Shown: positions 1 through 64,000 of the stretch, in pieces
Numbering within the stretch: position 1 is the stretch's first letter
How the letters are laid out: the number at the start of each line of letters is the position of its first letter
Assembly (NCBI GenBank): GCA_011033025.1
Contig: WFMF01000698.1
Location: 1 to 64,000 of the forward strand
DNA: 64,000 nucleotides
Source: Beroe forskalii
Taxonomy: Eukaryota; Ctenophora; Nuda; Beroida; Beroidae
Reading direction: 5' to 3'
Notes under the pieces: generated by a model
Database searches by the model: none
Seen by the model: the letters and a program-made list of their open reading frames with translations, nothing else
Told to the model about the DNA's origin: nothing
Translations under genes and position numbers: made by a program

Positions 1-996
1 TCTTTTTTTTTTTTTCCTTCTTTCAGGTTTTTCCGCCATGAAAAACGACGGCGCGCCGGGGAGGGAAGGCGGGCGGAAAGGTTGGAATTTGGGTTTGGAA
101 TTTTTTGGGAACGGAAGTGCGCGAGGGCGCTCCCAGGCCCCGGGCCTTTGTCAAACTAATTCACGCTTTTGAAAATATAATAGGGGGTATATGATTATAA
201 TTTCGTACATCTCCTTTGGTACCAAACTTTATGAAAATATTTTAAAAACTTAATGACCTTCGCTTTCATCGACCAGCCGTCCTTTTCGGGAACTTGGCGG
301 GGCCAGGTGGTTTGGCCCGGCCGGGTAAAGGCCTAAAGCTTAAAAAGTTTAAGGATAAAAACGTTTTTCGGAATTTTACCTATTTTTTGCTTGACAATCA
401 GAACATGTGCCTTATTTTGAAGGGTTGGGAAATTTATTGTTAGATCTCGGATCACACAACTGGAACGGTGTCTCACCAGACCACCCCGGGACCACTATTT
501 CCCAAAAACTTTTTTACTGTTTACCTTCGTTCACGCGTTAGTAGTTTGAGTGTTTTAATAAATATTTAAATCTTTTGCACGTTTTCAATGAAACCGTTAA
601 AATTACCGGGTCCTAAAAAATTAGAAAATCTTGGAAACGAAAGGGTTTAGGTTAGAAACGGAACAATTAAAATCTTTGTTTTTAATTCATTACAAAAAAT
701 TTCTCTTTTATTCTTTCAATTTATTAAATGGTTGAAATTTATCTTCAGATAAAATTGGTTATAATAAAGAATTTACCATAACCCTTTTCAAATTAAGTGT
801 TTTATTTCTTATTTTTTTTTTTGTTTATTATAGTATCGCCAAACCAATCGATGTGCGTTATAAAAAACCCCGGCTGAAAATTTTTTTACAAATTTAGATT
901 TTTGGAACGGCCCTTTAAACGTTTAAAAGGGCGGGTTTGTATCCTTTTTTCTGGCCACCCAAAATGTCTTTTTTATTCTCTGTCACTTCATTTTTA
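1..996. other. Unassigned 5' region with long homopolymers
   Basis: No gene is seen. The stretch is unusually rich in homopolymer runs and doubled bases (T, A, G and C runs of 4-15) compared with the rest of the window. It replaces the place where exon 1 and the following intron of the neighbouring transporter would be expected by comparison with its paralogue at 14763. It may be poorly resolved sequence at a contig edge or unrelated DNA joined by a rearrangement. Confidence 0.5.
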
Positions 997-1000
997 ATTT

Positions 1001-2425
1001 CAAGTAGTTTCTGCTGAGTTGGGTGTCACCAAGAAGACAGGAGGGGCTGCTTGCAGTCAGTACTGCAGTCGCCATGTCACTCTCCAGCCTGATCATTGCA
1101 CCGCTCCTTGGAAGGTTTGTATTGCAAAAGATGGTCCATTGGTCTCTTCACGAAAGTTGTCGCTCCTATTTTCATAAACAAAAAAGACGTCATAGTGACA
1201 CGACCGATGTTTTATATTCCTTTTCGTAGCCTACTTTAAAAACTTTTATAACAGCTACTCATTAGTTTATCACTTATATTATAATCATTGCATCTGGCTC
1301 TATCTATGTTTTTATTATAATTTTTATGTAATTTCCAATTCGATTTATCTTCATTCTTCATTTCATGGTTCTTGATAGCCAATAAAGTGCGACAAAAATT
1401 TCAGATTCTGCAGGAGACGAGTTCTTTTGTTCTCCTTATACTCAACCATCTTTGGAACCATATTTTCAGCCTTAGTTCCAAACTTCACCGTCCTATTGAT
1501 ATCCAGGGGTATCAGAGGAGCATGTGTGGGACTAAACTTTTCTGTAGTAAGCGTCTTTCTGGCAACGGAAGTTTCAGGATATGACGTTTACATTGCTGGT
1601 AATTTTATATCAGTTCTATTGTTTGCTGTGGGTGCCGCATGGTCAGCAATCTTAGGATATTTACTGCTGGATTTCCTTGGCTGGAGAGTCCTTATTGTGA
1701 GTTCTTCCATACCTTGGCTGATACCACCCGTCATCCTGCTACATACTGTTCTGTCCGAGACCCAACATCCAGTTATCAAGGCTTCAACAGAATCTTCTGG
1801 GGAAAGTGAATGTGAATCTGTTGAGAATATGGAGGAAGATGCCATAGAAGTTTCTAACTTGAAATGTAGGCTATTTAAGGCAAGCATTGCAAATTTCATC
1901 AATTTCCTGCAAGGTTGGGGAAGCATAATCCTAGCACCTACCCTGATGAGATATAGCAATAAGATGAACCACAAGGAAGATGCTAATGTGGATGGTAGCC
2001 AGTTTCTAATCCTGGCTGTCATATTCGGGGGTGTCAAGATGGTTGGACGGATTGCCGGGTATTTCCTGCTCAAGCACATACCTTTCAGGGTCATTCACAC
2101 AATAGTTTCTATAATTATAGCTGCTTCTTACTTGGTTGTTCTACTTCGACTGGACGACCTGATTTGTATAGCTGTTGGAATTGGAATAGCTAACTTGGCG
2201 TTCTGTATCTCTAGGATTGATCTAAGTCTGATGGAGACAGACAAGTATTTCTTTGGGACAAAAAAATTGGCAAGTGCAGCATTTGTTATGATTGCTTTGG
2301 GTTCAATGGGAGCAGCAGTTGGATCTATCTTTGCAGCATTCTTATCTACATACCATGCAGTTCTGAGTTGTTTTGTTCTGAGTTGTGTACAGATTGTTGT
2401 TTTCTTATGTATAACTGAACGATGA
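1001..2425 (+). pseudogene. MFS transporter paralogue 1, 5'-truncated, SV2/SVOP-like
   Basis: This is a second copy of the transporter at 14763-16493. Exon 2 homology runs from about 1001 to 1114 (GT donor at 1115) and exon 3 from 1405 (after TTTCAG) to the TGA at 2423-2425. Exon 3 is open for about 340 residues with several hydrophobic membrane segments, a charged cytoplasmic loop rich in Ser/Glu and a second block of membrane helices, as expected for the C-terminal two-thirds of a 12-helix MFS carrier. Exon 2 carries one extra base near 1026-1032 relative to the paralogue (GTCACC versus GTCACA, then diverging), which shifts the frame, and the N-terminal exon with the first helix is missing. 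An AATAAA lies near 2642. It is either a partial duplicate that is no longer functional, or an intact gene spoiled by assembly errors in the odd first kilobase. The substrate cannot be told. Confidence 0.7.
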
Positions 2426-3665
2426 ATTCGAAATTATTCTTTAATTATCGTAGCTACTCTTGCATAGATTTCGAGTTGTCGAGCTTTATGATGCATTAAA
2501 ATGTAATCAGTGACCATCATATGCATTTAACCTATTTTGTTTCTGCTACAGTTATTAAATTTTTTGAAGATTTTATGACAAGATTTTCATTATGATAGAC
2601 TCTTCTATGCTATTTATTATAAATTGCGAATTGAAATTGCAAATAAAAATTGCACGAAATGTCCTTTTTCGTACACTCCTAACATTCCCATCTACAGAAG
2701 GAAGAAAAAAACTGTCAGGATCATCATCATTACAAACATAGCTCAGTAAAGAATTATCCATGTTTTCACATTCAGATACACCGTGACAGATTTTGTATTA
2801 CGATGCAAAAAATATTCGCCTGAGGCGGGCTGTTTTAATCAAATTGCGTGAAAAAATTGGCCCGTGTGTGACGGACTGTTGTTAGGAGGGGGAAACGTAC
2901 GAGCAAATATGCAACTTGGTCCCAATTTCATACTTGATTAATATAATTTTTTTAAATTTTCATAGTTAGTAACAAGAATAAACACAGATTTGATGAGTGC
3001 CAAATTGGGAGCTGCCACTCAACTTCATTTTTAGGACAAGTTCGTCCTTACATAGGCTGCGAACGTTGGTGAAAACTTTATCACTATCCCATACCAGATG
3101 GCGTCAATTTGAATACAAAATATTGCATATATAATTTTTTTCTATGCGCTCATAATTTTAATATGTGTACAGTGTGTTAAGCGGGGTTTGACATTCATCT
3201 ATTCAAGTTTGAAGAGTCACTGATGTGTTTCAAAATCTGACAGAAATTTCGCACAAAACTGAACAGTTTTCTTAAATTTCGTCATTTTCTGATTATTATA
3301 TGTGTCGGGTGTGAATTATGTTGTCTGCCTTGTGGTTAATGATTGAATATTAAAGGATTAAAGGAAGTTATGAAGCTGAAAGGGTTTCTCTGGCCTCTGC
3401 TCCGGAAAAGATGCTATTTTTTAATGATACTAACCATTGCTACAAAAATATCCTCGTGAAATCCCCATGTTCCTATCGTGAGATTTCACACCTTCATGTT
3501 ATGGCACAACGACATTACTAGCTATATACGTGATGAAATTGGTATTTCCCACCTTACTAAACTAGAGGTTACTTCTCGTTTAGTTTTTATTTTATTTGTA
3601 AACAATAGTTTATCAATTAGATAATATGCTAGTTAATTAATATATAACGCATTCAATTGATTGTG
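2426..3665. other. Intergenic, 3' flank of transporter copy 1
   Basis: AT-rich sequence that includes the likely 3' UTR of the transporter copy (AATAAA near 2642). No further coding exon or clear repeat structure is recognised. Confidence 0.5.
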
Positions 3666-3667
3666 AC

Positions 3668-4145
3668 ACTAACCGGCCGTTAAGTGACCGGTCACTGACC
3701 GTTAACCGACCGGTTACTGCCCGTGGGCGGTAACCGACCGTTAACCGACCGTTAAGTGACCGGCAACCGACCGTTAACCGACCGGTAACTGTCCGTGGGC
3801 GGTAACCGTCCGTTAACCGACCGTTAAGTGACCGGTAACCGACCGTTAACCGACCGGTAACTGTCCGTGGGCGGTATCCGTCCGTTAACCGACCGTTAAG
3901 TGACCGGTAACCGACCGTTAACCGACCGGTAACTGTCCGTGGGCGGTAACCGTCCGTTAACCGACCGTTAAGCGACCGTTAACCGACCGGTAACCGACCG
4001 GTAACTGTCCGTCCGTTAAGTATCCGTCAACCGACCGGTAACTGTCCGTGGGCGGTAACCGTCCGTCAACCGACCGTTAACCGACCGTTAAGTGACCGTT
4101 AAGTGGTCGGTAACCGACCGGTTACCGACCGGTAACTGTCCGTCG
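3668..4145. repeat. 72-bp minisatellite of ACCGACCGTTA modules
   Basis: A tandem array in which the landmark GTGGGCGGTA recurs at about 3723, 3795, 3867 and 3939 (period 72 bp) and again near 4048. Each unit is itself made of 8-10 bp modules alternating ACCGACCGTTA, ACCGACCGGTA and GTGACCGGTA. The array starts and stops abruptly in AT-rich DNA and shows no coding potential. Confidence 0.9.
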
Positions 4146-4305
4146 ACAGATTACCAAGTTGCCGAATATTATTTTATACTTATATTTTTAGAAGCCCTTA
4201 GCGGTACCCCTCTGGGGTTTACAAACAAACAAACAACGTATTATTATATGGTATTTTCAGTATGATAGAATAGAAATGAAACGAATTTCGTATATGTTAA
4301 TCAGA

Positions 4306-4676
4306 TTTAATCAGAAATAGGAATAGGACGGGAACATGGAATAACAATTAAACGTGTTTCTGTGATATTGAATATATCATTCATCATTATACATTCTGAT
4401 AGTTTATTGTTAGAACATACAACTGACACCAACATATTCATTCTTCTTATCTTAACTAAATCTATAAATTAAATCAATTATTTATAGATTTAGTTAAGAT
4501 AAGAGCTTAGTTAATGAATATGTTGCGTGTCAGTTGTATGTTCTAACCAATAAACTTCTCAGAATGTATGACTATGATGAATGATATATTCATTGAAATA
4601 TCACAAGAACACGACGTTTTAATTGTTACAATTGAAGATGTTCGTAACCACTCTACTCGTCCTATTTCTGATTAAA
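4306..4676. mobile_element. Palindromic MITE-like element
   Basis: A long inverted repeat with its centre near 4475. The outer ends are TTTAATCAGAAATAGGA and its complement. The arms stay alignable throughout (the AGAACATACAACTGACA block on the left and its complement on the right) with small indels. No coding capacity. The structure is typical of a foldback/MITE-type non-autonomous DNA transposon. No target duplication could be set with certainty. Confidence 0.75.
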
Positions 4677-4874
4677 TTGACGAAAAAATCCCTATTCTAC
4701 ACACCATGGTTAATCAGATAAATATGGAATACTATCACTGATAATAAATTTATCGTGGGTCCATTTCCATATCACCACTGTCAACCATTTCCTTGCCCAC
4801 TTCTGTTTTCAATGAAATCCTTCACTCTGCCCCGGATCTTATCTCGTTGGCCCACAGATGCTTTACAATGGCTT

Positions 4875-5360
4875 TCAAAGTAGGATACATGTCGTTTTGA
4901 TGCATGCCATCCCCTCCTCACGGCTCTCTGCAACATGTTCTTTGACAAACTCTTTAACACCCTCAGGGATGTTGGTCAGGATGTCCTTAATCTTTTCTTT
5001 GAGTGTCTCATCGTCGCTGGCGAAGTCCCTGATTTTGTCCTTCAGGTCATCGACATTATCCTCCAGTTTACCTGCAATTTCAGCATGGTTTTTGATGAAG
5101 GTTTTTATCTGTTCCTCGATACCGTCTGGGAATCTGTAAAGGAATTGTTGGATGTCTTCCTTCAATTCACCATCAGTGCGGGTAGCCAGGTAACCTATGA
5201 CTTTAGCTGTCAGCTTCTCAACAAAGGCAGCCTGGCTCACTGTTATGTTAGCGAGTTTGTCCCTGAGGGAGCCCCCAGTCCCTGGCTCAGTACCCGTCTC
5301 ATCACCTACAGCAACCGTAACAGCGAGGAATGCAACGAAAAGTATGCTTAAAGTCTTCAT
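4875..5360 (-). CDS. Small secreted amphipathic-helix protein, unknown family
   Basis: A single-exon reading frame of 161 aa. Residues 1-19 form a clear signal peptide (MKT start, hydrophobic core, cleavage after AVG). The rest is acidic, Lys/Glu-rich and strongly helical. Two 30-residue segments (65-94 and 119-148) match in register: both have LKE-x-I at the start, a central P-[DE]-G-[IV], then K-x-[FH]-[IV], so the protein holds an internal duplication. Two cysteines occur only at the C-terminus (153 and 158). The last four residues CILL look like a prenylation box, but a secreted protein should not use it. A TATA box lies 50 bp upstream. The family is not recognised; a lipid-binding or structural secreted role is possible but not shown. 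Confidence 0.75.
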   Translation of the reverse strand: MKTLSILFVAFLAVTVAVGDETGTEPGTGGSLRDKLANITVSQAAFVEKLTAKVIGYLATRTDGELKEDIQQFLYRFPDGIEEQIKTFIKNHAEIAGKLEDNVDDLKDKIRDFASDDETLKEKIKDILTNIPEGVKEFVKEHVAESREEGMACIKTTCILL

Positions 5361-5409
5361 AGTGACAGATTTGTGTTTTCGAACTGATTATGCTTGAAAA
5401 ATTCTGGAG

Positions 5410-5416
5410 TTTTATA
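5410..5416 (-). promoter_or_regulatory. TATA box of the secreted-protein gene
   Basis: TATAAAA on the minus strand, 50 bp upstream of the ATG at 5360, which places transcription start near 5385 with a short 5' UTR. Confidence 0.7.
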
Positions 5417-7353
5417 GTGTGGTGAAAGAGGGTAACGACTGGGAAATTCCAGCAGTTTTTATTCCACTAGAGCAGCATCTATGAAAAATTAAAGTCATTG
5501 TCGATGACTTTTTGCCATCTACCGTTTTGCCACCCTGGCACTAAGCGATGAAATACGTGACGACGGGAACCTGGAATTAAAAATATAACATCATTAGAAG
5601 TCTGAGCTTAGATTATAGCTAACATTAAAACATAGCATCAACTTCCACAATGACTTGATATCGTATTGTAAGAGAATTTACCTGTTAGAAAAAAGACATA
5701 AAATCACTCGACAATAAAGATAAATTTACGGTTTACCCCTGATCAGTATTATATTCACTTATGTAACACAGGTGTTAAGTGAAGGACAGTTTTAAATAAT
5801 AAATTTTTCCACATCGCATATAAACAAGTATTATGAAGTGAGTAGAATAACAGCAGAGAATAAATATTTTTATAGTTGACAAACAGTTCAACTATATAAA
5901 CTTCATTGTTTTATGGTGAAAAGTTTTTTGTTTTTTTTCTTTTTTTTGTTTTTTTTCTTAGGTGAAAAGGTTTGATGAAAAGGTTTTGATGAAATCGATC
6001 CAGCAAGTTTTTGACAAATAATCAATTGCAAGGTTTGAGTGACCTGAGCATTGAACCCAAATTCTGTCAGCTAGCTGCAGTGATCAGTTTAACTCGATGT
6101 CACTACACCAAAACTCCCAAATACTCCGACTTCACTGATACGCTAAAGGAGCACTGACGTGTTAAACTCTGCACTGTGTATGACTTTTTATGCCACAAAT
6201 ACGACGTTTTTATTATGTAACAACCATTTTCCGGGCACTTTTCAGATTTAAAAGTACGGATAAAGGGAGTATACACAAATTGTCCCATAATCCTCCAAAC
6301 CACGTCCATTTATAACCCTCTCAATTGCCTTTTTGTAAAACAAAGGGCGATTGGAGAGGTAAAATAGTATCATTGATCTATCCAGAATTTGTCCATTGCT
6401 AACCCTTACAATGACTTTTTTTAAAGCAAAAAGTCGATTGGGGAAGGAAAAATTCCTTGATCATAGGTATGCTCATTATATGGGCTGCTGGTTGTCCAGA
6501 CGTGGCTGTCAGACTGAGCAGGCCCAGTAAAGCATGGAAATTGTGAAAAGTAGTTTAGTTTGCCTTGGCCGGGAAGGAAACAGCTTGTCATTGAGAAAGC
6601 ACCTTACAACTGCGGCTGGGGCTGCTGGCCAAAGAACGTGGATTCACTGAAAGACCCGGAATAATAAAGGACGAGGCGAACCGCCAAGGATTCGACAAAG
6701 TCATGGGGCTTGTGGGTTTCGAATTAAAAATTCGCCCATTCGTGGCAGTGACAAGATTTTGTTCCAAAATTAAGTTAATGGAATTTTTCTGAATATTTAA
6801 TCTAATTTCAAAAGTCATAATCCATTTTAAAAGTTAATCCTTTCATTGGGATATGCGCACGGTATGTGAGGTAGTGTCTGGTGTATGTGTGAGTGCGAGG
6901 TAGCAAAGAATTGGGTGGGATGTAAAGTTTATTATAGAAATAGGAATAGTTTTGGGAGTGGGAAAAATATTTTGATAGTTTGTTAGGCAGTTAAAAATAG
7001 GGCTCCATAGGGTGGATAACTTGTCGTGTAATTAAACGTTAGACCTAAGTGTTAGAGTGTGGGGATATTCTGTGAGGGTGCGTGGTGCGATTATTTATAA
7101 ATTGTACATTGTTTTATCTTAATAGATATTATAATTCTTGGAAGTTCCACCTGTTTTCCACTCTGTCTCCTGTGTCTAGTTGCCTTCGCCACCCGAACAC
7201 CAATTGTAACCACCAAAACAACCTGCTTTTGAAACTTGATGTCTTCCATAGCAACTTTTTATGGAGTTTTGGATGTTGCTCCTCTTGGTGCAGTCCAGTT
7301 GGGGGGTATGCCCTCCCGGGTTGCAGGCATGGATCCACAGGGCATGCAGAGGG
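5417..7353. other. Intergenic, with two hairpins and a weak open segment
   Basis: No supported gene. At about 6309-6355 and 6398-6450 there are two hairpins of the form AACCCTCTCAATTGCC ... complement, matching the terminal hairpin of the 1.1-kb elements at 11596 and 49905, so they are probably solo ends of related copies. A + strand frame around 6600-6830 is open and reads like protein (L-A-K-E-R-G-F-T-E), but has no start, splice sites or recognised family. A T-rich run lies at 5927-5960. Confidence 0.5.
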
Positions 7354-9404
7354 TACACTCAGTTTCTTTTATAAGAAACTGTCTATAAGAAACTTAGCCT
7401 AGGATTCTCAAAAATTTAAGAAACTTAGCCTAGAATTTCGGAAAAATTAAGAAACTTCATTGATTTGAAATTAAGAAATTACGAAACTTCTAGCCTAGAA
7501 TTTTGAAATTTGTGTATAAAATCCTATTGAAACTGAAATTCTTTTAACATGAAACGTCTGGCTTCTGGGGGCTGCACCCCCAGACCCCCACTTTTTGATT
7601 GTAAACATTTTGATACTAATTAAGAACTTATTTTGGCCTTCTATTACAGTATTACACTGGACATGTGATAATTGATATGTACAGAAAGTTAGAAAATGGC
7701 TCTTCCATGATTTGTCGTTAAAAGTAACATATCAGATACCAAAGCACAAGCAGAAATTGCTGTTGAGACTGAGAGACAATAGCTCCATATTTATTCTCAT
7801 GAGTCCAGAAAGCCACTAGCCAGAACCTCGGTACTTTAGACAAGAGCTTCATTTCCAAGGCATTGGACTCGGCTACGGTTTCCATCTAGATATTATCTAG
7901 ATAAGATTATCTAGATAATTTGCAAAAAATCTTTGTCTATTTATCTAGATAATTTATACTAGATATCTAGATAAATTTAATATCCCTTTTGTCGAGAAAT
8001 TTCGGATAAAATCGCCTTTTCTTATAATTTCTTCAATAATTATCGGATTTCAGGTATTCAAAATTCCTGATCTGTTAATTTTCATACTGGATTCGGAGAT
8101 CTTAGGTTTGCATAGATGGACGTGGACAACTCATTTCATACTTCTATGAACATTGCTCTATGTTTAGGGGCCCAAGGTTCATGGACAGGCTGTTTAGCTA
8201 GTTAGCTGTTTGGCTTCAAGTACAATCTGTTTAACTGATAATTTGACGGTTGACCTTTGTCAAACTGAAATGAATAACGACACAATTAGAATAGAAGATG
8301 ATGTTCAAAGTATCTTATCACATCTTACAAATCGTCATTTGCCACTCGAGCGAAAGTTTAATACCTACTCTTTAAGTCTTAACACTCGATATTCTGCTCC
8401 CAATTTTAAATGTAACAAACTATTGACTAAAAAATAGGCTGTAAATAGTATTTACAGCTACTTTCGTTCATATTACGCCCGAATGTAGCCCCCGGCTATG
8501 GCAAAGTAATTGTTTGAAACTAGCATACAAAATGAACAAAATTAGAGCATTCAGCTCGAGGAAATAGATGGGAATTTAATTTCTTCTTTCTTATTATCAA
8601 TTCTACCAGCACTCCAGCAACTCCGAGAGCACCATCATGAAATCTACCTTATTTGAATTTCCTTATCAATTGACTCACTTCCGATCAATAATGCAAGTAT
8701 TCATAGCAACTAATTGGTAGAATGTAGATGATGAGGTTGTTGTAATGTTGTTACTTTATTCTTTTTTATTGGAGAATTGATGGGTGATGACTGATTTCAA
8801 CTCAATCAGAATGAAGCAATGAATGTCCAGAACTTTTGGTGGTCAATAATATCATTCATTTCAATAATCAGTACAATAGCCGAAAGCTGGTTATACGATG
8901 ATATTCCACTGCAATGCAACGGTTGTGCATTTCTTACGTTGAAAATCGTGTCAAATTTGTATAAATTTCGGATTCAAAAATTATCTAGATTATCTAGATA
9001 ATCTAGATAATGGCGAAAAAATTATCTATTTATCTAGATAAAAGATTTTGAGTAGATAATGGAAACCCTAGACTCGGCTAAATAGTTCAAAATCTAAATT
9101 TCATAATTCGTGAACTTTTTTGGAAGCACTTTTTAGAAGATCCATGAAGATTTTTGTATAGGGGTTTCACGAATCTTTACGATGTTATGTATAAACTAGC
9201 TCAATATACCTAAAAGTTTGATTTTAAGCATCACCTACAGTCTACAGAGCAGGTTCCTGTATCGGAAGTTTCACACATATTATAGTAGCATAGTATGCAG
9301 AATTAAGAAACCGATTAAGAAACTTTTAGGCTCAAAATCTTCAAAAAATAAGAAACTTGTAGCCTAGGATTCCAATAAGTTTCTTATAAAAAAAACTGAG
9401 TGTA
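7354..9404. mobile_element. TA-flanked TIR DNA transposon, non-autonomous
   Basis: The left end TACACTCAG (7354-7362) is matched by its complement at 9396-9404, followed inwards by an AAGAAACTTAGCCTAGGATT-type subterminal repeat that recurs in inverted form near the right end. A TA dinucleotide flanks each end, suggesting a Tc1/mariner-like target duplication. After removal of the nested hAT element (7874-9070) about 0.85 kb remains, with no transposase. A small GC-rich hairpin follows directly outside at 9410-9445. Confidence 0.75.
7866..9078. mobile_element. Nested non-autonomous hAT element with 8-bp TSD
   Basis: The 8-bp sequence GACTCGGC stands at both 7866-7873 and 9071-9078. Between them the ends read TACGGTTTCC and, on the other strand, TAGGGTTTCC, giving short hAT-type terminal inverted repeats. 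Just inside both ends are clusters of ATCTAGATAAT-type palindromic motifs (7884-7978 and 8979-9055), as expected for subterminal transposase-binding sites. No transposase frame is present in the 1.2-kb interior. It is inserted within the TA-flanked element 7354-9404. Confidence 0.85.
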
Positions 9405-10816
9405 TGCACACGCCCCCACCAGATATATTCTGGGGGCGTGTGATTTGTGAAAATTTGATACTTGTGATTCAGAATACAAGATGTACAGAAAATAAACTTT
9501 GTAATCAAATTTAAAACTTTTTTTCATTCATCACTTTTAAAAGCGTCTATTCAGTACCTCTGATGATGATATTCATCCCGGAAATAATTTTCATGCCGGC
9601 CACCTTGATGGCTTTAGCTGCAAAAGCAGGATTTAAGATCCTATTGATTCAAATACTTTTGCAGTATTACTGCACCGAATTCATAGCAAATAACACTAAC
9701 AAGCACATTGCATTCGCTATTGTGTTGTCATTTCTTTGTAATCTAGACCTCTTGCTTCTTGGGACTGCAGTCTCCAAACCTCTGCTTAAAGATACTTAAT
9801 TAAATACTCAAAACCTCATAATATGTGCAAACAAGGTGCCCAGAAGTGGCGCAGAGTGAGCTTTGATAAATTTTAACGCCCCCAAAAATTCTGGGCTAGA
9901 TCCATGCTGTTAGGTGATGCAAACAATGCTCACCTCCCGTACACGATCCTTCGTTTTCCATTGAGCTAAGCCACTAAACTACAGTGTGACACGTTGTAAT
10001 CTAAATCCAGGCTGTATAATCACATATTTCGCAATAGTGATTACCTGTACCCCCTATTGTTCTACTATAGATTTTCAATAACGTTTGAAATAATAGTATA
10101 GGTATGTCACATAGTATGGCAGACTGTCTGTAGTATATTACATGGCTCATAAGCCCTTATTTGCTACCATATACATCGGGGTATTTCTATATTATAGGGT
10201 CGGTCAGATCCTATAACCCCATGTTATATGGTCGTTTCCGACCCTATAACCCCGGATTTTCCGGGGTTATAGGGTCGGGAACGAACCTATAACCCTTATA
10301 TGATAGCAACTCAGTAAAGTGTCAATCGAATTTGCATAATTTGGATGGGACAAACATAGATCTGCATTCTGTGGTAATATAATTTTATACATTCACGATG
10401 AACAAAATGTTCAAGGTGACGTCTTTATCAAGATTTACAGCAGTGGGTTGATGGCAAAATCTGTAATTCTTCCTGCAAGACACACCACCAACGATTTAGC
10501 ACTAATTTGTTCTGATCCGGGCCGGATGTAAATTTACACATCAACCTGTCTGACGGCTGTATGCTACTTGTCAAAGTCTATTTTTCACGTTATTACGTAT
10601 TTTTAGCGCGTTAATTTTGTGGTTTCGCCATGTAATATCACCATAGGTCTCAGGAGTACCTAATACCACATTGTTTTTGAACTCGGCTTCGCCTCGTCCA
10701 AAACAAACCATTATTGACCTCAGCTTCGCTTCGGCCAATAATGCGTATATATATAGTTCGCGCTTCGCGCTCACTACATATATGTGGTATTAGGTTACTC
10801 CTTCGACCTATAGTTC
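9405..10816. other. Repeat-rich intergenic region
   Basis: No gene recognised. It contains a strong hairpin at about 10239-10285 (GACCCTATAACCCCGG and its complement) and further copies of the TATAACCCC motif nearby. A stretch with internal palindromes lies at 10600-10800 (GCTTCGCTTCGG, CGCGCTTCGCGC), probably another decayed element ending at the palindrome that begins at 10817. Confidence 0.5.
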
Positions 10817-10871
10817 TATATTATAAGTCGTGAATATACACCAAAAATTGTCTCACTCGACCCCTCCTACG

Positions 10872-11030
10872 TCATAGTCACGTGACTTGATCACATGACC
10901 TGTTCACGTGACCCACATTACCCATTCCCATCCCCTTATCATGATCACATGACCAATTCTTGTCACGTGACTGTAACAACCACTCATTCTTATCACGTGA
11001 CTGTCAGCATGTGACCAAAACGGTCGCGTG
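10872..11030. promoter_or_regulatory. Array of CACGTG/CACATG sites in left terminus
   Basis: Within about 160 bp there are some eight related sites (TCACGTGAC, TCACATGAC, TCGCGTGAT and similar), matched by a shorter inverted array at 14165-14250. CACGTG is the E-box core bound by bHLH-zip factors. Here the terminal position and mirror arrangement fit equally well with subterminal binding sites for a transposase. Confidence 0.6.
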
Positions 11031-11595
11031 ATCCACCCCCTGCGGAGCAGGGGGTGGATCCCGGGCCACGTCAGAATCATACCATAAAGTGTAGATTTGT
11101 ACTATCACAGTGCTGCATACTTTTTCGGGTCATTTTTGAATTTTCTTGTTGTGAAATCATGTTTGAGCAGTCATTTTTCAAGCGATTCAACTATCTTCAT
11201 ACAATGTCTCAATTTATCATAGCCCATCCATGCTCTCTAAGCTTTGTCACATAACTCAGCAACACACTGTCCTTTCCCCGCTCATTTTGAATTCAAAACT
11301 TAAATATTTGAATTTAAACAAAGTTTCTCAATTTTCCTCATGTTAATAATCCCCTCAATTTTGATATTTCTTTTCAAACAGTTATTAACAAAAACCCGGA
11401 TTTTTTCTCTGTATGCGGTGTAATATTAGGAAATGCCTCAATTTTGAAACAATTTTATCAAGGTAAGCAAGCTTTAAATGTCAATTTTAACATGCCCGGA
11501 CATGCCCAACGTCGGCTTTGAATGAACATATAAATAGCCTACGTTAATCTATATGTTAATAAAGAGTGCTTATGATGCAACAATATGTATTTTTT

Positions 11596-12690
11596 TCCCT
11601 CCCCATTGGCCTTTTTGTGAATACAAAAAGGCAAATGAGAGGGTTGGCAGAGATCGTGGTTTGGGAAGGTGAGAAATAGGATATGTGTATATGAGGTCCA
11701 GGTTTGCAATACAACTACTGTAATTTCTGGAAAGTGCCCGGATTACTCCTTTATAATATCAGTCGCGAAAATGTCCCATGTCCGTCCGTCCGGTGTCCCC
11801 CCCCCCCCCCGAAATCACAAAATTCTTAATTTTGAAGCCGTCGATTGTCGAAAATGTAAATATTATAGGCTGAATAGGCCCATCCGTGCCACGTGCTCAA
11901 ACTCTCCTAAATTACGATTCATTCTAAATTAAAGGGATGATGAAGATTTCGTGTCTTAGAATCTTAGGAGCGACTCGGGCTATGGGTTGGTTCTGTACTT
12001 AGTTTAGTGCCAAACTACATAACTATTCGACTGTATACTGAATTCAACTAAGTTCGAGAAATACTATGGTCGATGTGAAAGACGAATATTGCTTTTCAGA
12101 ACAAGCGACAGCATTGAAACATAGTACGAAATTTCAATTCCTTGATGATCACTCAGCCAATAACTTATTGACGAGAAAATTTCCCAGATGGCAAAGTGCA
12201 TAGGTGATTTGAGGCTTAATGAAGTAGTTTCAGGAACTCAGGAAAATACAGCGCGTCAATGAACAGTGGCACAATCTGATGCGAAACGTAAACCAATTCA
12301 ACAAAACGGCGCGAAATCTATAACGAACTGAGTACAACAACTTGTTGTACTCAGTTCGTTGTAGATTTCGCGCCGTTTTGTTGAATTGGTTGCATTGGCA
12401 CGTGCCATTTCTTCTAAAATTCTTGCGCGCGTTCTTACGTACCAAGTTGTTGAACAACTTGGTACGTAAGAACGCGCGCAAGAATTTTAGAAGAAATGGC
12501 ACGTGCCAATGCATTTTCTCGGTGGTTGCGCGCAGCGCCGCAGCAGTGGAGCAACATTTAAACTCTTACTACGAACGACTGCGTGCTGTATCATGATGCA
12601 AAGGTTAAATCAAGCACCGTGGGGGGAAATTAAGCGCCTGCATACGGGAACAATGGAAAAACAAGAATTGTGACGGCAGGCGCAATTCTT
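11596..12690. mobile_element. 1.1-kb hairpin-ended element, copy 1
   Basis: This segment interrupts the left arm of the palindrome; the right arm (13605-13625) shows the uninterrupted sequence. One end is an 18-bp stem hairpin (CCCTCCCCATTGGCC with complement GCAAATGAGAGGG), the other reads GCGCAATTCTTGTT. A second copy in opposite orientation lies at about 48937-49905. The two copies share a decayed reading frame (positions 11669-11932 here). The single terminal hairpin and lack of terminal inverted repeats recall Helitron-type elements, but no CTAG end is visible. Two near-perfect palindromes (12291-12391 and 12392-12512) are found only in this copy. Confidence 0.65.
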
Positions 12691-12852
12691 GTTCATGGTT
12701 GCACACAATCAAACAAAACGTCATCAAATCCTACATCCCCCCTATAAATTTACCTGCATGTAGGTCAGAATATAAATATACCTGCATGTAGGTCAGAATT
12801 CATAAAATTCGCCTCTGCAGTTAGTTTTTGTTACTGTCTCCTGTTTACCACC

Positions 12853-13044
12853 ATGGTTAAAGAAATTACATGTGTTCGTTGTGAATCTGTAATGCTTTAT
12901 GAAAATTATAAGCGACATTTGCTGACATGTGGTGGGGAGGGTCGCTTCTGCCCTATTTGTCAGGAACACATTCATCTCGAAGGACAGCTGTTAACTGATC
13001 ATCTACTCCATTGTCAACGCAAATGGCTGGTTTCATTTCTTTGA
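12853..13044 (+). CDS. Two-finger C2HC zinc protein, left-arm copy
   Basis: A 63-aa frame starting with a Kozak-like ACCATGG. It contains two tandem zinc-binding units: C-x2-C-x11-H-x3-C (residues 7-25) and C-x2-C-x13-H-x3-C (33-54). The frame ends in a probable intron (CAG at 13141-13147), after which the loop reads on with a further C-x2-C in the same style (SCEDCGARF at about 13151-13180), so the real protein probably had at least three fingers. The family is not recognised; a DNA-binding protein of the element is the simplest idea. Confidence 0.55.
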   Translation: MVKEITCVRCESVMLYENYKRHLLTCGGEGRFCPICQEHIHLEGQLLTDHLLHCQRKWLVSFL

Positions 13045-13286
13045 TAATTCCTTGCTTCATAATTCCTGCTCCTTGAAAATTGCAATGTCCCACTCGCTTG
13101 CATTATGTATCTAGCTTTAACAATTGTTATCATAATCATTGACACAGGTTTTCATGCGAGGACTGTGGTGCCCGTTTCACAACTGGTAGGGCCAGAAGCT
13201 AGATACATAAACGTAACAGCTGAATTCAGGGAAATGCAAGCGAGTGGGACATTGCAATTTTCAAGGAGCAGGAATTATGAAGCAAG

Positions 13287-13490
13287 GAATTATCAAAGAA
13301 ATGAAACCAGCCATTTGCGTTGACAATGGAGTAGATGATCAGTAAACAGCTGTCCTTCGAGATGAATGTGTTCCTGACAAATAGGGCAGAAGCGACCCTC
13401 CCCACCACATGTCAGCAAATGTCGCTTATAATTTTCATAAAGCATTAGAGATTCACAACGAACACATGTAATTTCTTTAACCATGGTGGT
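13287..13490 (-). CDS. Two-finger C2HC zinc protein, inverted right-arm copy
   Basis: Mirror copy of the frame at 12853-13044, differing at only a few residues (V to L, L to F) and keeping all eight zinc ligands. Its frame also stays open upstream to 13625, but the ATG in the ACCATGG context near 13484 matches the left-arm start. The inward end stops before the third-finger sequence, which occurs only once, in the loop. Confidence 0.5.
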
Positions 13491-14301
13491 AAACAGGAGA
13501 CAGTAACAACGACTAACTGCAGAGGCGAATTTTATGAATTCTGACCTACATGCAGGTATATTTATAGGGGGGATGTAGGATTTGATGACGTTTTGTTTGA
13601 TTGTGTACAACCATGAAAAATACATATTGTTGCATCATAAGCACTCTTTATTAACATATAGATTAACGTAGGCTATTTATATTTTCATTCAAAGCCGACG
13701 TTGGGCATGTCCGGGCATGTTAAAATTGACATTTAGAGCTTGGTTACCTTGATAAAATTGTTTCAAAATTGAGGCATTTCCTAATATTACCCGCATACAG
13801 AGAAAAATTCCAGGTTTTTGTTAATAACTGTTTGAAAAGAAATATCAAAATTGAGGGGATTATTAACATGAGGAAAATTGAGAAACTTTGTTTAAATTCA
13901 AATATTTAAGTTTTGAATTCAAAAACAGAGTGTGTTGCTGAGTTATGTGACAAAGCTTTGAGAGCATGGATGGGCTATGATAAATTGAGACATTGTATGA
14001 AGATAGGTGAATCGCTTGAAAAATGACTGCTCAAACATGATTTCACAACAAGAAAATTCAAAAATGACCCGAAAAAGTATGCAGCACTGTGATAGTACAA
14101 ATCTACACTTTATGGTATGATTCTGACGTGGCCCGGGATCCACCCCCTGCTCCGCAGGGGTGGATCACGCGACCGTTTTGGTCACATGCTGACAGTCACG
14201 TGATAAAAATGAGTGGTTGTCATGTGATCAAGTCACGTGACTGTGACGTAGGAGGGGCCAAGTGAGACAACTTTTGGTGTATATTCACGACTTATAATAT
14301 A

Positions 14302-14762
14302 CTACACGATTTGCAAGGGTACACTATTCTGGCTTTGTAGGAAGAAGCTGGCACAATCTTTTTATTTTTCTAGTTTCGGCAAATATTTTGTTTATTTTTT
14401 ATTTTGTTTATTTTTTATTTGACAAAAAATCACGCCGGGTGGGAGAGTCATACCCATGTTTTGCAGTGCTTAATGATGTGTCCATATTTATCCGTAAGCT
14501 GGACAGGACTTAGTTTCTTGAATTGATCTCAAAATGCGTGACTGTCACGTATTCTCATTCCAACTAAGTACTTAAGTAATGTCCACTAACGAAACGTACA
14601 TCTCGAATCTAGATATATCGGCAAGTATTGAATTTGACCTGAACCGTCAATTGCGATTCCCTGTTGAATTGCCAGAACCACATTCAGCCCTCTATAAGAA
14701 GAAATTGCATGTGCTAATCGTCTCCTTTAAACTAGAATTACAGACAGTAAGGTCGGCCCAGA
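14302..14762. other. 5' flank of transporter copy 2
   Basis: AT-rich sequence with T-rich repeats at 14355-14420. A frame at 14579-14800 is open through the transporter start region in another phase, so an untranslated upstream exon is possible. No TATA box is evident. Confidence 0.4.
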
Positions 14763-16493
14763 ATGACCCAGGAGCAGCACCATCTGAAGGAATCTACTGA
14801 ATCCTTGGAGGACAATAACGTACGTCCATTATTGAAGAAAACTTCAACCGAAGAGAGGGGCTTAGCATCAGTTGATTTCTCAACTCTCAAGCTTACACGA
14901 CGGGACAAGTATCTCTATGTCGTGACGATATGCACTGTATTTGGGGATGCAGTTGAAATCTATCTTCCAGGTATTCTAATCCAATGTCATTACGAAAAGT
15001 TCAAACAAGCCACCACTCCTCCATTGCTTCTTATTACTTTATTAGTAAGACAGTTCATAATATGGACCACCTACTTGAGAAACTAAATTCTCAAATAGTC
15101 ACAATGTCACATTTAGCAAGAGTGAGAGATTGATATAAAACTTCATCTCATGATGAAATACTCAGGTGTTTTCACACAAGTAGTTGCTGCTGAGTTGGGT
15201 GTCACAAGTTTTCAGGAGGGGCTGCTTGCAGTTAGCACTGCAGTCGCCATGTCACTCTCTAGCCTGATCATTGCACCACTATTTGAGAGGTTTGTTATCA
15301 GTGATTTCATCCCATAATACACACCCAATATACCGATTATCAGTATTGAAGTATCCAATTCTTAGTCACTGAAGCGTATGTGTATTTTTCATGCACAAAC
15401 AAACCTAGTTCACAAATTTATAGCATATATAACAATGCCCATATTCTTGTATCAATAATAAAACCTCTTCAGATTCCGCAGAAGACATGTGTTTTTGTTC
15501 TCCTTATATTCCACCATCCTTGGAACTATATTTTCAGCCTTAGTTCCTAACTTTACCACCTTCCTGATATCTAGGTGTATCAGAGGAGCTTGTGTGGGAG
15601 TCAACTTTTCTATAGTGAATGTATTTATTGCTATGGAAGCATCAACTTATCAAGTTTACAATGCTGGTATTTTTATAACAGTTCTAGTGTTTGCTGTTGG
15701 TGCCGCATGGTCAGCAATCTTAGGATATCTACTGCTGGACTTCCTTGGTTGGAGAGTCCTTATTGTGAGTTCTTCCATCCCTTGGCTGATACCACCCGTC
15801 ATCCTGCTACATACTGTTCTGTCCGAGACCCAACATCCAGTTATCAAGGTTTCAACAGAATCTTCTGGGGAAAGTGAATGTGAATCTATTGATAGTAAGG
15901 AGGAAGATGCCATCGAAGTTCCTAACTTGAAATGTAGGCTATTTAAGGCCAGCATTGCAAATTTCATAAATTTCCTGCAAGGTTGGGGAAGCATAATCCT
16001 AGCACCTGCCCTGATGAGATATAGCAATGAGATAAACCACAAGGAAGATGCTAATGTGGATGGTAGCCAGTTTCTTATCTTAGCTCTCATATTCGGGGGT
16101 GTCAAGATGGTTGGACGGATTGCCGGGTATTTCCTGCTGAAGCACATACCTTTCAGGGTCATTCACACAATAGTTTCCACAATTATAGCTGCTTCTTACT
16201 TGGTTGTTCTACTTCGACTGGACGACCTGATTTGTATAGCTGTTGGAATTGGAATAGCCAACATGGCTTTCTGTATCTCTAGGATTGATCTTAGTCTGAT
16301 GGAGACAGACAAGTATTTCTTTGGGACAAAAAGATTGGCAAGTGCAGCATTTGTTATGATCGCTTTGGGTTCAATGGGAGCAGCAGTTGGATCTATCTTT
16401 GCAGCATTCTTTTCAACATATTATGCAGTACTGGTTTGTTTTATTCTCAGTTGTGTACAGATCTTTGTGTTCCTGTGTATAACTGAACGATAA
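14763..16493 (+). CDS. MFS transporter, SV2/SVOP-like, intact (three exons)
   Basis: Exons 14763-14970, 15166-15289 and 15473-16493 join in phase (G|GT, then AG|A) into a 450-aa protein; both introns (195 and 183 bp) have GT/AG ends. The N-terminal 45 residues are polar and cytoplasmic. Helix 1 follows with G-D-A-V-E-I-Y-L-P, resembling the acidic residue in helix 1 of SV2/SVOP and organic-ion carriers. A basic R-F-R-R-R-H loop between helices 2 and 3 matches the usual MFS loop motif, and a Ser/Glu-rich central loop separates the two six-helix halves. Known family role: membrane carrier of small organic solutes by alternating access; substrate unknown. AATAAA lies at 16744. It shares very high identity with the copy at 1001-2425 across exon 3. 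Confidence 0.85.
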
Positions 16494-18440
16494 ATTTGGG
16501 GCAAATTATTATCCACTACTTAATAATTGAAAAACAACCCTAACCAGAACCCTTATAGTGTAAGGGTTAGGATTCTTCCAAGGTCAACTTTATGTTGACC
16601 TTAACCAATATCGTTCAACACTGCAGAAAAGCTCAACGTATCTTTGAGATTTTAAACATAATTAGAAGTACGAGCAAATTATTTAGAGAATTATCTTACT
16701 CATTTCAGAATGATCATTTTAGAAATAATCCGAAAGTGGCAAGAATAAAAGAAATTATTATTTAGTTTGATGTTTCTTTTTATTTAATTCAAGACTAGTA
16801 GACTGTTGAGTGTGGAGTGCTTGGTTGTTAGTTGTGAAGTTGTTCAGGAAAAAATTAATGATAATTGGACATGATTCGTTTCATTATTTTAATCTAATCT
16901 GATACTTCAAATCTTTTGAGTTATAGAAGTTCAATTTGTGGGAATTTTTCAATATTGTCGTTTCACTTGTCTCCTGACTGAAAACTTTCGCGCGATTTCG
17001 AATTTTAAGTCATTGTGCGCATTTCGGATTGATTTCCTTGTCACTTATTCCAAATTATCACCAACTCAAAAAGCAATCCTTATTTCTAAAAGTAATTCTA
17101 ATTATTCCTCGGACAACATTAATTGACAGTAAATTTGCCATCAGTATTTACTATATAATTAGGTACCTTAATAATATAAGTAGTCTGAAGAGTGAAAACA
17201 ATAAACTGTGTTACTCATATAAATTTATAAATGACAGAGTAAAGCACCTTGGAGTATGTTTGGGTGGATGAACTTCTCAACTTTTGGCTGATTAGTTGAT
17301 TATTAGGGGACGTTTGAGGGGACTTAATTCCGTGCTTCAGAATACTCTTTATATGGATAAAAAGAGATTTTTTTCCAATGATACCATTTTTTGGTCAGAT
17401 GTAACCGATTTTCACAGATGGCACCATTTTTGTTTCTGATTATTTACACCTCAAATGAGGTTTTTCAATTTTGGCACTTTTTTCAAATATGATATTTTTC
17501 TATGTTTTCATTTTTTCTGAAATGGTAGTATCTTTTCCTGATTTTTATGATCAATTTTCATAAATATAATATAACCAATATTTCTCTATTTTTTCTGGCT
17601 TTCAGCAAATGGTACCAATGTTGTTTCAAATTTCATGTTCATTTTTTGAAATAGAACCAAAATTGTTCCTGGATTTCGTCACCTATTTTTCAGTTTTTTG
17701 GCACCATCTCAAATGGTTCCATTCAGATATTTAATGCTCACCCGGTTCAATAGGGGATGTAACTTTGCAGAGATTTAATCAAACTCGCCAGTTGGATATG
17801 AAAAATTGCCAATAGGAGACCAGGGGTTTAATTTTGGGAAGTCTAATCAAGGGGTCGCCCTTCCTACTATTTCAATAAACTCGAACTTATTCTAAATAAA
17901 TCATGTGTTTTACCATCATGATGATTTCGCTTTACATAATATCAGGTTTTTCTTTCATTTCTGAATTCCTGCATTGAATAAACTACTGAAAACGTAGTAT
18001 TGAAAAACAAAATTTGGTCAATTCTCTGATTAAGATCTTATTGTATCAACAGTGTTCATTCTCTTAGAACTCTGAAGAACTTTAAATTTTGTTCTTCCAC
18101 TCATAATTAATAAACAAGCCTCTCTCGTGGATATCAGGTAAATGTAACCTAAAATGATTTCTTTAATTCTTTGGGATTCCAAGAGAAAGCACTATAATAA
18201 TCTAACCTATTTTATGTTCATAGAATTGATTGGATCTCAACTGAATATTTCGTCACTTAATAGAAAGAGCGTATGTTTAAACAATTCACTTTGGGATAAT
18301 CAATTGAAACTGATTTCTGACCAAAATGTTTATAATGAAGTCTGGCTTTGAAATATAATTGTTTTCAGTGTCTCCAGTATTTTTTGCATAATTTGTACCA
18401 TCAAAATCTTTGCAGAATTGTAGGCTTGAAATCTGACATA
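16494..18440. other. AT-rich intergenic region with degenerate repeats
   Basis: No coding exon recognised. Short hairpins occur at 16540-16605 (AACCCTTATAG and GGTCAAC arms). Between 17370 and 17720 a loose repeat of the type GGCACCATTTTT / TTTTCAATTT recurs every 40-70 bp. If the CYFIP gene extends upstream, its earlier exons are not visible here. Confidence 0.45.
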
Positions 18441-18642
18441 TTACATAAGGTGTATTTATGAGGAGTAAAATGTTGGTGTTTACATATTTGGTAGGTTGTA
18501 ATTTGGGGATCTTTCTCAAGTCATTACTCTAGTTAACATATGATAATGAAGTCATTTTGAACTGTCATGGTGGGTGAAAATATGAGTATGTTTCCGAAAG
18601 ATCCCCAAATTACAACCTTTATAAATACACCTCCTAAGGTAA
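18441..18642. repeat. Short inverted-repeat element
   Basis: TAAGGTGTATTTATGAGG and GGTTGTAATTTGGGGATC on the left return as complements (AAAGATCCCCAAATTACAA and ATAAATACACCTCC) at 18596-18640, forming a small palindromic element of about 200 bp without coding content. Confidence 0.6.
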
Positions 18643-18943
18643 GCCCTTTCTACTCAACAAAACCGTATTTTTTCGTTATTTTAGGGGTCTATCACTATGG
18701 TAACATTCGCTCTTTCAAAGTTTCATATCTCATACTGGAAAAATTGAGTGTATGTTTACTTAGGTCCTTTCTATGTATCAAATGGAGTCAAAAATTAAAA
18801 TGGAGTCAAAAATTAAAAGAGCTTAAGTACTTAAGTAACTATACATACGCCCTTCTTTGTTTAATGCTTATGTGACGATTTGAATATTAGCAAAGAAAGC
18901 ACAAAACTGGAATATATTTTCTGTTTACAGTTATTATTTATTA

Positions 18944-19107
18944 CAGAGGTGCCGCCACATCTGAGATCGGTGTCTGAAATTTCCACAAAACTGCCATTTA
19001 ATATACGTGCGTGATAGTGATTTAACAGTATATTCACGTACGTGTATGGTGCCGCGCGATCGGAAATTTCAGAGTGATTCTCATTTCTCGACGTGGCGAC
19101 ACCTCTG
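18944..19107. mobile_element. 164-bp MITE with ACAGAGGTG termini
   Basis: Terminal inverted repeats CAGAGGTG(C/T)CGCCAC with GAAATTTCC further in; the right end is GTGGCGACACCTCTG. TTATTA flanks both sides, which may be the target duplication, although the local AT-richness makes its length uncertain. The interior contains a near-palindrome around ACGTACGTG. No coding capacity. Confidence 0.75.
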
Positions 19108-19826
19108 TTATTATGTTTGGTCTATGACTTCAGATTGATATCATGCTGTGATTTCATGATATGTATGTTCATTGTTCATCATGCATTGCCCAGAACTCAT
19201 TGGTAAGTTGGTGAACGTTCATAGCTTCTTTATGAGGGGTCTAAATTCTCCCAGAAATCCGCTTTAACTATTCAATTTGGTGATAACCCTTGCTTTTTGC
19301 ATGTTCACCTGAATTAGCAGTAGATTCACGTTGACTTGCGAAAATCAAGGTTTTCGCCGACAATTACTGATGTATAATGTAAGTATGTCGAGATAGCATA
19401 CTGTACATTTTGATGAACAGTGCTGTGTCCTATGTAAATGGAATTGACGTGTATTGGGTATGCGCCGCTTTTAATCAGCCCTTTGTGATCCCTGGTTCAA
19501 GGGCACAGCTTTTGAACAGGGATTCACCCGGTTAAGAATAAACTCCATATGCTGTCATGAAACCCGTGCTCCTTTATTTCACTACTAGGATGTAAATGAA
19601 ACTTCATGTGGGGGCAGCTTTAACAATGATTTATAAGCTCATAAATACGAATATCAAAGGGACGTCTTATCGATATTATCTGATTTCAGAATTCAACGCT
19701 TAGATATCCATTTCTAAAACAATGCAAATTGTGTAGGTTATCTACTCACAGCCATGTTTCACACTAGTTAATCTACTGACAGCCATGTTTCACACTAGTT
19801 AATTAATCTACTGAAATGTTTCACAG
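19108..19826. other. Intergenic or intronic, short tandem repeat
   Basis: Mostly unremarkable. Two copies of a roughly 33-bp unit (GCCATGTTTCACACTAGTTAA) lie at 19749-19805, just before the CYFIP exon acceptor; the exon's own splice-site region (AATGTTTCACAG) looks like a third, partial unit. Confidence 0.5.
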
Positions 19827-19974
19827 GGAGATGTTTGGAGAAGGGCTGCATTGGGCCGCCCTCACGATAATAACGATTCTTGGACAGCAGTACCGATTCC
19901 AATCCCTCGACTTCTCCTACCACCTGCTGAGAGTATTCGATGAGAAGCCTAAAGATGGCATTTCTTGTGGCATT
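19827..19974 (+). CDS. CYFIP: CYFIP (Sra-1/PIR121), penultimate exon
   Basis: A 148-bp exon between TTTCACAG and a perfect GTAAGT donor. It encodes E-M-F-G-E-G-L-H-W, then an [10 protein letters not shown] stretch and S-Y-H-L-L-R-V, which is the conserved near-C-terminal segment of CYFIP proteins as I know them. CYFIP is the Rac-binding subunit of the WAVE regulatory complex, holding WAVE inactive until Rac1 binds, and so controlling Arp2/3 actin branching at the cell cortex; vertebrate CYFIP1 also binds FMRP. The exon starts with the last base of a codon and ends at a codon boundary, which fits exactly with the final exon at 22113. No earlier CYFIP exon is recognised in the window. Confidence 0.88.
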
Positions 19975-20721
19975 GTAAGTTGTTTGTGCTCTTTATACAC
20001 CCTTGGCAGATTTAAAAAAAGATAAAGAATAAACCTTAAAATTGATTTAAAGAACAAACCTTAAAGTTGATATTTATCTTACATTCCATCACCCGAAAAA
20101 AGAATTAGCTATGTCCAGACTCCGGTAGACTGACTAAAATTCGATCTTTAAGTCTTCACGCCGGTCTTTAAGTCTTCACGCCTTAATTGAGGTTAAATTA
20201 TGCTCTGTTGCCCTTTTAGCACTGTTCCGGCGCAAAACAGTTTAAATGTGAACCAGAGTAGCATTTATTTTTGATTGAATTTGAATGCGGACAGCACAAA
20301 ACATAAATTCAGGCGCGTTGCCTTTAACTTTTTAATTAAGATGTCCCTAATCCCTATTCCCAGGAAACTAATTGAGATTTGAGAGGTATTTCAAAATTCC
20401 ATTAAATTTAAAAATTTGTGCAACAATGAAAACACAATCTCACCATTTGCATTCAATGGTATTACTCTTTTAGAGTTTTATGGACCCTTTAGAAGCTTGC
20501 AGAATGGCTTGGTATGAAAGGGTTTTAGTTTTTAAAACATTTGGTTTAAAAGAATTACTTGCAAATTCGTGCAATAAATTGTCGCTAATGGAATTCCAAG
20601 CTCTGGTACCCGTTTAAGGTCCCCACCTTGGCACAATTGGCCGTTTAATAAATGGCACACAATGGACCAGCTTGCCCCTAAACAGGACCAGGTTTACCCC
20701 GGACCCTCCCTGCATCCTGAG

Positions 20722-20728
20722 TATAAAA
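20722..20728 (+). promoter_or_regulatory. TATA box of the nested gene
   Basis: TATAAAA inside GAGTATAAAAAGCAGCC, 75-80 bp upstream of the ATG at 20803, placing transcription start near 20755. It supports an independent promoter inside the CYFIP intron. Confidence 0.75.
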
Positions 20729-20802
20729 AGCAGCCCTGGGCAAGTCACTCCAACAATTCTCTCCTGAGCTCCTACTGACTTCTGAACTCCTACAACTACT
20801 CT

Positions 20803-21339
20803 ATGATGACTACTGGACGCTCTATGCTCACTTCTCTCCTCTCAGCAGCCCTAATCCTCCTCCTCACCCCAGACTCTGAAGCAGCAGCAGCTATCTCCAT
20901 CAGCAGGAAGTGCCCTATGATGACGCGGCCCATCAGCAAGTCTCTGAGGAGCTGTTGGCTGGACTCCCGGAGCATCATGGAGACGGTGGTCAGCAAGTTC
21001 CCTGTCAAGAAGGACGGTATCTGCCTGGACGAGCATCAGGTCCTGTTGAGTAACAAGGAGCTGGGCGTGGAGCTGATGGGAACCTACGAGACCCTCTACT
21101 GCTTCGCCAGTATCAAGTACAAGGAGCTGGGATTTGACGCCATCCAGACCATCAACTCCATCCATCACTCCATCTCGGAGGTGATCGACTCTCCTGACGT
21201 GTGTGTTCCTGACATGGTCTTCCCCAGTGTCGACTGCCACGCTGACGTGGATGTCGACAACTTCGATATTCTCTACCAGGCGGTGGTGCGACAGCTGGCC
21301 CTCCTGGAGAGGCTGTCCATGAGCTTGCTGGAGGTTTAG
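20803..21339 (+). CDS. Secreted six-cysteine helical protein, nested in CYFIP intron
   Basis: An intronless 178-aa frame with TATA box upstream and AATAAA 190 bp after the stop. Residues 1-29 (or from Met8) form a signal peptide with a leucine-rich core, cleaved near S-E-A. The mature chain has six cysteines (37, 51, 74, 100, 134, 145), an even number suited to three disulfides. Predicted helical stretches lie at about 41-65, 75-125 and 150-178, separated by a Pro/Val/Asp-rich loop. Size, secretion, cysteines and all-helical content resemble small four-helix secreted factors, but I recognise no family and cannot claim cytokine homology. Codon use is much more GC-rich than the flanks, as expected for a well-expressed gene. 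A second possible start at Met8 gives the shorter signal peptide. Confidence 0.75.
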   Translation: MMTTGRSMLTSLLSAALILLLTPDSEAAAAISISRKCPMMTRPISKSLRSCWLDSRSIMETVVSKFPVKKDGICLDEHQVLLSNKELGVELMGTYETLYCFASIKYKELGFDAIQTINSIHHSISEVIDSPDVCVPDMVFPSVDCHADVDVDNFDILYQAVVRQLALLERLSMSLLEV

Positions 21340-21531
21340 AGGGTTTCTGGTTGAGATTTGGATACCTCAGGACATTTCACATACACACCTGACAAATGGT
21401 GGCTGTAGTGCTGTTCAGCAAAGTATTAATTTTGGTTTACAAGTTTAGATTTTTGCTGTGATTTTATTTAGATTTTGAGGGTTTGATCTCCTGGTATTGT
21501 TACGATATTATACAAGTGCAGATTTTTCAAT

Positions 21532-21537
21532 AATAAA
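21532..21537 (+). terminator. PolyA signal AATAAA of the nested gene
   Basis: AATAAA about 190 bp downstream of the TAG at 21337-21339, followed by TATGTG and a T-rich stretch, a normal mammal-like cleavage context. Confidence 0.6.
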
Positions 21538-21907
21538 GGTTATGTGCACATGCAGTAGCACTTGATTTTTGATCAATTTTTTCTATGTTGTCGATTGTCA
21601 TTTGTGGGTTATTTATCAATTTCGTTCTGAGCAAAAGAGATGAACTTTGTTTCAATTTGTTATTATGGGTCACTAACAGGCCCGTGATGTCAGGCTTTTA
21701 TCCAAAGTGTAGAGCAAGCCTGGGTACGAGATACTGGGTTATTCTTGGGTCCTGGAGTAAGGTCCTGGAGAGCATTCATTATCCATCATAATGATGTCAC
21801 TCGGAAAAATAGATTTAAACGCATCTGGGGTCAGGATCAAGATTAACATTTTTAGGTTTAGGTTCAAGGAGGGGGCCACCTAAGGATTAAGGTTAGGGCT
21901 AGGATTT

Positions 21908-21962
21908 GTCAGGCGTTGCCTGACCCCCTCGCGCGCGCGAGGGGGTCTGACGACGTCAGACA
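21908..21962. repeat. GC-rich palindrome GTCAGGC...GCGCGC
   Basis: A hairpin built of nested palindromes: TGTCAGGCGTTGCCTGAC, then CCCCTCGCGCGCGCGAGGGG, then TCTGACGACGTCAGAC. A related hairpin (GTCAGACGTTGTCTGAC at both ends) occurs at 36430-36512 inside the CG-rich satellite, so it is a dispersed element. Confidence 0.75.
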
Positions 21963-22112
21963 AGTTAGGATACCAAATGATTGAGTCACAGATCTGAGTG
22001 ATTTGTGACATCACTCAGAGCCTCTAATATGGGAGACATACTGGAAACCCTGCGTATCCAACTTGGATACAGGGGTAATAACTCTCCGACCTCACAGTAC
22101 CCTATGTTTCAG

Positions 22113-22271
22113 AGCATCAAGAAACTGGTGGAAAGGATCCGGCATATCCAGTTCGTTAACGACCGGATCCTGAGTGTGCTGAACAAGTACAACAGCAGCG
22201 ACGGCTCTGTGAAGGCGACCATTCCTGTGGAGAACGTGAAGTACTTTCCTCCTCCTATCCGACAAATGTAG
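22113..22271 (+). CDS. CYFIP: CYFIP (Sra-1/PIR121), last exon
   Basis: An exon that opens at a codon boundary after CTATGTTTCAG and ends with TAG. It encodes S-I-K-K-L-V-E-R-I-R-H-I-Q-F-V-N-D, a conserved N-K-Y segment, P-V-E-N-V and the terminal P-P-P-I-R-Q-M, the hallmark C-terminus of CYFIP proteins. Phase agrees with the exon ending at 19974. The frame stays open further upstream to 22002, but that part is intronic by comparison with the family. Confidence 0.88.
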   Translation, partial: SIKKLVERIRHIQFVNDRILSVLNKYNSSDGSVKATIPVENVKYFPPPIRQM

Positions 22272-22808
22272 AGGACTGCAGTTACCATGAAACATATGCT
22301 GCAAGGTATTCAAAGGCTCAAAGTAAGCCTGGGAATGAATGTGGAACTTTGCTTGGAACTATAAATATAAATATGCTTGAGATTTTTCCATTGATAATGT
22401 CAGAAACAGGCAAATGATGAGGAATTTGAAATAACATAACTTCTTGCCAGTAATTTTACGTTTGGTATTTTTGATTATCCTGGTTGCACTCTTAGAAAAC
22501 AGTTTCACACCAGGCCCATAAATCATCATTTAACAATGTTTTGCCCTAAAAGTCAAACTAATATTCCGGAATTTAAAATTACAGTCCAATTGAAATAACG
22601 CTTGTGTGCGCATTGACCGATTGAATCGGGGAAATGGAATTGACATGCAAAGCCAAAATTAACTCCTTGTCTGTATACTTTCCATTTCCAACGAATTTCT
22701 CGGAATTACGAAAGTATTAAATGCACGAAAAGTTACTCGATCCCCGATTAAATTGGTCGATAAATACGTCATGTTTCTGTACGTTCAATGTTATTGTAGT
22801 TTATCACC
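22272..22808. other. 3' flank of CYFIP
   Basis: AT-rich sequence containing the likely CYFIP 3' UTR. No clear AATAAA close to the stop and no other gene seen. Confidence 0.45.
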
Positions 22809-22812
22809 TTCG

Positions 22813-23184
22813 GGGCCATCCAAAGAGGACGTCCGCAAAATTTCGGCTATTTTACTTTTAGACCCTTCCCTCCGCAAGCGTCCGCAACCCTTAAATGCCT
22901 CGCCCTCTCTCCGGACGTCCGCATTTTCATTGAAAATCTTTTGTGGCATCATTTATATGCCCTCAAATATGGTGACACAATCAGCTTTATTATTTGACTC
23001 AGTGTCGAAAATCTGAGTCTAAATTCTAAAAGATCAACCATTTTTTAAGTGCAAAAACTACTCAAATCGACCAAAATTTTCATAAATGCGGACGTCTGCA
23101 TTTGCCAAACACCCCTCCCCCTACGTCCGCACTGGCAAGACTCCCCCTTTCCCCTCTTTGCGGACGTCCTTGATGGATGGGCCC
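22813..23184. mobile_element. 372-bp TIR MITE (GGGCCATCC...GGACGTCCGC)
   Basis: The left end GGGCCATCCAAAGAGGACGT returns in inverted form at the right end (GGACGTCCTTGATGGATGGG, ending CCC). TTCG flanks both sides (22809-22812 and 23185-23188) as a possible 4-bp target duplication. Further GACGTCCGC motifs lie inside in both orientations. No transposase. The superfamily is uncertain. Confidence 0.75.
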
Positions 23185-23188
23185 TTCG

Positions 23189-24238
23189 CCGTTTGACCAC
23201 TTTTGATTGAATTTGACTTGCGATGCAGTTATTAACTTTAAGTTGCATTATGAATGTGAATATTGTTTTGAAATGGAAACTGTTCAATAATACTGAAATC
23301 GATGAGAATTGTGTTTTATATTTTTATACAGGAATGATTTAGATATTTCTTTTACTTTTAGCGTCATAATCATATTGATTTTTGGGTGTAAAAGTAAAAC
23401 CTTGATATTATAGTTTGAGTTTACACAGATCATAATATCTCGAGACCCAGTGAACTGTAAGGGACCTATGTCGATTAATACCGGCGGCAAATTTCACTAT
23501 TTGGCTAACTTACTGGACACTGGTAGTGGTAGTGGTACCCCCGTACCCATAGGAGATCGCATAACCGTTGTCAATCACATGGTAATTTGTGGTAGACCAA
23601 TCATCGCAGTGAACCACCGCCGGTGGTCCACGGTTTTCGGTCGAAACTCGAATCATGTGCTGTGATTGGCCACTTTGCTTTGGGGCCATTTCATTTTAAA
23701 AATGAACCCGTGTGTAACTGTAGGGATCGTTCACATATTACGTTACCACCTAGGGGGGTTCCGAATGATTACGTTACATTTTATTGTAACAAATACAACT
23801 ACTGTAAACTTGAGCTAAAAGTAAAAAAATTCGCCACCGATATCAAGATTGAATTTGAAGCTCAAATCACAAGTTACCACATGAATAACTTTTACGATGA
23901 TGTAATACGATTACATTTAAATGCCTATATTGGCAATAAATATGTAATGCAATGTTTGATTGTAATTGTATTATTGTATTAAACTCTATAAGTATAAATC
24001 ATAACTTTCTATTTCAATTTGCAAAACTCATGCCGACCTGTTTTCTCTTTGTCGCAGTGACGCACCCAGTCCCACATGAATATTGAATGACTGTTCCTTT
24101 GTCGTACGATGTACGATCCGCTGTCGCCAGCCGCGAAGACGCTGGGAATCAGCGCGGCGCTGATTCTCACGAGGGCGAGGGTCTGTCAACTGCCGACATG
24201 GCCTGGACAACTGTTCCTAAAACTAAAAGCCCGCATAG
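23189..24238. other. Intergenic, no gene recognised
   Basis: Contains a fragment starting GGGATCGTTCACATATTACG (about 23721), which looks like the end of another TIR element without a visible partner, and an AT-rich stretch. Small open frames here have no coding features. Confidence 0.4.
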
Positions 24239-27200
24239 TTCCCCTAACCAGGGGTGTCGCGAAACGACACCCCTATTTCTGACCAAGCTTTCTTGAGTAC
24301 GTGCGCTGCGTTACGCCGCGCCGCAAATTAACAAAACAGATCGGAAAACTAGATTTTGAGAAAATACGCGTATTCATTGAAAATTCTCACTGTAGTTAAG
24401 CAGACATGGAAATTTCTATTCTGATTGATACAGATGATTTACAAATTGAAAACTACGCTCTGCATTACCAAAGTAATGAAATAAAAATTCTACAGTTGCA
24501 CAGCTCACACCAGTGGCTCCGTATAAATCATATCGATAAAAACTAAAAGCTTCATGATTTTGAGACGATGATAGCAATTTAATTTGCAGGTTCTTAGCTA
24601 TCTCATATACTCACAAGAAGCTAGAACAGGCTCTGAGATTCAAAACAAATGAAATACATAACACAACGCCCGTTATATGGATGTATTTCAAATTACCCAG
24701 AGACTGAACAGCAAAAGCAATCATTTGAGATACAAGAAGTAACAATTTACAAAAAGTCATCAGAACACAGAACATCGCACATATAAAGTCAAATTACTCT
24801 TGATAATCCCGACCATGGCCCATCAAGCCTAATTGATTAGTAGTAACGGTGATTCATTGCTATTATTTGACTGCATAATCACTTGATGAGAAGATATGCC
24901 ATTAAATGCAAAATTCTTAGCGGTTGCTTTGAATGGCATTAATGCCATGATTACCTATGGAACATGATGAGAAGTGGATGGTGGCAGTGGAGTTTCGGTG
25001 GGATGAAGTTTTAAGGCTCCAAAGGGGAAGTGGCGATGAGACTCTATGGAGCTATGGAGGACAGTCAGTGCCAACGAGATATTGAACAACACAAGTGTGT
25101 TGAGGTTCCACAGAGGATGGGGTGCCTGCTTGCCCGATTGGATCAAGTCTCGATGAAGCACCGAGTGGGTGTGGCCTGGTTTCGATCCTGCGTCTCTGGA
25201 GTACTGCCAGATTTGATGCACATGGTTGTGGAATTAGTCTATCATTAGCTGCTCGGCGCCCTCCATACAAGTAAATATTTTAATATTTTCTGTGACCAGT
25301 GGGGCAAATCTACGGGAGTCACAAACTGCTGCTTGTTGCCGATGGATTATTGCTCAACGAAATCGATCAATTCACTGTTGAATCTTAAATGGTTTGAAAT
25401 GTTAAACCATTGTGTGCTTTGCGAAAGTATACTACGTAACGTTTATCATGGCATATTTCATATTGTTATCAGAGGAAAACGGAAATTATTTGAGCTATGA
25501 AATTATGCACACAATTCGTGAAATAGATGAACATTTTCGAAAATTCATGGTATGAAGCATATCCTTTTTTGAAATAGTCCCAGGCGCTCAACAACTGCTA
25601 AACTAATTTTTTTCCCAATTCCAGTGTTGAAGCTTCTTGAATAGAGTGGTGAATGCTGTCTTAAAGGACTCGCTTAAGGGCCAGGGTGGGTTTTTCCCGT
25701 TGAATATCATCGTCTTAAACGCTAGCCATAGCCAGGAACCACTGATAATATATTTGGACAAGTAGGGAGGCCATAGAGCTGGAAAGTTTTTACTCATCAT
25801 TTTGTCATCAAAATCGCTTAAATTGTTTTTTGGTCAAAGTTGAGGTATGGGGGGTCACTCCAGTGTTCCTGAGTTGTGATCAGGTTGGACTCCAGCTAGA
25901 TTTGGGGTTTTCGCTGGAAAACTTCACTCACTTCAAATTTGAGTGCTGATTTACAGCCATTTGAGCTCCATTATGGTGAAATGATTAAGGCAAATCAGGC
26001 TTTTGGCCAAAACAACACCCCAAACCAGCATTGTTATGTGGCTCAATGGGTTACTCAGCTTCCTTAGGCATTGTATTGCATTATCCTTACTCCAGTTTGC
26101 CATGTGCAACCAACACAACCCATGAAAAACCTGTACACCATAAGTGAGGCTATATTCTCTAGTGTCTCAGCGAAGCTCACCTCGCATCAACTCTGGCCTG
26201 CTCGTGGTACTCAGTTGACTTTTTAAGAACTTTTGCATATCTAGTGATTTTGGTGATGGTTAGCACGAAATATTCTCCAACATTCAAGTGAAAATCGCGA
26301 GTTTTCTGGATTCTGCAGCCAAAATAGTGAGCTGCTTTTTTTGACGCACTGTTCTCACTCTCTTCGAATGATTTGACTAAATGAGAGTTTTCTTGCCCTT
26401 CCATAGGTTTTAAAATAGCCTATGGGCCTCAAGTTTGTTCAACATATTCCTAAGAGTCAAAATGTGGTCTAGGTTTTCATTGGGGACGAACAAAATGTGT
26501 CGCCAGGGTCGTCTTACTGCTATCAGGGAACATGGTAAAATAACCTCACGGAGAGCCTCTTTTTTCGTACCTAAAATTAAAATCTTCACAACTACCAGAC
26601 CATTTTGAAATTCATGAAATGAACTTTTGAACATCAAATGTTCATCTATTAGCTCCATCAGGACAATATCAGTCGACATCAAAAATAAAAGCATGTCCCT
26701 GCTACAGCACTCTCAAATATGCCATAATAAGCGAAACAGACGATAAATTGCAAAGCGCGATCCAGCTCAAGCCCAAAATAGATCATCGAAAGGAAATGGA
26801 TCACATTCTGAACCTGCCGACTGTCCGAACTCCGACTAAAACAGGATCACTCTTCTTTCCACAGGATGAACACAATCATCTGAGAGGAACTTATATCAAT
26901 ATAATTCAACAGCTGCAGCTTAACAGAGCAACAGGAAATAACTTATCATAATTAAGTAATTATAATTTCGGTATTCAACTGATTTTTAGAACAAAGTAGC
27001 GAGCATGACATATATAATACCTTGACTCTTGTCCACATTCTACATAGCACAATTTTAGGGAAAAGCAAATACCCAGATTGATTTCAAATTCAAATTCGAT
27101 TCTATGTTTTATGACGTTATAGGTATTGACGTTCCGAAAATATAACTTCTAGATTTTCTTGGCAGTAGGTTTTACTTTTACTCTCTTGAGAAAAATTTGC

Positions 27201-27641
27201 CATTGCTGATTTCATCGAATCAAGTTTAAGATTTATCACTTCCTGCCTGCACTTTATATTCGGACGCTCATTTCTTATAGTGGGATTTAGGTTAAAAAGT
27301 TTTAGACATAATGACACCCCTGCTGACACTAGCTGGGACAGTAAGCATGCCAGCTCTAAAAGTCTTAAATCAGATCTCAGGGAGATGAGATTTCACATTA
27401 AACTTGACTCTTACTGAGCCATGTCATCGGAATAGCCGTACTATCCTGATAACAGGGGAGCCTCAGCCCTCATCTACCTGAGAATCACAAGTACTATGAA
27501 TGGGGAAGGGACATTTCATCTCAAGACACTTAATCTCGCAATAATATGTCAACTCTACACAGAGGTTAGGGTCTGGGTTAGAGTAAGTGTTCTGGGATGC
27601 AGTTAGGGTTATGGTTAGGGTCAGGACAGGAGATGAAGTGC
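24239..27641 (+). mobile_element. Large dispersed element, copy L (interrupted by mariner)
   Basis: Matches, in inverted orientation, 52134-54528 almost end to end. The outer end is a hairpin (CCCCTAACCAGGGGTGTCGC, then GACACCCC) followed by a conserved TTTCTGACCAAGCTTTC. The inner end carries TTAGGGTTATGG-type telomere-like repeats and runs into the scaffold gap. A 200-aa frame is preserved between the copies, but it lacks any recognised domain and is broken here by the mariner insert. Class unknown. Confidence 0.7.
25428..26745 (-). pseudogene. Degenerate Tc1/mariner-type transposon inserted in copy L
   Basis: The other copy reads CGAAAGTAAATTGC across this point; here 1.31 kb is inserted between two TA dinucleotides (25428-25429, 26744-26745). 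The ends share an inverted TTATYATGGCATATTT block, giving TIRs of about 29 bp. On the minus strand, broken frames include a segment with F-P-A-L-W-P-P (about 25770), resembling the conserved W-P-x-x-S-P-D-L-N-P block of Tc1/mariner DDE transposases. Several stops and frameshifts show that it is dead. Confidence 0.65.
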
Positions 27642-27741
27642 NNNNNNNNNNNNNNNNNNNNNNNNNNNNNNNNNNNNNNNNNNNNNNNNNNNNNNNNNNN
27701 NNNNNNNNNNNNNNNNNNNNNNNNNNNNNNNNNNNNNNNNN
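27642..27741. other. Scaffold gap (100 N)
   Basis: Exactly 100 undetermined bases, a conventional gap of unknown size, placed directly at the inner end of repeat copy L. Confidence 0.99.
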
Positions 27742-28859
27742 TTCTGAATGAATCGCTTGCCATGCATACTTTTCCATGCTTCTGCCTTTCGTTTTCTCTT
27801 TCATTTTTCATTCACTCATGACTTCATGATAACGTCTAAGTTTGTAAGTTTTTCTAAAATGTGGATAAGATTAATACCTAAGCAATGCATACACGGTACA
27901 GTTATAATTAAACGTAGGTAATTCATACTACTTACTTACTTACTCAATATTCAATAGCTCAATTATAGGTCGACTAGGTAGACCGTATATAATATTACTC
28001 TACTCTAATCTTCTGTTACCCTACTCTAATCCATGAGTCCATGTGTACTAGTACCAAACTGTAAACTACCTTTTCTATGAGTTTATGAAAATAATAAATT
28101 TTTTCATAATAGATTAAAACCCATTTCCTTTAAATAGGAAACCTAGTCTTATAGGTTTTTAGATAGAATCACAGTCCCTGATAGGGTTTCATTACTTTAT
28201 TTGTTGCGCGCGCATCTTCTATAGGTCAATTGATCATTAATGATACCGTCATCAAACGACTTGATGACATGATAAGATGATAATGACGAACCTTTCCACA
28301 GCCCCTTTTGTCGTGCATGCCCTTCTGGGATATACATGTACCTTTTACGCCTGGAATTCCCTCTCATTACGTCATTATGGTGTACCCAGCTATCGTAATG
28401 TGAGTAATTAAGCAATTAGGCCTGGGTGCTGCACCGACTAATTAGCTAATTTATTACTACAATGTATATAATGATGTCCCCTGCATTGTGTTTAATGCAT
28501 ACACTCCGTGTACATACCCATTTATATATACCTACCTGATGTTTCGTGCTCATTAGTACCCCCTAATTAGGAAGGGGGTACAATACAATGTATTGTATAC
28601 ACTGGACAATGTAGGTATATACATTCTTTGTAAGAGTACATTTTACACTGAAAGGGAAAGGAACCATGCTATAAACAAGGAAATTCCTGGAGTCTGTAGT
28701 TATAGCCTATAGGGCGTAGTTCAAGCTTTTAAGGAGTAAGTTAAACATGAAAGTTATTAAGTTATACAGCTAAGTAAGAGCCTATAATATAGGAACCTAC
28801 CTACTTACGTTCATTAAATCTAAGAGTAAGAATTAAGATGTTTTGTGCAGGGTCGCAGG
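27742..28859. other. AT-rich intergenic region
   Basis: No gene recognised. Contains ACTTACTTACTTAC short repeats (27930-27945) and a small palindrome CCCCCTAATTAGGAAGGGGG at 28558-28580. Confidence 0.45.
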
Positions 28860-28939
28860 GACCGAAGCAGTAACGTAGCCAGGATTTCAGACCAGGTTAT
28901 GCATCACATGTTCAAGAGTATGCAGACTTTTTCAGAGCT

Positions 28940-28985
28940 CCCTTGGCGATTCAGCACTTCGCGCTGAATCACCTCGTTCGCATTG
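28940..28985 (-). repeat. Palindrome resembling Helitron subterminal hairpin
   Basis: On the minus strand GCGAACGAGGTG is followed by a GATTCAGCGCGAAGTGCTGAATC hairpin, which parallels GCGAACGAGGTGCTGCG near the 3' ends of the Helitrons at 47-48 kb. It may be a remnant of a related element. Confidence 0.35.
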
Positions 28986-30788
28986 TTAATTGATTAATTT
29001 CATTAAGTGTCTTTTGATTGAATTACGTATTAGGCACCTACGCTAATATCATTGCAAGTCTGAACCAGTTTTCAAAGGAAAAACGTGTTTTTAAAAAAAT
29101 ACGTATTACGTAACTATTAGTATTTAAATTGAAAAATTTCTGATTCTGGTCGTTGAATATCCGAAATAGGTACCTTATTGGTTTTTTTGTTTAACCGGCC
29201 CTTAAGGACAAAAACGACTTTGATTTTTTTTGTTCAAAGGGCCGGTTAAATGGGGCCGATTAAATAAAGGCCAGATAATTTTGGTCAAATGAAACTTTAT
29301 AACTTGGCTTTTTGCACTTTAGTTTAATTTAACCGTCATTATATAACAGCCAGATAATGACCTAAATGATGATAACAGACCGGAATTTAGGGTTTTTGAT
29401 GCAATTTACGAGTATAAATTGGTTTTCATGGCACTTTTGGGGCTAAAATTTCTTGGTTTGGCAGCTACTTGAAAGATTTTTGTCCAAGGGGCTGGTTAAA
29501 TGGTTTAGAAGGGGTCCATTTTTGTCCATAAGGCCGGTTATTTAAAAAGGCCGGCTTGATAAAGGCCAATAATGAATAAGGTACGCAAAAAAGTACGTGA
29601 AGAGAGGAAAATACGGCAGTTTAATGTAAAATATGTATCAAGTTTTTCAAAAAATACGTACAGTAGGTATGATTTATCAATTTAATGCAAATGCCGAATT
29701 TTGGCAATGGACTAGTGGCTGACGACAGTGTCGTAATAAAATAGCGATTCATTGAAAACAACAAATCAATTGTTTTGAAAAATAAGGAAACATTTAATTT
29801 AAAAGAATGATGGCAAGAAATCGGAATTGATATCGTCGGACTCGGAGTTTAGAGGTTAAATTTCCTTATGCGTTGAAATCCCGAAATCGTCATGAAAGAG
29901 CAAACTTTGTACGTGCGAGTTCACAGTCAAATCGCAACTCGATTGCTTTATAATATCCAATGGCCAATAGTGACCAGTGTTGGCATTGAAATTAAATTTA
30001 GAAATTAAAAAAACTGACGTCAATGGCCCTCAAAGCTTTTTTGGAAACGTCTAAACTGGTAAAATTGCGACATTGTACTGCATAGTGCGTATTTCAATTG
30101 AGAATAGGTACCTATAATACTATAATACAGCAGAGTAACAAAATACGGATAGCCATGACTTTCAGTCAAAATAAAATACAGATAGGTACCTACGTGAAAA
30201 TATGGTGTTTTTAATTTTTTTTTTCAAATACATGATCAACAACCTTGCTGTTATGTAAGTATGTACTTAAGAATATAAACACTAAGCATCCCAATGAATC
30301 AACCTTAGTATGCAGGGCAAAAGAGAAAAGACTGAGCTGTTTCGGCCTTAAGAGCTGCAACTTGAATGCTTTAGTTCATACCTATGTCAGTTCCAAGAAT
30401 CGCCAATCATTTATCTCAGCAAGCACAATTCCAAATCAAGAAATCAACAGGGCAAACAAAATTACAAAATTAGAAAATTAGGTATCACAGATGAGGTCAA
30501 TAGAAATCTTTGATGCAGTTGATATATTGCTTTGTCAAATTAAAATAATATTGGCCGAATATTTTATTAGATCACCGTTTTTGGCTTTAATGCTTCTTCA
30601 AAGGGAAACCATTGACCCCTGTTATTGTAACCCATCTCCTTCTCTCTCTGTTAATGCCTAAAGTTTCCAAAGACGACGCAGTCTCATGTCACACGTCATT
30701 AACCACTCTAGACTTTCAGATTGTCATTCAATTTGGGGTTAGAATATAACATCAATCTTAATAAGGTTACAAGACAAGTTTGATTGCC

Positions 30789-31015
30789 TTTACCCTTTCC
30801 TGTTTATATATAGGATGAATGCTGTCATCTTTCTGTAAATTGTGTGGAATTATGTTTCACAAGAATCAATCAGTTCCAATTCTATAGCATTAGCAACAGC
30901 AATGCCTTTGCCCTTCCCTGTTTATTTATACTTATAGGAGGAATGCAGTCATCATTCCGTAAACTGTGTGGAATTATGTTTCAATTTTCACAAGAATCAA
31001 TCAGTTCTAGGTATA
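30789..31015 (+). repeat. Direct duplication of about 110 bp
   Basis: Two diverged direct copies share CCCTTTCCTGTTTATATATA / CCCTTCCCTGTTTATTTATA, GAATGCTGTCATC / GAATGCAGTCATC, TGTGTGGAATTATGTTTCA and ACAAGAATCAATCAGTTC. They lie inside the hAT element. Confidence 0.8.
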
Positions 31016-31193
31016 GCAATGATCTGCAATGCAATAGTGATATGGGAATTTAAGGGAACTTTGTGTGCATTTCTACACACTGGAATTTCAGGGTATGCAA
31101 ATTTTCTCCAAAAATCTCAGACTATGCAAAGGAGTTTCTCAGGGTATGCAATGCATAGTCTGCATACCCTCTGGCTACGTCACTGGACCGAAG

Positions 31194-34100
31194 GCGGCAT
31201 ATTAGTATATCAGAAGGCGCACAATTAGTCTTAATAAGGTCATCCAATTATTAGTTTTAATAAGGCATGGAGGTAGTAAACTGAAGTGATTAGTCCTGAT
31301 AAGGTAGTTAGTAGGGATGTAATTTCCTTTTACGGTATTATATATTTCTTTGAGTATTATTCTATTTTACAAATATTTTATATATATAGGTAAGTCTATA
31401 GTCGTGGTAAGTCTGATAATTGAGCTCCTACAATAAGAATAAGGGCATTTACTCCAGTCTCAAGTGAACCAGAAACGACATTCGCTCTGAATCATTAGTG
31501 AATTCGATCCATGGGTACACGTTAGTTTTCATTGAGCGCGGTTATGAGCTCTTAATGAGTTGCAGTAGTTGCAGTTAATTAGCAGACTAATTGGTTATTG
31601 GAGGTTGTATGTGATTAGCAGTGGAGTTAGAATGACAGAAAGCATTATCATGGCGTATAAAGTCCAACAATTACTCAATTATCTGAAATGATTAATGGAA
31701 CTTTTATTCCTGCCTTCAGTCAATTAAACTTGGAACTTTGGCTTAACTACAGGAACTGGACAACTTAACTGGTCAGAAACTGGAAGGCAATATTTTCCAA
31801 TCTTAATAAGTTAATTATAAGCTTCTATACCTACTTACCTACCTTATTAGCAACTGTAGTCAGTTTTCAAACTCAAAGTCTCCCAAATGATTTTTGAACG
31901 GTTTTGGCCATTTTCAGTCGCAAGAGAGATTCCGATGATGGAGCAGGGTGTGTGTAAGGGTTGATATTATCGGAGAATCGTATCTGGTTGGGTGCCTGAC
32001 CAATTTTACTCGAGGGACTTAATTTTGTTTAGTTTTACTTCATGGTTAGATATTAGCTTTCATTCAGACTTTCAAATTAATACTAAACAGTGAATTTCCT
32101 ATATTTAAACTTGAAGCTTTGAAGGCAAAGTAAGTACTGTACATCTTACCTTTTAGATTTAGTACCTATTACGCTATTACCCTATTTCTCTAGCTCTATT
32201 AGAATTCTCGCGTCACAACGCAAATAAGTAAATAGGTAGTTCTAGTTCAATGTAGTTAAACTATTGTTAGAAAACAAAGTCCCAACCTTTACAATACCTG
32301 TATATGGGTGCTTGAAGCGTGACGCATTTTGTTTGGTCGTCTGTACAGACAGCCTCTATTCAGCTCCCTAGATACCTAGATTGGTACCTACTCTATTACC
32401 TAAGTACCTACTTATCTACTAATGATTGTATGAATCATTGACAATCCCCCATTCCTATCGAAATGAACACACAAATAGAAGGACCTGTTTACATTTTACA
32501 CTGGTCAGGAATTTGCAGAGCATCATTCTGAAGTAGCGTAGGTTGTTTGGGGCTAAGAAGGATAGATAGTGACGTCATTATTACGGTTTAAAATGGTACA
32601 TTTATGACATCCTGCAATAGTGGGGGACTAATGCTGCCAACTCCATTGCCCTTTGTCCTTTCCAAAGGTCCTCACAAAACCCTATACGAGTACACTATTA
32701 GTTACAATGATAAATGCTTTTAGATACTGTCTATTCGACGATCATTTGCCAATTACACCAGGCATGGTTTTTTCAGTATAGCCTGGATAAAACATGTCGC
32801 CAATGGTCCTCCAATTACCATAGACATCCAATGCACAGGCAGATGGAAATATTATGTTTTTCATCCGAGTTTTATGACTCAGGGGCTGAATTGACCCGGA
32901 ATTATATTCTGATATGTTTCAAACAGCTTAGTAATGGATTTAATGGACTTTGTAACACCATACATTCAAATTTTGTGGAAGTTCTTGGCAAATTTATTCA
33001 AATTTACTCAATTAACGATAACTAGTACGGAACGCGCGAAATACAATTTTGTTGAGTGAATTTTCACTGTAACCAGCCAGTGTACTGTTTTCGGCGCGCG
33101 CAGCATGTATGAAATTGGAGTATCGCTTTAGCCATGTGACTTTCGTGTACGATAATGAAATTAACATTTCATTTTTCAGAACCAAAATAATGCAGTGCAT
33201 TTTTTCATCATCTCAAGACTGCAGAAACATTTCTATTCACAATATTGCGCCACAAAAATTTGCCAATTCTTGAATCATAACAATAAAGCAATAACTATGC
33301 GTCTATTGTTCTGTGTTCATGACAGTTCAACTACCTGACCAGTCTTTACTTACTCTGATGGAGTTTTAAACATTGTCTTGTGATTAAATCTACCGACTGT
33401 CATGTATGTTTTTAAACAAGCAGGTAAATATAGCTACATTCGTTTGTCAACTTATTGAGTCAATAATTCATGGGACCTGGGACGCTGAGTTTCGAAACTC
33501 GAATGTCAAATAAGTTTAACAGGCAATATTGATCAAATTTTATAACCTGAAATAGGTATGCATGGCATGTGATCAGACGAAGATAAATCTCGATCTTTAG
33601 CTTTTACTTCACGAGTGTTCCGTGTTGTTTGTTGAGTCGTCTACAAAGTCGGTCAGTTGTTGGTACGAGTTGAGTAAGTGAGTGATTTGGACGTAATCGA
33701 ACAACAGGCTTATAACATTAAAACCCTTCATTTTGTCACAATATATTGATATAACTTAACTAGATTAATCACTTACCCTAGCTCTCGCCTCCACGTTTCT
33801 GGGTTCATTAGGTATGTCAATCTGTGTGGATTTGTCACTGTGATACGATATGTGAATATGTGATGTGGTTTTAAATCAGGATTTGACTACCAGCTTATTA
33901 CTCTTATAGCGGCAGTCAATCCTCTGAGAAATGATACTGTTATACAGCAAATGTGGCATGATATTCTGATGTTATCACTGAGAATCATCGCATACATTCA
34001 TACTCCCAATGAGCCAATGTAGGAATGAAGCTCATCGTGTGTTTATTGTTGGATATTTGATGTAAAACTGCATCCATACTTGTTCGTACTTTTTGTAAAT

Positions 34101-35815
34101 ATGCAGGTTTTTCATTCATAAGTTTGTGGCACTGACAGTAATACGAGTGTTTTGTTCTATATTATCTTATTATGAGTGAAAATCAAGCATATTCTCATAT
34201 TAGGTACTGCACTCAGAGATCCATAGAAATGATTGTGTAAATATTGTGTGTTGTGTAAAAGTGTAAAGCCTTCATCTTCTTTTAAAAACATCATTCACTT
34301 ATCGCCATTCCGTCATCTCATCTGAATTTCATCAATTCATAGTGCTTGTCATTCTTACTTATCTGAATTTCATATCGCCAACATTGCTTTATTGCACGTG
34401 TTTGTCACCATTTTGTGTATGTGTTCCAGTGCCTGAGTGGTGTCCTGACCCTGTCATGCGCGATGTATTACGACGCGCAATGGTACTTTTTGCACGTTGA
34501 CACAAGTACAATTGCGCGCCGTAATACGCCGCGCGTGAAAAAGGTTGCTACACCACGTGGTAACTCTGTTATTCTAACTTCCCAGATTTCTACTAACAAT
34601 TTCCCCGTATGTTAGGCGCCGGAGGTACATAGTTCCTTCCCAAAGTTCGGTGACTGACGAAAGATGAAAAACTACCGTGTGACTGCACGTGTGCGCGCGC
34701 GCAGCTGCCACGTGCACCTGTCACGTGACAATCTGTGCCGCGCAATCACGCGCCAACGCTCACGCAACAGAAGGAGAGTACCGTGTGCGCTTTGATTCTG
34801 ACACGGAATATGTTAGAGATGTGTACACTGTACAAAAGTGTTGGTCTTTGTATACAAAACGATGGTCTATAATTATATGATACTGACTCAAGGGCATTTA
34901 ATAGTTTAATGATTATACTTATGTTATTTGGATCTCAGATCTCGACATGTGAACTATGTGATTTGCGATCTGACCCTGATCTCTGTATGATTATGTAAAT
35001 ATATAGAATTATATATTTATTATTTGACAATGATTAATATAAAATGTGATATACGCAAGCCTAGGAATGATACGATTCAGAAAATAGATATAGAGATGCA
35101 TAATGTTGATGAATGAGATATATTATAATAAATAATTAACTTTGTGTATTTAATTTTATACGTGTTTGGTGATATGTGAAGTTAAATTATTAATTAATTG
35201 AATCGTTAAGAAATTATTTTGTTTGCCCCGTATATCATTTCTTCCGCTTTTTATTGCTGATGTTGAATAATTGGATAAATTATGTTCTATTACATTACAT
35301 AATTTAGGAGCTTTGTTGCTGTTTATGCATAGTATTATAGCTGAATTAATTTAAACCAAAACTCAAAAGTAGAGGATTTTATTAAGTTTAATTCAAGAAT
35401 AAGATATCTACAGACAGTCGCATATCTTTTAAGACTATAGGAATGTTATCAAAACTAAATTTTATATCAAATTTGATGTCAATTTTATGTGCATAACTCA
35501 ACCGTAGCTTGGATTTGATGTGAATATGAAATTTTTGAGTATGCCTTGTGAATGTAATATACGTAGGAAAATAAATCAGCATGAAAATGATGCGTTTAAT
35601 ACTTAATAGTGATACGTTTTCAGTACGTACCACTACTATTCATCGATGGAAAGGAAAACCATTATTTTTGTCCATTATGCAATTATGAATTATAACTTGT
35701 AATATTCATTAATCAATATAATCCATTGCCCGCACCCGTATACGTACCCGCTGACAGCAAGTCTGATCTCTCGTTGAATAATTCTTTAAAGGGCGCCATA
35801 CAATGTGACTTTTCA
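31194..35815. other. 4.6-kb AT-rich region without recognised genes
   Basis: No convincing exon on either strand; all open frames are short and lack splice context or similarity. Notable structure: an imperfect hairpin at 34459-34543 (GCGCGATGTATTACGACGCG with its near-complement) and a CG-rich, CACGTG-containing stretch at 34680-34760. It could be intergenic or a large intron. Confidence 0.45.
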
Positions 35816-35824
35816 AATTCACGT

Positions 35825-36570
35825 ACGACACGAAAAAAGGCGCCTGTGCGTCTTTTCTTGCAAAAGAAGACGCGCACGCGTCTTTTATTGCAAACGATTA
35901 AACGAAGACACGCACGCGTCTTTTTTGCAAACGAAGACGCGGCACACGCACGCCGCACGCGTCTTCTTTGCAAACGAAGACGCGGCACACGCACGCGCCA
36001 CGCGTCTTTTTTATTGCAAACGAACGCGAAGATGCGCACGCGTCTTTTTTGCAAACAAAGACGCGCACGCGTCTTTTGCGAATGGGAAGACGCCTGCGCG
36101 TCTTTTTTGCAAACGAAGGCGCGCACGCGTCTTTTCTGCAAACAAAGACGCGCACGCGTCTATTCTTGCGAATGGGAAGACGCCTGCGCGTCTTTCCAAT
36201 TTTTTTTTGCGAAAGACGCGGACGCGCGCGCGTCCTTTCATGCGAAAAAAGACTCGCGCGCGTCCTTTTTCGCGAAAGAAGACGCGCGCGTCCTTTTTCG
36301 CGAAAGAAGACGCGCGCGTCCTTTTTCGCGAAAGAAGACGCGCGCGTCCTTTTTCGCGAAAGAAGACGCGCGCGTCCTTTCTTGCGAAAGAAGACGCATG
36401 CGCCTCGCGCCTTTACTTGCGCAAAAAGATTGTCAGACGTTGTCTGACCATTATTTCGGCGGACGCGCGCGCGCCCGCCGAAGGCGAAGGGGTCAGACAA
36501 CGTCTGACAACAAAAAGACGCGTGCGCGTCTTTTTTTTCGAAAGAAGACATGCGCGCGTCTTTCTTGCCC
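35825..36570. repeat. CG-rich palindromic satellite (GACGCGCACGCGTC)
   Basis: About 20 tandem units of 28-42 bp. Each has a CG-palindrome (GACGCGCACGCGTC or GACGCGCGCGTC) and a CTTTTTTGCGAAAGAA-type spacer, itself a near-palindrome. The 3'-most units are nearly identical (28 bp), the 5' ones diverged. A larger hairpin with GTCAGACGTTGTCTGAC ends sits inside at 36430-36512. The long open frames that cross the array on both strands arise from the repeat and are not genes. It ends at a CCCTAACCAGG motif (36569). Confidence 0.85.
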
Positions 36571-36660
36571 TAACCAGGACCCTGGTTACGCGCACGGAGT
36601 GCGCGGCGCGGCAAGCGCTAAACCAGGGCCCTATTTCTCACCAACAGTTGGTCGTTTTGA
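36566..36660. repeat. CCCTAACCAGG-ended element remnant beside the satellite
   Basis: CCCTAACCAGGACCCTGGTTA, a CG-rich hairpin and CCAGGGCCCTATTTCTCACC parallel the outer end of the large element at 24239 and 54528 (CCCTAACCAGG ... CCCCTATTTCTGACC). It is a short related terminus, not a full copy. Confidence 0.55.
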
Positions 36661-37289
36661 CTGATCGATTTGAACCGTCAAAACGACCATCCAGGAAAAT
36701 GGCGCCGCGCGCTACGTTCATAGTATTTTCTCAGCATTCATCCAGAAATTGACCAATTTTTGTCAGAACTGGATAGCCGGTTTCATGTGAAGTACCAGCA
36801 AAGCACTTCATACACTGTTCCTTCTTGCTTTCTAGTTTCTGTTAAGTCTTTACCAAGTCTTTTAATGCCTTACCAAGGTTCTGTGGTGATGAATAACCAT
36901 TGTTTTGTGTTTCTATACTTTAAAATTATAAAAGTGAAACATTTAAGACTTTTATGCTTGTTCGAATTTTATGCTTGTTTACATCACGCTATTTTGCCAT
37001 TAAAAGCACAGTTTTTCGGTTGTTCTGGTCCTGTAAGATCTCCTTATAATATGTTATCATTTACAGGTTTTCCTTTCCAAGTTTTATTCCTTGGATGCCA
37101 GCTTTATTGGTAGTTTGTTCTTTAAATATAAATATTTTTTCAATAATCCTTCTATACGAAATAAGTTTAAGCTTATTTAAGGCAAAATACTTTCCATGAG
37201 TCAATGAATGTGATTATTCCTTTGAAGCTATAAATGCTTCTTGATGCCTTATTCATATTGTAGTAAGCCTTCACATCTATCTACTTATC
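36661..37289. other. Intergenic, no gene recognised
   Basis: AT-rich sequence with no supported exon. A hairpin GTCGTTTTGACTGATCGATT / GAACCGTCAAAACGAC lies at 36650-36688. Confidence 0.45.
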
Positions 37290-37843
37290 TAGTTTTGCTT
37301 TTTGGTGTCACTTGATATATGTCTATCTGAGGGAAATATTGCCCTCTTCATTCTTCACAAAATTTATATTCTGTCATTTTCAATTGGTAATCAAATTTAT
37401 ACTGAAAATTTCACCTACTTTTTTAGCTATTAGAGGCAAACTTCAATTCGATTCAATTCAATTATATGTTTTACAGCACAATTGGATAAAATATACTGCT
37501 TCTAATTATAAAGGAGGCTTCTCTGGTTGTGCTGAGGGAAAGCACCAACGCAATCATTAAGACTGTTGAAAGGGCCACCCCCAATTTCCTACTTTATCCT
37601 TCACTATATCAACATATATCTATTTTGTTTGTTATCTATTTTAATGCAAGTTTTCAGTGAACACTTGACATAGTTTTGGTGCCACTTGACATGCCTACTT
37701 GTGGTGAATCATTTGCTAATTTTTATGTCCAATATGAACATGTATTTATTTCCACCATGTGGCTCAGTGTTTATAGCCTTCATTAAGTCATTACACCATA
37801 TCATTTTTGGTGTCTCATTATGCTTTTTTTTGGATCTGCCTAG

Positions 37844-38008
37844 ATGTTTGATGAAGGCACTCTTTCATGGATTCCATCAAAGATCATGGATGGAGGTTGT
37901 TTTGTGGCTTGACTTTCAGAAAGAAGAAGTCAAGCCAGAAAACTCTCCAACAGCTCCATCTATGGTCTGTATTTGTTCTACTAAGAAGAGTAGAAGACTA
38001 GCTTTTAG
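37844..38008 (+). other. Possible exon inside the decayed repeat
   Basis: A 165-bp segment between a good acceptor (TTTTTTTTGGATCTGCCTAG) and a strong donor (TTTTAG|GTATGTG) with one open frame (C-L-M-K-A-L-F-H-G ... K-K-S-R-R-L-A-F). The protein is not recognised, and this could be chance. Confidence 0.25.
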
Positions 38009-38487
38009 GTATGTGATTTTATCCTTCACCTAGTTTACCTAGTTTTGGTGCCACTTGATATGTCTATTTGAGGCAATAGCATTACCCAATTTTTTGACCA
38101 ATATGAACAATTTCAATCTAGTTTATTGAAAATTTTGACTGAAACTTTTCTTTGTTCTGGTGCCACTTGGCACATGGCCTATTTGAGGCAAAATCTTGCC
38201 CAACCTTCATGCCTAATTATAAGAACATGTATTTTATGTTAGTTTCAATCCTATTTATTTTCACAGACAAATTTTAATGCAAATTTCATCTAGTTTTGCT
38301 CACCGTTGAGACAAAAAATCGCCTTATTTATATCCCCAATATGAACAGCCATTTTTGCTGTTTTCAAACTGCATTATTGTAGACTTTCACTGGCAATTTT
38401 ATTTAATTTTGATGCCACTTAATTTTTTCTGTCTGAGTCAAAAGGCAAAGTTTCACCACAGGAATAGACGACCAAAATAAGTTTCCA

Positions 38488-38612
38488 TTAGCCTCCATGG
38501 AGGCTGAGTGGAGGCTAATGTCAAGAATTAGTTCCATGGAGGCTTATGCAATAAGCTATTTTTTTAAATAGCCAAATAGCCTCCACTATGGAGGCTAATG
38601 AAGGCTAATCTT
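38488..38612. repeat. Short inverted and direct repeats of GCCTCCATGGAGGC
   Basis: GCCTCCATGGAGGCT, TGGAGGCTAATG and GCCTCCACTATGGAGGCTAA recur in both orientations within 125 bp, flanked by CCACAGGAA (38456) and TTCCTGTGG (38621), which may be short terminal repeats of a small element. Confidence 0.55.
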
Positions 38613-39208
38613 GGTCATGTTCCTGTGGTAAAACTTTGACAGTCAAAATATAACGCTCTTTATTCTGCACAATCTCACAATATTAGCTTGTGTCTTCTAT
38701 ATTTTTCTATCAAGTCAATTGTAATTTTCCTATCAAGTCAATTGTAAGTTTATTGTAAGCTTTGCTAGAAATTTAATCAAGTTTTTTGTTGTCTATTTGA
38801 GGCAAAATATTGCCCACTTTATACTCAACAATTCAGTGCCTATGCATTGCCCAATTTTTTACCCAATATACCTAAACATTTATGTCATGTCATTTTCATG
38901 ACATTTTATGTCATTTTCATGAATTGAATTGAATCATTCTAGTCTACTATAAATTTTCAGTGAAAAGTTTACTTAGTAATTAGTTCTCAGTGCCACTTGG
39001 CATGCCTATTTGAGGCAAGATGGTCCACTTTCCCAGCTAATATAGTAATATGAACCTGGATTTATGTAATATTTAATTCCTTTCATTGTGAGCTTTCTTT
39101 GACAATAAGTTTTACTTAGTTTCTGGTACCTCTTGATATGTCTATTTGAGGCAAAATAGAGATCAACTTTTGAATCCAGACCAATAGTTTTTGGTTTCAA
39201 TTGATATT

Positions 39209-39828
39209 TCACAAGAGTTGCGAGTTTTGTACAATGGATCCATTGGATCCATCATGTCCGGTGGATGTCCATTGGACATCCAATGGACAACCATCGCACA
39301 TGATGTCCATTGGTAAAATTGTCCAATGGTTTTCAAAGGATCCTATGGACCTAGGGGATCCATTTTTGATGTTCAATGGACATGTTCAATGATCGAATGG
39401 ACACAATCACCAAACATCAGTCTGGTATTTTTGTTCAATGGATCCATTGCGTCCAATGGATTCATTGTGTCCATTGAACACTATTGGACATGTCCATTGG
39501 ATACATTGCACATTGGATCCAATGGGCACAATGTGCAATGGATCCAATGGACACGTCCAATGGTGTTCAATGGACACAATGGATCCATTGGATCCAATGG
39601 ACGCAATGGATCCATTGAACAAAAATACCAAACCATGTTTGGTGATTGTGTCCATTCTATCCACTCAGATTGATCTATTGAACATGTCCATTGATCATCA
39701 AAAAATGGCCTAATGGACTTATCGGATCCATTGGACAATGGACATAATGTTCAATGGATGTCAAATGGACGTCCATTGGACATGATGGATCCAATGCATC
39801 CATTGGACAAAATTCAAAACTCTTGTGA
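39209..39828. mobile_element. 620-bp foldback element built of ATGGATCCATTGG motifs
   Basis: Both ends read TCACAAGAGTTNNGANTTTTGT in inverted orientation. Nearly all the interior is made of interlocking TCCATTGGA, GGATCCAATGG and TGTCCAATGG motifs in both orientations, with a larger mirror symmetry as well: the ATCACCAAACATCAG ... TATTTTTGTTCAATGG block at 39408-39436 returns inverted at 39612-39650. The centre lies near 39520. Open frames rich in M-D-P-L are products of the repeat. Confidence 0.8.
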
Positions 39829-41554
39829 CCCTTTTACCGATGTGTCTATTTTATACAAACTGTTGTCCACTTTTAACTCCAGACTATGACCATTCCATTG
39901 ATTCCATTCCATTAAGGGGGAACAGAGGAGCGCCCTTAAAGACAACAAAGAATTTAACATTAAGGGGTCTAAAAGAGCCAATTGTATCTATATGTGTTCA
40001 GTTCATTCAATTACCGGAGGACTTTTTCACTTTTTACTCTGTAACGTGTAAGTTTGTTTTGCTGAAATTTCATTGTGTTTCTTGTATACCTAACTAGTAA
40101 CTTTATTTGAATTTTTAGTTGCAAATATGTCAGGTTTTGGTCATATATTCGTCCAGTCATAGTGGAGCACTATACTAGGTATGGGGCATTCCTTGTCGGT
40201 CACTGTATGATTTTCTTCATAGTGCGCCTTGGGACCATCTGATTCCAGATTTTATTTATCTCCATAATATTACGTCTTCTATAATACTACTAATAATTCT
40301 GCTCTTTTAATATCTGCCCAAATGTATCGCCACAGTCGCCAATGAATCCTAATGAATAATCCATATCCCAACCATTAACCAAACCTCACTTGTAGCCAGC
40401 CAATGTAGCTGTGGATGATAATCACATGATTTTCGAATGCTTCAGACGATAACACTATCGTTCATGATTATAACGTTTAAATTTCAACCTCTTTGAGCCA
40501 TAGCACAGGTTTTGGTAATGGTGTGGTGAGGGTTAGAGTTTGGATAAGGGTTCATAGTCAACTGTAATATGCAGCAAACCCATCGCTGATTATGGAAATT
40601 CACGTAGGTATTCATTGCGGACAGTGGCGACAGTGAATGTAGTGGATCATCGTCGAAATTGGTGATAGTCAATAACCATTACCTACTATGGGTGTTTGGC
40701 GATCTTCAAGGGCGCTAGGAGATCACGATTTATATTGAAGACAGTGAGTGTCGCCAATGAATGTCAATCAATGTTTATCACTGTCGCTTTTGATGACAAT
40801 GGCGATACAAATTGCCGATTGGCGATATTTCCAATAATATCTGACACTTTGCCTACCATTCGTTGCATATATCGTCTCGTTTCCTGATGCCAATTGATTG
40901 TCGATTTCATGGTCCACTTCCTTCTGGATTTTAATTATGTAAATATGAATAGCAGGATTGTTGAATATTTCTTATTAAGCCAAGTTATTTCATATTTACT
41001 ACTTATCTATTTTGTACATTGCAGATTTAAGTTTACGATTTTGAAAAATTGATTTTATTCTGAATTCTTAGGCATATTTCAACTTTATACAATCAAATTT
41101 GAGGCATGGGCCCATGGATTGCTGACGACTTCCTGGATTTCACGCAAGAAACAGCAGAGCATTGGATTGACGATATTACCAATATATTATAACGTGACTT
41201 GAAGGTACTTTGTTATCTTTAATCCATTAAAATTATGCGTTATGTGCTTATGTTATAAAAATGATTAATCATGTCGGTTAAATTGAAGCAATAAAAGTTG
41301 AGAGCAATAAAAGTTCTGTCCGAATATTTGTTTACAAAAAGGTTGTGAGACAACAAAAAAATTATAAAAACGTGTAACATTGCTATTGCGGCATTTGTGA
41401 TTATACAGAAAAGATTTAGATTCTTTTCAGAAATATTCTTCGTTCATTTTTCCGTACTCTAAACAGAAAATTAAAAATGCAGAGTATCTTAATTATAATT
41501 TCGTAAGAGCATTAATTAATTCTTCCGTGCCGCCTATGCAAACAGGGGGAAATT
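39829..41554. other. Intergenic, no supported gene
   Basis: Loose repeats of GTCGCCAATGAAT / GGCGACAGTGAAT in both orientations occur at 40330-40830. A small open segment at 41105-41192 (start ATGGGCCCATGG, acidic 28-residue product) is followed by a possible donor but has no recognised family. ATTATAACGTGACTTGAAG at 41187-41205 recurs at 48572. Confidence 0.4.
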
Positions 41555-44500
41555 GGCTCCCCTATTCCCGAGATCTAAATACAGAGTTCACCGTACGGAG
41601 GCTTCCCCCTAAACCTGGGATCACCTCTTATCACGGACTCCCCTGTACACTGCTCCCCTTAATCTAGGGCTCCTCCGATTTCCCGGGGCTCACCTCTATA
41701 CCCGGTCTCGCCCATACCAGACTCACCCTATTGCCGGGCTTCACCATACCAGGCTCCACCGGACCTCGGGCTTCACCAATGCCTTGGGATAACCCCGATA
41801 CAGGGGATCACCGTACCAGGCTCACCCTTACCTTGGGGCTTGCCATACAGGCTCACCTGATCCTCGGGCTTCACGGATGTTCTGGGATAACCCCGATACA
41901 GGGGCTCACCCGTACCAGACTCACCCTATCTTGGGCTTCACCATACCAGGCTCCACCGAACCTCGGGCTTCACAGATGTTCTGGGCTCACCCTCAAACAT
42001 GGCATCACCCATACCAGGCTCACCCTTACATTGGGCTTCACCGTACCTGGCTCAACCTTATCCTGGGCTACACTGATGTTCTGGGCTATCCCTGAAACAT
42101 GGGATCACCCATACCAGGCTCACCCTTACCTTGGGCTTCACCGTACTTGGCTCCACCTAATCCTAGGCTCCACCATAACTTGGGCTCACCCTGAAACATG
42201 GGATCGCCCATACGAGGCTCACCCTTACCTTGGGCTTCACCTTACTTGGCTCCACCTTATCCTGGGCTTCGCCATAGCTTGGGCTCCCCCACACTTATTT
42301 GGGCTCCCCCTACCAACTCGGGCTCCCCTATACTAACTCGGGCTCCCCCACACCAACTTGGGCTCCCATATACCAATTTGGGCTCCCCCATACCAATTTG
42401 GGCTCCCCCATACTCCCATACTAACTAGGGCTCCCCATACTAACTCGGGCTCCCCCATACTAACTCGGGCTCCTCCATACTAACTCAGGCTCCCCCACAC
42501 TAACTCGGGCTCCCCCATACTACCTCGGGCTTTACCACATGTTACGTGTCCCTGTTTGTTCGCGCTTGCGCGCGCAAAATAAGGCTCCGTAACATGGAGT
42601 AACCTCGGGCTCCCCCATACTAACTCAGGCTCCCCCATATTAACTCGGGCTCCCCCGTGCAGTACGGGCTCCCCCATACCAACTTGGGCTCCCCCGTTCT
42701 AATCGGGCTCCCCCATACCAACTTAGGCTCCCCCGTGCTGTTCGGGCTCCCCCATACCAACTTGGGCTCCCCCGTTCTGTTCGGTCTCCCCCATACCAAC
42801 TTGGGCTCCCCCGTGCTGTTCGGGCTCCCCCATACTAACTTGGGCTCCCCCGTGCTGTTCGGGTTCCCCCATACTAACATGGGCTCCCCCGTGCTTTTCG
42901 GGCTCCCCAAACCCAACTTGGGCTCCCCGTGCTGTTCGGGCTCCCCCATAACTTGGGCTCCCCCGTTCTGTTCGGGCTCCCCCACCAACTTGGGCTCCCC
43001 CGTTCTGTTCGGTCTCCCCATACCAACTTGGGCTCCCCGTGCTGTTCAGGCTCCCCCATACTAACTTGGGCTCCCCGTGCTGTTCAGGTTCCCCATATAA
43101 CATGGGCTCCCCATTGCTTTCGGGCTCCCCCATACCAACTTGGGCTCCCCATTGCTGTTCGGGCTCCCCATACCAACAGGCTCCCCATTGCTTTTCGGGC
43201 TCCCCCATACCAACAGGGGCTCCCCATACCAAGTCGTGCTCCCCATAATGTTCAGGCTCCCCATACCAACTCAGACTCCAACACACTGTTAGTGCTGCCA
43301 TGACACAATCTTAGGCATCCATGCACTATTTATACTCCCCATGCCTATTTTGGACTTTGGGATCCCCCTTCCTTTCAGTATAAGGGCTCTCTATTTGACT
43401 CAGGCTCTCCATCTACGTACGTCGGCTCTCCATACAGTTTTAAATGAAAAACATTATGAATAGTACTAAATCAATGGATTCAATTAAATTGAAAAATTAG
43501 AATCAGGAATCCCAATGAATTAATTCTAAACAGTATTAGGAAATTTGAATAACATGATTATTGACTATTATTATTAAGAGAACTTTGGATAATTGATAAA
43601 ATCTTTGTAAGCGTCACTTCGTGCTTAGGAAAAGCCCGCCTCTGACACCCCAGAAAACCAGTAGATTAGGAAAGGGGCACGAGGGCGAGCCCTCGTTATT
43701 CAAATTTTCCAGCTCGCAATACCCTGAAAGCTCTAATTGGGACTGCTCCATGCGGGGCAATATCCTACGTATCAGAGGCCTTTCCGGGTTCACTGTCTGA
43801 TAGAGAAGTTGTGTTATCCAGCAAAGTCTTGGACCAGCTGATGGTTCCAGGGGATCTAATTCTGGCCGATAAGGGCTTCTCGGTGCAAGACATTTGTCCT
43901 GATGGTAATTATACGTTAATTAAGGCGTACCCTTTTTCTATTTTTTCATTCACCTAGTTTGGAACGATTTTTGTCTTCAAAAGCCCGGACAGAACGGGGG
44001 AGCCCAAGTTGCTATGGGGGAGCCCGAACAGTACGGGGGAGCCCATGTGAGTATAGGGGAGCCCGAACAGCACGGGGGAGCCCAAGTTGGTATGGGAGAG
44101 CCCGAACAGCACGGGGGGCCCTTGTTAGTATGGGGGAGGCCGAACAGCACGGGGGAGCCCATGTTAGTATAGGGGAGCCCAAACAGTACGGGGGAGCCCA
44201 AGTTGGCATGGTGGAGCCCCTAAATTGGTTTGGGGAGGAATAGAACGGGGGGGGCTAAGTTGCTATGGGGATTTTGGGGAGCCTATGTGAACAGGAGCCT
44301 GAACAGCACGGGGGAGGCTGCCAGGCGGAGAGCCAACAGCACGGGGGCCCTATAGTAAAGGGGGGCCCTGAGGAGCACATGGGGGCCCAAGTCTGTATGA
44401 GGGAGCCCAACAGTACAAGGGAGACTGTATGGGGAGCCCAACAAATGAGGAGGGGGGGGAGCCCAACAGAACGGGGAGCTCCAAGTTGGCTGGGGCCCAG

Positions 44501-46078
44501 AAGTTAGTATGGGGGCCTGAGGCATGGGGTAGCCTGAGGGGCGGGGAAGGGAGTTGGTATGGGGCAGCCTTGAGTTAGTGTGGGGAGCCTAAGGTAGTGG
44601 GGAGCCCGAACAGAACGGGGGAGCCCAATTGGTATGGGGAGCCTGGGGTTAGTATGGGGAGCCCTGAGTTAGTATGGGGGCCTGAGTTGTATGGGGGAGC
44701 CCAGTTAGTATGGGGCCCAGCCTGAGTTAGTGTGGGGGAGCCCAAGGTTGTGGAACGGGGGAGCCCAAGTTGGTATGGGGGAGCCCGAACAAAATGGGGA
44801 GCCCAAGTTGGTATGGGGGAGCCTGAACAGCACGAGGGAGCCCAAGTTGGTATGGGGAACCCGAACAGCACGGGGAGCCCAAGTTGGTATGGGGGGCCAA
44901 GTTGGTATGGGGCCCAGACAGCAGCACGGGGGAGCCCAAGTTGGTATGGGGGAGCCTGAACAGCACGAGGCCGTTGGGTGGAGTTGACTGGGGGGCCAAG
45001 TTGGTATGGGGAGCCTGTACTGTATGGGATGAGTGTGGTATGGGGCCTGGGTTGGTATGGGGTAGCCTGAGTTGGTATGGAGGCCCGAGGTAGTAGCCTG
45101 GGTTGGTGTGGGCCAGCCTGAGTTGGTATGGGGAGCCCTAGTTAGTAATGGGGGGGGCCGTTGGTATGGGGGGTATGGAGTATTATGGGGGGTATAGCCC
45201 AAATTTATTATATGGGGCCCAAGTTGGTGCGGGGGAGCCCGAGTTAGTATAGGAGCCCGAGTTGATGGGTGGATGTATAGGGGAGCCCAAGTTATCATAG
45301 GGGAGCCTGGAGTTGGTAGGGGGAGCCCAAATAAGTGTGGGGGAGCCCAAGCTATGGCGAATCCCAGGATAAGGTGGAGCCAAGTACGGTAAAGCCCAAG
45401 GTAGGGTGAGCCTCGTATGGGCGATCCCATGTTTCAGGGTGAGCCCAAGTTATGGTGGAGCCTAGGATTAGGGTGGAGCCAAGTACGGTGAAGCCCAAAG
45501 GTAAGGGTGAGCCTGCTATGGGTGATCCCATGTTTCAGGGATAGCCCAGAACATCAGTGTAGCCCAGGATAAGGTGGAGCCAGGTACGGTGAAGCCCAAT
45601 GTGGGTGAGCCTGGTATGGGTGATGCCATGTTTGAGGGTGAGCCCAGTACATCAGTGAAGCCCGAGGTTCGGTGGAGCCTGGTATGGTGAAGCCCAAGAT
45701 AAGGGTGAGTCTGGTACGGGTGAGCCCCTGTATCAGGGTTATCCCAGAACATCCGTGAAGCCCGAGGATCGGGTGAGCCTGGTATGGCGAAGCTCAAGGT
45801 AAGGGTGAGCCTGGTACGGGTGAGCCCCTGTATCGGGGTTATCCCAAGGCATTGGTGAAGCCCGAGGTCCGGTGGAGCCTGGTATGGCGAAGCCCAGCAA
45901 TAGGGTGAGTCTGGTATGGGCGAGACCGGGTATAGAGGTGAGCCCCGGACAATCGGGGGATCCCTAGATGAGGGGGAGCGGTGTATAGGGGAGCTTTCAT
46001 AAGAGGTTATCCCATGTGTAGGGGAAGCTTTGGTACGGTGAACTCTGTAATTTGTGATACCTAGAATAGGGGGAGCCC
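41555..46078. mobile_element. 4.5-kb giant foldback element with tandem-repeat arms
   Basis: The left arm (41555-43450) and right arm (43960-46078) are inverted copies: GGGATCACCTCTTATCA and the CAGAGTTCACCGTACGG block at the left return as complements at the right. Each arm is itself tandem: an outer zone of GGCTTCACCGTACC/GGCTCACCCTTACC units and an inner zone of about 39-bp units (GGGCTCCCCCATACCAACTT plus a CCCCGTGCTGTTCG half). The 0.5-kb centre is unique and holds a DDE transposase fragment. Because 39 is a multiple of three, long frames run through the arms in several phases; they are not genes. Left and right boundaries are set by where the arm similarity stops. Confidence 0.85.
43700..43945 (+). 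pseudogene. DDE_Tnp_4-type transposase fragment at foldback centre
   Basis: In one frame from about 43715 the sequence reads R-Y-S-N-F ... N-T-L-K-A-L-I-G-T-A-P-C-G, then Y-V-S-E-A-F-P-G-S-L-S-D-R-E, then P-G-D-L-I-L-A-D-K-G-F. This is the order and spacing of the DDE_Tnp_4 domain (Harbinger/IS4EU-type nuclease family): the N-T-x-K-x-L-I-G-x-x-P-x-G strand, the P-G-S-x-S-D turn and the catalytic second Asp in A-D-x-G-F. Upstream, around 43650, the frame is broken by stops, and the remaining catalytic acidic residue region downstream is lost. So this is a relic of about 70 residues, and it marks the foldback element as derived from a DDE_Tnp_4 transposon. Confidence 0.8.
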
Positions 46079-46105
46079 TTGTCACCAAAACGGATACATG
46101 GGCTC

Positions 46106-46826
46106 CCCCTACTTGCCAACCCCATTAAATTTGACCTTGCCAAGAAAATATCAACTTATCAAGAGAAACGAACGGGGAAAATGTGCTTATTGGCACCGTT
46201 GCCATGGGTACTGGAAACTGCACGTGCAGGTCAAGATCAGTTGTATGCGAGTACTTTCTGATACGTTGCTAACTGCTGCGTCGTGATTTTTGTAAATTTT
46301 ACGTATTCTACATTTAAAATTGAAGATCTTAAGATAGAGAATGGGTATGGCTGGCATTGGGGAGGCTATAGGCGATAGAATTCCCTTTATGAATCAGTGG
46401 CAATGGTCGGTCAATTTATAAAATCGACGATTAAATTGGTTTCAACTAAATAATGTAAATCGAGCAATTATTGAAAGAAATTTAAGATTAACCAAGGCAA
46501 AATCAAATTGAGCAAATTGGGCATGGCATATATTATTGCTTATTTGGGAATCTTGGCGTAAATCATGCGCAAGTCAACGTTTAGTATGCATGCACGGTTC
46601 TCAGTTTGCAGTTAAATTAACTTCGTCATACAATTGCAATTAGACAAAACTGGCCTTCATGGGACTGCATTACTAAAAGTGACAAACGGATTATTGTAAA
46701 TTTTGCTCCTTCATAAACTTTTTCATACTTCAAAATTTCATACCGCAATTTTGTAATTCTGCGAGGGAGGCGGGACGTAGCTCCGCCGAGTGAGCTACGT
46801 TTTAGCAGGCCCAACGGGCCTGCTAG
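46106..46826 (+). mobile_element. Helitron, 5'-truncated (first of the array)
   Basis: Body sequence (AAATTTGACCTTGCCAAG, AGAGAAACGAACGG, TGCACGTGCAG) matches the 47457-48258 Helitron. The 3' end has the hairpin GCAGGCCCAACGGGCCTGC followed by CTAG at 46823-46826, the canonical Helitron terminus. Its 5' part is missing where the giant foldback element ends. Confidence 0.75.
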
Positions 46827-47137
46827 TCTCTAATATAATTTCGCAACCTCTGTAATATTATTTTGTACCTCCGTCACGTTTTTTGTCCTTTTGTAGACAC
46901 ATTTTGAAGCGTGCACGTGCAGTATGGATATAGGCGCGCGCGTTGCCATGGTTACATATTGAGCGCGCGCGTTCATTTCTATTTAATGCTGTTTGAGTAC
47001 GTTGCTGCGTAACTTTTGATGTGTTAGGAATTTTTTGATGCGGTAAAAAGTATTGAGTTGATTTGAATTTTGCGAACGAGGTGCTGCGTAGCAGCGCCGA
47101 GTGAGCTGTGTATTTGCAGGCCCTACGGGCCTGCTAG
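46827..47137 (+). mobile_element. Non-autonomous Helitron A (311 bp)
   Basis: Starts TCTCTAATATAATTTCGC, ends with hairpin GCAGGCCCTACGGGCCTGC and CTAG. A GTGCTGCGTAGCAGCGCC hairpin lies 50 bp before the end. It begins with the very base after the preceding CTAG. Confidence 0.85.
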
Positions 47138-47456
47138 TCTCTAATATAATTTCGCAACCTCTGTAATATTATCATTATTTTGTACCTCCGTCACGTTTTT
47201 TGTCCTTTTGTAGACACATATTGGGGCGCCCACGTGAAGTATGGATATATGCGCGCGCGTTGCTATGGTTACGTATTGCGCGCGCGTTCATTTCTGTTTA
47301 ATGCTGTTTTGAATACGTTGATCCGTTATTACTTTTGATGTGATTGGAATTTTTTGATGCGGTAAAAAGTATTTGGTTGATTTGAATTTTGTGAACGAGG
47401 TGCTGCGTAGCAGCGCCGAGTGAGCTGTGTATTAGCAGGCCCAACGGGCCTGCTAG
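47138..47456 (+). mobile_element. Non-autonomous Helitron B (319 bp)
   Basis: Near-identical to Helitron A (same TCTCTAATATAATTTCGC start, same subterminal and terminal hairpins, CTAG at 47453-47456) apart from a short ATC insert and scattered changes. It joins A directly without host sequence. Confidence 0.85.
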
Positions 47457-48258
47457 TCTTATATATAAAGTAAAGTCACACGTGAATAATGTTGGTATGT
47501 GCCGCCGTCCACAATTAAATTTGAGCTTGCCAAGATGATATCAAGAGAAACGAAAGCAAAAGGGAGAAAAGAGGCGCCGTTGCTATGGAAACCAATTTTT
47601 TGCACGTGCAGATGATAATCAGTTCTATGCAAGTGCTTTCTATTACGCTACTAATGTTAAATGCTGTGCTGTAGTTTTTTGAAAATTTGACGTTTTCTTT
47701 ACTTCAAATCTAAGATCTCAAGAGTCAAGGTGGAGAAAGGACATAACTTGAATAACGGAGGATATTTCAAATGAATTGTTTTCTGTGGCAGAGTTTGGCA
47801 GATAATCAATGCTGAGTCGGTGATAACAATAGTAGCTATAGTTTCGAAATTAGCCGTTTAGTTCACTAAAGTTTAAAATTCAATCGAGTCGAATTTAGGT
47901 GTAGCAGATTACAAAGACAGTTTTTGGCCTGGATTAACGTAAACAAAACAAAATGGTCCAATGTCAGTATCAGTATGAGAATTAACATAGACTTCTTGCA
48001 ATCAAAACGGAACGCTGGAACAAAACTCATGGTTTAGGATAACTAACACTAACCGACGCCGTTCTATTTTCCACTCTGCTCCTTCATAAAATTGAATAAT
48101 TATTTAATTGATTTCGTTACGAATAACTTTTGATCTAATTGGAATTTTTGATGCGGTAAGAAGTATCCAATCGATTTGAATGGTAGTTTTTAAATTTGCG
48201 AATGAGGTGCTGCGTAGCTGTGTGATCTGTGTATATGCAAACCCAACGGGCCTGCTAG
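47457..48258 (+). mobile_element. Non-autonomous Helitron C (802 bp)
   Basis: A different subfamily: starts TCTTATATATAAAGTAAAG, a common Helitron 5' end, and shares the 3' end with A and B (AACCCAACGGGCCTGCTAG). Its 3' hairpin is weakened (GCAAACCC instead of GCAGGCCC). A minus-strand relative is at 50705-51303. No Rep/helicase frame is present. Confidence 0.8.
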
Positions 48259-48930
48259 TTTTAATAATATAATAATAGTACAATGATAAGATAATGATCG
48301 TCAATACTGATCCATTGAAAATTAATGTTATTGGAACTACATTGAGGCTATACAGTAGCACTTTGCGATGAAAACTTTAAAATGTTGAAATTATTTATCA
48401 TTTTATGTTGTGTTGGCGCTCTGTCTAAGCATTTATTGATTCCAATGTTTTGGTGGCACAGCTGTGCAATTATAGTCAAGTTGATGTGTCACTATGATTT
48501 ACAAGGTATTTTTTAAATGAATTTATGAGGTATTGTCTATTGATAAAAATGATGTGTTCAGATAATCGGCCATTATAACGTGACTTGAAGATTAGTACGA
48601 CTCAATTGACAATGTTACCTTGATGGAATCCTACGTCAGCTTCTTTTGTTTTCTCATTCGTCCTCGCTTCTGTTCAGTCAATTCTCTGTTGACAATAAAT
48701 GGTACGTGAGTTGTTTCAAATGGCATTATTGAATGGGGGTGATGGGTCAATATACTTTTGTTTATTGTTAAGCTCAATAATTTTAAAATAATTTCATGCA
48801 ATTTCGGGAAGGACAAAATTGTGCTGAGAACATCAGGGTTCTTAGATCTTGCACCATAAACTGTATTTGTAATGACTGTTACACACCGACTTAAGTTTGA
48901 TACTAAACGTCAAAGTATTCAACTGTGTGC
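48259..48930. other. Intergenic, no gene recognised
   Basis: AT-rich. ATTATAACGTGACTTGAAG at 48572-48590 repeats the sequence at 41187-41205 exactly. Confidence 0.45.
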
Positions 48931-48936
48931 CACTTG

Positions 48937-49905
48937 CAACAACAAGAATTGCGCCTGCTCCGACACAATTATTGTTGTTCCCGTAGGCCGTATGCAGGCG
49001 CTTAATTTCCCTCCCCCGCGGTGCTTGATGTAACCTTAGCATCATAAAAAGATAATACAAAACGCTGTCGTTATCAAGTAATAAAGTAATAAGAGTATAA
49101 ATATTGTTCCGATGCGCGTGCTGCGCGCGACCCCCGCTAACACAAATTGGCACGTGACATTTCTTCTAAAATTCTTGCGCGGGCGTTCGTTGTTGTACTC
49201 AGTTCGTTGTAGATTTCGCGCCATTTTGTTGAATTGGTTTACGTTTCGCATCAAATTGTGTCACTGTTTATTCACGCGATGTTTTTTCTTGAATGTTTAT
49301 ACTAAGTTGATATCACTTTTTATCTGATTTTCAAATTTCGTGCTTTTGTTTTATGTTTCAATGCTTTCTCTTGTTCCAACAATATTCGTCTTTCACAGCA
49401 AATAGTATTCCTCAAACTTAGTCGAATTCAGCAGAAAGTCCAATAGTTATGCAGTTTGGTACTAAATCTAGTACAAAACCGAAGCCTTTTCCTCCAATCC
49501 ACCGCCCAACTCACACCTTAGATTTTAGCTTTTTAAAGCCACGAATTCTTCAACAGCATAATTAAATTTAGAACTTGTCATAATTTAGGAGTTCGAACAT
49601 GCGGCACGGATGGGCCAGATCAACCTATAAGATTTATACTTTTGACAACCGACAGCTCCATGAATTAAGAAATTCGTCATTTGAAGATTTATGATATGGG
49701 GACGGAGGGACGGACGGAGGGACATTTTCGCGACTGATATTATAAAGGAGCAATCCGGAGCTTTCCAGAAATTACAGTAGTTGTATTGCAAAAACTTGAC
49801 CTGATATACACATATTCTATTTCTCACCCTCCCAGACCACGATCTCTGCCAACCCTCTCATTTGCCTTTTTGTATACACAAAAAGGCCAATGGGGAGGGA
49901 AAAAA
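48937..49905 (-). mobile_element. 1.1-kb hairpin-ended element, copy 2
   Basis: Inverted relative of 11596-12690 with the same order of blocks: terminal hairpin (ends at 49905), decayed frame at 49585-49827, the GTACTCAGTTCGTTGTAGAT block, and the GCGCAATTCTTGTT end near 48937. Here the middle region is single, not palindromic, which identifies the palindromes in copy 1 as later changes. Confidence 0.65.
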
Positions 49906-50704
49906 TTCTTTTCATTGATTATTTTCATGAATAACCGACAGATTCCTTTCTTATATCATTCCATTCATGAAAGTTTTACTACATTATACAAGTCATCGAT
50001 TATTGATAGTCTATTTGAAAGTTTTGCCGAGCAATAAATACAGTTTTATAGCCAAAAATTTCTAAAAATTCGTAAAATTATTGGCAGAAATTTCGTTTAA
50101 AATTGTTGGTAGAAATGTTATTTTTGGTCGCTCCTACAATTAATAATGATTTTTCGAAAACTGAAATGCTATTTTTTCCATGAAAAATTAAATTCCAAAC
50201 GAGCCTTTTTTCAATGATTGTTTTTATCTACTTGTAAGAATTAAGAATTTTTGACGGTGAAACTGTATTTTTTGGTTGTTCTTGGAATTAATTATGAATT
50301 TTTGAAAATCAAATTTAGTCATGAGGACAAAAAATGCATTTAAAATGTGAGCTTCCTACCAAATATTTGTAAATTGTATCTATTTTAGAAATCTTTGACT
50401 ACAAAATCTTAATTATTGATACTCTTAGAATAATACGTTTTATAAAGAGTTTTTTTTAGAAATTGTGTGAGAAATAATTTTGATCTTTTAATAAATATTA
50501 GTTAATATTAGTTAATAGAATTAAAAATAGAACTAAATTCAATAAATTTGCTTCTTAACTAAATTTTCAGCTGGAATTGAGTCGCTACCTATTGCTCTAG
50601 TGAGTCACTTACTCATTCCTGAATCCTGGACTATCTGGTGCAATCGAGAACAATGCGATACTAGATTTGGTGAATACCTCATTTTGTCGAAAGGCCGGTT
50701 AAAA
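49906..50704. other. AT-rich intergenic region
   Basis: No gene or clear repeat seen. A loose series of AGAAATTTCGTTTAAAATT / GAATTTTTGAAAA segments at 50060-50460 may be a degenerate repeat. Confidence 0.4.
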
Positions 50705-51303
50705 AAAAGCTGGTTAGCCTTTTTAAACTCGGCGCTGCTAAGCAGCGCCTCGTTCGCAAATTTTCAACACTTCCATTCAAATTGATTGGATACTTGACTG
50801 ACATTGGACAATTTTGTTTTGTTCAAGTGATCCAGGCCAGGAACTATCTTTGTAATCTGCTACACATTTGTTAGACTCTGATTGAATTGTACACTTTGTA
50901 AACTTATGTAATAGCAGTCAATTCCAAAACTTAAGGTACTACAGTTGTCACCGACTCAGCAGTGATTATCGACCGACTTCTGCCACAGTTTTTTGAAAAC
51001 AATCCATCTGAAATATCCTCCGTTATTCAAGTTTTATGTCCATCTTAAGATTTTGAATTTAAAGGAAATGTAACGTCAAATTTCAAAAACCACACTTAAT
51101 TTAACAGTAGTAGCGTAATAGAAACTACTCGCATAGAACTGATCATAATCTACACGTGCACAAAGACTGGTTTCCATAGCAACGATGCATCTTTTCTCAA
51201 TTTTTTGTATTTTGTTTCTCTTGATATTTTCTTGGCAAGCTCGAATTAATGGTGTGCGCCCGCACAAACAACCATTATTCACGTGTCAATTTAATTTATA
51301 TTG
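50705..51303 (-). mobile_element. Decayed Helitron, minus strand
   Basis: Reverse-complement similarity to Helitron C: the ACACGTGAATAATGG 5' block near 51290, the CTTGCCAAGAAAATATCAAG block at 51215-51245, TGCACGTG at 51152, and GCGAACGAGGCGCTGCTTAGCAGCGCC at about 50730-50757. The terminal GC hairpin and CTAG are lost. Confidence 0.65.
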
Positions 51304-52133
51304 AGGATCGGTGTAATGGGTTTGAACGATTGTTTAAAAACTGATGCGAGAAACTTTTATGCGACTGACCATGTAATACACCTAACATTTTAAAGTTGAA
51401 AATTTGATTTTTCTTATTGAATTGACCAAACCATTATACTGATATAATAGTTTAATTTGTAACATGATATCTATTACCCAAACTGCATACTCTAATCTCG
51501 TAGTTTGATTCAATTTTGTCATTGCAGACGAGCTCCGAACTTCAGAAGTGACAGTGGAGCATCCTTTTCATTCGTTACACTAGAGAAAAGAAATAAAGAA
51601 GTTATCTGCAGATCTGACGCTTACACCAAACCTCTCTCCCTGAATTCGCGATTTCATAAACGCCTCCGTTTCAAACATGAGTAAAATTTTCAAGTTTCGT
51701 TTCACAAGCCTCGCCATTTTGAATCGCTTCATAACTTGTAATGAAGTAATGATATTCCAAATGCTTGTATTGACTGAGAACATTGCACAGGTAACAAAAA
51801 CTCGTTTTCACATTCGAAAGTTCTAAATGGCAGAAATTTTTTGAAATAGCAAAGACTCAGATTGATATCATATGTAACACGTATGTGTGCTCATCAGTCA
51901 ATAGGACCTCGTCAATAGGGTAGTGAAAAGGGTTGTGATGCAAACCTTAGACAGTTTTACATCAGGAAATCTGTTTGTTATTTTTCGAGTGTTTACTTCT
52001 GCAAATCTAATAATAAAGTCTTAAATCATGATTCCGGGGTTTGTTCTCCAGTTAAACTCCTTTTTACTACACTATTTACTACCCCTACCTCGTCAATAGG
52101 GTAGTTAAAGGGGGTAGTAAAAAGGGGGTGAAC
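51304..52133. other. Intergenic, no gene recognised
   Basis: No supported exon. A duplicated CCTCGTCAATAGGGTAGT motif occurs at 51907 and 52088. Confidence 0.45.
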
Positions 52134-54528
52134 GACATTTCATCCCACGACATTTCATCTCAGGGCACTTCATCTCCCTGTCCTGACCCTAACCATAACC
52201 CTAACCGTATCCAGAACACTTACTCTAACCCAGACCCTAACCTCTGTGTAGAGTTGACATATTATTGCGAGATTAAGTGTCTTGAGATGAAATGTCCGTT
52301 CTCCATTCATAGTACTTGTGATTCTCAGGTAGATGAGGGCTGAGGCTCCCCTGTTATCAGGATAGTACGGCTATTCCGATGACATGGCTCAGTAAGAGTC
52401 AAGTTTAATATGAAATCTCATCTCCTGAGATCTGATTTAAGACTTTAAGAGCTGGCATGCTTACTGTCCCAGCTAGTGTCAGCAGGGGTATCATTATGTC
52501 TAAAACTTTTCAACCTAAATCCCACTATAAGAAATGAGCGTCCGAATATAAAGTGCAGGCAGGAAGTGATAAATCTTAGGCGCCCGTAACGTTCGTCGGT
52601 CGATCGAATGGAATTGGTCGATCGATCAACTCCGTTTGAACGAATGATGTGTTTTAATGCTCCCTGTTGACTTGAATCGTGTTTAAATGAGCAATATTTA
52701 GTTGTTTCCCTACTAGCTTAAAGATTTTCTATTAAAAACACATCAGTCGATCAAACGAAGTTGATCGATCGACCAACTCCACTCGATCGACCGACGAACG
52801 TTACATGCACCTTCAACTTGATTCGATGAAATCAGCAATGGCAAATTTTTATCAAGAGAGTAAAAGTAAAACCTACTGCCAAGAAAATCTAGAAGTTATA
52901 TCCCAATCCAATTTTCGGAACGTCAATACCTATAACGTCATAAAACATAGAATCGAATTTGAATTTGAAATCAATCTGGGTATTTGCTTTTCCCTAAAAT
53001 TGTGCTATGTAGAATGTGGACAAGAGTCGAGGTATTATATATGTCATGCTCGCTACTTTGTTCTAAAAATCAGTTGAATACCGAAATTATAATTACTTAA
53101 TTATGATAAGTTATTTCCTGTTGCTCTGTTAAGCTGCAGCTGTTGAATTATATTGATATAAGTTCCTCTCAGATGATTGTGTTGATCCTGTGGAAAGAAG
53201 AGTGATCCTGTTTCAGTCGGAGTTCGGACAGACGGCAGGTTCAGAATGTGATCCATTTCCTTTCGATGATCTATTTTGGGCTTGAGCTGGATCGCGCTTT
53301 GCAATTTACTTTCGCAAAGCACACAATGGTTTAACATTTCAAACCATTTAAGATTCAACAGTGAATTGATCGATTTCGTTGAGCAATAATCCATCGGCAA
53401 CAAGCAGCAGTTTGTGACTCCCGTAGATTTGCCCCACTGGTCACAGAAAATATTAAAATATTTACTTGTATGGAGGGCGCCGAGCAGCTTATGATAGACT
53501 AATTCCACAACCATGTGCATCAAATCTGGCAGTACTCCAAAGACGCAGGATCGAAACCAGGCCACACCCACTCGGTGCTTCATCGAGACTTGATCCAATC
53601 GGGCAAGCAGGCACCCCATCCTCTGTGGAACCTCAACACACTTGTGTTGTTCAATATCTCGTTGGCACTGACTGTCCTCCATAGCTCCATAGAGTCTCAT
53701 CGCCACTTCCCCTTTGGAGCCTTAAAACTTCATCCCACCGAAACTCCACGGCCACCATCCACTTCTCATCATGTTCCATAGGTAATCATGGCATTAATGC
53801 CATTCAAAGCAACCGCTAAGAATTTTGCATTTAATGGCATATCTTCTCATCAAGTGATTATGCAGTCAAATAATAGCAATGAATCACCGTTACTACTGAT
53901 CAATTAGGCTTGATGGGCCATGGTCGGGATTATCAAGAGTAATTTGACTTTATATATGCGATGACAAAAGGTTCTGTGTTCTGATGACTTTTTGTAAATT
54001 GTTACCTCTTGTACCTCAAATGATTGCTTTAGCTGTTCAGTCTCTGGCTCTCTGGGTAATTTGAAATACATCCATATATAATATAACGGGCGTTATGTTC
54101 TGTATTTCATTTGTTTTGAATCTCAGAGCATATTCTAGCTTCTTGTGAGTATAAGAGACAGCTAAGAACCTTGAACCTGCAAATTAAATTTCTATTATCG
54201 TCTCAAAATCATGAAGCTTTTAGTTTCTATCGATATGATTTATACGGAGCCACTGCTGTGAGCTGTACAACTGTAGAATTTTCTGATTCATTACTTTGGT
54301 ATTGCAGAGTGTAGTTTTCAATTTGTAAATCATCTGTATCAATCAGAATAGAAATTTCCATGTCTGCACAACTACAATGAGAATTTTCAATGAATACGCG
54401 TATTTTCTCAAAATCTAGTTTTCCGATCTGTTTGGTTAATTTGCGGCGCGGCGTAACGCCGCGCACGTACTCAAGAAAGCTTGGTCAGAAATAGGGGTGT
54501 CGTTTCGCGACACCCCTGGTTAGGGGAA
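52134..54528 (-). mobile_element. Large dispersed element, copy R
   Basis: Inverted counterpart of 24239-27641. It runs from ACATTTCATC motifs and telomere-like CCCTAACC repeats (52185-52235) to the terminal hairpin (GACACCCCTGGTTAGGGGAA, 54508-54528). On the minus strand it keeps a 201-aa frame (53101-53706) free of the mariner insert found in copy L. The frame has several Cys/His but no domain I recognise, and its reality is doubtful. A 233-bp MITE is inserted at 52579-52811. Confidence 0.7.
52576..52814. mobile_element. 233-bp Harbinger-like MITE in copy R
   Basis: Terminal inverted repeats GGCGCCCGTAACGTTCGTCG (left, from 52579) and GGTGCATGTAACGTTCGTCG (right, complement, to 52811), continuing as GTCGATCGA palindromes. 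Copy L at about 27226 shows the empty site AATCTTAAACTTG, so TTA was duplicated (now TTA and TTC). A 3-bp TWA-type duplication fits PIF/Harbinger. Confidence 0.8.
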
Positions 54529-54870
54529 GCGTCTTTCCTGCGAAAGAAAACACGCCTGCGTCTTTTTTTGACAAAGAAGACACGCGCGCGTCTTTTTTTT
54601 GCAAAAGAATACACGCGCGCGTCTTTTTTGCGAAAGAATACACGCGCGCGTCTTTTTTGAGAAAGAAGACACGCGCGCGTCTTTTTTTTGCAAAAGAATA
54701 CACGCGCGCATCTTTTTTGAGAAAGAAGACACGCGTGCGTCTTTTCTTGCAAAAGAAGAAACACGCGCTTTTAAGTAAAAGAAGACGCGTGACCGTCTTT
54801 TCGTGCGAAAGAAGACGTGCGCGCGGCGTCTTTTTTGCGTAAGAAGGCGTGGGCGCGTCTTTTTGTATAT
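54529..54870. repeat. CG-rich palindromic satellite, second array
   Basis: Tandem units of about 38 bp with ACACGCGCGCGTCTTTTTT and GCGAAAGAA spacers, the same family as 35825-36570. It starts directly at the outer hairpin of element copy R. Confidence 0.85.
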
Positions 54871-55473
54871 CCTACAAACTTAACATGCTAACCGGTGAAT
54901 TTTTATAAGTAACTCAATGACTTTTGCTATAATAATGATTTTGAAAATACTTTGCAATTACAGTGTTTTATTATTTATGTTATGACACAACCACCAAAAT
55001 CTACTGACAGTTTTGGAAGTTAAGATTCTGTCTCCGGGATATTTGTGTGAATGAAAATCAATCTCAAATTTGATTGTAATAAGTAGTTTTGTAAAGTTTC
55101 AGTTTGCATTCATCAAGTCACTGTAGTGGGCCGAAACTTCTCAGTTCTTGCAATGTTCCCCATTTGGACAGTCACATATGCACTTTTGCCTATCCAGTCA
55201 GAAGAAATAGACGGGCAATGTCCGTTGATCTCAGTTCTCTCTTGTCACCTGCTGATGACAAGTTAGTCACATTTCAGATGACAATGGAGAACCTTACATC
55301 TGGAGCCTGTAGGGCAATTGTTGCTTATCCTCAGTTTAAATTCATCCTCGTTTCTTTAACCTTGAAATAGGAAGTTGTAGTTCTGTTACTTGACCAATGA
55401 ATATAATGTTCTATTCTTGAGGATTCTCACAATGCTGAAAATATGTGATGTGGATGACTCTATACAAATATAG
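54871..55473 (+). other. Upstream region of a possible death-fold gene
   Basis: No certain gene. A frame starting ATGTCCGTTGATCTCAG at 55218 (about 44 residues, M-S-V-D-L-S-S-L-L) could be a 5' exon with a weak donor near 55350 that fits the phase of the next exon, but this is only a suggestion. Confidence 0.3.
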
Positions 55474-56690
55474 CCAGCTATGGATGAGAATGAACTTGCA
55501 TTACTTCATGTTCCTTATTGTGTTTTTACGAAAATTATAGACTTGTTGAATGATGCATTGAATGATCACCATGATTTAGTTCTTCAATGGATGAAAGCTA
55601 AGTGTATGTAACATTACATGTGACTTAACTGAAATACCGGATAACTGTTTATGAGCCGCATAATAGAATGAATAATTTTCTTTATTCTCTTCTTAGCTCA
55701 GCGAAGTGAAAAAGTGAATTTCAGAAAAAGTTCGTTTCACTTCGCTGAGCTAAGAAGAGAATAAAGAAAATTATTCATAACATTACATGCTTATCAATTA
55801 CCCCACGGAAGTTATGTAGATTGAATGTTTTCCTATCATCTACTATTGATTGTTGTTTTCCATAACATGTTGCACATATATTCAATATTAAGAGGATTTT
55901 GCACCAGATATTTTGGAAAACACAAATTTGGGTTATGAATGTTTAAATTTTTGTGTTATGAACACCATTTTTACAACAAGACCTTGCACTGGCAAGTGCA
56001 ATGTTGTGCAATATCCTATCTCTGGTTTTAAAATCACTCCAAATATTTGTAGGTTCATGTCCTGGCCACCTTGGTCAACTCATCCCCTAGTCATGCTCAC
56101 CAAATTATCAGGTTGACATGATCTGATCAGATGATTAACAATGATACTTCAAGAACTTTAGATTTGATTCAATTTTCACTGATATTCCCATAGGTTCAGT
56201 ATCAAGTGCATCATCCTTATATCATATACTTGCAAATGAAAACCTCACATGCTTTGATCTCTTGAAGAGATTTGAAAGTCTTGGAGACTATGATCTTACA
56301 TCCCGCTACAAGTCAATAGTGAAAAGTGAGATGATACATAATTTATTGGAATGAGATTTTGAAATTTTGAAAGTACTGTTAAACCATTTTCCTGCAAATT
56401 TTTGATGAATTATCGATTTTTTATAATCATTGATTTTGATATTATAACTTGTTTTTTTTTACCAAAATAATAATGGTAGCAAAATATAGTAAATCTTGTT
56501 GTATCTTATTGAATTCATTGATATGTCCCACTTCTCTCCAGGTATACTCAATCTTCCTAATGGTCAGTGCATGTTATCTCAGAATATAGCACTCCAGAAC
56601 CAGTTAGAGCAAGCAAACTTGCAAATGAGACTGCAGGCTCAAGAACTACAAATTGAAGTAGATAGTATTAACAGGCAACGTTCTATGATG
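55474..56690 (+). CDS. Multi-exon gene fragment: death-fold-like segment plus coiled coil
   Basis: Three exons fit together in phase: 55474-55603, 56194-56325 and 56542-56690, each with AG before and GT after (T|GT and A|GT junctions restore Cys and Ser codons). The joined protein first gives about 85 residues with alternating helices (D-L-V-L-Q-W-M-K, S-L-Y-H-I-L, F-D-L-L-K-R-F-E-S-L-G, D-L-T-S-R-Y), a pattern reminiscent of death-effector/death-domain folds. It then gives about 45 residues of Gln/Leu/Glu-rich coiled coil (L-Q-N-Q-L-E-Q ... I-N-R-Q-R). The ATG at 55480 may be the start if the first exon is 5'. The 3' end is not found. Protein family not established. Confidence 0.5.
55668..55778. 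repeat. Near-perfect hairpin of about 47-bp arms
   Basis: ATGAATAATTTTCTTTATTC ... TCAGCGAAGTGAAA is followed, after a loop of about 20 bp, by its complement. It lies in the intron after exon 55474-55603 and is most likely a small MITE. Confidence 0.85.
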
Positions 56691-58515
56691 GTTTGTTGCA
56701 TTATTTGAAAACTATACAGTTTTGAGATGGCTTCAATTTTTATGGAGTACAAAGGTCCTGGTGGTAAAGTTGCTTGGGTGGTTGCCAATCCTGGTTTTGG
56801 GCAAAACAACTTGGTTGCATGGGCTGTGATGGCCAAGTGAGCCTAATAATATGAATTTTAATATTATGGGTTATGCAGTGTGTGGACTTGTGGATGGCAA
56901 TTTAATTTTTGTGTGTATGACACTTGCAGTGTTTAACAAATAATCACGGGACACGACAGTGGTTAAACATTATCACGTCACGATTAAAAGTTTACGTCTG
57001 CCTGCTCTATGTTTTGTAACTTTTCCCATCAGTAATCATTATTTAATTCATTTTCAGTCCCTCTATCACGCGGAAACACGAAATCATGGGGTTAACATTT
57101 CTTCCATGTTTAAGGTGGTTTACAATTTGCCTGCCTCTAGGATCCTGCTTTCCATCCACTATCCTGAGTGGAAGTGGGAGGTTGTGCATAGTCCCCGTGC
57201 TCTAACAAAATAAATTCATGCAACGTAAAATTGGGACTGTATTAAGGAAGGGTTTGAGGAGTGGCTGCTGGATTGAGTACACTGTCCCAGTGAGGGCAAT
57301 GATACGGATGATAAATAATTATGAAGGATATTATGTGATGTAATTTTATATAAAAGGGGAACTTTGGTGGAGATTTGGAGAGCCAGAGCTCCCAAGTTGG
57401 TGATAAACAGTTGTTGCCCAAATGAATGAATAGGCTACTTTTTATTAGCTAGATAAATTATAGATAATGTAGGAACTTTGGTGGAGATTTTTGAATTTGC
57501 ATTGCATTATTCTATAGTTATGCCCAGGGATAATAACAGGATACCTTGAGCCAAAGGTATTTGGAAGGTATGAATAATCCCATTAATCATTGGTTCTGCA
57601 GCCTGTATATAAATGGATAATAATGAAGTTGCAAAGAAGACCAATCATTTGGATAAATTTGGATGATTATTTCAGGAACCAGAAAGCAGTATTTAGATAT
57701 TTACAGTTTTATGGTTTATTAATAATGGATACCAAAGAAGATAAAACTTAGTGAAATAAATTTGGATGATTGACAGGAACAGAAAGGCAGTATTTAGTTG
57801 TTTTACATTTTATGGTTTTATTAATAATGGATACACAAAAAATTTCTCAAACTTAGTGTTATAGCAATTCTGTTCAAACTTTAATTATACATTTTATTTG
57901 AATTGTATTGTATATAATTAATATATGTCATGAGAATGGAGATAACCAAATTCATTGTATATCACATATTTTTTCTGACCATTTAGATGTCAAATGGTAC
58001 TGTCATTCGTACAAAATTTATACCAATTTACTTATTATACTATTCTGATAGGTTTGGTAATGGTTAAATTTCATCTTAGTAAGAATATAACAAGAAATAT
58101 CATAGGCTAAGCTATGAATATTATCTACTTATCTAGGATATATGTAGTGCAGCATGATTTTATTGTTCCATTGGTACTTAAAAATCTTTTACCATTTAAG
58201 CATTTAGTTGGTATATCATGATATATGCAAGTAATTTTATGGAATGAAACATGAATGCTGTTGTTATTTTTATATCAATTTCATGTTGCTGAGTACCGTT
58301 TTATCTTTCTGTGTCTAAGTCTGATCCTTAAGCAAGTTATTTCATGGCAATGAATTCCTCTCACAATCCATTCCATCTGATGATCAATGTACCTGGTACC
58401 TTAGTAAGCTGGTAAATGGTTAATCATTCCAATTAAAATAATTGTTTTAGAAAATTACTAAACAGCCTCCATGATATAAGATGCTGACCCACATTCGTAA
58501 TATCCAGCTTATAGA
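56691..58515. other. Intergenic or intronic region
   Basis: No certain exon. A segment 56720-56831 has an acceptor, an open frame and a GTGAGC donor but does not match the phase of the previous exon. A direct duplication of about 80 bp (GGATAAATTTGGATGATT ... TTAATAATGGATAC) lies at 57650-57735 and 57757-57835. Confidence 0.4.
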
Positions 58516-59437
58516 ATGCCTACAGAAGAAGACCTCAAAGCCATAGTAGTCCACAAGAAATACAGTTCACGGAATAAGAGTAAATCGGAGAGCAGGAAAA
58601 GGAAGAGATCCTCGTCCAGTGAGAGTAGTCGCTCTTCTGTGTCGTCAGGTAATGCTTCATTGGGAACAAAAATTGGTTTGAGTATTTTATTGTTTCATTC
58701 TATTAGATCAAAATTTAATGTGATATTTCGCTGTTGAATGACTCATCTTTTGAATGAAATACCTGTGTATGTTTTTTGACCCATGATATTCTGATCTTCT
58801 GATAATATCATGATTTTCATATTTCAAAATTTAAAAGGCGTGTATAGTTCAGTGCAAATCTTCTTTATGTATGCATTCTCAGGAGGTGAACGTAAATCTG
58901 AAAAGAAGCCCGAAGTTAAAGCGAATCCTGATGTAGGCTTTATCCCGAGCCGATTCCTAAAAGACAGATCCTCCAGAAAATCCCGTAGTTCATCCCGTCG
59001 TCGCGAGGAAGAATCTTCCAACCTGGTCGCTTACCCGGGGTACTCCGAATCCACCAAATCTAGTGGCACTAGAGGCACCAAACGTGAGAGATCGTTTGAG
59101 AGTAGACGAACTGGAGACGACAGGAGGGCGGAGAGTAGGGAAGATAGAAGGGAAGGAGAAAGTCGGAGGGGAGGAGAGGAAAGGGGACGAGCAGAGGAAA
59201 GGGGGAGAGAAGAGCACAGAGCTTCAAGGGATGAAAAACCTAGAGAGGATCGATCGAGGGAAGAAAGATCAAGGGAAGAGAGGTCGAGAGAGGAAAGGTC
59301 CAGAGAAGAGAAGCCTAGGGAAGATCGGTCCAGAGAAGAGAGAAAGGAGGAGAGAAGAGAGGATAGGAAAGAGGACAGAAGAGAAGATAGGAAGGAGGAG
59401 AGAAGGAAAGATGAAGACGAAAGAAAGAGGGATAGAG
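58516..59437 (+). CDS. SR/RE-rich nuclear protein, two exons
   Basis: Exon 58516-58648 ends TCAG|GT and joins exon 58883-59437 (after TTCTCAG) with a G|GA codon. The product begins M-P-T-E-E-D-L-K-A-I-V, then a Lys/Arg/Ser-rich tract with S-R-K-R-K-R-S-S-S. A short conserved-looking segment N-P-D-V-G-F-I-P-S-R-F-L-K-D follows, then SR repeats and a long R-E/R-D/E-R low-complexity region with tandem S-R-E-E-R units (from about 59250). Such composition is typical of splicing or mRNA-processing factors that enter nuclear speckles. The exon ends with a GTGAAG donor and the rest is not found before the satellite DNA. The exact family is unknown. The ATG may be internal, since an AG stands just before it. 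Confidence 0.65.
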
Positions 59438-59536
59438 GTGAAGTGACTTGGTTAATATTCGTACCTACATTCTTGATAATTTTCTCACAAAAAAGTTAAA
59501 TCATGGCGTGCAGAAGCTGAAACTTCATCCGATATT

Positions 59537-60002
59537 CTTAAATATTCCCTCCCTGGCCAGGGAGGTAACCCCCCGCGGAATAAAAAAAAACTGGCCAGGG
59601 TTATAAGTTAGACATTTGAGTGTCACAGGGTGTATAATATTAATAATATATTCCCGCCCTGGCCAGGGCGGTAACCCCCCGCGGTAAAAAGAAAACTGGC
59701 CAGGGGTATAAGTTAGAGATTTGAGTGTCACAGGGTGATTCCCGCCCTGGCCAGGGCGGTAACCCCCCGCGGTAAAGAAAAACTGGCCAGGGTATATATT
59801 AGAGATTTGAGTGTCACAGGGTGATTCCCTCCCTGGCCAGGGAGGTAACCCCCCGCGGTATAAAAAAAAACTGGCCAGCGGTATAAGTTAGAGATTTGAG
59901 TGTCACAGGGTGATTCCCGCCCTGGCCAGGGCGGTAACCCCCCGCGGTAAAAAGAAAACTGGCCAGGGGTATAAGTTAGAGATTTGAGTGTCACAGGGTG
60001 AT
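59537..60002. repeat. Minisatellite of about 85-105 bp (five units)
   Basis: Each unit has CCCTGGCCAGGG in a larger palindrome, then GGTAACCCCCCGCGG, an A-rich tract, CTGGCCAGG and GAGATTTGAGTGTCACAGGG. The five units differ by a few bases (CCCTCCC versus CCCGCCC) and by one ATATTAATAATATA insert. Confidence 0.9.
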
Positions 60003-60009
60003 ATAATAA

Positions 60010-60465
60010 TCTATATTAATAATTTCAAAGTGTTCGTGCGTCTGTGTATGTATGTATGTGTGTGTGTGTGTGTGATGCGTTTATAAGAAGTGCATTTAAT
60101 ATTTTTGATCGGTTTTTTCGGGAAAATCTTCACCCAATTAAGAGGATTATTCATATCTATGATAAATTTGAATTGAACTTTCCGTTAATTAGTTAGTAGC
60201 ATAATAAATATCATGCGATTACTAATGCTAATATATGCTGTGTGTATATATAGGTGATATCAAATTACAAAGTATGTTGTACGGTGCATTTCCGCGAATA
60301 TCTGTAATCCTCGGTAAGCGGTAGCATGTTAAAGTGATACCTAGGTGATCAAATCACTTTACACATTCCAAGATGACGTCATGAAGCAAGTTGCTGTTGG
60401 CTGCTGGATACAAAACGAACCGCAGGTTGATTGTTTCCGCGAATCTTCGCGGGCAAACGCTAGTA
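60010..60465 (+). mobile_element. Non-autonomous Helitron D (456 bp)
   Basis: Starts TCTATATTAATAATTTCAA with a GTGCGTCTGTGTATGTATG stretch, and ends with hairpin CCGCGAATCTTCGCGG plus CTAG at 60462-60465, flanked by A on the left and T on the right (insertion between A and T). No Rep/helicase. Confidence 0.8.
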
Positions 60466-61109
60466 TAATAATAATATATAATATCATGATAATTGGGAGC
60501 AAATTTAAAACGATGAGATGTCAAGAACGGGAAATGGTAGAGCCATGATCGAGGTCAGGTTTTGTTGATCTAAGATGGGAAAATGTTATAGGCTATAAGA
60601 GAAGTTCTGGTGACGTCATTTTTACGTCACTATGACGTCATCAACTTAGCGAAATTTCTTGCTTTTTTAGCGAAAATAGGCTATTTTCGAGCGCATTTTT
60701 CACCAAGAAGGAAAGGAGATAGCTGTCTGATTTTTCGGAACAATTTTTAGCAAATTTAAAGAGCTTTCAGAAAATCATACGGATTATTGGGCTATCTCGA
60801 TTTTTCATCGAGATATACGCGATTTTGTAAGGTACGGTGAAAAATCGATTTCCAAATTTTAGGAGAAAAACTTAAACGAGTGATATGTCAAGAACTGCAG
60901 CTTATCTTGAGATGAGACCGGTCAAAGTATGTTGTACTAAGGCGGAATTGTGTGATAGGCTATATGGAAAGTTGGTTTGAGCTTATTTGGGTGCTGTGAT
61001 GACGTCATCAAAATCGCGTAAAAGCACTAAAATAGCGTATTTTGTGATAGAACGCTATTTTGCGCTACTTTTACATCTCCAACTCATAGAGTATTCATCG
61101 GATTATGAG

Positions 61110-61312
61110 GGTCAGAATAACGGGGGTCCGAATAACGGGGGTCCGAATATCGGGGGTCCGAATAACGGGGGTCCGAATAACGGGGGTCCGAGTAACGGGG
61201 GTCCGAATAACGGGGGTCCGAGTAACAGGGTCCGAATAACGGGGTCCGAGGTCCGAATAACGGGGTCCGAATAACGGGGGGTCCGAATAACGGGGTCCGA
61301 ATAACGGGGAAG
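61110..61312. repeat. 16-bp minisatellite GGTCCGAATAACGGGG
   Basis: About 13 tandem units in copy 1 of the 1.53-kb repeat; it replaces roughly 240 bp of the sequence found in copy 2. Confidence 0.9.
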
Positions 61313-61847
61313 GGGATATACGATGGACTAGTGAAGCACGTGAGTTCACGCGGACGTTTTGTAGAAATTAGGGGATTTGAAATTGATATTTACGCAGGAT
61401 TTTCGACTTGATTATGTTGAAATGAGTTTAAATACGACTAATGCACATATGAAATTAGATCTGGTTGTATATTTTAGCACGTGAGTACACACGGACGTTT
61501 TGTAGAAATTAGGGGATTTGAAGAAACTGATATTTACACGGGATTTTCGACTTGGTTACGTTGACATGAGTTCAAATACGACTAATTCACGTGAAATTAG
61601 ATCTGGTTGCTATATTTAAGCACGTGAGTACACACGGACGTTTTGTAGAAATTAAGACATATATCAATACTAGTAATTTCAAGTTAGAATAACTTAGTTT
61701 TGGACTTCCTCAGGGTGATTTATGTGGGTTAGACTTGCGTGTGGGCTAGTAACGAGGGTTCGGACTACGTGACGGCAAGTTACGTGGGTCTAAACTGCCT
61801 TTGGGCAAGTAACATGGGTTCAAACTACATACATCTGTCAAGATATC

Positions 61848-61990
61848 ACCACCAAAACCGTTGGACGGTTGGTCTAGTAACCCCCCGCGGGTTTGGATGT
61901 GACAACGGAACCTGGAAAGAGACAAAATGGGCTGATCACATCCAAACCAGCGGGGGGTTACTAGACCAACCGTCCAACGGTTTTGGTGGT
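61848..61990. repeat. Long hairpin in the 1.53-kb repeat
   Basis: ACCACCAAAACCGTTGGACG and GGTCTAGTAACCCCCCGC form about 60-bp arms with their complements, around a loop containing GGAACCTGGAAAGAG. The same hairpin recurs at 63388-63531. It looks like a MITE captured in the tandem unit. Confidence 0.85.
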
Positions 61991-64000
61991 GTATAATAAT
62001 AAGAAGATGTATCATGATAATTGGGAGCAAATTTGGAAAGCCGAGATGTCAAGAACGGGAAATGGTAGAGCCATGATCGAGGTCAGGTTTTGTTGATCTA
62101 AGATGGGAAAATGTTATAGGCTATAAGAGAAGTTCTGGTGACGTCATTTTCACGTCACTATGACGTCACCAACTTAGCGAAATTTTATTTCTTTTTTAGC
62201 GAAAATAGGCCATTTTCGAGCGCATTTTTCACCAAGAAGGAAGCGAGATCGCTCTCTGATTTTTGGGAATGATTTTTAGAGAATTTAAAGAGCTTTCAGA
62301 AAATCATATGGATTATTGGGCTATCTCGATTTTTCATCGAGATATACGCGATTTTCTAAGGTACGGTGAAAAATCGATTTCCAAATTATGGGGACAAAAC
62401 TTAAACGAGTGAGATGTCAAGATCTGCGACTTATCTTGAGATGAGACCGGTCAAAGTATGTTGTACTAAGGCGGAATTGTGTGATAGGCTATATGGAAAG
62501 TTGGTTTGAGCCTATTTGGGTGCTGTGATGACGTCATCAAAATCGCGTAAAACCACTAAAATAGCGTATTTTGTGATAGAACGCTATATTGCGCTACTTT
62601 GGACATCTCTAACTCAAAGAGTTTTCATCAGATTATGTTTTACTTTCATCTGCTGCTTTTAGACCTTGAGATTTAGCTATAAAACGAGTTTCAGGGCGAT
62701 CGGTCGTAGACTTTTGTCCTGCGAGGCTTCTAAAAATTGAACTGCAAATTGATTGAATTATGTTAATGACAAAAATTTGTACCATAGTCCTATTCTGTGA
62801 TACGATGGCGAATTGATAATGGTTCCTCCATGTTTCGCAGTGAATAGGGATGGGAAATATACGATGGACTAGTAAAGCACGTGAGTTCACGTGGACGTTT
62901 TGTAGAAATTAGGGGATTTGAAGAAATTGATATTTACACGGGATTTTCGACATGATCACGTTGAAATGAGTTTAGATACGACTAATGCACGAAAAATTAG
63001 ATCTGGTTGCTACATTTCAGCACGTGAGTTCACGCGGACCTTTTGTAGAAATAAGGGGATTGGAAGAAATTGATACTTACACGAGATTTTCGACTTGATT
63101 ATGTTGAAATGAGTTCAAATACGACTTATGCACGTGAAATTAAATCTGGTTGCTATATTTAGCACGTGAGTTCGCGTGGACGATTTGTAGAAATTAAGAA
63201 ATATATCAATTCTAGCAATTCCAAGTTAGAATAACGTAGTTTGGGACTTCGTCTGGGTAAGTTGCGGGTTAGACTTGCGTGTGGGCTAGTGTCGTGGGTT
63301 CGGACTACGTGAGGGCAAGTTACGTCGGTCCAAACTGCCTTTGGGCAAGTAACAAGGGTTCAAACTACATACATCTGTCAAGATATCACCATTAAAACCG
63401 TTTGGACGGTTGGTCTAGTAACCCCTCGCAGGTTTGGATGTGAAAACGGAACCTGAAAAGAGGCAAAATGGACTGATCACATCCAAACCAGCGGGGGGTT
63501 ACTAGACCAACCGTCCAACGGTTTTGGTGGTGTATAATAATAAGAAGATGTATCATGATAATTGGGAGCAAATTTGGAAAGCCGAGATGTCAAGAACGGG
63601 AAATGGTAGAGCCATGATCGAGGTCAGGTTTTGTTGATCTAAGATGGGAAAATGTTATAGGCTATAAGAGAAGTTCTGGTGACGTCATTTTCACGTCACT
63701 ATGACGTCATCAACTTAGCGAAATTTTAGTGCTTTTAGCGAAAATAGGCCATTTTCGAGCGCATTTTTCACCAAGAAGGAAGCGAGATAGCTCTCTGATT
63801 TTTCAGAATGATTTTTAGAGAATTTAAAGAGCTTTCAGAAAATCATATGGATCATTGGGCTATCTCGATTTTTCATCGAGATATACGCGATTTTCTAAGG
63901 CACGGTGAAAAATCAATTTCAAATTATAGGACAAAACTTTTTAAACGAGTGAGATGTCAAGAACTGCGACTTATCTTGAGATGATGATTTCGGTCAAAAT

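Follow-up and report, generated by a model that had tools for sequence, protein, structure and literature searches.

A foldback DNA transposon family of Beroe forskalii with probable affinity to ISL2EU

To which transposase lineage does the large palindromic element in contig WFMF01000698.1 of the ctenophore Beroe forskalii belong? We analysed a window of 64,000 nucleotides, positions 1 to 64,000 of this contig. Most foldback elements described so far have been placed in Mutator; exceptions include Galileo, of the P superfamily (PMC4079207). The initial annotation of the window proposed a Harbinger/IS4EU-type origin for this one. Its label IS4EU is what we take to be ISL2EU. The results below suggest that the element is probably (roughly 0.8) a non-autonomous foldback DNA transposon of the ISL2EU group, in the PHIS superfamily.

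The element has the structure of a foldback, with long inverted arms of tandem repeats flanking a middle domain (Table 1). TRF and inverted repeats supported the earlier description of two mirror-image arms of about 2 kb around a short core, but not a uniform 39-bp unit, as the outer arm has units of about 100 bp. The element is also larger than the 41555..46078 first given: its right end is at 46123, and the left tip is lost or degraded near 41544. By TRF, 39-bp units lie at 42278-43225 and 43982-44219, 38-bp units at 44758-44895 in the right arm, and units of about 100 bp at 41711-42270 and 45359-45920. Among the 25 longest of 359 inverted-repeat pairs, the longest was 242 nt (81% complementary), and shorter pairs reached 94-98%, for example 94% for 41638-41812 versus 45819-45993. 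The left arm has 41 occurrences of the motif GGCTCCCC and the right arm, read as its reverse complement, has 33, whereas the two strands of the other 59.3 kb of the window together have two; this density in the rest of the window, in place of shuffled sequence, was the control. The 81-nt R end gave a predicted DNA fold of -17.6 kcal/mol (z -4.2). The unit count of the G-rich right arm is uncertain because part of it, about 44240-45350, is irregular by eye and may be poorly assembled; two other copies look worse in this respect.

Table 1. Features of the foldback copy in the window (contig WFMF01000698.1)
Feature	Position	Strand	Basis
Whole element	41544..46123	+	blastn comparison with the 15 other copies; alignment of ends
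Left arm, outer part: L-type subterminal sequence followed by ~100-bp tandem units	41544..42277	+	TRF periods 99 and 199
Left arm, inner part: 39-bp tandem units, each two ~20-bp halves with GGGCTCCCC	42278..43254	+	TRF 39 x 24.3; 41 GGCTCCCC in left arm
Unique core	43255..43984	+	blastn of cores
Open frame with middle DDE_Tnp_4 exon	43670..43957	+	Pfam PF13359; splice donor
Right arm, mirror image of left arm	43982..46068	-	TRF, inverted-repeat pairs, motif counts
R-type subterminal hairpin (GGGGGAGCCC ... GGGCTCCCCC)	46069..46109	-	DNA fold
Right TIR GGGGTTGGCAAGTA, read from tip inward on minus strand	46110..46123	-	genome-wide exact matches against reversed control
AT of target site, right flank; left partner lost	46124..46125	.	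end alignment

The element belongs to a family. In the 216-Mb genome, blastn found 16 matches to the core on ten contigs, 7 of the 16 on one contig. All 15 other copies had C-sense arm sequence to the left of the core and G-sense arm sequence to the right, although the stretch examined for copy L043 also reaches the next element; a chance insertion of the core, considered at the outset, was thus not borne out. The core was kept at least partly in the 16 copies, and several were shortened from the right side with different break points (blastn). The ends of the elements are sharp. L and R versions are distinct but share a tip of 14 bp, and the motif GGGAGCC adjoins this tip at each end. The TIR GGGGTTGGCAAGTA had 108 exact matches in the genome (2 for the reversed control), and with up to three mismatches 58 R ends and 85 L ends were detected (0 for the reversed controls). 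Facing ends within 16 kb combined one L with one R in 30 of 31 pairs. Most paired ends were 0.2-9 kb apart, and copies of very different size have the same ends. The outer L ends of other copies were 98% alike (the left arm in the window was untyped and is not counted). Arm-to-arm gene conversion within single copies found no support: mean identity of L and R within copies was similar to that between copies in the outer (0.851 versus 0.854), middle (0.940 versus 0.943) and inner arm (0.939 versus 0.933), from 10 within-copy and 211 between-copy pairs with untypable arms, including the left arm in the window, excluded.

The target-site analysis suggested in the initial annotation showed that the family inserts into A|AT|T and duplicates 2 bp. 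The same dinucleotide flanked both sides in 19 of 19 paired ends (17 AT and 2 AC). Of 64 distinct flanks, 57 had A at -3, 62 had A at -2 and 62 had T at -1. In 5 of the 19 insertions, a paralogous unoccupied site with a single dinucleotide matched the joined flanks.

The open frame in the core encodes 95 amino acids, among them the PGSLSD and ADKGF noticed earlier as nuclease motifs. A profile search confirmed its assignment to DDE_Tnp_4 (PF13359; 59 bits, E = 5.4e-16, profile positions 19-93 of 158). ADKGF presumably includes the second catalytic Asp; the fetched foldback copies yielded no piece that contains the first. A splice donor GT lies at 43905-43906, the same position as in the DDE genes of two other loci, C547 and C389. 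Comparison with C389 gave no support to a splice acceptor directly 5′ of the exon. In one other copy, L048 on C358, the next DDE exon directly abuts the arm. These DDE pieces were the only transposase parts detected in foldback copies.

Ten aligned copies had 8, 6 and 4 variable sites at codon positions 1, 2 and 3 of the exon (18 of 192 sites) and 33 variable sites of 169 in the core flanks; without L042, which aligns badly, the numbers were 3, 3 and 3 (9 of 192) and 14 of 169, short-core copies being mostly left out of this alignment. There is no third-position excess, and we therefore read the core as a probable relic of a transposase gene. Compared with the flanks, the exon shows somewhat less variation, which speaks mildly against this reading.

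Outside the foldback copies, C547 (54%) and C389 (49%) were the only relatives of the core exon in this genome at E <= 0.001, whereas PF13359 had 35 matches in the genome. Both loci have HTH_Tnp_4 and both DDE halves, and at both a YqaJ gene adjoins the DDE_Tnp_4 gene. The YqaJ protein is a relative of lambda exonuclease. With the exons joined, YqaJ scored 33.6 bits at C547 and 28.7 bits at C389 (cut-off, 22 bits). Single YqaJ exons there stayed below this cut-off, and a search of the whole genome, with exons unjoined, gave no match to the YqaJ family profile. A simple pattern for a THAP-like motif had no match in the fetched stretch of either locus, and GGGGTTGGCAA with at most one mismatch was absent from the fetched 9.9 kb of both.

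Given this, and an identity to the core exon of no more than about 50%, neither locus could be recognised as an autonomous copy of the family. Searches with the protein, PF13359, PF13613, PF09588, the second DDE exon and the YqaJ exons found no intact autonomous copy with these ends, for which the initial annotation had suggested a genome-wide search, and we count this against the ISL2EU assignment. When 44 DDE, HTH and YqaJ matches were compared with 33 end pairs, 5 lay inside a pair: the core exon in four cases and, on C358, the second exon; since most of the pairs came from lists allowing up to three mismatches per end, any with poorer ends would escape. Another candidate, C527, was rejected, having a partial second exon and one stray arm motif but no array in 4 kb. 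Within C389, a tip-like site (up to two mismatches) was discarded, since it sits in a G run that separates the two DDE exons and GGGGTTGGCAA, with one mismatch allowed, does not occur there; an arm-like array lies between two YqaJ exons, where it reads as an intron insertion rather than as an arm of the locus itself.

These features were compared with ISL2EU as published. ISL2EU elements have 5′-AT-3′ target-site duplications in A|AT|T and TIRs that usually start with GG, and most carry two genes, for a DDE/HTH/THAP transposase and a YqaJ exonuclease (PMC4482050). The family resembles them in its AT duplication in A|AT|T, in the GG at the start of GGGGTTGGCAAGTA and in a DDE_Tnp_4 relic whose nearest relatives here stand beside HTH_Tnp_4 and YqaJ (PMC4482050, PMC9179366). 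It differs in its tandem-repeat arms of about 2 kb, against published TIRs of 6-259 bp, a descriptive range over 25 families and no mechanistic criterion (PMC4482050), and in that none of its copies was found to carry both genes. Queries with the C547 exons detected no YqaJ piece in the foldback copies fetched, as expected for a non-autonomous element.

A foldback of another superfamily might instead have taken up a fragment of a transposase gene from ISL2EU as its core. Pack-type elements capture exons, and such an origin could explain why a single exon, with remnants of introns, is all that can be recognised in the core and why an autonomous copy with these ends was not found; it would also agree with the Mutator assignment of most described foldbacks (PMC4079207). 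We consider it unlikely, because target site and tips, both of which depend on the mobilising enzyme, are of the ISL2EU type and because another copy contains a further fragment of this type of gene. In addition, the empty sites exclude the 8-10-bp duplications of Mutator foldbacks as reported for Tetris.

Very unlikely is an assignment to another branch of PHIS, PIF/Harbinger or Spy. The DDE transposases are similar, and these groups have a preference for AT-rich targets in common; PIF/Harbinger duplicates a 3-bp TWA, and Spy inserts into AAATTT without duplication (PMC4482050). Neither pattern fits the 2-bp AT or AC duplications seen in the paired flanks and empty sites, and the nearest DDE genes adjoin YqaJ. 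Within the PHIS superfamily, the A|AT|T target with its 2-bp duplication therefore selects ISL2EU over PIF/Harbinger, and the interpretation in the initial annotation is supported. A palindromic satellite or an assembly artefact is hardly credible: tandem arrays make up most of the element, the assembly looks poor in some of the G-rich right arms and one contig holds many of the core matches, but the ends are defined and shared by copies of very different size on ten contigs, the flanking dinucleotides agree in every pair, and the empty sites refute it for the family.

The architecture has parallels elsewhere. Galileo of Drosophila likewise has long foldback-like TIRs with tandem repeats, which carry further transposase binding sites, but its transposase is of the P type (PMC3688188). 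Tetris and other Mutator-type foldbacks share tandem-repeat arms, a middle domain and non-autonomy with the family, and Tetris has a miniature relative with the same ends, DAIBAM, comparable to the miniature derivatives here; Tetris differs in its 8-10-bp duplications and suggested Mutator assignment (PMC4079207). We found no foldback form of ISL2EU/IS4EU in the accessible parts of the open-access literature.

Most likely, then, the family derived from an ISL2EU transposon and is mobilised in trans. An ISL2EU element would have lost most of its genes, and during this loss sequence bearing GGGAGCC would have been amplified into tandem arrays on both ends. ISL2EU transposase made elsewhere would bind the ends, and perhaps also the arrays, pair one L with one R end, and cut and paste the element, leaving the 2-bp duplications. 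The palindromic arms may then permit core deletions, core inversion and miniature derivatives. A very improbable variant is that the DDE and YqaJ pair itself generates foldbacks by single-strand annealing. The YqaJ nuclease would resect the ends and the exposed repeats would anneal, so that arrays grow and are copied to both ends; the arms would then be the footprint of the enzyme pair itself.

If the family is indeed an ISL2EU foldback, ISL2EU would be one more transposase lineage in which this architecture arose on its own. Taken with Galileo, the case would support a general rule that, at both ends of cut-and-paste transposons, arrays of motifs related to the ends can be favoured. The family is also ready for use as a test system: its L and R ends are defined, and empty sites as well as natural derivatives of about 0.2 kb are available.

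Contig C800, from which the window comes, belongs to an assembly of 216 Mb in 1134 contigs; the window's foldback copy consists of two tandem-repeat arms around a core. In the left arm, repeats with a period of about 100 bp make up the outer part and 39-bp units the inner part; the right arm has this arrangement in reverse complement. The left arm contains 41 copies of GGCTCCCC, and the right arm, once reverse-complemented, contains 33, against 0 and 1, respectively, in the opposite sense; the other 59.3 kb of the window carry only 2 copies, counting both strands. The mirror arms described in the initial annotation are therefore present, but the unit is not uniformly the proposed 39 bp, as the period of the outer part shows. 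The assignment of the core to DDE_Tnp_4 was borne out by profile search: its open frame matched positions 19–93 of the 158 in PF13359 (E = 5.4e-16).

By eye, the G-rich right arms are noisy and homopolymer-like (L045, oriented, ~5000–6300; L042, ~8300–8600; the window, ~44240–45350), and less of this is seen in the C-rich left arms, which would fit a breakdown of sequencing or consensus building in one half of the palindrome. The right arms are in part unreliable sequence. Elsewhere in the window, a 319-bp unit is repeated 2.2 times at 46776–47468, to the right of the element, and two arrays (35848–36397 and 54529–54864) share a similar palindromic unit of about 29 bp (GCGTCTTTTTTGC / GAAGACGC).

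Coordinates of the foldback element in the window and of the related gene pairs elsewhere in the genome
Feature	Location	Description
Foldback element, window copy	~41544-46123	two arms mirroring each other
Core	43255-43984	730 bp
Open frame in core	43670-43957	DDE_Tnp_4 (PF13359) match
YqaJ + DDE_Tnp_4 gene pair with introns (L050)	C547:610678-615255	
YqaJ + DDE_Tnp_4 gene pair with introns (L051)	C389:88306-93700	

With window positions 43600–43960 as the query, 16 matches were found in the genome, itself included; 7 of the others were full-length or nearly so, and the remainder were shorter, down to 37 bases. In the roughly 9.9 kb fetched around each of the 15 other matches, arm sequence to the left of the core was of the C-rich sense only and that to its right of the G-rich sense, in every copy. 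Additional C-sense sequence in L043 is due to the next element, which starts inside the fetched stretch, and left-arm coverage was short in L037 (contig end), L048 (4.4-kb insertion) and L049. Over 43572–43984, or the part remaining, the copies were 93.7–100% identical to the window. Because arms flank the core in all 15 other copies, a chance insertion of the core into a single copy is refuted. Copies cluster on contig C170 (1.17 Mb of the 216-Mb genome), which has 7 of the 16 core matches and 13 of 143 ends.

The tip GGGGTTGGCAAGTA is present at both ends of the element; the genome contains 108 exact copies of it, compared with 2 of the reversed control. Inward of the tip, the subterminal sequence is of two distinct types, L (TGGGAGCCCGGGAATAG...) and R (GGGGGAGCCCATGTATC...), each predicted to fold into a strong single-strand hairpin (−25.9 kcal/mol, z −6.9 for L; −17.6 kcal/mol, z −4.2 for R) that none of 200 shuffles equalled. 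Allowing up to 3 mismatches, 85 ends were of type L and 58 of type R, and the reversed controls gave none. Facing neighbours no more than 16 kb apart formed 31 pairs, of which 30 were L+R and 1 was L+L, when 49% mixed pairs would be expected at random (binomial P = 6e-9). These pairs delimit elements of 319 to 13542 bp, and a copy of 181 bp (L052, on C215) was read directly. Over the outer 100 bp, ends of one type were closely alike between copies (98% for L, 97% for R), whereas L and R were only 85% alike. Comparison of identities within and between copies did not point to gene conversion between the two arms of a copy.

When the core is oriented as in the window, the L end was on the left and the R end on the right in all copies with ends read, except L048, whose right end is of L type. 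Its partner is likely an R-like end with 3 mismatches at C358:358011, so the core of L048 is probably inverted. Some truncated ends (L039 left, L035 right, window left) break, by eye, in or beside the subterminal hairpins, as if by hairpin cleavage.

A related tip, GGGGTTGGCAACTAT, with 49 genome sites, marks a second family, seen for example at C605:46600–48700 (L100). The foldback left end lies about 500–850 bp inside this family at C605 and many other sites, often preceded by the same flank. L100 contains two of these tips, placed back to back around TTTAAA.

Target-site analysis over several insertions, which the initial annotation had proposed, revealed a 2-bp duplication. The flanking dinucleotides agreed in 19 of 19 insertions having both ends, with AT in 17 and AC in 2 (L046 and L060/L061); the two AC cases show that these two bases are duplicated target and lie outside the terminal inverted repeat (TIR). 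Among 64 distinct flanks (79 ends), which include non-independent, near-identical flanks of one nested family, position −1 was T in 62, −2 was A in 62, −3 was A in 57 and −4 was C or T in 55. A paralogous unoccupied site spanning the join was found for at least 5 of the 19 joined flanks (40 of 2538 candidates scored). All five had a single dinucleotide and a join free of indels: L043 (137/138 bases), L060/L061 (127/127 bases, with AC), L057 (97%), L036 (93%, with its mismatches concentrated near the join) and L062/L063 (85%, the most diverged, with gaps elsewhere than the join).

Passages of PMC4482050 describe ISL2EU elements as duplicating 5′-AT-3′ in A|AT|T, with TIRs of 6–259 bp usually starting with GG, and most autonomous candidates as having two genes, one for a DDE/HTH/THAP transposase and one for a YqaJ exonuclease. 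In the same passages, PIF/Harbinger duplicates TWA and Spy inserts at AAATTT without duplication. The foldback element shares its target and tips with ISL2EU and fits that group by both. Among 35 genome matches to PF13359, nine spanned all 158 positions; the only non-foldback relatives of the core exon at E <= 0.001 were C547:611504–611710 (54%) and C389:88845–89078 (49%). That both relatives lie beside a YqaJ gene supports ISL2EU independently of target and tips.

Both loci carry HTH_Tnp_4 (34 bits at C547, cut-off 27) and the two halves of DDE_Tnp_4 as separate blocks. The YqaJ gene is upstream in the same orientation, scoring 33.6 bits at C547 and 28.7 at C389 with exons joined (cut-off 22); searching the genome directly for the YqaJ family gave zero matches, and single exons scored below the cut-off. 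The best relatives of solved structure were an exonuclease and lambda exonuclease (E = 0.003). The two proteins are 94–99% alike in the three DDE-side exons compared, and comparison of the two loci shows purifying selection between them (dN/dS 0.11 and dS 0.51 for eight exon pieces of our choosing). No matching TIR was seen at either locus in the fetched stretch. The pairs are either old ISL2EU elements or host genes of ISL2EU origin.

The core exon and both genes have a splice donor at a common position, and the core is therefore a fragment of a genomic gene. Its exon carries ADKGF, assigned to the second catalytic Asp of DDE enzymes; L048 has an exon with HVER, assigned to the catalytic Glu, which abuts its arm directly and lies on the opposite strand. 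Variable sites in the core exon lack a third-position excess, although variation is somewhat lower in the exon than in the flanks. Queries with the C547 exons, which could miss short pieces at about 50% divergence, detected a first-Asp exon or YqaJ piece in fetched loci L035–L059 only at C547 and C389. Judged from sequence, therefore, no examined copy looks able to encode a transposase. No autonomous element with these ends was found.

According to passages of PMC4079207, Mutator appears to account for most foldback elements, Galileo being among the exceptions. In the open-access literature no paper linked foldback elements to ISL2EU or IS4EU, nor did any among those listed in broader searches. 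The genomic record of this family documents insertion with 2-bp duplications, pairing of L with R ends and variants of different size. An ISL2EU transposase made elsewhere probably acts in trans on the foldback element.
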